A stretch of 51,072 nucleotides of DNA from Deltaproteobacteria bacterium (GTDB taxonomy: Bacteria; Desulfobacterota; Desulfobulbia; Desulfobulbales; Desulfurivibrionaceae), in the NCBI GenBank assembly GCA_021802645.1, contig JAJZRO010000007.1, forward strand, positions 1 to 51,072. The letters run 5' to 3'. A program made the translations under genes and the position numbers. The notes under the pieces were generated by a model. That model saw only the letters and a program-made list of their open reading frames with translations, searched no databases and was not told where the DNA came from. Within the stretch, counting starts at the first letter, position 1. Each line of letters begins with the position of its first letter. Shown piece after piece: positions 1 through 51,072 of the stretch.

Positions 1-503
1 AGAATCTCGTACTCGGTGGGGGTGAGCTGGACCTCCTGGTCGTTGACCAGCACCAGCCGCCGGCCGAGGTCCACGGTGAGGCCGCCGCTCGTAAAGATCG
101 GTTCCGGCGCCTGGTCCACCACCCGCCGGAGCGAGACCCGGATGCGGGCCAGCAACTCCGGCACGCCAAAGGGTTTGGTGAGGTAATCGTCCGCCCCGGC
201 ATCGAGGGCGGCCACCTTGTCGTCCTCCCGTTCCCGCACCGAGAGGACGATGACCGGGACCGGCGACCATTCGCGCAGCCGCTGGAGCACCTCCACCCCT
301 TCCAAGTCCGGCAGGCCGAGGTCGAGGAGGATGAGGTCCGGCCGCACCGCGGCGGCGGCAGCCAGGCCCAGGCGGCCGTTCTCCGCGGTATGCACGGTGA
401 AGCCGGCGCTCTCGAGCACGGTGGTCAGCAGCCGCAGGATGGCGGCCTCGTCGTCCACCAGCAGGATGCGGGGGGGATGATCGCCGGATTGTGCCTCAGT
501 CAT
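1..503 (-). CDS. kdpE: Response regulator KdpE, C-terminus cut by window edge
   Basis: OmpR/PhoB-type response regulator of the Kdp K+ uptake system, partner of the KdpD kinase that follows it in this entry list. The visible protein begins MTEAQSG and has a complete receiver domain: acidic pair at D17/D18, phosphoacceptor D61 in the LLDLGLPD motif, and the conserved Lys in TKPFG. After a linker, the start of the winged-helix DNA-binding domain is visible (LTPTEYEIL) at the window edge, so the recognition helix is missing. The ATG at 501-503 overlaps the end of kdpD by 8 bases, which indicates translational coupling. From the family, phosphorylated KdpE activates the kdpFABC promoter under K+ limitation; the TTGAY arrays at 7746-7795 and 8399-8448 are candidate targets (inference). 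Confidence 0.93.
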   Translation of the reverse strand, partial: MTEAQSGDHPPRILLVDDEAAILRLLTTVLESAGFTVHTAENGRLGLAAAAAVRPDLILLDLGLPDLEGVEVLQRLREWSPVPVIVLSVREREDDKVAALDAGADDYLTKPFGVPELLARIRVSLRRVVDQAPEPIFTSGGLTVDLGRRLVLVNDQEVQLTPTEYEI

Positions 504-3188
504 GGGCAGGCGCCTCGGGTTGGGGCGGCGGGGTCAGGGGCAGTCGGATGGTGACGGTCAAGCCGCCGCCCGGGGTGATGGATGCCTTGATCCGGCCGCC
601 GTGGGCCTCGACGAAGCCCTTGCAGATGGAAAGACCCAGGCCGGTGCCGCGGGCGCTCTCCGGCGTCGGCAGCCGGTGGAACTTGTCGAAGATCCGGTGC
701 AGGTCCGCCTCGGCCACGCCGGGCCCGTGGTCGATCACCTCCAGTACCAGCCATGCTCGATCGGTGTGGGCGGCGATGGCAATGGGTTTTTCCGGCGGCG
801 AATACTTGAGACTGTTGTCCAGCAGGTTGACCAGTACCTGGGTCATGCAGCCCATGTCCAGCGGCACCAGCGGCAGGTCCGGCGGGAGCTGCACCGCGAT
901 CTCGCGTTCTTTAAGGCGCGGATCGAGTGCCGCGAGCGCGCAGCCGATCAGCTCCTCGATATCGCAGGGCGTGTATTTGAGCCGCACGGCGCCGGCTTCC
1001 AGACGGGTCATGTCCAAGAGGTTGCCGACAAAGCGGTTCAGCCGCGCCGCCTCGTCGTTGGCGGTGGCCAGCAGGGCGGTGCGGGCCTGGTCGTCCAGCC
1101 CTGGTTGATCGCGCAGACTGCTCAATACCCCGGTGATGGAGGCGAGCGGGGTGCGCAGGTCATGGGAGATGGAATTGAGGAGGGCTCGCTCCAGGTTCTG
1201 CCGGGCTTGCAGGATCTGCGCCTGCTCCGCCTGCTGGGAGAAGCGCACCCGCTCCAGGGCCATGGCGGTCTGGCTGGCAAAGGCATCGAGCAACAGGCGG
1301 TGCTGCTGCGAGGTATAATCCGCCGCCTGGTCCAGCTTGACCCCCAGCACGCCGTGGACGGCGGTCGCGGTCTGAAACGGCAGGTAGAGCAGGCTGGCGG
1401 AACTTAAGGTGGTGGTGCCGCGGCCGGCTGGCTGGCGGTTGCGGAAGGTCCAGTCCGCCACTGCCCGTTCCTTGAGATCGAGGCTCAGGTGTTCGCTTTG
1501 GGAGATGATCTTGAGTTGCTCGCCATCGGCGAGGAAGATGACGATTTCCGCCTTGAGGCTTTCCCGGAGATTGCGGAGCACTGCCGCGGTGACGGAAACG
1601 AGATCGGCGACCCCGGCGAGATCGCGGCTCAGGTAGTAGAGGCTCGCGGTCTGCACCTCGCGCAGTCGCATGGCTTCCGCCCGTTCGTGGCTCCTGGCCA
1701 CTTGGTCGCTGATCACCAGGCCAACGATGAGGAAGCCGGCAAAGGTCACCAGATATTCGCCGTCGGCCACCACGAAGGTAAAGCGGGGAGGGACGAAGAA
1801 GAAGTCGAAGGCGAGCACGCCTAAGAAGGCGGTGAGCACCGCCGGTTGCAGCCCGAGGCGGATGGCGGCCACCACCACGGCCAGCAGGTAGAACATGACG
1901 ATGTTGGTGAGGGAGAGGAAGGGAGAGATCAGGGTGCAGAAGACGGTGGTGGCCGCCACCAGCGCCACCGCTGCCGCGTGGCCACCCCAGGGGATGGTCC
2001 GCACCGGTCGGTGTTGCCGGGTGGCGGTGCGCCGTTCGGCCTGGCTCATGCTGACCACGTAAACGTCGATTTCGCCGCTGGCCCGGATGATCTGGTCCGC
2101 GATGGGCGGTCGCAGGAATTCCCGCCAGCGGGGCTTGGTGGGTTTGCCCACCACGATTTTGGTGATGTGGTGGCGCCCGGCGTAATCGGCCACTGCCGCG
2201 GCCACCGTGGTGGAGGCCACCGAGGCCACGGTGGCGCCCATGCTCTCGGCCAGCCGCAGGTCGCGCCAGATCCGTTCCCGGTTTTCCCGGCTGAAGCGGC
2301 CGGTGTCCGGGGTCTCGATGTAGATTGCATGCCAGGGGGATTTCATCTCGTCGGCCAGGCGCCGGGTGGTGCGGAGCAACTTTTCGCCGAAGGGGCTGCC
2401 GCTGATGCAGACCAGCAGACGCTCCGCCACCGTGCGCGGGCCGGCCACCGCGCGGGTTTCGAGATAGGAGCGCATCTGGTCGTCCACCCGGGCGGCGGCG
2501 CGGCGCAGCGAGAGTTCCCGCAGGGCGATGAGGTTGCCGGGCTGGAAAAATTTTTCCATGGCCCGCACTGCCTGTTCGGGGATGTAGATCTTCCCTTCGC
2601 TCAACCGCTCCAGCAGCTCATCCGGCGGGATATCCACCAGCTGGATCTCGTCGGCCAGGTCGAGCAGCAGGTCCGGCACGGTCTCCCGCACCACCACCCC
2701 GGTGATCCGCTCCACCACGTCGTTCAGACTCTCGAAGTGCTGGACGTTGACCGTGGTGTAGACATCGATGCCGGCGGCGAGCAGCTCCTGCACGTCCTGC
2801 CACCGTTTCTCGTGGCGGGAGCCAGGGGCGTTGGTGTGGGCGAGCTCGTCCACCAGGGCGATCTGCGGGTGCCGTTGCAGCACCGCATCGGTGTCGAGTT
2901 CGAAGAGGGTGACCCCCTGGTAGGAGATGCGCAGGCGGGGGATGGCCTCCAGCCCTTCGAGCAGGGCGTCGGTCTCGGACCGGCCATGGGATTCGACATA
3001 GGCTGCCACCACTTCCCGGCCTTCCCGCTTGCGCTGACGGGCCGCGCTCAGCATGGAGTAGGTCTTGCCCACCCCGGCGGCATAACCGAGGAAGATCTTG
3101 AGCCGGCCCTTGTTCTCCTGGGCCTCTTCGGCCTGGGCCAGCTTGAGCATCGCCTCCGGCGAGGGCCGGATATCGTCGGTCGCGTCGT

Positions 3189-3192
<4 letters not shown>
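496..3192 (-). CDS. kdpD: Osmosensitive K+ channel sensor histidine kinase KdpD
   Basis: Full-length KdpD (898 aa, normal for the family). The N-terminal KdpD domain carries the Walker A motif GYAAGVGKT (residues 36-44) and DELAHTN near 115-121. It is followed by a universal-stress-protein-like domain, a block of four closely spaced membrane segments (about 400-500), a GAF-like region, and the HisKA/HATPase core with SISHDLRTP (phosphorylated His about 677) and GTGLGLSI. It is an inner-membrane sensor of low K+ or ionic stress that phosphorylates KdpE. The start overlaps kdpC by 4 bases (ATGA) and the end overlaps kdpE by 8, so all five kdp genes look like one transcription unit. Confidence 0.96.
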
Positions 3193-3758
<566 letters not shown>

Positions 3759-3786
3759 GATTCTCGTTCTCCACAGAGGTGATTCA

Positions 3787-5856
3787 TTATACAAACAATC
3801 CGACCACCACGTCGATGGCCTTGATGCCGACAAAGGGCACGATGATGCCCCCCACCCCGTAGAGGAGCAGGTTGTGGATCAGCAGCCGCTCTGCCGGCAT
3901 CGGGCGGAATTTGGTGCCTTTGAGCGCCAGCGGCACCAGGAAGGGGATGACGATGGCGTTGAAGATTACCGCCGAGAGAATGGCGGAAAGCGGGGTCGCC
4001 AGGTGCATGACGTTCAGCGCCTTAAGCTGGGGGTAGACCGAGAGCATCATCGCCGGGATGATGGCGAAGTACTTGGCGATGTCGTTACTGATGCTGAAGG
4101 TGGTGAGGTTGCCGCGGGTCATCAGGATCTGCTTGCCCACCTCGACGATGTCCAGCAGCTTGGTGGGGTTGCTGTCCAGATCGATGATGTTGGCCGCCTC
4201 GCGGGCCGGCTGGGTGCCGGTATTCATCGCCACCGCCACGTCGGCCTGGGCCAGGGCCGGGGCATCGTTGGTGCCGTCGCCGGTCATCGCTACCATCAGG
4301 CCGGCCTCCTGGTTTTCCTTAATGAGGCGCAGCTTGTCTTCCGGCTTGGCCTGGGCCAGGAAGTCGTCCACCTGGGCCTCGGCGGCAATGGCCGCGGCGG
4401 TGAGCGGGTTGTCGCCGGTGATCATCACGGTCTTGATTCCCATGCTCCGCAATTGCAGGAAGCGTTGCTGGATGCCGGACTTGACGATGTCCTTGAGGTT
4501 GACCACGCCATACACCTCGGTGTCGCAGCAGACCACCAGCGGGGTGGCGCCGGCGCGGGCGACCCGGTCCACCACCTCGGCCAGCTCGGCCGGGATGGAC
4601 TTGCTGCCCAGGGCGCGGACAAAGGCGACCAGCGAATCGGCCGCACCCTTGCGGTACTGTTTGCCGCCGGTGTTGAGGCCGGAGAGGCGGGTATCGGCGT
4701 TGAATTCCACCGCCTCGGCGTCGGCGGGCCGAGCCGGTTGGGGTAGGCTGAAGCGCTGACGGGCCAGACTCACGATGCTGCGGCCCTCCGGGGTCTCGTC
4801 GGCCAGCGAGGCCATCAGCGCCGCCTCGGCCACCGCCCGTTCGTTGTGGCTGCCCACCGGGATGAACTCCACCGCCTCGCGGTTGCCGTGGGTGATGGTG
4901 CCGGTCTTATCGAGCAGCAGTACGTTGACGTCGCCGGCTGCCTCGATGGCCCGGCCGGAGAGGGCGATGACGTTCTTCTGGAAGAGGCGGTCCATGCCGG
5001 CGATGCCGATGGCCGGCAGCAGCGCCGCGATGGTGGTGGGGGCGAGACAGACGAAGAGGGCCACCAGCACGGTGAGCGACACCGGGGTGCCGTGGCCGGT
5101 TGCCGCGACGCTATAGAGGGAAAGCGGGCTCAGGTTGGCGCAGACCAGCAGGAAGACCAGGGTAAGCGCGATGAGCAGCACCTCCAGGGCCACCTCGTTG
5201 GGGGTCTTGCGCCGTTTGGCGCCCTCGATCAGCGAGATCATGCGGTCGAGGAAGGTCTCGCCGGGATCGACGGTGATCCGCACCACCACGCTGCCGGAAA
5301 CCACGGTGGTGCCGCCGGTCACGGCGCTGCGGTCGCCGCCCGACTCGCGCACTACCGGGGCCGACTCGCCGGTCACCGCCGATTCGTTGACCAGCGCGGC
5401 GCCATGGACGATCTCGCCGTCGCCGGCAATGATCTCGCCCGTCTCCACCAGGATGTAGTCCCCCTTGCGCAGCTCGCTGGCCCCGACCTTGGTGGTCGAT
5501 CCGCCGGGGTCGGCACTGGCGAGACGGTTGGCGGTCACGTCGGTCCGCGACTTGCGCAGGGAGGCGGCCCTGGCCTTGCCCCGCCCCTCGGCCAGCGCCT
5601 CGGCAAAGGTAGCAAAGATGACGGTGAGCCAGAGCCAGAGCGAGACCAGGCCGGTGAACCAGGCCGGCTCCCGGCCCAGGCCGGCGAGCGACATCAGGAA
5701 GGTGATTACCGTGATGACGCTGGCGATCTCGACGCAGAACATCACGGGGTTGCGCCAGAGGATGCGCGGGTCGAGCTTCTTGATCGATTCCGCGAAGGCG
5801 GCCCGCAGCAGTTCCGGATCGAAGATCGATTTTTGTTCAGGCAGATGTTTCGACAT
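3787..5856 (-). CDS. kdpB: K+-transporting P-type ATPase catalytic subunit KdpB
   Basis: Catalytic subunit (689 aa) that hydrolyses ATP to drive K+ import through KdpA. The P-type hallmarks are in order: the actuator-domain TGES (162-165), phosphorylation motif DKTGT with D316, and the hinge motif [16 protein letters not shown] in the P domain. Membrane helices occur at about 38-85, 223-290 and in the last 120 residues. kdpB sits 3 bases after kdpA and 28 bases before kdpC. Length, motifs and order are all standard, with nothing missing. Confidence 0.97.
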
Positions 5857-5859
5857 GGC

Positions 5860-7647
5860 TTAATTCCCTCCGACCATGGCAAGATGTTCGACAATGGGTC
5901 CCAGGGCCAGGGCCGGGAAGAAGGTCAAGGCGCCGACAATGAGGATCACCAGGGTGAGCCAGAAGGCAAAGGGGAATTTGTCGGTGGGCAAGGTGCCCAG
6001 GCTGGGGGGCACGTATTTTTTTGCCGCCAGGCCGCCGGCCATGGCCAGCATGGCCACCGCCGGGGCATAGCGGCCGATCAGCATGGCCAGCGCACCGAGG
6101 AGGTTATAAAAGTTGGTGTTGCCGTTGAGGCCCGCAAAGGCGCTGCCGTTGTTGTTGGCCATGGAGGCGAAGGCGTAGAGCACCTCGGTCAGGCCGTGGG
6201 CGCCGGGGTTGGCCATGGAGGCCACGGCGGCAGGGGTGATGATGGCGATCCCGGAGAGGATCAGCACCACGATGCCGGCGATGAGGATGGTGACGATGGC
6301 CATCCACATCTCCCGCACCTCGATCTTTTTGCCCAGGTACTCGGGGGTACGGCCGATCATCAGGCCGGAGACAAAGACCGCGATGACCGCGAAGGCCAGC
6401 ATGGTGTAGAGGCCGGAGCCCACGCCGCCGAAGACGATCTCGCCCAAGAGGATCAGGGAAAGGGGCACCAGGCCGCCCAGCGGAGTGAACGAGTCGTGCA
6501 TGGCGGTCACCGCCCCGCAGGAGGTGGCGGTGGTGGCGACCTCGAACATGTCGGTACCGGCCAGGCCGAAACGCAGTTCCTTGCCTTCCAGGTTGCCGCC
6601 CACCACCCCGAGCTGTTTGAGGAGGGGGGTCGAGGCCAGTTCCTGCCAGTGGAGCACGCCCAGGGCCAGCACGAACAGGAAGAGCATCACCCCGAGGAGC
6701 GCCCAGCCCTGGCGGGGGTTGCCGACCATCACCCCGAAGGTGCGGGTGAGCGCCGCCGGGATGAGCAGGATGAGCAGGACCTCGACGAAATTGGCGAGCG
6801 GCGTGGGGTTCTCGAAGGGATGGGCCGAGTTGGCGTTGAAGAAGCCGCCGCCGTTGGTGCCCAGCTCCTTGATCGCCTCCTGCGAGGCCACTGGCCCCAT
6901 GGGGATGGTGGCCTGCCGCACAGTCACCTTGTCCGTGAGCGGCTTGCCGGCCCGATCCAGCAGCGGGTTGCCCTGCGCATCGAGCTGCGGCTTTTCGGTG
7001 GTGGTGGCCTGGACCAGCGGGACCGTTTTATAGGCGCTGAAGTTCTGGATCACCCCCTGGGAGACCAGGAAGAGGGCGGCGACGAGCGAGAGCGGCAGCA
7101 GGACGTAGAGCACCGAACGGGTGAGGTCCACCCAGAAGTTGCCGATGAAGGCGCTGCTGCGGCGGACAAAGCCGCGGATCACCGCCACCGCGATGGCCAT
7201 GCCGCTGGCGGCGGAGACGAAGTTGTGCACCGTGAGGCCCACCATCTGGCTGAAGTAGCCGAGGGTCGATTCGCCGCTGTAGTTCTGCCAGTTGGTGTTG
7301 GTGACGAAGCTCACTGCGGTGTTCAGAGCCAGCGGCCAGGAGAGACCCGGCAGCTTCTGCGGATTCAGCGGCAGCAGCGGCTGGATCAGCAGCATGGCGA
7401 CCAGGAGCAGGAAGAGCACCAGGTTGAAGAGCACCATGGCCAGGGCGTACCGTTGCCAGCTCATATCGTCGTTTTGGTCCACCCCGCAGAGGCGGTAGCA
7501 GAAATTCTCGCAGGGGACGAGGAAGGGGGAGAGCCAGGTGCGTTCGCCCTGGTACACCTTGGCCAGGTAGCCGCCCAAGGGGATGGCCAGCAGCACCACG
7601 GCGGCGAGCAGCGCGGAGAACTGGAAGAGATCGTTGGGGAGATTCAT
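5860..7647 (-). CDS. kdpA: K+-transporting ATPase K+-binding subunit KdpA
   Basis: Channel-like K+-selective subunit of the Kdp pump, related to the TrkH/KtrB superfamily of four-fold pore proteins. The four filter loops are recognisable: [31 protein letters not shown] and [10 protein letters not shown] chose the ATG at 7645-7647 (MNLPNDLFQ, 595 aa), with a GAGG-type ribosome site about 12 bases upstream. An in-frame GTG six codons earlier coincides with that ribosome site and is less likely. No kdpF-like mini-ORF is seen between the promoter and this start, so KdpF appears absent or is encoded elsewhere. First gene of the minus-strand operon. Confidence 0.95.
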
Positions 7648-7719
7648 GACGGTTTCTTGCCTCACTGATGGTTTGCGAACAGCACCACGGCCGGCGGTAT
7701 CTTAATAAATAATAAAATT

Positions 7720-7795
7720 ATTATAGCGATGATAACGCAATGATTGTCAAAGCAGGATCAAAAGGTGGGCACACCCCATCAAGAAAGCATCAAGG
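7720..7795 (-). promoter_or_regulatory. kdp promoter with four-box TTGAY operator array
   Basis: On the minus strand, TTGAT/TTGAT/TTGAT/TTGAC boxes lie at 7793-7789, 7782-7778, 7761-7757 and 7750-7746, giving start-to-start steps of 11, 21 and 11 bases. The last box is part of TTGACA (7750-7745). A TATCAT hexamer follows after exactly 10 bases (7734-7729), and a perfect TATAAT after 19 bases (7725-7720). Direct repeats at 11-base steps just upstream of a -10 element are what OmpR/PhoB-family regulators bind, so KdpE is the natural candidate (inference). The same array recurs at 8399-8448. Confidence 0.7.
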
Positions 7796-7939
7796 TCAAA
7801 ACTGCCTCCGCAGGCCGCGTGCCATATTTTCAGCCTATTTCGATGAGGGAAAGTGAAATATCTACCACAATATTGTTGTTAGCCTTTCGTGACCGATACT
7901 CTTGTGTGCCGCTGGGATGCCGCTGTTGGTAACCCAAGC

Positions 7940-8326
7940 TCACTCCCGCTTGAATGGGGTTATGAAACAGGCAACCGTTCCTTTCTTTGCCAGATAGCCG
8001 GGTTGTATTTCCCCTTCAATCACCTCGGCGGCAAAATAATATTCTCCCAGGGCAGAAAGGATTTTGACCTTGCCGGTCTCTTTGATTCCGGGAGAAAAAT
8101 CGGCTGGGTATTCCCGGTAAACGCCCAGCACCTCGTTGGTCTTTATGGTTTTTTTTACCTCCTCCGTGCCGCTGTGAAAGAGATACACCTTGGTACCGGG
8201 TTTCATGACCGCGTCATTGTCGAGATATGCCGGCCCCTTCTCCGGGAAGGGATAGGTCACGGCATGCAGGGAGCTGGTCATGAGGAATGGCGCCAGCAAC
8301 AGCAGGAATAATGCGAGTTTTTTCAT
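7940..8326 (-). CDS. Small exported protein of unknown function, putative Kdp co-regulon member
   Basis: A 128-residue protein beginning MKKLALFLLLLAPFLM, a clear Sec signal peptide with likely cleavage after SLHA. The mature part (about 105 aa) is soluble and mixed in composition, with VYLFHSGTEEV, GVYREYPADF, KILSALGEYYFAAEVIEG and GYLAKKGTVACF; this suggests a small beta-rich periplasmic domain. I do not recognise the family. The start was placed at the ATG at 8324-8326 because a GGAG site lies about 9 bases upstream; the open frame extends further upstream without a signal-like sequence. It is transcribed in the same direction as kdp, 293 bases upstream of kdpA, and its own promoter carries the same four-box array as the kdp promoter. 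This suggests, but does not prove, a role in K+ or osmotic adaptation. Confidence 0.75.
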   Translation of the reverse strand: MKKLALFLLLLAPFLMTSSLHAVTYPFPEKGPAYLDNDAVMKPGTKVYLFHSGTEEVKKTIKTNEVLGVYREYPADFSPGIKETGKVKILSALGEYYFAAEVIEGEIQPGYLAKKGTVACFITPFKRE

Positions 8327-8381
8327 GGGCGACGCTCCGGGTGATTGGTTCAGGCGTGTTACCCCCTTCCAAGTTGCGATC

Positions 8382-8448
8382 ATCATAGCCCGGCCGTGGT
8401 CAAGTCGGGATCAAAAGGGGGCTGAAAACGATCAAGAATGCATCAAGG
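8382..8448 (-). promoter_or_regulatory. Second four-box TTGAY operator array and promoter
   Basis: Minus-strand boxes TTGAT, TTGAT, TTGAT, TTGAC lie at 8446-8442, 8435-8431, 8414-8410 and 8403-8399, the same 11/21/11 steps as at the kdp promoter. After the last hexamer (TTGACC), exactly 10 bases lead to TATGAT (8387-8382), matching the TATCAT position of the kdp copy. It is 73 bases upstream of the start of the small exported protein gene. Sequence between the boxes differs from the kdp copy while box positions are kept. Confidence 0.65.
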
Positions 8449-8562
8449 GGAAAGGCATCATTTCCCTTGCCAACAGCGCGTTAAAGCGGTTACTCTGCGA
8501 TGCAAATTGTCGCAGGCTGACCGCCTTTTCGTCCCATCCTTTGGAATTTTTCGGGGTCTTGC

Positions 8563-9885
8563 ATGAGAAAATACTTCGTTCTCGATACCAACGTGCTGCT
8601 GCACAACGCCGATTCCATCAACTCCTTTGCCGACAACGTGGTGGTGCTGCCGATGTCGGTCATCGAGGAGCTGGACAAATTCAAGAGCCACAACGACGAG
8701 CTGGGCCGCAACGCCCGCCGCGTTATCCGCCAGCTCGACACCCTGCGCGGCAAGGGCCACCTGGGCGACGGCGTGGCCCTCGACAACGGCGGCATCCTCA
8801 GGATCTTCACCGAGAAGGGCAAGTGCGTGGACCCGGGGCTCGACCTGAGCGTGCCGGACAACCGCATCCTCGCCGTGGCCTATACCCTGCACATGCAGGG
8901 CGAGAAGGTGATCTTCGTCTCGAAAGACATCAATGCCCGCCTGAAGGCCGATGCTCTGGGGCTGGGGGTGATGGACTTCGAGAAGCAGAAGGTCAATTTC
9001 GACGAGCTCTATCAAGGCTTCCGCGAGGTGAACGTGCCGGCCGCCGTGCTTGACGAGTTCTACGGCAAGAAGGAGGTGACCGTGAGCGGCTTCGACCTCC
9101 TGCCCAATGAATTCGTGCTGCTCCAGGACGAAAAGGAGCCCAAGCACACCGCCCTGGCCAGGGCCAAGGACCCGGTGACTCTGATTCCCTTGAATCAGGA
9201 AAATGAAACGGTCTGGAACATCCGCAGCCGGAACAAGGAGCAGCGCATGGCCATGGAGCTGCTCATGGACCCCAATATCCAGCTGGTGACCATGGTGGGC
9301 CAGGCCGGCACCGGCAAGACGCTCATCGCCATTGCCGCCGCCCTGGAGAACACCATCCACGACAAGCGCTACGACCGCATCCTGGTGTCGCGGCCCATCA
9401 TCCCCCTGGGCAAGGACATCGGCTTTCTGCCCGGCGACAAGGACGAGAAGCTGGCCCACTGGATGCAGCCCATCTTCGACAACCTCATGTACCTCATGGG
9501 CGACGGCAAGGAGCGGAAGGAGAAGGAGGGCCAGAGCGAGTCCACCCGCCAGAAGGTGGAGCGGCTGCTGAACAGCCATGTGGTGGAGCTGGAGGCGCTC
9601 ACCTACATTCGTGGCCGTTCGATTCCCCGCCAGTTCGTCGTGGTCGATGAGGCGCAGAATCTGACGCCCCACGAGATCAAGACCATCATCAGCCGGGCCG
9701 GCGAGGGCACCAAGATGGTGCTGACCGGCGACCCGTACCAGATCGACAACCCCTATCTCGATTCCAGCAGCAACGGCTTGACCTACGCGGTGGAGCGCCT
9801 GAAAGGCCAGCCCTTCCACGGCCACGTCACCCTGGCCAAGAGCGAACGGAGTCCGCTGGCGGCCGCGGCGGCGACCTATCTCTAG
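8563..9885 (+). CDS. PIN-domain / PhoH-type ATPase
   Basis: A 440-residue two-domain protein. Residues 1-150 form a PIN-type ribonuclease domain (FVLDTNVLLHNAD at the start, conserved acidic residues in SVIEELDKF and SKDINARLKADALG). Residues about 230-440 form a PhoH P-loop domain, with Walker A GQAGTGKT (about 246-253) and Walker B VVVDEAQNLTP (about 358). In studied members the PIN-PhoH fusion couples RNA cleavage with ATP-dependent RNA unwinding. Full length and intact. It is divergent from the small exported gene; no partner antitoxin is visible upstream. It is followed by a 129-base gap holding a long hairpin repeat. Confidence 0.9.
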   Translation: MRKYFVLDTNVLLHNADSINSFADNVVVLPMSVIEELDKFKSHNDELGRNARRVIRQLDTLRGKGHLGDGVALDNGGILRIFTEKGKCVDPGLDLSVPDNRILAVAYTLHMQGEKVIFVSKDINARLKADALGLGVMDFEKQKVNFDELYQGFREVNVPAAVLDEFYGKKEVTVSGFDLLPNEFVLLQDEKEPKHTALARAKDPVTLIPLNQENETVWNIRSRNKEQRMAMELLMDPNIQLVTMVGQAGTGKTLIAIAAALENTIHDKRYDRILVSRPIIPLGKDIGFLPGDKDEKLAHWMQPIFDNLMYLMGDGKERKEKEGQSESTRQKVERLLNSHVVELEALTYIRGRSIPRQFVVVDEAQNLTPHEIKTIISRAGEGTKMVLTGDPYQIDNPYLDSSSNGLTYAVERLKGQPFHGHVTLAKSERSPLAAAAATYL

Positions 9886-9934
9886 ATTTTGGAGAACGAA
9901 AGCGGCAGGGAATTGTCATAATTCAGAACATCAG

Positions 9935-9989
9935 CCACGAAACCCACGAAAAACACGAAAAATTTAGTGTCTTTTAGTGGATTTCGTGG
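9935..9989. repeat. Imperfect 55-bp hairpin of CCACGAAA-type units
   Basis: The left arm holds three stacked units (CCACGAAA, CCCACGAAAA, ACACGAAAA), and the right arm is their degenerate inverse ending TTTCGTGG. The arms pair over about 25 bases with several mismatches. It sits between phoH-like and radical SAM genes, has no T-tract and no coding potential. Compatible with a dispersed palindromic intergenic repeat; only one copy is in this window. Confidence 0.6.
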
Positions 9990-10014
9990 CCTAAAATTTT
10001 GTTAAGGAGCGACT

Positions 10015-11076
10015 GTGGAGTTCGAACCGAAATGGCTGGCCTGGGAGATCACCCGGCGTTGCAACCTCAAGTGCGTACACTGCCGCTCCTCATCGGAACT
10101 GGAGGCCAAGGGCCACCCGGATTTTCCCTTTGCCGAGGCCAAAAGGGTCATCGACGACATCGTCTCCTACGCCAAGCCGGTGGTGGTGCTCTCCGGCGGT
10201 GAGCCGCTGCTGCGCGAGGATGTCTTCGACATCGCCCGCTACGGCACCGAGCAGGGGCTGCGCATGTGCCTCGCCACCAACGGCACCCTGGTGACCGAGG
10301 CGATCTGCGCCAAGATCAAAGCGGCCGGCATCCGCATGGTGTCGCTCTCCCTCGACGGCGCCTCCGCGGCGGTGCACGACGATTTCCGCTGCCAGCCCGG
10401 CGCCTTCGCCGGCACCACCAACGCCGCCCGGCTCTTCAAAGAACACGGCATCTCCTTTCTCATCAACTCCTCCTTCACCAAGCGCAACCAGGCGGAGATT
10501 CCCAAGGTCTATCAACTCGCCAAGGAGCTGGGCGCCACGGCCTGGTACATGTTCATGATCGTGCCCACCGGCCGCGGCGAGGGGATCATGGAGGAACTCA
10601 TCTCGCCGGCGGATTACGAAAAACTGCTCGCCTGGCATTACGAGATGGAAAAGGAGGAGGACGCACTCCTCATGCGGCCCACCTGCGCCCCCCACTATTA
10701 CCGGGTGGTGCTGCAGAAGGCCAAGGAGGAGGGCAGCCAGTTCAAGCGCCGCAGCCTGCAATTTTCCACCGGCGGTTCCAAGGGGTGCCTGGCCGGCCAG
10801 CTCATCGCCCTCATCGACGTGGACGGCAACGTGCTGCCCTGCAGCTATTTTCCGCTGCCGGCCGGCAACATCCGCCAGCAGTCCTTCAGGGAGATATGGG
10901 AGAACTCCAAGCTCTTCAAGGAGCTGCGCGATTTCAAGAGCTACAAGGGGAGCTGCGGCAGCTGCGAGTACGTCAACGTCTGCGGCGGCTGCCGGGCGCG
11001 GGCCTATGCGGTGACCGGCGATTACCTCGCCGAGGAGCCGTTCTGCAACTACGTGCCGCCGAAGACGAAAAAGTAA
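10015..11076 (+). CDS. Radical SAM/SPASM protein of a haem-synthesis operon
   Basis: A 353-residue radical SAM enzyme. The [4Fe-4S]-SAM motif CxxxCxxC is C16, C20, C23 (CNLKCVHC), and the SAM-binding GGEP-type motif is [12 protein letters not shown]. The C-terminal SPASM/twitch region has further cysteines in [26 protein letters not shown] and PFC, expected to bind auxiliary Fe-S clusters. It starts at GTG 10015 with AAGGAG 6 bases upstream. It is followed after 20 bases by hemE. Related SPASM enzymes (NirJ/AhbD type) modify haem side chains, and others modify peptides. The neighbours favour a tetrapyrrole role (inference), but the exact reaction is not readable here. Confidence 0.85.
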
Positions 11077-11096
11077 GGGAAAAGATTGGGGGATTC

Positions 11097-12131
11097 ATGA
11101 ACGAGACCTTCCTGAAAGCCTGCCGGGGCGAGGCGACCGACTACACCCCGGTGTGGCTGATGCGCCAGGCCGGCCGCTATCTGCCGGAATACCATACGGT
11201 GCGCAGCAAGTACACCTTCCTCGAGATGTGCAAGACGCCCGAGGCCGCGGCCGAGGTGAGTATCCAGCCGGTGGACATCCTCGGGGTGGACGCCGCCATT
11301 CTCTTTTCCGACATCCTGGTGCCGCTCGAAAAGATGGGCGCGCCGCTTGAGTTTCACGAGAAGCGCGGGCCGGTCTTCCCGCATCCGGTGCGGGATCGCG
11401 CCGCGGTGGCCAAACTCGTGGTGCCGGACCCGGAGCTGGAACTGCCCTACGTGCTCGACACCATCCGCCTGCTGCGGCGGGAGCTGGCAAACAAGGTGCC
11501 GCTGATCGGCTTTTCCGGCGCCCCCTTCACCCTGGCCACCTACCTCATCGAGGGCGGCTCCTCGCGGCAGTTCCTGCTCACCAAGCAGATGATGTACACC
11601 GATCCGGAGCTCTATGCGGCCCTGCTCGACAAGATCACCGCCTGCACGACCCTCTACCTCAAAGCGCAGGTGGCGGCCGGCGCCCAGGCCTTGCAGATCT
11701 TCGACTCCTGGGTCGGGGTGCTCTCGCCCTACGACTTCGGCGTTTTCGCTCTGCCCTATGTGCAGCGCATCATCCGCGAGTTGAAAGAGGGCGGGGTGAC
11801 GGTGCCGATCATCTACTTCGCCAACAACGGCGCGACCTTGCTGCCCCAGAGCCTTGCCAGCGGCGCCGATGTGATCGGCCTCGACTGGCGGATCGACATG
11901 GCCGAGGCGGTCAAGGTGGCGGGCGGCAAGGTGGCGCTCCAGGGCAACCTCGATCCCTGCGCCCTGCTGCTGCCGCCGGCCAAGATGGAGGAGCGCATTG
12001 GCGCCATCCTCGCCGGCGCCAAGGGGGCCCGCGGCCACATCTTCAACCTCGGCCATGGTATTTTGCCGGAGATTCCGCCGGCCCAGGCCAAGTTCATGGT
12101 AGAGGCGGTTCACCGCCTGAGCCGGCGCTAA
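11097..12131 (+). CDS. hemE: Uroporphyrinogen decarboxylase HemE
   Basis: Decarboxylates the four acetate side chains of uroporphyrinogen III to give coproporphyrinogen III (cytosolic haem pathway). It is 344 aa, standard length. The N-terminal signature WLMRQAGRYLPEYH near residue 20 and the second signature region IGFSGAPFTLATYLIEG are visible, with a C-terminal GHGILPEIPP. A GGGGGA ribosome site precedes the ATG. An unbroken frame extends upstream through the radical SAM gene in another phase, but the HemE match begins exactly at this ATG. It lies in a co-directional group with hemH. Confidence 0.96.
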   Translation: MNETFLKACRGEATDYTPVWLMRQAGRYLPEYHTVRSKYTFLEMCKTPEAAAEVSIQPVDILGVDAAILFSDILVPLEKMGAPLEFHEKRGPVFPHPVRDRAAVAKLVVPDPELELPYVLDTIRLLRRELANKVPLIGFSGAPFTLATYLIEGGSSRQFLLTKQMMYTDPELYAALLDKITACTTLYLKAQVAAGAQALQIFDSWVGVLSPYDFGVFALPYVQRIIRELKEGGVTVPIIYFANNGATLLPQSLASGADVIGLDWRIDMAEAVKVAGGKVALQGNLDPCALLLPPAKMEERIGAILAGAKGARGHIFNLGHGILPEIPPAQAKFMVEAVHRLSRR

Positions 12132-12156
12132 GGTACGACTTCGGCAGCGGTAGGCG

Positions 12157-12732
12157 ATGATCCCTTCGTTGCAGCAATGTTTTGCGCTCATGGATGAGTA
12201 CCGGATGCTGGCCAACATCCGCGCTCATTCGCTGCTGGTGGCGCGGGTGGCCGGGCTGATGGCCGAGCAGTTGCACCGGCGGGGGGTGCCGGTTTCGGTG
12301 GCGCTGACCGTGGCTGGCGCCCTGTTGCACGACATCGCCAAGACGGTCTGCCTCGATTGCGACGGCAACCATGCGGCCATGGGCAGCGAGATCTGCCGGC
12401 GCCACGATTACGGGGAACTCGCCGAGATCGTGGCCGAGCATGTGCTGCTCCAGGACGGTCTGGCCCCGGAATGCTGCCGCGAAAAGGAGATCGTCTACTA
12501 CGCCGACAAGCGGGTGCTGCACGACCAGGTGGTGGGGCTCGATGAGCGGCTCACCTACATTCTGGCCCGCTACGGCCGCGACGATCAGCGGCTGCACGGC
12601 CTGATCCGGCAGAATTTTGCGCTCTGCCGCCAGGTGGAGGAGCGGCTTTTCGCCCTGCTGCCGTGGGCGCCGACTGAACTGGCCGGGGTGGTGGCGAATC
12701 ACGCCGTCACCCTCGGCGAGGAAACCTTCTAG
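12157..12732 (+). CDS. HD-domain phosphohydrolase
   Basis: A 191-residue protein with the metal-binding HD pattern: H24 in RAHSLLVAR, H58-D59 in ALLHDIAKT, H72 and H95 in AEHVLLQD. HD proteins of this size are metal-dependent phosphohydrolases acting on nucleotides or phosphoesters; the substrate cannot be inferred. It lies between hemE (25-base gap) and hemH (12-base gap), so it is probably co-transcribed with haem genes. No membrane segment or signal peptide. Confidence 0.88.
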   Translation: MIPSLQQCFALMDEYRMLANIRAHSLLVARVAGLMAEQLHRRGVPVSVALTVAGALLHDIAKTVCLDCDGNHAAMGSEICRRHDYGELAEIVAEHVLLQDGLAPECCREKEIVYYADKRVLHDQVVGLDERLTYILARYGRDDQRLHGLIRQNFALCRQVEERLFALLPWAPTELAGVVANHAVTLGEETF

Positions 12733-12744
12733 CCCAGGAGTCTG

Positions 12745-13734
12745 ATGGACGCCCGGCCGAAAACGAACCCCATCGGAGTCCTGTTGCTCAACATGGGCGG
12801 CCCGGAAAAGCTGGCCGATGTCGAGCCGTTTTTGTTCAACCTCTTTGCCGACCGCAACATCATCCGCCTCTCCCCCTTTCCTTTCCTGCAGAAATTCATC
12901 GCCCGCCGCATCGCCCGCAAACGGGCGGTGAAAAGCCGCAAATCGTATGAACTCATCGGCGGGAGTTCGCCGTTGGCGCGGATCACCGCGGACCAGGGCA
13001 AGTCTCTGGCCAAACAGCTCTCGCCGCACGGGTATTTCCTGGTGGGCGCCGCCATGCGCTACTGGCGGCCACGGGTCGATGAGACCCTGACCAAATTGGC
13101 GACGCACGGCGTGCGGCGCCTCGTGGTCCTGCCGCTTTACCCGCATTACTCCAAGGCCACCACGGGTTCCTCGCTCAATGATTTGCAGCGGGCCGTCGAG
13201 GAGGCCAAGGACCCCTTCGAACTGGCGATCATCAAGGCGTGGCCCGATCAGCCGGACTACATCGCCACCCTGGCCGAAACCATTCGCGAGGGGCTGTCGG
13301 CCTTCCCTCCCACCGAGCGGGTGACCGTGGTCTACAGCGCCCACAGCCTGCCGGTTTCCTTCATCGTGGAAGGGGACCCGTATCTCGACCATATTTCGCG
13401 GACCATTGCCGCGGTGGAGCGCGAAACCGGCATCACCGGCAAACTCTGTTTCCAGAGCCGCAGCGGCCCGGTTCGCTGGCTCACGCCTTCCACGCCGGAG
13501 ATGATCCGGGAGCTGGCCGGCCAGGGAGTGAAGAACATCCTCATGGTGCCGATCAGCTTTGTCTCCGACCATGTGGAGACCCTTTACGAGATCGACATCC
13601 AGTACCGCGAGCTGGCCGCCACCCACGGGGTGCGTCTGTGGCGCACCGCCGCCCTCAATGCCCACCCCCGTTTCATCGCCGGCCTGACGAGCCTGGTGCT
13701 CGACGCCTGCCGCCGGCACCACTTCCTGCGCTGA
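12745..13734 (+). CDS. hemH: Ferrochelatase HemH
   Basis: Inserts Fe2+ into a porphyrin as the last haem step. It is 329 aa. Visible family features are LLLNMGGPEKL at the N-terminus, VLPLYPHYS (about 128-136), the catalytic His H200 in VVYSAHSLPVSF, and the acidic E278 in SDHVETLYE. An AGGAG ribosome site lies 5 bases before the ATG. No hemG/hemY/hemN-like oxidase is next to it. Whether the product is protohaem or a coproporphyrin-derived haem cannot be decided by eye. Confidence 0.95.
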   Translation: MDARPKTNPIGVLLLNMGGPEKLADVEPFLFNLFADRNIIRLSPFPFLQKFIARRIARKRAVKSRKSYELIGGSSPLARITADQGKSLAKQLSPHGYFLVGAAMRYWRPRVDETLTKLATHGVRRLVVLPLYPHYSKATTGSSLNDLQRAVEEAKDPFELAIIKAWPDQPDYIATLAETIREGLSAFPPTERVTVVYSAHSLPVSFIVEGDPYLDHISRTIAAVERETGITGKLCFQSRSGPVRWLTPSTPEMIRELAGQGVKNILMVPISFVSDHVETLYEIDIQYRELAATHGVRLWRTAALNAHPRFIAGLTSLVLDACRRHHFLR

Positions 13735-13878
13735 AGCGCGTCGTTTTATCCGGCACCTTGGTGCCCCGCGATTTCCCACTTCCCGCCGAGGCCATGATTT
13801 TGCTAAGATGAAAAGCAAGGCGGCCGCTTGGGGCTGGCGACCGGACAGGGGAATAAGCCACTCGTGCGGGGAGGCGGG

Positions 13879-14370
13879 GTGAGGCGATCGAACCGGTGGC
13901 GCCGGTGGATGGACGGGGTATGGTTGGTGCCTCTTGCACTGGTGGCGCCGTCACCGGTCTTTGCCTTGCAGACCCATGGCGGCGAAGGCCCCTACCTGCA
14001 CCAGATGGCCCATCTTCTCTTCCTGGCCGCCATGGTGCTCTTTGCCTGGCGCATCCAGCAGAGCCGGCTCATCGTCCACCGACCCTGGCGGTTGATGGCA
14101 GCCGGCGCCTGGCTGCTGGCCCTGTGGAACCTCTGGGCCTTTGTCGGCCATTTTATCGAGGATGCCATGCCGGCGACCTCGCTGTTGCAGGAGCCAGGCC
14201 AGGCGGTGCCGTGGCTCGCTCTGGCCTCCTGGCGCGAGGTCGCCTACTTCGTGGTCAAGATGGATCATCTGCTGGCGGTGCCGGCCATCTTCTGCTTCTA
14301 TTTCGGCATGCGCGGCATTTATCGGTCCATCCGGCAGCCGCCTCCCCCGACCGGCAGAGGCGGCGCATGA
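13879..14370 (+). CDS. His-rich membrane protein, sensor-module partner (copy 1)
   Basis: A 163-residue protein with an Arg-rich N-terminus and signal-like helix ending PVFALQ, then about three further hydrophobic segments (about 42-58, 72-92, 121-143). No family recognised. It is clearly paralogous to the product of 17551-18075. Five His residues match in type and spacing: H33 (THGG), H41 and H45 (HQMAH), H91 (GHF) and H130 (MDHLLAVPA), at steps 8, 4, 46, 39 against 9, 4, 46, 40 in the other copy. This suggests metal or haem ligation in the membrane (inference). I start at GTG 13879 because GGGGAGG lies just upstream; TTG 13828 and ATG 13909 are alternatives. Its stop overlaps the kinase start (ATGA at 14367-14370). 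Confidence 0.7.
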   Translation: MRRSNRWRRWMDGVWLVPLALVAPSPVFALQTHGGEGPYLHQMAHLLFLAAMVLFAWRIQQSRLIVHRPWRLMAAGAWLLALWNLWAFVGHFIEDAMPATSLLQEPGQAVPWLALASWREVAYFVVKMDHLLAVPAIFCFYFGMRGIYRSIRQPPPPTGRGGA

Positions 14371-15491
14371 CCACCCTCTCGCTCCTGCCGGTCTGGGCCA
14401 TCGACGTCATTGGCTCGGCCCTGATGATCGTCGGCTCCTCCCTCTGCCTGCGCTTGTCCTACCAAATCCTCGCCCACGACCAGGAAGACCCGCTGGCCAC
14501 TTACCTGTTTTGGTTCTGCGGCGCGCTGTTCGCCTTTGCCGTCTCGCGTGCCATGGGCCATCTGGTCCGGCATTTGCTCGTGCTGGGGGGGCATCCCGAC
14601 TGGTGGCAGGGGCTCTCGCCGATCAGCGGCTCCATCAACACCCTGACCTTCGTCTTCATTGCGGCAGTAACCCTCTTTTTTCAGCGGATACAGACGATCA
14701 TCGACCGCATGGCCCGGGACCGCGAGAAGATCGAGCGCACCAGCCGGGAATTGCTCGACCTGAACCGCGCCCTGGAGAGCACGGTGTTCGAACGGACCCG
14801 CATGGAGATGGCCCTGCGTTTTGCCCACGACATCCGCAATCCGGCGGTCATCATCGGCGGGTTGGTGCGGCGGATGGCGCAGGAGGTAGACCGGATGCCG
14901 GCGGCGGATGGCGAGCGGCTGGCCGGGGTGCGGGAGCAGGCGAAGCGGCTGGAGGAGATGGTGGCCCGTTTTGAATCCGTGCGGACCGACGCGCCTGGCG
15001 CCTTTGGGCCGCTCGATCTCAGCGGGCTGGCCGAGGAGTGTGCGACGTTGCTGACCCCGGAGGCGGCGGAAAAGGGGGTGGCGATCACGCAGTCCCTTTC
15101 GCCGGCCCTGTTGCTCTTCCTGGGCAACGCGCGGCTGATGAAGATCGCCATCATGCATCTCATCCGCAACAGCATCGAGGCCTGCCGGTCGGGCCAGGCG
15201 ATTCGGATCGTGACCGCGCTGACCGAACGGGGGGTCGGGTTGCGCATCGAGGACAACGGCCCCGGCATCCCGCCGGAGCGCCTCAGTCGGATTCTGACGG
15301 ACTCGGCACAGATCGACCGCCGCGGGACCGGCCTGGGGCTTTCCTACGTCAAGCAGATCATCGAAGGCCACAAGGGTGAATTGACCATCCGCAGCCAACC
15401 GGGGGCCGGCACCACGGTGGAGGTGACGCTGCCGACCCACCTGGGGGTGCTGCGGGAGCGGGAACTCAGCCCGCCCGCGTCCGGCGGCTAA
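14367..15491 (+). CDS. Membrane-bound histidine kinase, copy 1 of duplicated module
   Basis: A 374-residue kinase. Residues 1-105 hold three membrane helices with conserved SRxxxHLxR and LGGH...WQ (H65, H76). A coiled linker follows (106-145), then a dimerisation/phosphoacceptor motif RFAHDIRNPA (H154) and an ATPase domain with LIRNSIEAC, DNGPGIPPE and GTGLGLSYV. The first 100 residues align without a gap to those of the kinase at 15992-17554, about 40 of 100 identical by my count. There is no PAS domain here, unlike the other copy. It is translationally coupled to the His-rich membrane protein upstream, so the two probably form one sensor complex (inference). The cognate regulator is likely one of the nearby receiver proteins. 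Confidence 0.9.
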   Translation: MTTLSLLPVWAIDVIGSALMIVGSSLCLRLSYQILAHDQEDPLATYLFWFCGALFAFAVSRAMGHLVRHLLVLGGHPDWWQGLSPISGSINTLTFVFIAAVTLFFQRIQTIIDRMARDREKIERTSRELLDLNRALESTVFERTRMEMALRFAHDIRNPAVIIGGLVRRMAQEVDRMPAADGERLAGVREQAKRLEEMVARFESVRTDAPGAFGPLDLSGLAEECATLLTPEAAEKGVAITQSLSPALLLFLGNARLMKIAIMHLIRNSIEACRSGQAIRIVTALTERGVGLRIEDNGPGIPPERLSRILTDSAQIDRRGTGLGLSYVKQIIEGHKGELTIRSQPGAGTTVEVTLPTHLGVLRERELSPPASGG

Positions 15492-15610
15492 TCTCGCCGC
15501 CTCGCGGTGACCGGCTCAAGGCACTGCGCGGCTTCTCGCCGTACGGGCCGGTCTCGTCGCTGCGCGAAAGGCCGCCGCGTTCCTTTTTTGGTGTGCAATC
15601 GGAAGGAAGA

Positions 15611-15985
15611 TCAACCAGGCGCCGAGGCCTTGCCGAGCACCGCGGCCACGGTCTCTTCAAGATCCTTTTTTTCAATGGGCTTGGCGCAGTAGGCGGCGGC
15701 GCCGAGGCGCATCGCCTGCTGGGCGGCGTTCTTGGTCGGGAAGCCGGTGAGCATGATGGCCGGGAGACCGGGCCTGAGTTTCTTCAGTTCGGCCAGCACC
15801 TCGGTGCCGTCAAGCTTGGGGAGCTTGACGTCGAGGATGGCCAGCTCCAGGTCGTGGTCCGCGGCAAAGCGGAGGGCCTCATCCTCGTCGCTGAAGACCT
15901 GTACCTCATGACCCTGCTTGGCGAGGATGCGTTTGATCATCAGGGCGGAATCCGCCACGTCGTCCAGCACCAGTATCCGTGCCAT
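15611..15985 (-). CDS. Single-domain response regulator (copy 1)
   Basis: A 124-residue receiver-only protein: acidic pair D8/D9, phosphoacceptor D52 (AILDVKLP), T80 and K102 (YCAKPIE). No output domain is fused, so it must act by protein contact or phosphotransfer. It follows the PAS histidine kinase by 6 bases with a GAGGGG ribosome site. It aligns without a gap to the receiver at 21986-22348; I count about 64 identities over 120 positions, including C100 two residues before the active-site Lys. Last gene of the minus-strand module; it converges on the copy 1 kinase. Confidence 0.92.
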   Translation of the reverse strand: MARILVLDDVADSALMIKRILAKQGHEVQVFSDEDEALRFAADHDLELAILDVKLPKLDGTEVLAELKKLRPGLPAIMLTGFPTKNAAQQAMRLGAAAYCAKPIEKKDLEETVAAVLGKASAPG

Positions 15986-15991
15986 TATTGG

Positions 15992-17554
15992 TTACCCCTC
16001 ATCCTTGTTGGCCGTCGCTACCGGCAGCAAGACATGGAAGGCGGTCCGCATACCCACCGCCGTGAGTTCCGGGTCTTCCGGCGGCGAATGCGCCTCGATG
16101 CGGCCGTTGTGGTCGTTGATGATGCCGAAGGAAACGGAGAGCCCCAGCCCCGTGCCTTTGCCCACTCCCTTGGTGGTGAAGAAGGGATCGAAGATCCGAC
16201 CCATCACCTCGGGGGAGATGCCGCTGCCGCTGTCGCCGACGATGATTTCCACCTTCCCCTGCTCGGGGCGATAGCGGCTCCAGACCCCGACGATGCCCTC
16301 TTCGCCGATGGCGTGGTGGGCATTGGTGAGCAGGTTGACAAACACCTGCCGGAGCCGTTCCGGATCGAAGAGGACCGGTGGGATGCCGCTGGCCAGGCAG
16401 CGGTGGATGAAGATGTGATCCATGTTGAGGGTGTGTTCGACGATGGCGAGCACTTCCTCGAGGCAGCGGTTGATATCGCCGGGCTGCATCTGCTGTTCCG
16501 CCGAGGGATGGGAGAACTTGAGCAGATCGGCCACGATGCGGCGGCAGATCTTGGTGTGCTTCTCGATGATGGCCAGCGTCTCATGCACCTCGGCGTTGTC
16601 TTCGAAGTCCTCGGCCAGAAGTTGGGTATAGCCGAGGATGATGCCAAGCGGGGTATTGATTTCGTGGGCCACGCCGGCGGCCAACTGGCCCACCGAGGTC
16701 ATCTTTTCCGATTGGATGAGCTGGTCGGTCATCTTCTTGAAGTGGGAGAGGTCGATGGCGATGACCTGGCAGCCCTCGAATTCTCCCGCCGTGTTGCGCA
16801 TGGCCGCGGCAGTGAGCATGAGATAGCGCCTGGCGTCGTTCGGTCCCTTGAGTTGGCATTCGAAGCCCTTGACGTGGCCGCGCGTCAGGAGTTCCTCCCG
16901 GAAGCGGGCACCTTTTTCCGGATTGAGGAAGAAGCTGGCAAAGGGCCGGCCGATCACCACTTCCCGGTCGGCAATGCCCAGGAAATCGAGGCCGCTGTCG
17001 TTGATGTCGCAGATCATCCCCTGCTGGTCGCAGAAGAGGATCATGTCCTTGGACGACTCGAACAGGCTGCGGAATTTCGCCTCGGAGAGCCGGAGCTCCT
17101 GGGTGCGGCGTTCCACCCGTTCTTCGAGGGTCTGGTTGAGCTGACCGAGCGCCGTATGCGCCGCGGCCAGCTCGCTGTGGGCGTGGCGCAGGGCCTCGGC
17201 CTCGCGTTGGCCGGAGGCGACCACCTGGTCGGTATGGTAGTAATAGAAGGTGACCACCGCCGCGGCACAGAAGGCCAGGGTATTGATGCCGCCGCTGTAA
17301 GGCCTCAGGCTCTGCCAGATCTCCGTATGGCCGCCCAGGATGAAGAGATAGCGCAGGAGATGCCAGAGGCTGCGGGAGACCGCCAGCGCGGTGAGGGTGA
17401 GAGTGAGCCAGAAAAAAAAGGTCCAGAGAAAATTGGCGGGTTCGAGCCGTTGGAGACGCCGGGCATGGAGGAAGGCCGAGAAGGTCAGCAGGATCATGAT
17501 CCCGGAGCCTACGGAATCAACCAGGTAGATCGGCAGCAGCGGCAGGTTGATCAT
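15992..17554 (-). CDS. PAS-containing membrane histidine kinase, copy 2 of duplicated module
   Basis: A 520-residue kinase. Residues 1-105 form the same three-helix membrane domain as the copy 1 kinase (R61, H65, R68, LGGH at 73-76, WQ at 80-81, INTL at 90-93). Then come a coiled coil (110-155), a PAS domain (about 156-275) and a HisKA/HATPase core with LAAGVAHEINTP (H297), LLTNAHHAI, GDSGSGI and GTGLGLSVS. The start is ATG 17554, overlapping the stop of the upstream His-rich membrane protein by 4 bases. The extra PAS domain is the main difference from copy 1 and could add a cytosolic redox or ligand input (inference). Confidence 0.92.
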   Translation of the reverse strand: MINLPLLPIYLVDSVGSGIMILLTFSAFLHARRLQRLEPANFLWTFFFWLTLTLTALAVSRSLWHLLRYLFILGGHTEIWQSLRPYSGGINTLAFCAAAVVTFYYYHTDQVVASGQREAEALRHAHSELAAAHTALGQLNQTLEERVERRTQELRLSEAKFRSLFESSKDMILFCDQQGMICDINDSGLDFLGIADREVVIGRPFASFFLNPEKGARFREELLTRGHVKGFECQLKGPNDARRYLMLTAAAMRNTAGEFEGCQVIAIDLSHFKKMTDQLIQSEKMTSVGQLAAGVAHEINTPLGIILGYTQLLAEDFEDNAEVHETLAIIEKHTKICRRIVADLLKFSHPSAEQQMQPGDINRCLEEVLAIVEHTLNMDHIFIHRCLASGIPPVLFDPERLRQVFVNLLTNAHHAIGEEGIVGVWSRYRPEQGKVEIIVGDSGSGISPEVMGRIFDPFFTTKGVGKGTGLGLSVSFGIINDHNGRIEAHSPPEDPELTAVGMRTAFHVLLPVATANKDEG

Positions 17555-18075
17555 GACGGTCGCGGCGTCGAAGGCGTCGGGGACTGCCGGGTCGCGGCGA
17601 CATCGCCGAGGCCCTTGAGGCTCAAGGCCAGAAACCAGGCCGCCGGCACGCAGAGCAGATGATCGAGGCTGCCGATATAATAGAAGAGCCAAGGCCACGA
17701 GGCCGGCAGCAGGACGCGGTCCCCGGCCAGAGTGGCGCCGGCGATGAAGGCCTCGTTGGGCAACCGTTCCGTCAGCCAGTGGATTGCCATGGTGTCGAGG
17801 TCCCAGAGCAGAAAGAGCAGCAGGGAAAGTTGCAGGTGGCGCCACGGTTTGCCGGTGCCGGGCGGACGTTGGCGGAGCAGGTGCAGCAGGAAGATGAGGG
17901 CGGCGCCGAGGAAGAGGTGGCCCATCTGGTGGACCAGATAGCCCTCGGGGCCACCATGGGCTTGGACCGCCCAGGCGGAGGAGGGGGCCAGGGTCATGGC
18001 CAGCGCGATCAGGCCCGGCAGGGCCCGAGGCGAAGCGGCGAGGCGGTGCCACCGCGTCCTATGTCCGCGCTGCAT
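17551..18075 (-). CDS. His-rich membrane protein, sensor-module partner (copy 2)
   Basis: A 174-residue protein with a signal-like segment (LPGLIALAMTLA... ending SAWAVQA) and three further membrane segments. Conserved His residues H40 (AHGG), H49 and H53 (HQMGH), H99 (IHW) and H139 (LDHLLCVPA) match those of copy 1 in context and spacing. The family is not recognised. There is no good ribosome site before ATG 18075; an in-frame GTG at 18084 is an alternative, and a promoter-like element ends only a few bases upstream, so the mRNA may have a very short or no leader. Divergent from the sigma-54 activator and coupled to the PAS kinase downstream. Confidence 0.7.
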   Translation of the reverse strand: MQRGHRTRWHRLAASPRALPGLIALAMTLAPSSAWAVQAHGGPEGYLVHQMGHLFLGAALIFLLHLLRQRPPGTGKPWRHLQLSLLLFLLWDLDTMAIHWLTERLPNEAFIAGATLAGDRVLLPASWPWLFYYIGSLDHLLCVPAAWFLALSLKGLGDVAATRQSPTPSTPRPS

Positions 18076-18120
18076 GGTATGCACGGGGTCAGCATACCAA
18101 ACCCGTCGGCCCGCCTGCAA
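18076..18120 (-). promoter_or_regulatory. Promoter and inverted repeat before the copy 2 sensor module
   Basis: On the minus strand TTGCAG (18120-18115), an 18-base spacer and TATGCT (18096-18091) with an extended TGG just upstream make a sigma-70-like promoter. A perfect 7-bp inverted repeat, GGTATGC/GCATACC with a 9-base spacer (18076-18098), covers the -10 and the expected transcription start, so it could be an operator. Confidence 0.45.
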
Positions 18121-18297
18121 GGGCATATCCTCCGGCGGAAAATGGCCCGGCATCCGGGACATCCCGCCTTGGTAACTCCCCTTGGTCTGCCGGAACGGCG
18201 CCGAGGAGACAGGCTTTTCTATGGTTATCTCTTGCATTTTTTCGCGCGCTGGGCCATTCCATAAAGGATGGAGACGGACCAAAAAGGAGAGAAACCG

Positions 18298-19737
18298 TTG
18301 CCGGAAACGATGAGAGACCCTGCCGGGGCACCGCGGGTGCTGCTGGTCGACGACGATACCGACATGCTGGCCATGCTGACCCGCCTGCTGCAGCGCAAGT
18401 GCGCCTGCCAGGTGGAGACGGCGGTGGCCGGCGACCGGGCATTGGCCATGATCGAGGAGTGGCGGCCCGACGTGGTGGTCACCGACATCAAGATGCCGGG
18501 ACTGGACGGCATGGCACTGCTGGCCAGGGTGAAGGCGTCCCTGCCGGCGGTTTCGGTGATCGTGATGACCGGTTACGGCAACGTGGAACTGGCGGTGCAG
18601 GCGCTCAAGGCCGGGGCCTATGACTTTATCGAAAAGCCCTTCGACAAGGAGCGGATCGTTCACAGCCTGGAGCGCTGTCTCGAGCGGGTGCGGCTGCTCA
18701 GGAAAAACCAGCAGCTCGAGGCGCAACTGGCCGACAAAACCAGCTTTGCCGGTTTTCAGGGGCGCTCACCACGGATGCAGGAGGTGTTCGCGCTGATCAA
18801 GAAGGTGGCGGACACCGACGTGACCGTGCTGGTCCGGGGGGAATCGGGCACCGGCAAGGAGTTGGTCGCGCGCGCTCTGCATGCCTTGAGCCGGCGGGCC
18901 GGCCGGCCGCTGGTGACGGTAAACTGTCCCGCCTTGCCGGAACCGATCCTGGAAAGCGAACTCTTTGGCCACGCCAAGGGCGCCTTCACCGGCGCGGTCC
19001 AGGAAAAGAAGGGGCTTTTTCAGGAAGCCGACGGCTCGACGCTCCTGCTCGACGAGATCGGCGACCTGCCGCCGGCGCTCCAGACCAAACTGCTGCGGGT
19101 GTTGCAGGAAAAGGAGATCATGCCCCTCGGCCAGACCCGGACCATGGCCGTGGATGTGCGGGTGGTGGCCTCGACCAACCAGGACCTGGAGGCGAAGATC
19201 CGGCAGGGGTGCTTCCGGGAGGATCTCTTCTACCGACTCAACGTGGTGACCGTGGAGATGCCGCCCTTGCGGGAGCGGCCCGAGGACATCCCCCTGTTGG
19301 CCCGCCATTTCCTTGCCAAGTATGCGGCCGAGTATGGGCGCGGCGACTTGGGCCTGGCGCCGGAGGCGGAGCAGCTCTTGCTGCAACGGCCTTGGCCCGG
19401 CAATGTGCGCGAGTTGCAGAACGTGATGAAGCGGGCGGTGTTGCTTGCCGCTGGTTCGACCATCGGGCCGGCCGATCTGAGCGGCGGTCCGTCCGCGGCC
19501 CCGGCCAACGGGCAGATGCGGCTGCCATCCCTCCACCACCTGCCTTACGGCGCGGCCAAGCATGAACTGCTGGCCCAATTTTCCCGCGACTACCTTGAGC
19601 AGGCCCTGCGGGCAACGCACGGCAACGTGACCGCTGCCGCCCAGGCGAGCGGCATCGGCCGCCAGGCCTTTCAGCGGTTGCTGCGGCGTTTCGGCCTGGA
19701 CGCCGAAAGCTTTCGTCTCGAGCCGCCCGGTGTCTGA
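18298..19737 (+). CDS. NtrC-family sigma-54-dependent response regulator
   Basis: Receiver-AAA+-Fis activator (479 aa from TTG 18298). The receiver has VLLVDDDTD and the phosphoacceptor in VVTDIKMPG. The central AAA+ domain has Walker A GESGTGKE and an intact GAFTGA loop for sigma-54 contact, plus LLLDEIGDLP. The C-terminal Fis-type helix-turn-helix contains GNVTAAAQASGIGRQAF. I prefer TTG 18298 because AAGGAG lies 8 bases upstream; ATG 18268 in the same frame lacks a spaced ribosome site and would add 10 residues. It is divergent from the copy 2 sensor module and lies upstream of the split TSUP permease; its kinase is probably one of the two neighbours (inference). Confidence 0.93.
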   Translation: MPETMRDPAGAPRVLLVDDDTDMLAMLTRLLQRKCACQVETAVAGDRALAMIEEWRPDVVVTDIKMPGLDGMALLARVKASLPAVSVIVMTGYGNVELAVQALKAGAYDFIEKPFDKERIVHSLERCLERVRLLRKNQQLEAQLADKTSFAGFQGRSPRMQEVFALIKKVADTDVTVLVRGESGTGKELVARALHALSRRAGRPLVTVNCPALPEPILESELFGHAKGAFTGAVQEKKGLFQEADGSTLLLDEIGDLPPALQTKLLRVLQEKEIMPLGQTRTMAVDVRVVASTNQDLEAKIRQGCFREDLFYRLNVVTVEMPPLRERPEDIPLLARHFLAKYAAEYGRGDLGLAPEAEQLLLQRPWPGNVRELQNVMKRAVLLAAGSTIGPADLSGGPSAAPANGQMRLPSLHHLPYGAAKHELLAQFSRDYLEQALRATHGNVTAAAQASGIGRQAFQRLLRRFGLDAESFRLEPPGV

Positions 19738-20150
19738 TTAAGGCCATACCCCCCTTCTCGGCAATTCCCCACCCACCTTTTGCCATCTGGTGACCAGGCG
19801 CCTCCTTTTGGCGGCATTCCCGCATCAAAAATGATGCACTTGAGGATGGCCGGTGATGTCACGCACTCGACAGCCGGTGCGAAGCATGCTGTTAACAACT
19901 CGATTTTTCTACAGAAAAAAGACAAGAAAAAAGGCGGCCGTCCGCCGGGCCACAGGCATCCTTTTTGCTCTCTGTTCAGGACAGTGGCTGTTTGGCGCCG
20001 CCACCTCCCCCATGGTCGCCGCGTCGCTGCTGCCGCCAATGGCCCTAGGGCTTGGGGCGGAACCGGAAGGAGGGGTGCCGCAAAAACCCAACCAAAAGAG
20101 GGAAAGAACCGATCTTGTTGTCCAACCTTCTGTAGCCAAAGGAGAAAACG
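19738..20150. other. 413-base gene-free gap with leader of the TSUP gene
   Basis: No convincing gene. A 6-bp perfect inverted repeat (GCATCA-AAAA-TGATGC) lies at 19822-19837. Two weak sigma-54-like elements with correct 12-base GG-to-GC spacing are at 19808-19824 (TTGGC...CCGCA) and 19874-19890 (CCGGTGCG...TGCT). The last bases hold a good AAGGAG ribosome site for the gene at 20151. An open frame from 19853 runs through the gap and into the next gene, but its sequence looks non-coding. Confidence 0.4.
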
Positions 20151-21482
20151 ATGATGCAGAGGAAGTTCCGAGGGGTTCCGTTTCTGGCGTTGGTTATGGT
20201 CTTATTCCTGGGCATTCCCTGGAGCGTTGCTGCGGCCGTCCCGGGGAGCCCGCAAGCTGCCGCTGCGGCAATCCCGCCGCCCCCACCTCCCTCCGCTGCC
20301 AAGGCCCCCACCGTGGTGCTCGATAAAACCACGCTGGCCAATGGTGGCGAGATCACCGTCACCGGCCAGGCGCCCGCCGGCGCCCAGGTCTATGTCGAGG
20401 TCTATGCCGCCGACAAGCAGGTGCGGGCCAACCGCTTCGACAGCAAGAGGGATCCCAAGACCGGCAAGATTCCCTACAAGTTTTACCTGACCCACGAGAT
20501 GCCCGCCTTTTATAAGATCCTGGTGCCGAAGGAGATGGCCGGCGAACTGGACAAGGCCAAGGCCGCAGGCAAGGGGTGGAAATACTCCGAGACGCTGAAG
20601 GCCACCGGCGCAAATGCCGCCTACAATGCCCCGGCCAAGATGAAGATCGACAGCTACCAGGCCACCATCATGGCCAGCATCATCGGCTCGCGCGGCACCC
20701 TGCTCGCACCGATGGATGAAAAGGCGAGCAAGAGCGAGTCGATGAAGCTGGTCAAGGGCCGCTTCCGCAGCGTGGGCAAGCTCCTGGAGGCCAATGTCGA
20801 GGTCACCCCGGCCGGCGCTTACACCGCCAAGATCAAGCTGCCCACCGGTCAGGCCCCTGGCAAATACAACGTGACCGTCACCGCGGTGACCGAGCGGCTC
20901 AAGGAAGGCGACAAGGAGACGGTCAAGAAGGTCAAGGGGGAGGCCTCCTTCGAGAACACCATTGCCTTGCCTTATGTGTACCTCGGCTCGGCCGGCACCA
21001 GCCTCAATCTGCTGTGGCCGTTCCTGCTCTGCCTGGTCATCTCCATCTTCGGCGTGCTGATGGGCGCCGGCGGCGGCTTTATCCTGAACCCGATCCTGGT
21101 CTCGCTCTTCCCCCTGCCGCACACCATCGTGGCCGGCACCGTCATGCCCACCGTGCTCTTTTCCCAGGGCAGCGGCATCTACAACTACTCCAAGATCAAG
21201 TTCATCAACTGGAAGCTGGGGATCACCATCGGCTGCGCCATGATGGTGGGTGGTTTCATCGGCCCCAAGTTGACCGAGATGATCACCCTCGACCAGTTCA
21301 AGTTCGTCTTTGGCTGGATCCTCCTGGTACTGGCGGCGCTGATGTTCTGGCAGACCACCGCTGGCTATCTCGAGAAAAACAAGAAGGAACAGGCCATTTT
21401 GAAGGAGTTTAGGAAGCGGGCCGAGGAATGCGCGAAGCGTGGCGAGAGCGGCACTGCCGCCTGCCCGACGGACCAGAAATAG
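20151..21482 (+). CDS. TSUP-type half-permease with large exported N-terminal domain
   Basis: A 443-residue protein: signal peptide (1-29), Pro/Ala linker (PPPPPPSAAK), a roughly 230-residue exported domain with Ig- or carboxypeptidase-like beta features (VVLDKTTLANGGEITVTG; GQAPGKYNVTVTAV), then four membrane helices from about 283 that correspond to one repeat of a TauE/SafE permease (motif GAGGGFILNP, then VAGTVMPTVLFSQ). Ordinary TSUP permeases have two such repeats in one chain (about 250-300 aa). Here the second repeat is a separate gene 26 bases downstream. The family exports sulfite, sulfoacetate and related anions; the substrate here is unknown. AAGGAG precedes the ATG by 6 bases. 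Confidence 0.85.
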   Translation: MMQRKFRGVPFLALVMVLFLGIPWSVAAAVPGSPQAAAAAIPPPPPPSAAKAPTVVLDKTTLANGGEITVTGQAPAGAQVYVEVYAADKQVRANRFDSKRDPKTGKIPYKFYLTHEMPAFYKILVPKEMAGELDKAKAAGKGWKYSETLKATGANAAYNAPAKMKIDSYQATIMASIIGSRGTLLAPMDEKASKSESMKLVKGRFRSVGKLLEANVEVTPAGAYTAKIKLPTGQAPGKYNVTVTAVTERLKEGDKETVKKVKGEASFENTIALPYVYLGSAGTSLNLLWPFLLCLVISIFGVLMGAGGGFILNPILVSLFPLPHTIVAGTVMPTVLFSQGSGIYNYSKIKFINWKLGITIGCAMMVGGFIGPKLTEMITLDQFKFVFGWILLVLAALMFWQTTAGYLEKNKKEQAILKEFRKRAEECAKRGESGTAACPTDQK

Positions 21483-21508
21483 CAACCATCACCGGGAGGC
21501 ATCCTGTC

Positions 21509-21898
21509 ATGAAAGTAGAATTCTGGGGCCACGAGTTCGAGGCCAATCTGTTTGTCGGTTGTATCGGCGGGTTTCTCATTGCCATCATGTCCTCCATGTT
21601 CGGCTTTGGCGGCGGCCCGTTCATGGTGCCGCTGATGACCGTCGGCATGGGACTGCCCATGTACATCGTGGTGGGCAGCTCGCTGCTCGCCATCTTCTTC
21701 AATACGGCCATGGGCACCCTGCGCCATATGCAGTTCGGCAATTTCGACCTGGTGTTTTTTCTCTCCATGTTTCCGGCCGCCTTGCTGGGCGGCTACATTG
21801 GTCCGCAGATCGCCAAGAAGGTGAGCCCGATCGTGGTCAAGCGCATCGCCTGTGCAGGCTTGGCGCTGCTGGGTCTCAATCTGTTGGGCCTTTATTGA
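21509..21898 (+). CDS. TSUP-type half-permease, second half
   Basis: A 129-residue membrane protein with about four helices and the TSUP signature FGFGGGPFMVPLM, then VVGSSLLAIFFNT and LLGGYIGPQIAKK. It corresponds to one half of a TauE/SafE-type permease and has its own ribosome site (GGGAGG) and ATG, so it is not a frameshift fragment; the upstream gene also ends in a natural charged cytosolic tail. It presumably pairs with the product of 20151-21482 to build a complete pore (inference). Confidence 0.85.
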   Translation: MKVEFWGHEFEANLFVGCIGGFLIAIMSSMFGFGGGPFMVPLMTVGMGLPMYIVVGSSLLAIFFNTAMGTLRHMQFGNFDLVFFLSMFPAALLGGYIGPQIAKKVSPIVVKRIACAGLALLGLNLLGLY

Positions 21899-21918
21899 GC
21901 ACGCGATAACCGGCGCCG

Positions 21919-21954
21919 CTGCCGGCCGGCTCCTTGGGGGAGCCCGGCCGGCAG
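21919..21954 (+). other. Strong GC-rich hairpin between permease and response regulator genes
   Basis: CTGCCGGCCGGCTCC pairs with GGAGCCCGGCCGGCAG around a short TTGG loop (one bulged base). No T-tract follows, so it is not a typical intrinsic terminator; it could set mRNA stability or the ratio of permease to regulator. Confidence 0.5.
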
Positions 21955-21985
21955 GAAATCCTTACCACGAAGCGAGGAGGGAAGC

Positions 21986-22348
21986 ATGGCGCATATCCTG
22001 GTGCTGGACGACGTGCCCGAGGCCGGCATGCTGGTGCAGAAAATCCTCGGCAAAAAAGGCCATGCGGTGGTCGCCTTTACCGGCGAGGAGGAGGCCCTGG
22101 CCTATGCGCGGCACCACCGGATCGACCTCGCCATCCTCGACATCAAGCTGAAGAGGATGAGCGGGATTGCGGTACTGGCGGAGTTGAAAAAGATGGACCC
22201 GGCCATGCGGGTGATCATGCTCACCGGGTACCCGACGGTGCAGACCGCCCAGCAGGCGAGAACTCTCGGGGCCGACGACTACTGCGTCAAGCCCTTGGAC
22301 AAGGAAGAACTCGAAACGAAGGTCAGTGCGGTAATCGGCGCGGCATGA
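21986..22348 (+). CDS. Single-domain response regulator (copy 2)
   Basis: A 120-residue receiver with D8/D9, phosphoacceptor D52 (AILDIKLK), T80 and K102 (YCVKPLD). It is collinear with the receiver at 15611-15985 and about 53% identical by count. It has a GAGGAGG ribosome site. It lies between the split permease and the molybdopterin enzyme, with no kinase adjacent on this side, so the orphan regulator may serve the copy 1 kinase at 14367-15491, which lacks an adjacent regulator on its own strand (inference). Confidence 0.92.
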   Translation: MAHILVLDDVPEAGMLVQKILGKKGHAVVAFTGEEEALAYARHHRIDLAILDIKLKRMSGIAVLAELKKMDPAMRVIMLTGYPTVQTAQQARTLGADDYCVKPLDKEELETKVSAVIGAA

Positions 22349-22409
22349 GCGCCGGCAAGCGGGCGGAGCGGGGCAGGCAACCCCGGTCCAGGCCCGAGGA
22401 GAGCGTTAT

Positions 22410-24527
22410 ATGACAACACGATCGGTGTGGAGCATGTGCGGCATGTGTACGGTTCGGTGCCCGATCCGGGTGGAGACCGAGGGCGACGAGGTCACCTGGA
22501 TCGAAGGCAATCCGCATCTGCTGGAGGGCGCCTTGTGCGCCAAGGGTTCGGCCGGCATGGCGTTGCTCAAGGACGAAGAGCGGCCGCTGTCGCCGATGAT
22601 CCGCAAAGGCGGACGCGGCGCCGGCCGGTGGGAGCGGGTGAGCTGGTATGCGGCCCTCGACTACGTGGCCGATAAATTGAACGCCATCATCAAGGAGCAC
22701 GGGCCGGAGAGCATCATGATGAGCTGCCGCGGCGGCCCCTTCATGGACCTCATCAAGGCCTTCTGCCATGCGGTCGGCTCCCCCAACTTCAGCAACCATG
22801 ACAGCGCCTGCGGCCGCAACGTGCACCATGCGAGTCTCTCGGTCTACGGCCTGGGCCGCAAGGACTTTGTCTACGATCTCAAGAAGTGCAAACACCTCAT
22901 CCTCTTCGGCCGCAACATCCTCGCCTCCCTGCGGCCGGCGGAGGTGAATCAGGTGATGGACATGCTGGATGCCGGCGGCACCATGACCTATGTCGATGTT
23001 CGCCAGACGCTGACCGGCATCAAGGCCGACCGCTTCTTCCTGGTGACGCCGGGTACGGATTACGCCCTGGCCCTGGGCATGATCCACGAGGTGATCAAGC
23101 AGGGGGTCTACGACCAGGAATTCATCGACCGCTACGTCGCCGACTTCGACAAGCTGGTCGCCTTTGTCGAGCCCTACACCGCCGACTGGGCCGCCAAGGA
23201 ATGCGGGGTCAAGGCGGATCGCATCAAGGAGTTCGTCACCGAGATCGGGAGTCAGCGGCCCAAGGTGGTCTTCCATCCGGGCTGGATGCTCTCGCGCTAC
23301 CGTGACTCCTTCTATGCCAGCCGGGCGCTCCATATCTTGAACGTGCTCATGGGCAACGTCGAGGTGGAAGGCGGCCAGATCTTCGCCAAGGGGGCGGGCG
23401 ATTGCGGGGTGAAGGGCATCCGCAGTCTGGATGCCCAGGTGCCCAAGCCGACGGCGAAAAGGGCCGACGGGGTAGGCTGGAAATACCAGCACTTCGACAA
23501 GGGGCCGGGGCTCTTTCACCTCTTCTACGATGCCATGCTGACCGGCGAGCCTTATCCGCTCAAGGCGCTCATCTGCATGCGCCATGATCCCTTCACCTGC
23601 TTTCCGGACCCGCAGGCCCAGAAGGAGGCGCTGGACAAGCTCGACCTGCTGGTCTCGGTGGATACCCATTACAGTGAGTTCGGCTGGTACAGTGACGTCA
23701 TCCTGCCCGAATCCACCTTCCTGGAGCGCGACAGCATCATTGCGACGCAAAAGGGGCCCAAACCGCGGTTCATCAAGCGCAACAAGGCGATTGCGCCCAT
23801 GCACGACACCAAGAGCCTCTACGAGATCATCAAGCAGCTCGCCGACCGCCTCGGCGTGGGCCAGTATTTCCCCGGCAGTTCCATTGAGGAGCTGTGGGCG
23901 TGGCAGCTCGAACCCACCGGTTTTAGCCTCAAGGACTTTGACGCCAAGGGATTCATCTCGCTTACCGACAAGCCGGTGATGTTCGACCGCAACCACCTCG
24001 ACGGCAAGTTCAAGACGCCCTCGGGCAAGATCGAGATGGTGAGCGGGAAACTCACCGAAGCGGGGCTCGAGTCGCTCAAACCCTACGAGAGCCCGGAGAA
24101 GCCGCCCAAGGGGCACTTCCGGCTGGTCTTCGGGCGGTCGCCGGTCCATGCCCACAGCCACACGGTCAACAACCCGCTGCTTTACGAGTTGATGCCGGAG
24201 AATACCCTGTGGATCAACAAGCGGCAGGCGGCCAGACTGGGCGTCAACGACGGCGACCTGGTCGACGTGGGAGTCTGCGGTTGCAGCGGCACCATCAAGG
24301 CCCACCTCACCGAGTTCATCCACCCGGAGGCGGTGTACATGGCGCATGGCTTCGGCCGGCAGGTCCCGCTGCAAAGCCGGGCCTACCATGCCGGCATGGC
24401 GGATCAGAAACTGATGAAGGGCATGCTCCAGGAGATGGACCCGGCGGGCGGCGGCCTCAACCTCTGCGAGTGCTTCGTCACCGTGCGCCGCAGCGCCAAG
24501 AACCCGAAGCGGATGGTGGAACTATGA
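22410..24527 (+). CDS. Molybdopterin oxidoreductase catalytic subunit
   Basis: A 705-residue protein of the DMSO-reductase superfamily binding a bis-pyranopterin Mo or W cofactor. The N-terminal [4Fe-4S] site is C10, C13, C17, C43 (SMCGMCTVRCP; GALCAKG). Cys134 (HDSACGRNVHH) is in the position of the metal ligand in the Cys-liganded group (polysulfide/thiosulfate and related enzymes). The C-terminal cofactor-binding domain contains FGRSPVHAHSHTVNNP. There is no Tat signal, so a cytoplasmic location is expected. The substrate cannot be named. It overlaps the ferredoxin gene by 4 bases. No membrane anchor subunit follows. Confidence 0.92.
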   Translation: MTTRSVWSMCGMCTVRCPIRVETEGDEVTWIEGNPHLLEGALCAKGSAGMALLKDEERPLSPMIRKGGRGAGRWERVSWYAALDYVADKLNAIIKEHGPESIMMSCRGGPFMDLIKAFCHAVGSPNFSNHDSACGRNVHHASLSVYGLGRKDFVYDLKKCKHLILFGRNILASLRPAEVNQVMDMLDAGGTMTYVDVRQTLTGIKADRFFLVTPGTDYALALGMIHEVIKQGVYDQEFIDRYVADFDKLVAFVEPYTADWAAKECGVKADRIKEFVTEIGSQRPKVVFHPGWMLSRYRDSFYASRALHILNVLMGNVEVEGGQIFAKGAGDCGVKGIRSLDAQVPKPTAKRADGVGWKYQHFDKGPGLFHLFYDAMLTGEPYPLKALICMRHDPFTCFPDPQAQKEALDKLDLLVSVDTHYSEFGWYSDVILPESTFLERDSIIATQKGPKPRFIKRNKAIAPMHDTKSLYEIIKQLADRLGVGQYFPGSSIEELWAWQLEPTGFSLKDFDAKGFISLTDKPVMFDRNHLDGKFKTPSGKIEMVSGKLTEAGLESLKPYESPEKPPKGHFRLVFGRSPVHAHSHTVNNPLLYELMPENTLWINKRQAARLGVNDGDLVDVGVCGCSGTIKAHLTEFIHPEAVYMAHGFGRQVPLQSRAYHAGMADQKLMKGMLQEMDPAGGGLNLCECFVTVRRSAKNPKRMVEL

Positions 24528-24976
24528 ATAAATACATGCTCTATCTCAATTCCAAACGGTGCATCGGCTGTCATGGCTGCGAGGTTCACTGCAAGACCAA
24601 CAAACGGCTGCCGGAAGGGCCGCTCCTCTGCGAAATCAGCCATGAGCCGTTGAAGATGGTGGGCGGCGTGCCCAAGACCGAGTTCCAGTTCCGTTCCTGT
24701 TACCATTGCGAGGAGCCGTACTGCGTGCCGGTCTGCCCCACCGGGGCCATGCAGAAGCGGGCCGACGGCATCGTCTTTGTGGAGCAGGAAAAGTGTATCG
24801 GCTGCATGGCGTGTGTCGGGGCCTGTCCGTGGGGGGTGCCGCAGCACAACCCCGCCACCGGCAAGGTGGTCAAATGCGACTACTGCCTTGATCGCGTGGA
24901 TGCCGGTCTCAAGCCGGCCTGCGTCACCCGTTGCACCACCCATGCCCTGAAATTCGTTACCCTCACGGAGTTGTAG
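24524..24976 (+). CDS. Ferredoxin-type electron-transfer subunit (four [4Fe-4S])
   Basis: A 150-residue DmsB/PsrB-like subunit. Cysteine groups are CIGCHGCEVHC, CYHCEEPYCVPVCP, CIGCMACVGACP and CDYC...CVTRC, enough for four [4Fe-4S] clusters. It is translationally coupled (ATGA) to the molybdopterin subunit, so it should pass electrons to or from that enzyme. No signal sequence. A strong terminator 35 bases later closes the transcription unit, confirming that no NrfD-type anchor is co-transcribed. Confidence 0.93.
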   Translation: MNKYMLYLNSKRCIGCHGCEVHCKTNKRLPEGPLLCEISHEPLKMVGGVPKTEFQFRSCYHCEEPYCVPVCPTGAMQKRADGIVFVEQEKCIGCMACVGACPWGVPQHNPATGKVVKCDYCLDRVDAGLKPACVTRCTTHALKFVTLTEL

Positions 24977-25010
24977 TTCGGGCGAGCAGGGCCGGGTGGC
25001 GAGAGCGTTC

Positions 25011-25042
25011 GGGGAGGTGGCGAAAGCCATCTCCCCTTTTTT
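25011..25042 (+). terminator. Intrinsic terminator after the oxidoreductase genes
   Basis: GGGGAGGTGGC, GAAA tetraloop, GCCATCTCCCC (one G-U pair), then six T. Ends the plus-strand unit before the convergent rodA. Confidence 0.93.
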
Positions 25043-25069
25043 GTTGCGAAAGCGCGGAGGGCGAGGTGG

Positions 25070-26179
25070 TCAGGCCGCGACCATGAAGCGGCGCATGCGG
25101 ATGTTGAGCAAGAGGCCGATACCCGCCAGGTTGGTCAGCAGCGACGAGCCGCCGTAACTGAAGAGTGGCAGCGGCACGCCGACTACCGGCAGCAGTCCCA
25201 TGATCATCCCGAGGTTGATGAAGGCCTGCCAGAAGAGCAGCGAGACGATGCCGAAAGCGAGCAGCATGCCGAATTTGTCCCGGGCGGTGACCGCGATGTT
25301 GAGCCCCCAGAGCAGGACAAAGAAATAACAGGCCAGAAAGACCAGCGAGCCGAAAAAGCCCCACTCCTCGGCCCAGACCGAGAAGGCGAAGTCGGTGTGG
25401 CGCTCGGGCAGGAAGTCGAGCTGCCCCTGGGTGCCGTGGAGGTATCCCTTGCCGAACTTGAGGCCGCTGCCCACCGCGATCTTGGATTGGGTAATGTGGT
25501 AACCGCTGCCCAGGGGGTCGCTCTCCGGGTTGAGGAAGATTTCGATCCGCTGGCGCTGGTACGGCTTGAGCAGTTTCCAGACCACCGGCAATGCCCCCAG
25601 CGCCCCACCAGCCAGGATCCCGAAGGTGGACCAACGCAATTTGACGAAGAGGGTCATGGAGGCGAAGATGATGAGCAGCATGAGGGCGGTGCCGAGGTCT
25701 GGCTGCTTCAGGATGAGCAGGAAGGGGACGAGGGTGAGGATGATGGGCACGAAGAGTTCCGGCAAGGTGAACCCTTTGCCGGTGTCCTTGCGGTAGTAGT
25801 AGCTGGCAAGCGTGATGACCAGGATGAGTTTGGCGGGCTCGGAGGGTTGCAGGCGAAAGAAGCCGAGGCCGATCCAGCGTTGGCTGCCGGCCACGGTCTG
25901 GCCGAAGGCCATGGCGGCCACCAGCATGAGCAGGCCAAAGATGTAAAGCGGATAGCTCAGGCCGATGAGGACCTTGTAGTCGATGGTGACGATGAGCAGG
26001 ATGAGGCCGAATCCCATCAGGTTGAAATAGAGTTGCTTGAAAAAGGCGGAGAGGCCGACGGCGTCGTTGAGGCGGGTGGCGCTGTAGAGATTGAGCAGCG
26101 CCATCAGGGTGACGATGAGCACCCCGCCGATGATGGCCCAGTCGATGTTTTGCAGCAGGCGGCGGTCGAAGCGGAACAT
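25070..26179 (-). CDS. rodA: Peptidoglycan glycosyltransferase RodA
   Basis: SEDS-family polymerase that extends glycan strands of the lateral wall together with PBP2. It is 369 aa with about ten membrane helices. Recognisable segments are GSQRWIGLGFFRLQPSEPAK and the C-terminal GVPLPLFSYGGSSLL. Last gene of the mreBCD-mrdA-rodA operon, 10 bases after mrdA. Nothing unusual. Confidence 0.95.
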   Translation of the reverse strand: MFRFDRRLLQNIDWAIIGGVLIVTLMALLNLYSATRLNDAVGLSAFFKQLYFNLMGFGLILLIVTIDYKVLIGLSYPLYIFGLLMLVAAMAFGQTVAGSQRWIGLGFFRLQPSEPAKLILVITLASYYYRKDTGKGFTLPELFVPIILTLVPFLLILKQPDLGTALMLLIIFASMTLFVKLRWSTFGILAGGALGALPVVWKLLKPYQRQRIEIFLNPESDPLGSGYHITQSKIAVGSGLKFGKGYLHGTQGQLDFLPERHTDFAFSVWAEEWGFFGSLVFLACYFFVLLWGLNIAVTARDKFGMLLAFGIVSLLFWQAFINLGMIMGLLPVVGVPLPLFSYGGSSLLTNLAGIGLLLNIRMRRFMVAA

Positions 26180-26189
26180 GATTTCCCTC

Positions 26190-28211
26190 CTACGGCTTCT
26201 TCTTGGCCGGCGGTTTGGCCATCGGCTTGGCTGATGGCTTGGTTGATGGCGTGGGCGATGGTGTGGCGGTCGGTGGGGCCGCGGGTTTGGTCGGTGGCGT
26301 GGCGGGTGTCGTCGTCACCGGCAAGGTCGGGGTGGCGGCGGTTGCCGCTTCCGCCGCGGGAAGGGGAGGGGGCGGATACATCTCGAAATACTTGCTGAGA
26401 ACGGCCTTGGCCACCGGCGCCGCGGCGGAACCGCCGTGGCCGCCATGCTCGACCAGCACGGTCACCGCGATCTGCGGCTTGTCAAAGGGCGCGAAGCAGG
26501 TGAACCAGGCATGATCCTGGTACAGGTAGGGAACGTTGCTGGCTGAGGTCGCCTTGTATTGGGCCATGCGCACCACCTGGGCCGTACCGGTCTTGCCCGC
26601 CACGATGACGTTCTCCATCTTGGCGGCGGTGGCGGTGCCATGCGGCTCGTTGACCGCCCCCTCGAGGCCGTCGCGAATGAGCTGGAGGGTCCGCGGGCTG
26701 CCCAGCGAGGTGCCGTCGACGATTGGCTTGAACCGGGAGACAAAGGCGCCGGTGGAATCCTTGACTGCGGCGATGAACTGCGGCCGATAGAGGGTGCCGC
26801 CGTTGGCGACGGCCGCGGTCATCCGGCAGATCTGGAGGGGGGTGGCCAGGTCGAAGCCTTGGCCGATGCCCACCGAGAGGGTCTCGCCTTCCTGCCATGG
26901 TTCCTTGAAGCGCTTGAGTTTCCAGGCGGTGGTGGGGATATTGCCGGCCTTTTCGTTCTCCAGGGTGATGCCGGTTTTTGCCCCCAGCCCCAGACTGTGG
27001 GCGTAGTGGGCAAGGAGATCGGGCCCGAGCTTCTGGGCGACCTGATAGAAATAGACGTCGCAGGATTCGGCCAACGCGCGGTGAAGGCTGATGGAGCCGT
27101 GGCCGCCCTTTTTCCAGCAGCCGTACGAACGGTTGCCGAAGTTGATCGAACCGGAGCAGAAAAAGCTGGTGTCGGGGGTGATCACCTTCTCACTGAGTCC
27201 GGCCAGGGCGGTGACGATCTTGTAGGTGGAACCGGGCGGATACTGGCCCTGGATCGGCTTGTTGATGAGCGGCGTTTTGGGGTCGCTCAAGAGTCGCTGC
27301 CAGACATTTGCCGGGATGCCGCTGCTGAATTCATGGAGCGGCAAGGCCGGCAGGCTCGTGAGGACGAGGATGCGGCCGGTGTTGACCTCCATGGCCACCA
27401 CCGCCCCGGCCTTGTCGGCCATGGCGTCTTCCGCCGCCTTCTGCATGCCGATATCGATGGTGAGCTGGAGATCATTCCCAGGCACGGCCTCCTGGGTCTT
27501 GAGGCGTTTCTGGACCACGCCCCGCACATCGACCTCGACAAAGCTTGCGCCCTTCTCGCCGCGCAGGTAGCGATCGAAGAGTTTTTCAATCCCGCCTTTG
27601 CCGATCAGGTCGCCGGGCATATAGGTGTTATCGTCGCTGGCATCCAGCTCCTGCTGGTTGATTTCACCCAGGTAGCCCAGGAGATGGGAGGCCATCTCGT
27701 CATACAGGTAGTCGCGAGAGGGGAGCACCTCCACCTGCACGCCCGGCAACCGGTAGGCATTGTTTTCGATGGCGACCAGGGTTTCCCAGTCGATATCCTC
27801 CTTCAGGCGGGTCGGCAGATAGCGGGGATGGTCGGCGCCGGCCCGGATGCGATCGAGCAGCACCGAGATATCGAGCTTGAGGATTTTCGCCAGCTGTTTG
27901 AGCACCTCGTCGGGATGGGGCGCATCTTCTCGAATCCAGATGACGTTGAAGCGGGGGCGGTTGGCGATGATGATGTTGCCGTTGCGGTCCAGCACGTTGC
28001 CGCGCGGGGCGGCGATGTACTGGATGCGGGTGCGGTTGTTTTCCGAGAGCTGGGCATATTCGGTGCCCTTGCGGATCTGGAGATACCAGAGGCGGACCAC
28101 CAGCACCGCGATCAGCGTGACCATGATGGCGGTGGCGATGTCGATCCGGGTTTTGAGCATCTTGAGCTCGGCCGGGTCCATCTTGTTGATATTGCCAAGA
28201 CCGCGGGCCAT
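26190..28211 (-). CDS. mrdA: Penicillin-binding protein 2 (elongation transpeptidase)
   Basis: Class B PBP, 673 aa. One N-terminal membrane helix (ATAIMVTLIAVLVVRLWYLQI), a dimerisation domain, then the transpeptidase with active-site Ser in PPGSTYKI (about residue 327), SCDVYF and the KTG motif AGKTGTAQ. It cross-links peptidoglycan for cylindrical growth with RodA. The last 60 residues or so (after KYFEMYPPPP) are an unusual low-complexity Pro/Thr/Ala/Lys tail with repeated TPxxP and KPxAKP units, not part of the fold. It lies 3 bases after mreD. Confidence 0.95.
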   Translation of the reverse strand: MARGLGNINKMDPAELKMLKTRIDIATAIMVTLIAVLVVRLWYLQIRKGTEYAQLSENNRTRIQYIAAPRGNVLDRNGNIIIANRPRFNVIWIREDAPHPDEVLKQLAKILKLDISVLLDRIRAGADHPRYLPTRLKEDIDWETLVAIENNAYRLPGVQVEVLPSRDYLYDEMASHLLGYLGEINQQELDASDDNTYMPGDLIGKGGIEKLFDRYLRGEKGASFVEVDVRGVVQKRLKTQEAVPGNDLQLTIDIGMQKAAEDAMADKAGAVVAMEVNTGRILVLTSLPALPLHEFSSGIPANVWQRLLSDPKTPLINKPIQGQYPPGSTYKIVTALAGLSEKVITPDTSFFCSGSINFGNRSYGCWKKGGHGSISLHRALAESCDVYFYQVAQKLGPDLLAHYAHSLGLGAKTGITLENEKAGNIPTTAWKLKRFKEPWQEGETLSVGIGQGFDLATPLQICRMTAAVANGGTLYRPQFIAAVKDSTGAFVSRFKPIVDGTSLGSPRTLQLIRDGLEGAVNEPHGTATAAKMENVIVAGKTGTAQVVRMAQYKATSASNVPYLYQDHAWFTCFAPFDKPQIAVTVLVEHGGHGGSAAAPVAKAVLSKYFEMYPPPPLPAAEAATAATPTLPVTTTPATPPTKPAAPPTATPSPTPSTKPSAKPMAKPPAKKKP

Positions 28212-28214
28212 GGC

Positions 28215-28754
28215 CTATCCCTTGAAGCGGTTGGACGGTCTGGAGCCCAACGGGAGAAAGGAGGAGCCGCTGCCCGGGGTCATCCGCAACTGGAGCCAGC
28301 GGAAGATGCTGAAGCAGGGGATGCAGACCACCGACATGATGATGATCTGCTGGAGCATGCTGTCCCACGCCCAGGAAAGCGCCGCCTCCGGTGCGAGGAT
28401 CGAGGTGATGACGTAGATGGCGCCGTTGGCGAAGAGATAGCTGATGACGATGAGCGGTACCTGGTGGAGGGTCTCGGTGAAGGCCAGTCGCTGGGTGGAG
28501 GCCTTAAGCACGAAGAAGACCAGCAGGTAGGTGAGGGGGTAAAGGCCCAGAAAGATGCCCGAGAAGATATCCATGAGCAGGCCGAGCAGGAGCGCCAGCA
28601 CCGCGCCGCGAAAGAGGTCGAGGTGGGTGGCGGCGAAGACGATGAGCAGGAAGAGCAGATCCGGCTGGCCCATCCAGGCGGGCAGGCTGTGGAGGATGGT
28701 GGTTTGCAGGATCAGGCACAGGGTGCCGATGACGAGAAAAATACCGATCAGCAT
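28215..28754 (-). CDS. mreD: Rod shape-determining protein MreD
   Basis: A 179-residue membrane protein with about five to six helices (for example LIGIFLVIGTLCLIL, GLYPLTYLLVFFVL). It links MreC to the elongasome. Identified mainly by its hydrophobic profile, length and position between mreC (3-base gap) and mrdA (3-base gap). Confidence 0.9.
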   Translation of the reverse strand: MLIGIFLVIGTLCLILQTTILHSLPAWMGQPDLLFLLIVFAATHLDLFRGAVLALLLGLLMDIFSGIFLGLYPLTYLLVFFVLKASTQRLAFTETLHQVPLIVISYLFANGAIYVITSILAPEAALSWAWDSMLQQIIIMSVVCIPCFSIFRWLQLRMTPGSGSSFLPLGSRPSNRFKG

Positions 28755-28757
28755 GGC

Positions 28758-29591
28758 CTATTCCGCGAGCGAGGCCTTTTTCATGACGATGATCACCTGT
28801 TCGAGTTGGGAGAAATCCACCGCCGGCTGCACGGTGATGTTCTGGAACATGCCGTGGCGGTTCTTGGTGACGGCGCTGACGGTCCCGATCAGCAGTCCCT
28901 TGGGGAAGACGGTGCCGACGCCCGAGGTCACCACCTGGTCGCCCTGGGCCACCTCGGCGTTCTTGAGAACGTAGTAGAGGTCGAAGCTGCTGCCGTTGCC
29001 CTTGATGATCCCCTGGATCCGATTTTTCTGGATGACGGCGTCGATGGCGCTGTTGGGGTCATTGGCCAGCAGGATCTTGGCATAGTGGGGCGAGGTGTTG
29101 ACCACCTGGCCGACGATGCCTTCCGTGATCACGGCGGGCATGCCGTTTTCCACGCCGTCGCTGCTGCCGCGATCGATGATCAGGGTTTTGAACCACTGGG
29201 AAGGATCCCGGCCGATGATTTGCGCAGTAAGGGTCGGCGGCGGCAGGGTTTCCTTGAATTCCAGCAGTTTGGTCAACCGCACGTTGGTGGCCACCGCCTC
29301 CCGATAGCTGGTGGTGGCGGCTTTGTATTTGCGCAGTTCCTCTTTGAGCCGTTCGTTTTCTTCGCGGATGCTGAGGAGGGTGGTGTAGTTGTGCCAGAAG
29401 GTCGTGAAGAAGCCACCCACCCGGCTGACCCCGGCCTGGGCGCTACCCAGCACCTCGAGGGCGAGTTTGTGCGGCGTGTTGAACTCCCGGCGCCCCACCG
29501 TGGAAACGATGAGCATCAGGATGAGGGTCAGAGTCAATCCGAAAAGGAGCAGCGCTTTAAGCTGGCGGGTGCGTTTCCCTTTTTTACGCAT
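28758..29591 (-). CDS. mreC: Rod shape-determining protein MreC
   Basis: A 277-residue bitopic protein: N-terminal helix after a basic stretch (MRKKGKRTRQLK), coiled coil near 80-105 (ENERLKEELRKYK), and periplasmic beta domain with GRDPSQWFKTLIIDRGS and the VTSGVGTVFPKGL motif. It organises PBP2/RodA at the wall. A 122-base spacer separates it from mreB. Confidence 0.95.
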   Translation of the reverse strand: MRKKGKRTRQLKALLLFGLTLTLILMLIVSTVGRREFNTPHKLALEVLGSAQAGVSRVGGFFTTFWHNYTTLLSIREENERLKEELRKYKAATTSYREAVATNVRLTKLLEFKETLPPPTLTAQIIGRDPSQWFKTLIIDRGSSDGVENGMPAVITEGIVGQVVNTSPHYAKILLANDPNSAIDAVIQKNRIQGIIKGNGSSFDLYYVLKNAEVAQGDQVVTSGVGTVFPKGLLIGTVSAVTKNRHGMFQNITVQPAVDFSQLEQVIIVMKKASLAE

Positions 29592-29713
29592 GGCGTCTGG
29601 TTACCGCGGGACGAAGGCCTGCGCGGGCAGGCCACAGAGAGTCAATCGGTCCGCAAGAGGCAGGCCGGGGCTGATACGGACAAACAGTGCCGGGAAGGTC
29701 AACACGAAAGCGA

Positions 29714-30751
<1,038 letters not shown>

Positions 30752-30881
30752 CTACCTCAAGGGTTGGGATGTTGGGAATACCTATGGTTTGAGGGGGTTA
30801 CTTACCGCACAAATTTGAGAAAGTCTAGCAGAGTCTCTGATTCCCCGCAAGAAAAATGGCGGCGGCGCGCAAGGAAAAAAC

Positions 30882-30944
30882 TTGACACCGATAGGGGGTC
30901 ATGGTACCCATGGGGTCGCTGACGCGGCAGTGGTTTTGCCGCGT
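30882..30944 (+). promoter_or_regulatory. Possible tRNA-Ala promoter with leader hairpin
   Basis: TTGACA at 30882-30887 is followed after 17 bases by a poor -10 (TACCCA, preceded by TGG). Downstream, ACGCGGCA and TGCCGCGT (30922-30929, 30937-30944) form an 8-bp perfect hairpin followed by a T/G-rich stretch before the tRNA. It could be a processing signal or weak terminator. Confidence 0.35.
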
Positions 30945-30965
30945 TGTTTGTTGGTTGACCGGTGT

Positions 30966-31041
<76 letters not shown>

Positions 31042-31096
31042 CTTCCGAATAGATCCTTTTTGGGGAGGGCTTCCACGGTTTTTCCTAAAAAGCGAA

Positions 31097-31147
31097 GCCT
31101 CTGCCGCATGGAACGAATTGGCCTTCTTCGATCGGCAGGGGCTTTTT
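31097..31147 (+). terminator. Terminator or attenuator between tRNA-Ala and the small ORF
   Basis: GCCTCTGCCG pairs with CGGCAGGGGC (one G-U pair) across a 26-base loop, followed by TTTTT CTTT. The T-tract ends only a few bases before the GTG/ATG start of the next ORF, and the only purine-rich ribosome site (AGGGG) lies in the 3' arm, so the hairpin could also hide the start. Confidence 0.7.
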
Positions 31148-31160
31148 CTTTGTGATCCAC

Positions 31161-31337
31161 ATGAGCAAGCACGCCACTCCTGATACCGAATCGAAACCCG
31201 TCGGCGACGAGGCGATCCTCAAGGTCGCCAAGGAGATCGTGGTCAAGTTCATCGAGGTGGGCCAGCTCTCTCCCGCCAAATTCGGCGAGATCTTCGACGA
31301 TGTCTACAAGGCGGTCAGAAAGACCGTGCGCTCCTGA
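31161..31337 (+). CDS. Small conserved-looking protein upstream of mpl
   Basis: A 58-residue protein (MSKHATPDTESKP...), with an N-terminal polar stretch and a C-terminal helical segment (AILKVAKEIVVKFIEVGQLSPAKFGEIFDDVYKAV split by a turn at SPAKF). No membrane segment. Codon use is like the neighbours, and it ends directly at the first base before the mpl start, which supports a real coupled gene. GTG 31152 would add three residues. Function not recognised. Confidence 0.6.
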   Translation: MSKHATPDTESKPVGDEAILKVAKEIVVKFIEVGQLSPAKFGEIFDDVYKAVRKTVRS

Positions 31338-32789
31338 GTGGTGGCTTCCGCGGTGACCCTCGATCCCTCCCTGAATCGGAGCCCCGATCACGTTTCCCAC
31401 ATCCATCTGCTCGGCATCTGCGGCACCGGCATGGGGGCCTTGGCCGGCATGCTCCAGAGTGCGGGCTACCGGGTGAGCGGTTCGGACGAGCACGTCTACC
31501 CGCCGATGAGCGACTATCTTGCCGGCCTCGGTATCCCGGTGATGAGCGGCTATCGGCCGGAGAACCTCGCCGAGCGGCCCGATCTGGTGGTGATCGGCAA
31601 CGTCATCCGGGCGGTGAATCCCGAGGCGCAGGCGGTAGCGGCGGCCGGTATTCCCTATCTCTCCTTTCCGCAAACCCTGAGCCGTTACTTTATCGACGGC
31701 AAGACCTCGCTGGTGGTCTGCGGCACCCACGGCAAGACCACCACCTCCTCGTTGCTCGCCACCTTGTTGCAGCACGCGGGGCAGGAGCCGAGCTTCATGA
31801 TCGGCGGCATTGTCCAGGCCTTTGGTCGCAATTTCAACCTGGGCAGCGGCCCCTATTTCGTGGCCGAGGGCGACGAGTACGACACCGCCTTTTTCGACAA
31901 GGGGCCCAAGTTCCTCCATTACCAGCCGAAAATTTGCATTCTCACCAGCGTCGAGTTCGACCACGCCGACATCTACGCGGATTTTGCGGCGGTGCAGGCG
32001 GCCTTCCGCAGGCTGGTCAAAATCCTGCCGCCGGATGGCTGCCTGGTCGCCTGTCTCGACGACCCGACCGTGGCCGAGATCGCCGCCGAGGCCTCCTGCC
32101 CGGTGGTTGGCTATGGCGAGGCAGCAGGCCGGGATTTTCAGGTGACCGACCTCGCGGTCACGCCGAGCGGGACCACCTTCACCATCACGAAGAACGGGGC
32201 CCGGTTCGGGGCGTTCACCAGCCGGATGCCGGGGCGCCACAACGCCTTGAACAGTGCGGCAGTCATCGCGGTACTCGACCGCCTCGGCATCGACGCCGCC
32301 ACCATCGCCAGCGGCCTCAGTGTCTTCCAGGGCGTACGTCGTCGGCAGGAGGTGCGCGGTGTCGAACGGGGCGTCACGGTGATCGACGATTTTGCCCACC
32401 ACCCCACGGCAGTGCGGGAGACCCTCGATGCCTTGCGTCAAGCCTATGCGGGCCACCGGCTCATCGCGGTTTTTGAGCCGCGCACCAATTCGAGTCGGCG
32501 TCGTGTCTTTCAGGAGGCCTATGTGGCGGCCTTCGACCACGCTGACCAGGTGGTGGTCCGCGAGCCAGTGGCCTTGGCCCAGCTCGCCGAGGAGGAGCGT
32601 TTCTCCTCGGCCCAGCTGGTGGCGGAGCTCAAAGGGCAGGGGCGGGATGCCCGCTATTTCGCCACCACCGAGGAGATCCTCGCCCATCTCGGTGGCCAGC
32701 TTCGCCCCGGTGACGTGGTGGCGATCCTTTCCAACGGCGGTTTCGACAACATCCACACCCGCCTCCTTGACCTGCTTCGGCAGGCCTGA
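31338..32789 (+). CDS. mpl: UDP-MurNAc:L-Ala-gamma-D-Glu-mDAP ligase Mpl
   Basis: Mur-ligase-family enzyme (483 aa) that reattaches recycled murein tripeptide to UDP-MurNAc. The N-terminal Rossmann part reads HIHLLGICGTGMGALAGML, the P-loop GTHGKTTTSS lies near residue 130, then EGDEYDTAFFDKGPKFLHY and TSVEFDHADIY, which favour Mpl over MurC. The C-terminal domain has DDFAHHPTAV and FEPRTNSSRR. The start codon is GTG at 31338 directly after the small ORF stop; a second GTG follows at 31341. Confidence 0.93.
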   Translation: MVASAVTLDPSLNRSPDHVSHIHLLGICGTGMGALAGMLQSAGYRVSGSDEHVYPPMSDYLAGLGIPVMSGYRPENLAERPDLVVIGNVIRAVNPEAQAVAAAGIPYLSFPQTLSRYFIDGKTSLVVCGTHGKTTTSSLLATLLQHAGQEPSFMIGGIVQAFGRNFNLGSGPYFVAEGDEYDTAFFDKGPKFLHYQPKICILTSVEFDHADIYADFAAVQAAFRRLVKILPPDGCLVACLDDPTVAEIAAEASCPVVGYGEAAGRDFQVTDLAVTPSGTTFTITKNGARFGAFTSRMPGRHNALNSAAVIAVLDRLGIDAATIASGLSVFQGVRRRQEVRGVERGVTVIDDFAHHPTAVRETLDALRQAYAGHRLIAVFEPRTNSSRRRVFQEAYVAAFDHADQVVVREPVALAQLAEEERFSSAQLVAELKGQGRDARYFATTEEILAHLGGQLRPGDVVAILSNGGFDNIHTRLLDLLRQA

Positions 32790-32945
32790 TTTCCGTCCCC
32801 AATTTTCTCTTCTTTATTTTGCTTGCGATTTTTTCCTCCCCGGAGTGATAATCGCTGCCAATGGCCCGCGGCCTGGGTTGCAGCGACTCATGAAATACTT
32901 TGTCATTTTGAATAGTTATGCTTTATGCTGGGGGCACGTATTTTT

Positions 32946-32961
32946 CTGAATGATCATTCAG
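32946..32961. promoter_or_regulatory. Perfect 16-bp palindrome upstream of the nuo promoter
   Basis: CTGAATGATCATTCAG reads the same on both strands, ending 8 bases before the -35 hexamer of the nuo promoter. Half-site TGAATGA resembles operators of TetR-type regulators. A dimeric regulator site is likely (inference). Confidence 0.6.
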
Positions 32962-32969
32962 TATTTTCC

Positions 32970-32998
32970 TTGACATCGGTTAACGATTGGTTTAATTA
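32970..32998 (+). promoter_or_regulatory. nuo operon sigma-70 promoter
   Basis: TTGACA (32970-32975), 17-base spacer, TAATTA (32993-32998), 46 bases before the nuoA start. Confidence 0.8.
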
Positions 32999-33043
32999 GG
33001 TCGCTGACCATTCCAGTGGGGCTCTAGGAAAAGGAGCAATATC

Positions 33044-33445
33044 GTGGGACAGCAATCGCTTTTTGATCTCCTGTATGTAGCGGCTTTCTTCTTGGGCGGC
33101 CTGGTCTTTGCAGTCGGCCCCTTCATCATCGCCCTTCTTCTGGCGCCGCGGTCTACCAGAAACACCCAGCAGAAAACCGCGCAGCTCATCGAATGCGGCA
33201 TGGTGCCCATCGGTGACGCCTGGATCCGTTTCGGGGTGGTCTATTATCTCTATGCCTTGATGTTCCTCGCCTTTGCCGTGGACATCCTCTATCTCTTTCC
33301 GGTCGCCCTGGTCTACAATCGGGTCTTCGCTATCCGCGATTTCATCGAGATCGTCATATTTGTCGGCATCCTTGCGCTTGCCGTTGTCTATGCCTGGAAC
33401 AAGGGAGTCTTCACGTGGGAACGCAAATCTTACAGCCACCGGTAG
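33044..33445 (+). CDS. nuoA: NADH-quinone oxidoreductase subunit A
   Basis: A 133-residue membrane subunit of complex I, three helices. Family residues are [15 protein letters not shown] and the [20 protein letters not shown] segment at the quinone-channel loop. GTG start with AAGGAG 9 bases upstream. First gene of the nuo operon; overlaps nuoB by 31 bases. Confidence 0.95.
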
Positions 33446-33912
33446 TTCAGTTTGCCCAGCTCGACAAGCTGCTTGCCATTGGGCGGGCGAATTCCCTGTG
33501 GCCGATGACCTTCGGTCTGGCCTGCTGCGCCATCGAAATGATGGCCACCGGCGCCTCCCGCTTTGACCTGGCCCGTTTCGGCGCCGAGGTGTTTCGCCCT
33601 TCGCCGCGTCAGTGCGACGTGATGATCGTGGCGGGGACCATCAGCAAGAAGATGGCCCCGGCGGTAGAGACCCTGTACGACCAGATGCCCGAGCCCAAGT
33701 GGGTCATCGCCATGGGCAACTGCGCCATCTCGGGCGGGCCGTTCGTGTTCGACGGTCAGTACGGCATTGTCGAAGGCGCCGAAAAGCTCTTTCCGGTGGA
33801 TGTCTTCATCCCCGGCTGCCCGCCGCGCCCCGAGGCCCTGATCGAGGGTATCCTGGAACTGGAGGAGAAGGTGACCGGTTCCCGCCGATTCCCGCGGGTG
33901 GAGGTGGCCTGA
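33415..33912 (+). CDS. nuoB: NADH-quinone oxidoreductase subunit B
   Basis: A 165-residue subunit that holds the terminal N2 [4Fe-4S] cluster next to the quinone site. Ligands are visible in the tandem [11 protein letters not shown] and in [10 protein letters not shown] and [11 protein letters not shown]. Starts at GTG 33415 inside the end of nuoA with a GGGAG site. Confidence 0.96.
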
Positions 33913-33913
33913 G

Positions 33914-34492
33914 ATGAATGCGAGTGCGATCAAGCAGGCCATGGCCGCCCTGCCTGCCCAGGCAGTGGCGGAGAACGATCACGCCAAGCGGGGCAACCAT
34001 CTTGATGTGACCGTGGCCCCGGACCAGGTGGTGGCTGCGGTAACGATTCTCGACGGCAACGGCTTCTTCATCGAGGCGATCACCGGCGTGGACTGGTTGG
34101 GCGAGAAAGCAGCCCGCAAGAAGGAGGCCGCCGCCAAGGCCGCGGCCGCGGCAAAAGCCGCCGCCGAAGCTGCTAAAGCAGCGGGCCAGGAGCCGCCCCC
34201 GCCGCCGCCGGCTGCCCCGGCCGAACCCGAGGGCTCCCAGGTCGACGACCTGGAGGTGATCTACGACTTCAATCATTATGAGACGCTCTGCCGGGTGACG
34301 GTGCGTACCCGCGTGCCTCGGGACAATCCCGCGGTGCCGACCATCTCCGAAGTCTATGCCGGCGCCAACTGGCATGAGCGGGAGACCCACGACTTCTTCG
34401 GCATCAACTTCGTGGGCCACCCCTATCTGGTGCCGCTGCTCCTGCCCGAGGACGCCGACTTCCATCCTCTCTTGAAGGATTATAAGCCATGA
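33914..34492 (+). CDS. nuoC: NADH-quinone oxidoreductase subunit C with low-complexity insert
   Basis: A 192-residue peripheral subunit. The core is standard (FFIEAITGVDW near 51-61; VIYDFNHYETLCRVTVR; WHERETHDFFGI; LLLPEDADFHPLLKDY). Between them, residues about 62-112 are an atypical insert: a Lys/Ala-rich stretch likely to form a helix, then six consecutive Pro and a Pro/Glu-rich linker. The reading frame is intact and codon use is normal, so it is a genuine insert in a surface loop, not a frameshift. Overlaps the nuoD start by 4 bases. Confidence 0.93.
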   Translation: MNASAIKQAMAALPAQAVAENDHAKRGNHLDVTVAPDQVVAAVTILDGNGFFIEAITGVDWLGEKAARKKEAAAKAAAAAKAAAEAAKAAGQEPPPPPPAAPAEPEGSQVDDLEVIYDFNHYETLCRVTVRTRVPRDNPAVPTISEVYAGANWHERETHDFFGINFVGHPYLVPLLLPEDADFHPLLKDYKP

Positions 34493-35607
34493 GCGCCTTT
34501 GCCCAGACCCAACTCAAGGAAACCTTCGTCATCAACCTGGGGCCGCAGCATCCGGCCACCCATGGTGTTCTGCGGGTCAAGCTGGTGATGGATGGCGAGT
34601 ACATCGTCGAGGCGGAGCCGGTGCTCGGCTACATCCACCGCATGCACGAGAAGATGGGTGAGAACCGCACCTGGGCCCAGTTCATGCCCAATACCGGCCG
34701 CATGGATTATCTGCATGCCCTGGCCTACAACCATGGCTATGTGACCGTGGTGGAGCGGGCTGCCGGCATCGAGGTGCCGGAGCGCGCCGAGTACATCCGG
34801 GTGATTACCGCCGAATTGAACCGCATCTCGAGCCATTTGCTCTGGTTTGGCGCCTTTGTCCTGGACCTGGGCGGTTTCACCCCGCTGCTCTACGCCTTCG
34901 ACGATCGCGAGCAGATTCTGGATCTGCTGGAGTCGGTGACCGGCTCCCGGCTCACCTACAGCTACTTCCGTTTCGGCGGGGTGTACAACGACATCGACGA
35001 GAACTTCGTGCCCGGCGCCCTGGCCTTCATCAAGCGGCTGCGCGAACGGCTGCCCATGTATCACGCCTTGGTGACCAAGAACGTCATCCTCCGCACGCGA
35101 CTCGAAGACATCGGCTTCATCACCCCGGAGATGTGCCGCAAGTACGGCGCGACCGGCCCGGTGGCCCGGGGCTCCGGCATCAACTTCGACGTGCGCAAGC
35201 ACGAGCCCTATTCGGTCTATCCGGAATTCAACTTCGACATTCCCGTCTACCCCAAGGGCGATTCCATGGCCCGCTACATGGTGCGGATGGACGAAATCGA
35301 GCAGTCCATGCGCATTGTGGAGCAGGCCATCGCCAAGCTCCCGGACGGCCCGGTGATGGCCCCCAAGGCGCCCAAGATTCTGAAGCCGGCCAAGGGCGAT
35401 TACTACCATGCCGTGGAAACGGCGCGCGGCTCCTTCGGCATCCGGGTGGTCAGCGACGGCACCAATACGCCTTACCGCCTCAAGCTGCGTTCCCCCACCT
35501 TCTCCAATCTGAGCCTTTTCGGCGAGGCGTGCCAGGGAATGCTGCTGCCCGACGCCCTCGCCCTCATGGGAAGTCTCGATCTGGTCATCCCCGAGATCGA
35601 CAGGTAA
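34489..35607 (+). CDS. nuoD: NADH-quinone oxidoreductase subunit D
   Basis: A 372-residue 49-kDa-type subunit that shapes the quinone pocket with NuoB. It contains the conserved LGPQHPATHGVLR, ELNRISSHLLWFG and a C-terminal DLVIPEIDR. Separate from nuoC (not a nuoCD fusion). 13 bases before nuoH. Confidence 0.96.
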   Translation: MSAFAQTQLKETFVINLGPQHPATHGVLRVKLVMDGEYIVEAEPVLGYIHRMHEKMGENRTWAQFMPNTGRMDYLHALAYNHGYVTVVERAAGIEVPERAEYIRVITAELNRISSHLLWFGAFVLDLGGFTPLLYAFDDREQILDLLESVTGSRLTYSYFRFGGVYNDIDENFVPGALAFIKRLRERLPMYHALVTKNVILRTRLEDIGFITPEMCRKYGATGPVARGSGINFDVRKHEPYSVYPEFNFDIPVYPKGDSMARYMVRMDEIEQSMRIVEQAIAKLPDGPVMAPKAPKILKPAKGDYYHAVETARGSFGIRVVSDGTNTPYRLKLRSPTFSNLSLFGEACQGMLLPDALALMGSLDLVIPEIDR

Positions 35608-35620
35608 GGAGTCATTAGAC

Positions 35621-36613
35621 ATGAGTGTACATCCCGAAGTGATCAGGCTGCTGATCTTCCTGGTGGGGATCATCGCCTTTGCCGCCCTGAACGCCGCCTA
35701 TCTGGTCTGGCTGGAGCGCAAGGAGGCTGGCCACATCCAACGCCGGATCGGCCCCAAGGAGGTTGGTCCTTTCGGCCTGTTGCAGCCTCTGGCCGACGGC
35801 ATCAAGCTGATGACCAAGCAGCTCATCGTGCCGGCGGGCGTTGACCCGGTGCTCTTTAGGATCGCGCCAATCCTGGTGATGATTCCGGCGATCATGGGCT
35901 TTGTCACCATCCCCTTCAGCGAGACGCTGGTGGCGAGAAATCTCGACATCGGCCTGCTGGCGGTCTTCGCCTTTGCCTCGGTGAACGTGCTGGGCCTGCT
36001 CATGGGCGCCTGGGGCTCCCGCAATAAGTACGCGGTGATCTCCGCGGCCCGCGTGGTCTCGCAGAATGTGGCGTACGAAATTCCCATGCTGGTCACGGTA
36101 GTGAGCCTGGTGATGGTCAGCCACACCATGAACCTCACTAAGATCGTGGGCCAGCAGCTGGGCGGTTTCTGGCACTGGAATATCTTCAACTTTGCCGCCA
36201 GCCCCCTGATGCCGGTGGCCTTTCTGATCTTCTTCGTCTGCATGCTGGCCGAGACCAACCGGGCGCCCTTCGACATGGCGGAGGCCGAAAGCGAGCTCAT
36301 TGCCGGCGCCTTCACCGAGTATCCGGGCATGGGTTTCGGCGTCTTCTTCATGGCGGAGTACGCCAACATCGTCATCGGCTGCAGCATGGCCACCATCCTC
36401 TTTCTGGGCGGCTGGGACTGCCCCTTCGGCCTCTACCCCGGCGTGCACTGGTTCCTCCTCAAGATGTATTTCCTGATCTTCACCGTGATCTGGATTCGCT
36501 GGACCTACCCGCGTACCACCTTTTACGGCTTGCTCAATCTGTCCTGGAAGATCCTGATCCCGATCTCCTTCGTTAATCTGCTGCTTACCAGCGCCATGTT
36601 GAAGGTGTTCTAA
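35621..36613 (+). CDS. nuoH: NADH-quinone oxidoreductase subunit H
   Basis: A 330-residue membrane subunit with eight helices that joins the quinone chamber to the proton-pumping arm. Markers are ERKEAGHIQRRIGPKEVGPFG and ETNRAPFDMAEAESELIAGA. AAGGAG lies upstream of the ATG. Confidence 0.97.
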   Translation: MSVHPEVIRLLIFLVGIIAFAALNAAYLVWLERKEAGHIQRRIGPKEVGPFGLLQPLADGIKLMTKQLIVPAGVDPVLFRIAPILVMIPAIMGFVTIPFSETLVARNLDIGLLAVFAFASVNVLGLLMGAWGSRNKYAVISAARVVSQNVAYEIPMLVTVVSLVMVSHTMNLTKIVGQQLGGFWHWNIFNFAASPLMPVAFLIFFVCMLAETNRAPFDMAEAESELIAGAFTEYPGMGFGVFFMAEYANIVIGCSMATILFLGGWDCPFGLYPGVHWFLLKMYFLIFTVIWIRWTYPRTTFYGLLNLSWKILIPISFVNLLLTSAMLKVF

Positions 36614-36615
36614 CC

Positions 36616-37059
36616 ATGATCGGCTACCTGAAAGAGATTTTCAGCGGGACCTGGAGCCTGTTCGTCGGCCTGGGGATCACCATCAAGTACTTCTTCAAGC
36701 CGGTGGTCACCGTGCAGTACCCGCGCGAGGTATTGCCCATGACCCCGCGTTTCCGGGGCCACATCGAGCTCACCCGCGACCCGGAAACCGGCGGCGACAA
36801 GTGCATCGTCTGCGGCATGTGCCAGAAGGCGTGCCCCTCCAATTGTATCACCGTGGTGGGCGACAAGGTGGAAGGGGCCAAGAAGAAGGCGCTCAGCCGC
36901 TATATCCTCGATTTTACCAAGTGCAGCCTTTGCGGCCTCTGCGTTGAGAGCTGCCCGGCCGATGCAATCACCTTCTCGAAGGACTACAACCTCGCCGGGC
37001 CCTCCCGCGAGGCGTATATCTTCGATCTGAAAAAACGGTTGGAGGAACGGAAAGGATGA
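36616..37059 (+). CDS. nuoI: NADH-quinone oxidoreductase subunit I
   Basis: A 147-residue subunit with two [4Fe-4S] sites, CIVCGMCQKACPSNC and CSLCGLCVESCP (clusters N6a/N6b), passing electrons to NuoB. In the absence of NuoEFG this may be the electron entry side for a soluble donor such as ferredoxin (inference). Confidence 0.96.
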   Translation: MIGYLKEIFSGTWSLFVGLGITIKYFFKPVVTVQYPREVLPMTPRFRGHIELTRDPETGGDKCIVCGMCQKACPSNCITVVGDKVEGAKKKALSRYILDFTKCSLCGLCVESCPADAITFSKDYNLAGPSREAYIFDLKKRLEERKG

Positions 37060-37580
37060 CCCCCATACTGTCACCACAGGGCCTGGCCGGCCTCATTTTT
37101 CTCGGTTGCGTGGCGGCGACCATTGCCGGCGCCCTGCTCGCCACCAATGCCACCCGTTTGATCCGGGCCGTCACCGGTCTCGCCCTCTGTATGGTTGGAG
37201 TGGCCGGCATCTATTATTTTCTCGGCAGTCCCTTTGTCGCCTTGATGCAGATCCTGATCTATGCCGGCGCGGTATGCGTCACCATTATCTTTGCCATCAT
37301 GCTGGCCGAGCCCCATGAGATGAAGCGAGTTGGCAAGGTGCATGCCCTGGCCGGCCCGGCGAGCATCCTGGCCGCCACGGTGCTGGTCTGGGGCCTGGCC
37401 GCCTTGGGGACCAAGACCGTTTGGCAGCCCGTTGCCTGTCGAGCCAAGAACGGTACCCTTGAGGAGGTCGGACAGTCGATGCTCACCACCTACAGCATGA
37501 GCTTCGAATTGATCTCTGTGGTGCTGCTGATCGCGATCATCGGTTCGCTGGCCTTGGCGCGGGCCGGGAGGAGCAAGTAA
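37056..37580 (+). CDS. nuoJ: NADH-quinone oxidoreductase subunit J
   Basis: A 174-residue membrane subunit, five helices, with ALMQILIYAGAVCVTIIFAIML, the pi-bulge helix region of the family. Overlaps nuoI by 4 bases and abuts nuoK. Confidence 0.95.
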   Translation: MTPILSPQGLAGLIFLGCVAATIAGALLATNATRLIRAVTGLALCMVGVAGIYYFLGSPFVALMQILIYAGAVCVTIIFAIMLAEPHEMKRVGKVHALAGPASILAATVLVWGLAALGTKTVWQPVACRAKNGTLEEVGQSMLTTYSMSFELISVVLLIAIIGSLALARAGRSK

Positions 37581-37907
37581 ATGGATATTCTCGCCCTGCA
37601 AAACAGCCTGAACACGTATCTGGTGCTCGGAGCCCTGCTGTTCGGTTTCGGTGCCTACGGCATGATGCGCAACCGGACCTTCATCGGCATGCTCATCTCC
37701 GCCGAACTGGTGCTGGGTGGTGCCTCGATCAACTTCATGGCCTTCAGCCGGTTTCTGGCGCCCGACCCGACGGTGGGTCAGATTTTCACTCTGTTCATCA
37801 TGGGTCTTGCCGCGGCTGAAGCCGCCATTGCGCTGAGCATCATCATCGCCGTCTATCGGAACTTCAAATCCATCGACACGGATGACGTGGCCGAACTGGA
37901 AGGATAA
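37581..37907 (+). CDS. nuoK: NADH-quinone oxidoreductase subunit K
   Basis: A 108-residue three-helix subunit of the central proton channel, with the conserved Glu helices ISAELVLGGASINF and GLAAAEAAIALSI. Starts directly after nuoJ. Confidence 0.95.
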   Translation: MDILALQNSLNTYLVLGALLFGFGAYGMMRNRTFIGMLISAELVLGGASINFMAFSRFLAPDPTVGQIFTLFIMGLAAAEAAIALSIIIAVYRNFKSIDTDDVAELEG

Positions 37908-37919
37908 GGATTGCGCACC

Positions 37920-39419
37920 ATGGAAACCATCGTCTCAATCAAGCCCCTGCTCGCCCTGCTGGTCGCCCTGGCCGGCAGCGTCATGGTGATGCTCTCCGGC
38001 AAGAAGCCCAACATCCGGGAAGCGTGGTCCTTTGTGGCGGCGATCACCATGTTCGGCATCATTGCCTCCATGATCCCCACCATCCTGCCGGCCCCGCTGG
38101 GGCTGGGCAAGAAGATCCTGCTGCCGCTCTTTAAGATACTGCCGGGTGTTTCGGTCACGCTGCGGGTCGATGCCTTCTCGATGATCTTCGCGGTGGTCGC
38201 CTCCTTCTTGTGGATTCTGGCAGTCTTTTATTCGGCCGGTTACATGCGGGGGTTGCAGGAACATGCCCAGACCCGTTTCAACGCCTGTTTCGCCCTGGCG
38301 CTGTTCGGCGCCGTCGGCGTCGCCTTCTCGGACAACCTTTTTACCATGTATCTCTTCTACGAGATCGTCAGCATCTGCACCTACCCGCTGGTCGCCCATC
38401 ATCAGGATGAAGAGGGCTACGAAGGCGCCAAGAAATACATCGTCTACCTCACCACCACCGCCAAGGGGCTGGTGCTGCCGGCGATGATCCTCATCTACGT
38501 GCTGACCGGCAGCCTGGATTTCGCCGACAACATCCACACCGGAATCTTCTCCTCCGGCGTGATCGATGCCCACGGTCTCCTGGTGACCGCGCTCTATGTC
38601 TGCTGCCTCCTGGGCTTCGCCAAGAACGGCGTGATGCCGTTCCATAACTGGTTGCCCGGCGCCATGGTGGCTCCCACCCCAGTCTCGGCGCTCCTCCATG
38701 CCGTGGCGGTGGTCAAGGTCGGTGTCTTCTCCACCACCCGGGTGATGCTCTACGTCTTTGGCGTTGACACCATGAATGCCCTGCATCTTGGTATGCCCAC
38801 CGCCTACTTCGTCTCGTTCACCATCCTGATGGCCTCGGTCATCGCGCTCTCGAAGGACAATCTCAAGGCACGACTTGCCTACTCCACGGTGAGCCAGCTT
38901 TCCTACATCATCCTCGGCGTGGCGCTGCTGACGCCCACCGGCATCGAAGGCGGTATCATCCACATCGCCAACCACGCCTTCTCGAAGATCACCCTCTTCT
39001 TCTGCGCCGGCGCCATTTACGTCGCGACTCACAAGAAGAACATCTCCGAGATGAGCGGCCTCGGTCGGGCGATGCCCTTTACCTTCGCCGCCTTTGCCAT
39101 TGCCTCGCTCAGCATGATCGGCGCCCCGCCGGTGGCCGGGTTCGTCACCAAATGGTATCTGCTGAACGGGGCGTTGGATGCCGGCCAGCTGGGGATTCTC
39201 GTGATCCTTTTGGCCAGTACCCTGCTCAATGTCGGCTACTTCGCGCCGGTCACCTTCAAGGCCTTCTTCGGCAAGCCGCCGGCGGGCGAGGTGTATACCG
39301 GCATCAAGGAGGCGCCGCTGACCATGGTGGTGCCGTTGATGATCGCGGCGATCATCTCGGTGGTCATTGGTATCTACCCTGATTTCATCATGAACTTCGT
39401 CAAGGCGGTGGTAAGATGA
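37920..39419 (+). CDS. Mrp-D/NuoL-like antiporter subunit (first copy)
   Basis: A 499-residue antiporter-type subunit with about 14 helices (YLFYEIVSICTYPLV; GVMPFHNWLPGAMVAPTPVSALLH with the conserved pore residues). It lacks the long C-terminal lateral helix of a canonical NuoL (about 610 aa) and looks more like MrpD. The position is that of nuoL. ATG 37920 follows AAGG; a TTG at 37911 is in frame. Ends in a 4-base overlap with the small membrane gene. Confidence 0.85.
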   Translation: METIVSIKPLLALLVALAGSVMVMLSGKKPNIREAWSFVAAITMFGIIASMIPTILPAPLGLGKKILLPLFKILPGVSVTLRVDAFSMIFAVVASFLWILAVFYSAGYMRGLQEHAQTRFNACFALALFGAVGVAFSDNLFTMYLFYEIVSICTYPLVAHHQDEEGYEGAKKYIVYLTTTAKGLVLPAMILIYVLTGSLDFADNIHTGIFSSGVIDAHGLLVTALYVCCLLGFAKNGVMPFHNWLPGAMVAPTPVSALLHAVAVVKVGVFSTTRVMLYVFGVDTMNALHLGMPTAYFVSFTILMASVIALSKDNLKARLAYSTVSQLSYIILGVALLTPTGIEGGIIHIANHAFSKITLFFCAGAIYVATHKKNISEMSGLGRAMPFTFAAFAIASLSMIGAPPVAGFVTKWYLLNGALDAGQLGILVILLASTLLNVGYFAPVTFKAFFGKPPAGEVYTGIKEAPLTMVVPLMIAAIISVVIGIYPDFIMNFVKAVVR

Positions 39420-39667
39420 TCGTCAAATTCATCGACTTCTTGCGTGACCGGCTGCGGCTGGTCATCCGGCTCAGCTACGTGGTGCTGGCGCTCTTGGTGG
39501 TATGGGATGCCTTGCTGGTCGACAAGCACCATGCCCACACCGCGATCGAGCATTATCCCGGTTTCTGGTCGCTCTTCGGCTTTATCGCCTGCGTGCTCAT
39601 CATCTTTGTTTCGAAGTGGTATGGCCACCTCGGTATCATGACCCGCGAGGACTACTATGATAAATAA
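39416..39667 (+). CDS. Small membrane protein of the nuo operon
   Basis: An 83-residue protein with two membrane helices (about 16-33 and 49-66), a His-containing loop (DKHHAHTAIEH) and a charged C-terminus (REDYYDK). Coupled by overlap on both sides (4 bases with the gene before, 11 bases with the gene after), so it is probably a small accessory subunit of the complex. Not a canonical Nuo subunit. Confidence 0.75.
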   Translation: MIVKFIDFLRDRLRLVIRLSYVVLALLVVWDALLVDKHHAHTAIEHYPGFWSLFGFIACVLIIFVSKWYGHLGIMTREDYYDK

Positions 39668-41441
39668 TCTCTGGCTGCATCCATCGCTGATCCTGATCCT
39701 GGGCGCCCTGGGGTTGCCGTTTTTCCGTGGCGTGCTGCGGAAACCGTATCTGCTGCTGATCCCGGTTCTGGCCTTTGGCTCGGTCCTCACCATGCCGCAT
39801 GGCACCTTCGGGGTCTTCCGCTTCCTCGATTGGTACGTGACCTTCGGCCGGGTCGATAATCTGAGTCTGGTCTTTGCCTACATCATGACGCTCATGTGCA
39901 TTATCGGCACGCTCTACGGACTGCACGTGGAGAACGAGTTCGAGCACATGGCCGCTTGGTTCTACGTGGCCGGCTCGCTCGGCGTCATCTTCGCGGCCGA
40001 CTACCTGGTGCTCTTCCTCTTCTGGGAGGTCATGGCCTTTTCTTCGGTCTTTCTGGTCTGGTTCCGCAAGCGTCAGCAGTCGCTGGCCACCGGCTACCGC
40101 TACCTCCTGGTCCATACCGCCGGCGGGTTGGCCTTGCTGGCCGGTTTTGTCCTGCGCTACCAAGCGACCGGCGGCGACCTTTCCTTTGGCCCGGTGGGGG
40201 TTGACAGCCCGACCGTCTCCACCTACCTCATTATGATCGGCTTCATTCTGAATGCGGCGGTGCCGCCGCTCCATGCCTGGTTGCCCGACGCCTATGGCGA
40301 GGCCACGGTTTCCGGCGCGGTCTTCATGTGCGCCTTCACCACCAAGACCGCCATTTATGCGCTGGCGCGCGGCTTCGCCGGCATGGAGATCCTGGTGCCG
40401 CTCGGCGTCTGCATGGCCCTCTATGGTGTTGTCTACGCGGTGCTGGAGAACGATTCCCGCCGGCTGCTTGCCTACCACATCATCAGCCAGGTCGGCTACA
40501 TGGTGGCCGGTGTCGGCATTGGCACCGAGATGGCGATCAACGGCGCCTGCGCCCATGCCTTTGCCCACATTCTTTACAAAGGCCTGCTCTTCATGGGCAC
40601 CGGGTCCGTGCTGCACATGACCGGCAAGAGCAAGTTCAGCGAGTTGGGCGGATTGTACAAGAAGATGCCGATGACCTTCGTCTTCACTATGATCGGCGGC
40701 CTGTCCATCTCCGCCTTCCCGCTCTTTTCCGGCTTTGTCAGCAAATCGATGATCATCACCGCCGGTTTCGAGGAGCATATCTACTGGGCTGGTTTCCTGC
40801 TGTTGCTGGCCTCCGCCGGTACCTTCCTCCACACCGGCCTCAAGGTGCCGTACTTCATCTGGTTCGGCAAAAACAACTGTTCGGAAGAGACCTGGGAGAA
40901 GGCCGCAGATCCGCCATGGAACATGCAGGCGGCGATGGGCATTGCCGCGTTCCTTTGTATCTTCATCGGCTCCTACACGCCGTATCTCTACAACATGCTG
41001 CCCTATCCGGTGCATTTTGAGCCGTACACCCAGTACCATTTGGCCGAAACCCTGGAGATCCTGCTCTTTACCGCCTTTGGCTTCTTCCTCTTCACCAAGA
41101 AGCTGGCGCCGGAGCCGACCATCAGCATCGATCTCGACTGGTTCTACCGGATGGGCGGCCGCGGCTTCCTGTGGCTGGCCAAGAAGCCGATCCAGTGGAC
41201 GGATAATGCGGTGAGCGAGGCATACCGTTACCTCGGCCTCTTCCCGTTGATGACCACTGCTCGCTTCTGGTCGTGGTTTGACTGGCACGCCATCGACGGG
41301 GTGGTGGACGGCATTGCCAAATCGGTACGGGGGGTGGGCGGTCAGGTCCGCAAGGTGCAGGCCGGCCAGCTCCAATACAATATATTCTATGCGGTTTCCA
41401 TCGTTGCCCTGCTGGTCACCCTCTACGTATTCTCGAGCTGA
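39657..41441 (+). CDS. Mrp-D/NuoL-like antiporter subunit (second copy, extended C-terminus)
   Basis: A 594-residue antiporter-type subunit: the helix bundle includes LLFWEVMAFSSVFLVW and AAVPPLHAWLPDAYGEATVSGAVF. After about residue 480 it has an extension with DLDWFYRMGGRGFL and a final membrane helix (IFYAVSIVALLVTLYVF), the part that forms the lateral helix in NuoL. It therefore probably does the structural job of NuoL, while the 499-aa copy adds a further pump module (inference). Confidence 0.85.
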   Translation: MINNLWLHPSLILILGALGLPFFRGVLRKPYLLLIPVLAFGSVLTMPHGTFGVFRFLDWYVTFGRVDNLSLVFAYIMTLMCIIGTLYGLHVENEFEHMAAWFYVAGSLGVIFAADYLVLFLFWEVMAFSSVFLVWFRKRQQSLATGYRYLLVHTAGGLALLAGFVLRYQATGGDLSFGPVGVDSPTVSTYLIMIGFILNAAVPPLHAWLPDAYGEATVSGAVFMCAFTTKTAIYALARGFAGMEILVPLGVCMALYGVVYAVLENDSRRLLAYHIISQVGYMVAGVGIGTEMAINGACAHAFAHILYKGLLFMGTGSVLHMTGKSKFSELGGLYKKMPMTFVFTMIGGLSISAFPLFSGFVSKSMIITAGFEEHIYWAGFLLLLASAGTFLHTGLKVPYFIWFGKNNCSEETWEKAADPPWNMQAAMGIAAFLCIFIGSYTPYLYNMLPYPVHFEPYTQYHLAETLEILLFTAFGFFLFTKKLAPEPTISIDLDWFYRMGGRGFLWLAKKPIQWTDNAVSEAYRYLGLFPLMTTARFWSWFDWHAIDGVVDGIAKSVRGVGGQVRKVQAGQLQYNIFYAVSIVALLVTLYVFSS

Positions 41442-41452
41442 GGATTGCGATC

Positions 41453-42982
<1,530 letters not shown>

Positions 42983-43016
42983 GGGTCTTCAACGGATACG
43001 ACGGATAGGATCGACA

Positions 43017-44438
43017 ATGAACATCATGCTCTTCGCACCGGAGTTGTTCCTGCTGACAGGGGCGCTGGTTCTCTTTCTGCTGAGCTTGGGCTCAGCCGGA
43101 GGCGGCAAGGCGCGTGGCACCACGCTGCTTTTTGCCATCGTTACGGTGGCCTCCGCTCTGGTGTGCCTCCACCTTGAGGGTTCCCTCTTTTATAATGCGT
43201 ATCGGATCGATTTCTTTTCGCAGTTCATCAAGCTGATTATCGCGGTGGGCTTCCTGGTGGTCTTGCTGGTTGGCCGCCAGCTCAAGGGAGTGGCCGACGA
43301 TGTGCGGGCCGAATATTATCTCTTCCTGACCATGAGCACCTTGGGTCTGATGATGCTGGTCAGCTCCGTTGAGCTGCTGACCCTCTTCATCGCCCTGGAG
43401 CTCTCCTCCTACTCGCTCTACCTGCTGGTGCCGATGCGCGATGACCGGGCCGGTAGCCGGATGCAGATGGAGGGTGCGATCAAGTACATCCTCTTCGGGG
43501 TGGTGGCCACCGGCATCATGCTCTTCGGCATGAGCTACCTCTATGGTCTCACCGGGACCACCTATCTGGGCGAGCTGGTCACCCGGCTGCACCCGATCAT
43601 GGCGCAGCCGGCCGCGATCGTGGGGCTCGCCATGGTGCTGTGCGGTTTCTTCTTCAAGCTGGCGGTCTTCCCCTTCCATTTCTGGGTGCCGGATGTCTAC
43701 CAGGGCGCCTCCAACGAGACCACCGCCTTCATCGCCTCGGTGCCGAAGATCGCCGCGGTGGCGCTGCTTATCCGCATGACGACCCTGATCGCCCCCGGCG
43801 GCTGGCCGGTGGTGAACCTGCTGGTGGTGCTGGCGGTTGCCTCCATGTTCTACGGCAACCTGGTGGCCCTGGTGCAGAAGGATATCAAGCGCATGCTGGG
43901 ATTCTCCGGTATCGCCCATGCCGGCTACGTCCTCCTCGGTATCCTGACCCTGGGCCAGAACGGCTACGCCACCGCGATGTATTACATCACCGGTTATCTG
44001 GTCATGAACCTCGCCTGCTTCCTGGTGATCTGTGCGGTTTCCCCCAAGGGCGAAAACCTTCAGATCGACGACCTGAGCGGGCTGCATCAGCGCTCGCCGC
44101 TGCTGGCGCTGACGCTCGCGGTGGGCATGTTTGCCCTGGCCGGCATCCCGCCTTTCGTCGGCTTCATGGGTAAATTCATGCTGCTGGCCAATGCCCTGAA
44201 CGAAGGGTATCTCGCCTTGGTCATCCTCGCCGCCATCAACACGGCGATCTCCATCTTCTACTATCTCTCCGTGGTCCGCGTGGCCTACACCACCAGTCCG
44301 GAGGGATACCCGGCCGTCCAGGTCGCCGGCACCACCAAGCTGGTGGGCGTGCTCTTGATGCTGGTCATTATCGCCATGGGTGTGCTGCCCACCGCGATGA
44401 TGAACATCGCCACCAGCGCCGTCCGCGTCCTGCTCTAG
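43017..44438 (+). CDS. nuoN: NADH-quinone oxidoreductase subunit N
   Basis: A 473-residue antiporter-like subunit with LFIALELSSYSLYLLVP, VFPFHFWVPDVYQGASNETTAFIASVPK and GFSGIAHAGYVLLG. Last gene of the operon; a 9-bp inverted repeat without T-tract follows. Confidence 0.95.
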   Translation: MNIMLFAPELFLLTGALVLFLLSLGSAGGGKARGTTLLFAIVTVASALVCLHLEGSLFYNAYRIDFFSQFIKLIIAVGFLVVLLVGRQLKGVADDVRAEYYLFLTMSTLGLMMLVSSVELLTLFIALELSSYSLYLLVPMRDDRAGSRMQMEGAIKYILFGVVATGIMLFGMSYLYGLTGTTYLGELVTRLHPIMAQPAAIVGLAMVLCGFFFKLAVFPFHFWVPDVYQGASNETTAFIASVPKIAAVALLIRMTTLIAPGGWPVVNLLVVLAVASMFYGNLVALVQKDIKRMLGFSGIAHAGYVLLGILTLGQNGYATAMYYITGYLVMNLACFLVICAVSPKGENLQIDDLSGLHQRSPLLALTLAVGMFALAGIPPFVGFMGKFMLLANALNEGYLALVILAAINTAISIFYYLSVVRVAYTTSPEGYPAVQVAGTTKLVGVLLMLVIIAMGVLPTAMMNIATSAVRVLL

Positions 44439-44451
44439 TTTTCCCTGCCGC

Positions 44452-44498
44452 GCGTTCCCCCCTTGTCCGGCCTTTCCTGGCCCGGCAGCGGGGAACGC
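44452..44498. repeat. Inverted repeat after nuoN
   Basis: GCGTTCCCC and GGGGAACGC form a perfect 9-bp stem around a 29-base GC-rich loop; no T-tract follows on the plus strand. Could aid termination with Rho or protect the nuo mRNA end. Confidence 0.55.
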
Positions 44499-44503
44499 CG
44501 CTC

Positions 44504-44531
44504 TTGACAACCGCGAAAAAACCAGTATATT
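44504..44531 (+). promoter_or_regulatory. tRNA-Gly promoter
   Basis: TTGACA, 16-base spacer, TATATT, 22 bases before the tRNA 5' end. Confidence 0.85.
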
Positions 44532-44552
44532 CGTTCTATTCTACCCCAAGGC

Positions 44553-44628
44553 GCGGACATAGCTCAGCTGGTAGAGTACGAGCTTCCCAAGCTTGGTGTC
44601 GCGGGTTCGAATCCCGTTGTCCGCTCCA
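44553..44628 (+). tRNA. tRNA-Gly (anticodon CCC)
   Basis: A 76-base cloverleaf with encoded CCA. Acceptor GCGGACA pairs with TGTCCGC; anticodon stem CGAGC/GCTTG with loop TTCCCAA gives anticodon CCC; T arm GGTTCGAATCC. It precedes the rimP-nusA-infB cluster, as a tRNA gene does in Escherichia coli (metY). Confidence 0.97.
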
Positions 44629-44674
44629 GCGAATGACCCGCACGCGCTGCGGTTTGGCCCGGCCTGGCTGGGCA

Positions 44675-44693
44675 CCCCTTTGCAACAAAGGGG
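44675..44693 (+). terminator. First hairpin after tRNA-Gly
   Basis: CCCCTTTG-CAA-CAAAGGGG, a perfect 8-bp stem followed by CTCTTGTTCT, a weak T-tract. Confidence 0.6.
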
Positions 44694-44742
44694 CTCTTGT
44701 TCTGAAAGTGTCCGCTCTCGTGGACTAGGGAAGGTTGAAGAA

Positions 44743-44765
44743 AGTGGGCTCTGCCCGCTTTTTTT
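44743..44765 (+). terminator. Intrinsic terminator or attenuator just before rimP
   Basis: AGTGGGC-TCT-GCCCGCT (one G-U pair) with seven T at 44759-44765. Only 4 bases separate it from the rimP ribosome site, so transcription of rimP-nusA-infB must read through it or start inside 44693-44740. Confidence 0.88.
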
Positions 44766-44781
44766 ATTGGAGGAGACGGCC

Positions 44782-45255
44782 GTGGCCGTGGATGCGAAGA
44801 CTGAGGCGCTGATCGCGCGGCTGACCACGATGCTGGAGCCGGTGGTGGTGGACCAGGAACTGGAACTCGTGGAGTTGCAGTTCCGCCGCGAACCGGCCGG
44901 CTGGGTGCTGCGGCTCATCATTGACGGGCCACAGGGGATTTCCCTCGACGACTGCAGCCGGGTGAGCCGCGAGGTCGGGCATCTGCTCGAGGTGGAGGAT
45001 CCTATCGAGTGGCCGTATCGCCTTGAGGTCTCCTCACCGGGGCTTGACCGGCCTTTGAAGCGCGAGCGCGATTATCTTCGCTGCCTCGGCAAGAAGGCGA
45101 AAATCGTCACCAAGGCACCGATTGCCGGCGGCAGTCATTTTGTTGGGGTGCTGCGGGACTTTGCCGACGGCGTGATCACGGTGGAGGCCGAACAGGGCCT
45201 GGTGGCCATTCCTTTTGCCGAGGTCCAGCGGGCCCGGCTGGTGATCGACTTATAG
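44782..45255 (+). CDS. rimP: Ribosome maturation factor RimP
   Basis: A 157-residue factor for 30S subunit assembly. N-terminal alpha/beta domain (LELVELQFRRE; VLRLIIDGPQGISLDDCSRVSREVG; YRLEVSSPGLDRPLKRERDY) and C-terminal SH3-like domain (VGVLRDF; IPFAEVQRARL). GTG 44782 is chosen because AGGAGA lies 6 bases upstream; GTG 44788 is also possible. First protein gene of the cluster. Confidence 0.94.
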   Translation: MAVDAKTEALIARLTTMLEPVVVDQELELVELQFRREPAGWVLRLIIDGPQGISLDDCSRVSREVGHLLEVEDPIEWPYRLEVSSPGLDRPLKRERDYLRCLGKKAKIVTKAPIAGGSHFVGVLRDFADGVITVEAEQGLVAIPFAEVQRARLVIDL

Positions 45256-45436
45256 CCGGCCGTTGCAGGTGCGTTTAGGTCGGCGTACGGCCGGACGGCT
45301 GATAAAGCGGTTGTGAGGACCAAGGGAGGTTTTCTGCGGTTCCGTGGGGTGCAAGACCGGCTTTCGGTTATTGTGATATCCTGATTAGACGCGGGGGCAG
45401 TCCGATTGCCCTGGCGAACATCGATTGGAGTGCATG

Positions 45437-46760
<1,324 letters not shown>

Positions 46761-46780
<20 letters not shown>

Positions 46781-47069
46781 GACGCCTGCCGCCAGCCAAC
46801 GGCGGCAGGAGAAACAGCTTCGCACCTGTCTAGGGTGCGGCGCAAAAGATCGGCAGGAACACCTCTTGCCCCTTGCCTTCACTGGGCCGGGCCGGGTGGG
46901 GCCGGATGTGGAGCGGCGGTTGCCGGGCAGGCATGTCTACTGTTGTCGGACAGAGGTTTGTCTCAAGCGGTTGATGAAGAACAGGAAACGGGTAGCGCGG
47001 GCCCTCCGGGCCGAAGCGGTGGAATTTGACGAAGGGTTGCAGAGTCTCTTCGGGAGCGTGGTGGCATGA
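46761..47069 (+). CDS. ylxR: YlxR/RnpM-family RNA-binding protein
   Basis: A 102-residue member of the DUF448/YlxR family, encoded between nusA and infB in most bacteria. The core RTCLGCGAKDRQEHLLPL, GRHVYCC and CLKRLMK is visible. Family members bind RNA, and a Bacillus homologue is reported to modulate RNase P. The start at ATG 46761 lies inside the nusA end (20-base overlap); the frame is open further upstream. Overlaps infB by 4 bases. Confidence 0.88.
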
Positions 47070-49810
47070 AGAAAGTGAGAGTGTATGAGCTGGCCAAGGA
47101 GGCTGGCCTCGAAAACAAGGAGCTGGTGTCTAGGCTGCAGGAGTGGGGCTTTGCGGTCAAGTCGCACAGCTCGAGCCTTGACGAGGACGTCGCCCTGAAG
47201 GTACGGGAGAAACTGGGCCTGGTCCAGACCGAAACCGAAGAGAAGCGGGTGCAGCAGCGTGGCCAGACCACCATTATCCGGCGTCGTAAGGCTGTGCCGG
47301 TTACCGCTGAGGAGGTTGAGCCGGAACCCTTGGCCGAAGAAGAGGCTGAAGTCGCAACGGCAGCGCCCCAGGTAGAGGCGGAGCCGCTCCCGGAAGAGAA
47401 AGGAGAACCCGAGACGGCTGAAGCCGCGGCGCCGGAGACGCCGGCGGTGGAGATCGCTGCTGCCCAGGAACCGAAGATAGAACCGGTTCAGGAAGAGCTT
47501 GCTGCCCCGGCTGTGCCGGAGATGGCGGAGGTTGCAGAAACCGCGCCAGCGGCGCCGCAAGAGCCGGCAGCGCCCGAAGGTGAGGTGGCCAAACCGGAAG
47601 GGGCTCGTGAAGAGCGGCCGCGCAGGGGCTTGGCCCGGATCATCAAAAAAGCGGCGATCACCATTACCCCGGCCCCGCCGCCGCCCCCGCGGCCTCGGCC
47701 CACTGGTCCCAGGCCGGGTGGCCCGGCCGGTCGCCCGACCGGTCGTCCGACCGGCCGCCCGCCGGTTGGCGGCGTTGGCGTGCCACCGAGCCCGCCGCCA
47801 GTCGATGAGGCCGGCAAGCCAAAACACAAGGCAGCCAAACGGTTCGTCCGTTTTGAGCACGAGAGCGAGGCCGAACGGGCGCGCCGGGCTGCCGCCGGAA
47901 AACAGCGGCCGCGGCGCCAAGCCGATGTATCCATCGACGAGGTGGACGAACTAGGCGTCGCGCTGCCCTCTGGCCTGCGGGTCGGCCGCGGCGTGCGAGG
48001 CGGCGGCAAGAAGTTCAAGCCGGTGAAGACGGAGGCCCCGGCGGAGACCAAGGCGATCAAGAAGCGCATCACCGTCCACGAGACCATCACCGTGAGCGAC
48101 ATCGCCCACCGCATGGGGGTCAAGGCCAGTGAGGTCATCGCCAAACTGATGCGCCTCGGGGTCATGGCCACCGTCAACCAGGCTATGGATGTGGACACCG
48201 CCACCCTCCTCGCCACCGAGTTCGGCTATGAGGTGGAGCAGGGCGTGACCGAGGAGCACGGCATCATCAACCTCGAGGAGCAGGAGAGCGGCGGCGAGAT
48301 GGTGCCCCGGCCGCCGGTGGTCACGGTCATGGGCCATGTCGATCACGGCAAGACCTCGATCCTCGACGCCATCCGCAAGACCGATGTGGCGGCCGGCGAG
48401 GCCGGCGGCATCACCCAGCACATCGGCGCTCATTACGTCCGTTCACCCCAGGGCGACGTGGTCTTCCTCGACACCCCGGGCCACGCGGCCTTTACCGAGA
48501 TGCGCTCCCGCGGCGCCCAGGTAACCGACCTGGTCGTACTGGTGGTGGCGGCGGACGACGGCGTCATGGAGCAGACCAAGGAAGCGGTCAACCATGCCCG
48601 CGCCGCCAAGGTGCCGATCCTGGTCTGCATCAACAAGATCGACAAGGCCAATGCCGATCCCATGCGGGTCAAGCGCGAACTGGCCGACCTGAATCTCCTC
48701 TCCGAGGAGTGGGGCGGCGATGTCATCTTCTGCGAAACCTCGGCCAAGCAGGGCACCGGCATCGACAATCTGATGGAGAACATCCTGCTCCAAGCCGAGG
48801 TGCTCGACCTCAAGGCCGACCCCAACCGCCGCGCCCGCGGCCATGTCATCGAGGCGCAGCTCCATAAGGGCCGCGGCCCGGTGGCCACGGTCTTGGTGCA
48901 GCAGGGGACGCTCAAGGTCGGCGACTACTGCGTGGTGGGTCAGCACTGGGGCAAGGTACGTTCCATGGTCAACGACAAGGGCGAGATGGTCAAGGAGGCC
49001 GGACCGGCCATGCCGGTGGAGGTCCAGGGCCTGAGCGGCGTGCCGCAGGCGGGCGACGAGTTCGTGGTGGTGCCGGACGAGAAGATGGCCAAGAACGTCA
49101 GCACCGAACGGCAGATGAAGAGCCGCGAGGTAGAGCTGGCTTCGGACACCAAGATCTCGCTCGACAACCTCTTTGCCAAGCTCAAGGAAAGCGAGATCAA
49201 GGAGTTGCGCATCACGTTGCGCACCGATGTGCAGGGCACCTTGGAGGCCTTCGGCTCCGCGCTGGAGAAGCTCTCCACCGACGAGATCAAGGTCAAGATC
49301 CTCCACTCCGGCACCGGCGCCATCACCGAGTCGGACGTGCTGCTGGCCGCCGCCTCGGACGCGCTGATTATCGGCTTCAACGTCCGCCCCAGCGCCAAGG
49401 CGCAGGAATTGGCCAAGCAGGAGAAGGTCGAGATCCGTTACTACGATGTCATCTACCACGCCCTCGAAGACATTCAGAAGGCGATGGTGGGCATGCTGGA
49501 GCCGGAGTTCGAGGAGAACGTCATTGGTACCGCCGAGGTGCGCCAGACCTTCCAGGTCTCCCGGGTCGGCACCATCGCCGGCGTCGGCGTGAGTACCGGC
49601 AAGGTGGAGCGCAACGCCAAGGTCCGCCTGCTGCGGGACGGCGTGGTGGTCTACACCGGCAGTCTGAGTTCGCTCAAGCGCTTCAAGGACGACGTCAAAG
49701 AAGTGCTGGCGGGCTACGAGTGCGGTCTGTCGTTGGAGAATTTCAACGACCTCAAGGTCGGTGACACCCTGGAGTTCTTTGTGATGAAGGAGGTTGCGCG
49801 GGAGCTGTAG
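47066..49810 (+). CDS. infB: Translation initiation factor IF-2
   Basis: A 914-residue GTPase delivering initiator tRNA. IF2N domain (1-53, [20 protein letters not shown]), a long Glu/Ala/Pro-rich linker (about 75-190), an Arg/Pro/Gly-rich stretch with repeated GRPTGRP units (about 205-240), second IF2N-like region (IHETITV-like [16 protein letters not shown]), G domain with GHVDHGKTS (about 420), DTPGH (about 470) and NKID (about 522), then domains II, III and IV. The length is at the normal upper range because of the linker. Confidence 0.97.
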
Positions 49811-49827
49811 GCCGCCCCGCCTTTGTC

Positions 49828-50244
49828 ATGGCCAGATCGCGATCCCGCCGCCGCTCTTCCGCCGTCTTGCCCGGCCTGGTCGGCCCCGCGCCGAAGCGCC
49901 GGCCGATCCGGGTGGCGGATGCGATCAAGGTTGAGATCGCCATGCTCCTGCTGCAAAAGGTCAAGGACCCGCGGCTGGAGGGTGTCTCCATTACCCGGGT
50001 CGAGGTGACCGACGATTTGAGCTGTGCCCGGATTTATTACTCGGTGCTGGACCAGGAGAAAGCAGCCCCAGCCGCCAAGGGACTGGCCAGCGCCAAGGGC
50101 TTCTTCCGCAGCACCCTGGCCCAAACCCTCAACCTGCGGGCGGTGCCGGAGTTGATTTTCACCCTGGACCGGATGGCAGCGGAGCAGCAGCGACTGGAAC
50201 AGCTCTTTCAGGAGATCAGGGACGAAGATGGCGCATCCGCTTGA
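49828..50244 (+). CDS. rbfA: Ribosome-binding factor A
   Basis: A 138-residue KH-like 30S assembly factor. The first 25 residues are an Arg-rich extension (MARSRSRRRSS). The core has VADAIKVEIAMLLLQKVKDPRLEGVS split by the conserved DPR, VEVTDDLSCARIYYSV and a C-terminal LRAVPELIFTLD. 17 bases after infB; overlaps nrnA by 17 bases. Confidence 0.93.
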   Translation: MARSRSRRRSSAVLPGLVGPAPKRRPIRVADAIKVEIAMLLLQKVKDPRLEGVSITRVEVTDDLSCARIYYSVLDQEKAAPAAKGLASAKGFFRSTLAQTLNLRAVPELIFTLDRMAAEQQRLEQLFQEIRDEDGASA

Positions 50245-51072
50245 TCCCATTGTGGCGACCATCCGCCAGGCAAACCGTATCCTGGTGGTGACCCATGTGC
50301 ACCCGGACGGCGATGCCTTGGGCTCGCAGCTGGGCCTGGGCGCCATCCTCACCGGCATCGGCAAGCAGGTGGTGCTCTACAGCGAGGATCAGGTCTCCCA
50401 TCTCTACGATTTCCTGCCGGGCAGCGACCGGCTGGTGACCGAACTGCCGGCAGTGGAGGAGTTCGACTGCGGCATCGCCCTTGACTGCGGCGACGAGTTC
50501 CGGCTCGGCAAGGGGCGGGAACACCTGCTCGGCCTCCATCCCTTCGTGGTCATCGACCACCACGCCGGCCACCGCGAATTCGGCGACCTGCGTTGGGTCG
50601 ATCTGCATCGCGCCTCCACCGGCGAGTTGGTCTATGATCTTGCCCAGGCGCTGGGTGCCGAAATTCCGGCGCCCGCGGCCTACTGCCTCTATGCCGCCAT
50701 TGTTTCCGATACCGGCTCGTTCAAATACTCCTCCACCACGGCTGAAACCTTCCGGGTGGCCCGGGAGCTGGTCCTGAAGGGAGTCAAGCCTTCGGAGGTG
50801 GCAGCCAAGCTGTTCGACAACTTCTCGGTGCACCGCCTGCATCTGATGAAGATGGTGCTCGATTCGCTCAAGCTCTACGCCGGCAATCGCATCGCCATCA
50901 TCGACGCGTCGAGCGAGGTCTTCCTGCAGACCGGGGCCACCCTGGCCGACGCCGAGAACTTCATCAATCTGCCGCGGGCCATCAACACGGTGCGGGTGGC
51001 CGTTTTCCTCAAGGAACGGGAAAAGGGCTTGATCTCGGTGAGTCTCCGTTCCAAGGGCACCGACTGCGATGT
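50228..51072 (+). CDS. nrnA: DHH/DHHA1 phosphoesterase NrnA-type, cut by window edge
   Basis: Bifunctional oligoribonuclease / pAp phosphatase family. 281 residues are visible and the C-terminus is missing. Motifs are THVHPDGDALGSQ (motif I), ALDCGD (II), IDHHAGH (III) and VSDTGSFKYSS (IV), with the DHHA1 part starting near residue 220. It degrades short RNAs and 3'-phosphoadenosine 5'-phosphate in studied members. Starts at ATG 50228, within rbfA, in the usual infB-rbfA-nrnA order. Confidence 0.92.
   Translation, partial: MAHPLDPIVATIRQANRILVVTHVHPDGDALGSQLGLGAILTGIGKQVVLYSEDQVSHLYDFLPGSDRLVTELPAVEEFDCGIALDCGDEFRLGKGREHLLGLHPFVVIDHHAGHREFGDLRWVDLHRASTGELVYDLAQALGAEIPAPAAYCLYAAIVSDTGSFKYSSTTAETFRVARELVLKGVKPSEVAAKLFDNFSVHRLHLMKMVLDSLKLYAGNRIAIIDASSEVFLQTGATLADAENFINLPRAINTVRVAVFLKEREKGLISVSLRSKGTDCD

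Follow-up and report, generated by a model that had tools for sequence, protein, structure and literature searches.

A TauE/SafE (TSUP) permease encoded as two half-genes, one of them fused to an exported domain, in Desulfobacterota and Nitrospirota

The window, i.e., the whole stretch of 51,072 nucleotides analyzed here, contains on the forward strand two adjacent genes that encode complementary halves of a TauE/SafE (TSUP) permease. ORF A (20151-21482, + strand, 443 aa) starts with a signal peptide of about 29 residues (20151-20237, with the cleavage site placed by eye); in the AlphaFold model, a helix spans residues 9-20 and is followed by a low-confidence Ala/Pro-rich linker. The rest of the protein consists of an exported domain some 235 residues long (approximately residues 50-285, 20298-21005; pLDDT mostly >90, supported also by structure alignment), the N-terminal TSUP half (21006-21353) with the motif GAGGG-x4-P at residues 305-314 (21063-21092), and a Lys/Arg-rich C-terminal tail (21354-21479) that corresponds to the beginning of the linker between the repeats in single-chain relatives. 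The intergenic gap is 26 bases long and includes a ribosome-binding site, GGGAGG (21494-21499), which ends 9 bases before the ATG of gene B. The latter (21509-21898, + strand, 129 aa) is read in a different frame from A and encodes the C-terminal TSUP half, with the motif GFGGG-x4-P at residues 32-41 (21602-21631).

The profile pfam01925 (PF01925, cut-off 32.6 bits) aligns with residues 291-409 of A over profile positions 2-114 (E 1.1e-20, 74.7 bits) and with B over positions 127-237 (E 8.6e-23, 81.7 bits), and because these spans are complementary, A and B together amount to one TauE domain. The source genome has nine places with a TauE match, A and B being two of these. The glycines and the proline of both GxGGG-x4-P motifs are invariant in the alignments of A (64 sequences, from 63 of the 80 loci described below and the window) and B (56 sequences, from 55 of 75 loci and the window). 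Thus, the description given in the first-pass annotation, with a signal peptide, an exported region and GAGGG-x4-P in the first gene and a GFGGG-x4-P half with its own ribosome site in the second, is borne out by the sequence, the model and the profile match; neither gene encodes the full set of helices, A being the N-terminal half and B the C-terminal one.

A scan of genome contigs with A confirmed 105 relatives, of which 80 loci, labelled as Desulfobulbales, other deltaproteobacteria or Nitrospirota, were kept. The split arrangement recurs throughout: A is a separate open reading frame in 80/80 loci, and an ORF for B lies downstream of it in 75, including one (L093) where B is truncated at the contig end. 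Three other loci (L030, L072 and L096) show the beginning of B up to the contig end, and the remaining two (L042 and L073) are on contigs that end at or inside A, so that B is present wherever the contig continues past A. A and B are spaced by 2 to 120 bases, not counting three loci where the B frame is extended upstream. The frame relation of B to A is 0, 2 and 1 in 40, 20 and 15 of the 75 loci, respectively, and the occurrence of all three relations means that there is no shared slip. A ribosome-like site precedes B in 72 of the 75 loci, as judged by a loose pattern with no background control. The isolate record of Desulfobulbus elongatus DSM 2908 (L065) also has the split. The different frames of A and B in the window are what a frameshift in a single-chain gene, caused by sequencing or assembly error, would produce, but such an error, which the first-pass annotation had asked to be checked, is rejected by the homologs: it would have to recur at every locus, in many assemblies and in an isolate record, with variable gaps, three frame relations and a ribosome-like site nearly always in place. 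We consider its probability negligible.

Mean column identity is higher in B (80%, 56 sequences) than in A (56%, 64 sequences). Strong purifying selection acts on B, with dN/dS values of 0.05-0.11 in four pairwise comparisons; the corresponding values are 0.06-0.10 in the membrane half of A and 0.14-0.35 in its exported domain. Of the 44 loci that were found through B, 43 have the membrane half of A beside it. In L154, the B locus of genome G133, only the last residues of A are found upstream, followed by unrelated sequence; this genome is 62% complete, and the break is probably a misassembly. Genome G026 has two B copies (contigs C99 and C24, 91% and 85% identity) and an assembly contamination of 7%, and probably represents a mixed bin. 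The two-gene TSUP form is kept in many sulfur-metabolizing bacteria of two phyla, Desulfobacterota and Nitrospirota.

The exported domain of A models as an Ig-like beta-sandwich with a helical insert (approximately residues 127-211, 20529-20783). The description of this region as beta-rich accordingly holds for both ends but not for the middle, which is helical in the AlphaFold model. A VIA-align search with residues 49-273 gives a best Z score of 8.9, to single domains of the Ig-like, FnIII and macroglobulin (MG) types; the rows with Z of at least 8.2 align 91-102 residues with rmsd 2.1-3.4, which may reflect no more than a common arrangement. A Foldseek search with the exported domain produced no match at E <=0.001. 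Most of the Foldseek and VIA-align matches listed are sandwiches of the Ig-like, FnIII, MG or arrestin-like kind; a solute-binding-protein fold is absent among these matches, which is not proof that there is none. Given the Ig-like model and the lack of a solute-binding-protein fold among the matches listed, docking, gating or sensing is the better fit, and the domain most likely has one of these roles rather than that of a classical binding protein. The "substrate-binding or gating domain" proposed previously is thus half supported, gating being a better fit than the role of a binding protein.

A distant kinship of the exported domain with Alph_Pro_TM (PF09608) is plausible from sequence comparison. 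The match of this profile to P0001 is weak (E 0.019, 15.2 bits, cut-off 24.5); among the 64 members of the A family, nine match at E <=1 (the best at 3.6e-5), and the A frame of one relative passes the cut-off with 25.9 bits, with its neighbours in frame. Local profile comparisons of the exported domain with PF09608 are weak in both directions, the hhalign probability is 3%, and no PF09608 match was found in the single-chain proteins scanned. PF09608 matches occur in 38 of 58 relatives. On contig C10 of the source genome, a full TSUP gene (L119:477-1403) is directly followed by a PF09608 gene (1405-2199), so that here the exported domain is provided in trans. Such Alph_Pro_TM and TSUP gene pairs resemble A/B in placing an exported domain beside a TSUP permease, but differ in that the exported domain is a protein of its own and the permease is undivided.

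The four helices per half counted in the first-pass annotation hold only if the first two count as one, since AlphaFold predicts five helical segments per half, and the glycine motif interrupts the first two, which are short. The models of the lone halves are poor (block means of 50-79 pLDDT over most of the membrane half of A and a mean of 62 for B), and a structure search with the B model yielded no useful fold match. Given that A starts outside, an odd number of crossings, or a hairpin formed by the first two segments, would place the tail of A in the cytoplasm and make B antiparallel to A; four crossings would place this tail, with a mean of 7.8 KR and 4.0 DE, in the periplasm. Mean KR/DE counts were obtained for 57 split, 10 single-chain and 6 ordinary TSUP rows. 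In the split set, they are 2.9/0 (h3-h4) and 1.0/1.8 (h4-h5) for the N-terminal half, 10.3/6.6 for the linker, and 1.0/0 (h3-h4) and 4.1/0 (h4-h5) for the C-terminal half. The linker is net positive in all three sets, although it is acid-rich as well, and the ordinary TSUP rows agree with the split set for the linker and the C-terminal half. The h4-h5 loop of the N-terminal half is not a clean fit to the positive-inside rule, with 2.6/0 in the single-chain set and 2.7/1.0 in the ordinary one. Taken together, the charge bias suggests that the A and B halves are antiparallel and that the break falls in a cytoplasmic linker; a cytoplasmic start of B would explain why this protein has no signal peptide.

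Single-chain relatives of A/B are proteins of approximately 550-580 aa (open frames of 548-608) that combine a signal peptide and an exported domain with both TSUP halves. By eye, their linker contains a lysine-rich helix resembling the tail of A, followed by an FWGE motif resembling the start of B, which places the break inside the linker. Among 58 relatives, 29 have the split form (B at >=73% identity), six the single chain and none both. In the phylum sample, the split form (B at >=57% identity) was found in 29 of 395 genomes and the single chain, for which three candidates per genome were scored, in 21, again with no genome having both; four further B matches in this sample, at 34-38% identity, are single chains (frames of 561-597 aa). 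Four families (f3, f11, f12 and f13) and one genus (g18) each include split and single-chain genomes. In a tree of 77 rows, from which the source-genome loci L003 and L006 and locus L136 were left out under a motif filter, the 57 split rows cluster together (94/98) and the 10 single-chain rows cluster separately (99/93), with the caveats that the bootstrap is unsettled and long branches meet. The simplest history would be gene fission within the inter-repeat linker, which is preferred over fusion because ordinary TSUP members are single chains. For the single-chain proteins with an exported domain in Desulfobacterota (L110-L114 and L165-L169), no family name was found. Like A/B, these proteins have a signal peptide, an exported domain and the two halves, and a PhsA-like neighbor is shared as well (9 of 22 loci); they differ from it in being one chain and in an exported domain that is only weakly similar (hhalign 59%, 68 columns). 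Given that the split is ancient, that neither half is seen without the other, and that a single chain replaces the pair in relatives, A and B appear to be obligate partners, and the most fitting reading is an obligate heterodimer that does the job of the single chain. Thus, the obligate partnership proposed in the first-pass annotation gains support, and A and B would probably form a physical heterodimer.

Ordinary TauE/SafE permeases (TSUP, PF01925) contain, like A/B, both halves and both GxGGG-x4-P motifs, but in one chain rather than in two genes, one of which includes an exported domain. The magnetosome protein MamO resembles A in that a TauE domain is joined to an exported one. In MamO, however, the exported domain is trypsin-like (protease-like) and the TauE domain is complete; A has neither, and the MamO profile scores about 11 bits against A and against B (cut-off 800). 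Trypsin-like-TauE fusions resembling MamO are encoded in relatives (L115:3475-5280 and L118:2281-4251), with a magnetochrome match in L115. Also comparable is the antiparallel pair YdgE/YdgF, in which two genes with opposite charge bias, according to PMC3962082, encode the two halves of one unit; this pair belongs to an unrelated family, and in A/B one of the halves carries a large exported domain. No naturally split TSUP is described in the open-licence literature searched (titles and abstract openings), which is not proof of absence, or named in the available parts of PMC5840216 and PMC4641369. Sequence searches with A, with B and with an ordinary TSUP from the source genome matched no solved structure.

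The gene neighborhood bears on the possible substrate. Upstream of A are genes for a sensor histidine kinase (15992-18052, - strand; identified by NCBIfam models, the coordinates being those of the longest ORF, with the true start not fixed) and a sigma-54-dependent response regulator (18268-19737, + strand; PF00158, PF00072), and B is followed by genes for a CheY-like single-domain response regulator (21986-22348, + strand; PF00072), a PhsA-like cytoplasmic molybdopterin oxidoreductase without a leader (22410-24527, + strand; PF00384 and others) and a DmsB-like 4Fe-4S electron-transfer subunit (24524-24976, + strand; PF13247). The kinase and the two regulators recur near A/B, and two-component genes are found beside both the split and the single-chain forms. 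Single-chain genes often have the neighbors known from A/B, namely the PhsA-like molybdoenzyme, its Fe-S subunit and a two-component system. The best NCBIfam family for the molybdoenzyme of the window is PhsA, with 499 bits against a cut-off of 694 and a match that starts at PhsA position 41. The same family is the best for each of the five PhsA-like proteins scanned (499-576 bits, all below 694); the neighbor is PhsA-like, not PhsA.

With MopB-like matches below 40% identity excluded from the neighbor counts, 32 of the 80 loci have a PhsA-like gene (43-83% identity) near A/B, on either side or on the opposite strand. So do 5 of another 12 split loci (L170-L181) and, at >=40% identity, 9 of 22 single-chain loci. 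In the stretch examined, the 40% threshold yields no such gene in 48 of the 80 split and 13 of the 22 single-chain loci, in some cases because the contig ends. The source genome has one PhsA-like gene of this kind, the next best match being at 33%. Some Desulfocapsa-like split loci adjoin genes for AsrA-like and AsrB/sulfhydrogenase-gamma-like proteins (L050:7685-8731 and L052:4883-5716). In the sulfur-disproportionating isolate Desulfolithobacter dissulfuricans, PhsA- and PhsB-type proteins have been reported (PMC9751629). From the neighbors and from known family members, including those cited in PMC5840216, we infer that A/B carries a small sulfur oxyanion. The link to this substrate is circumstantial because many loci show no PhsA-like gene and some have AsrA/AsrB-like neighbors instead.

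The explanation that we consider likely as a whole is that A/B is a two-piece TSUP permease that arose by fission, assembles as a heterodimer and transports a sulfur oxyanion. A and B would be made as separate proteins and come together in the inner membrane as an obligate heterodimer, A starting in the periplasm with its Ig-like domain and ending in the cytoplasm, B running antiparallel to it from a cytoplasmic start to an end outside. Judging by the neighbors, such a carrier would most likely move thiosulfate in or sulfite out; this transport would serve the adjacent PhsA-like cytoplasmic molybdoenzyme and be regulated by the neighboring two-component genes. The same neighborhood can be read differently, with A/B acting as a transceptor in which the exported domain, together with the permease, would signal the presence of periplasmic sulfur compounds to the two-component regulators, so that the histidine kinase, the CheY-like protein and the sigma-54 regulator would control the PhsA-like enzyme. 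The recurrence of two-component genes beside both forms and a large, conserved, Ig-like exported domain are compatible with this function, but these genes may simply regulate transport, and both halves retain an intact GxGGG-x4-P motif, as expected of a working carrier; we regard a transceptor as unlikely.

The possibility that A and B each form homodimers with different roles deserves mention in light of a stand-alone half-size TSUP of 119 aa, which is present in 8 of 58 genomes, including the source genome (contig C17, L182:1501-1860), and implies that half proteins can persist without a fixed partner. Positive charges in both loops of this small protein suggest a possible dual-topology homodimer; among six loci examined, it is located beside a full TSUP in G000 and G001 only. 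In the pair at hand, A corresponds to just the N-terminal and B to just the C-terminal half of PF01925, the two always occur together, and in relatives they are replaced by a chain that contains exactly one of each half, which makes separate homodimers quite improbable. The source genome thus holds three TSUP forms, namely the free half, the A/B pair and whole chains.

Returning to the heterodimeric permease, a more specific proposal can be put forward tentatively, and we rate it as possible but rather doubtful in all its parts at once: TSUP permeases would consist of antiparallel halves, and A/B would be a natural two-piece carrier in which the Ig-like periplasmic domain gates the exchange of sulfur oxyanions with a soluble cytoplasmic enzyme similar to thiosulfate reductase. 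If A/B is indeed a two-piece antiparallel carrier, the assembly and topology of the TSUP family, for which structures are scarce, would become directly testable, with a naturally split member in which the orientation of one half is fixed by an exported domain serving as the handle. The recurrent company of PhsA-like or AsrAB-like genes additionally hints at a transport step that may so far have been missing for bacteria that disproportionate sulfur or reduce sulfate.
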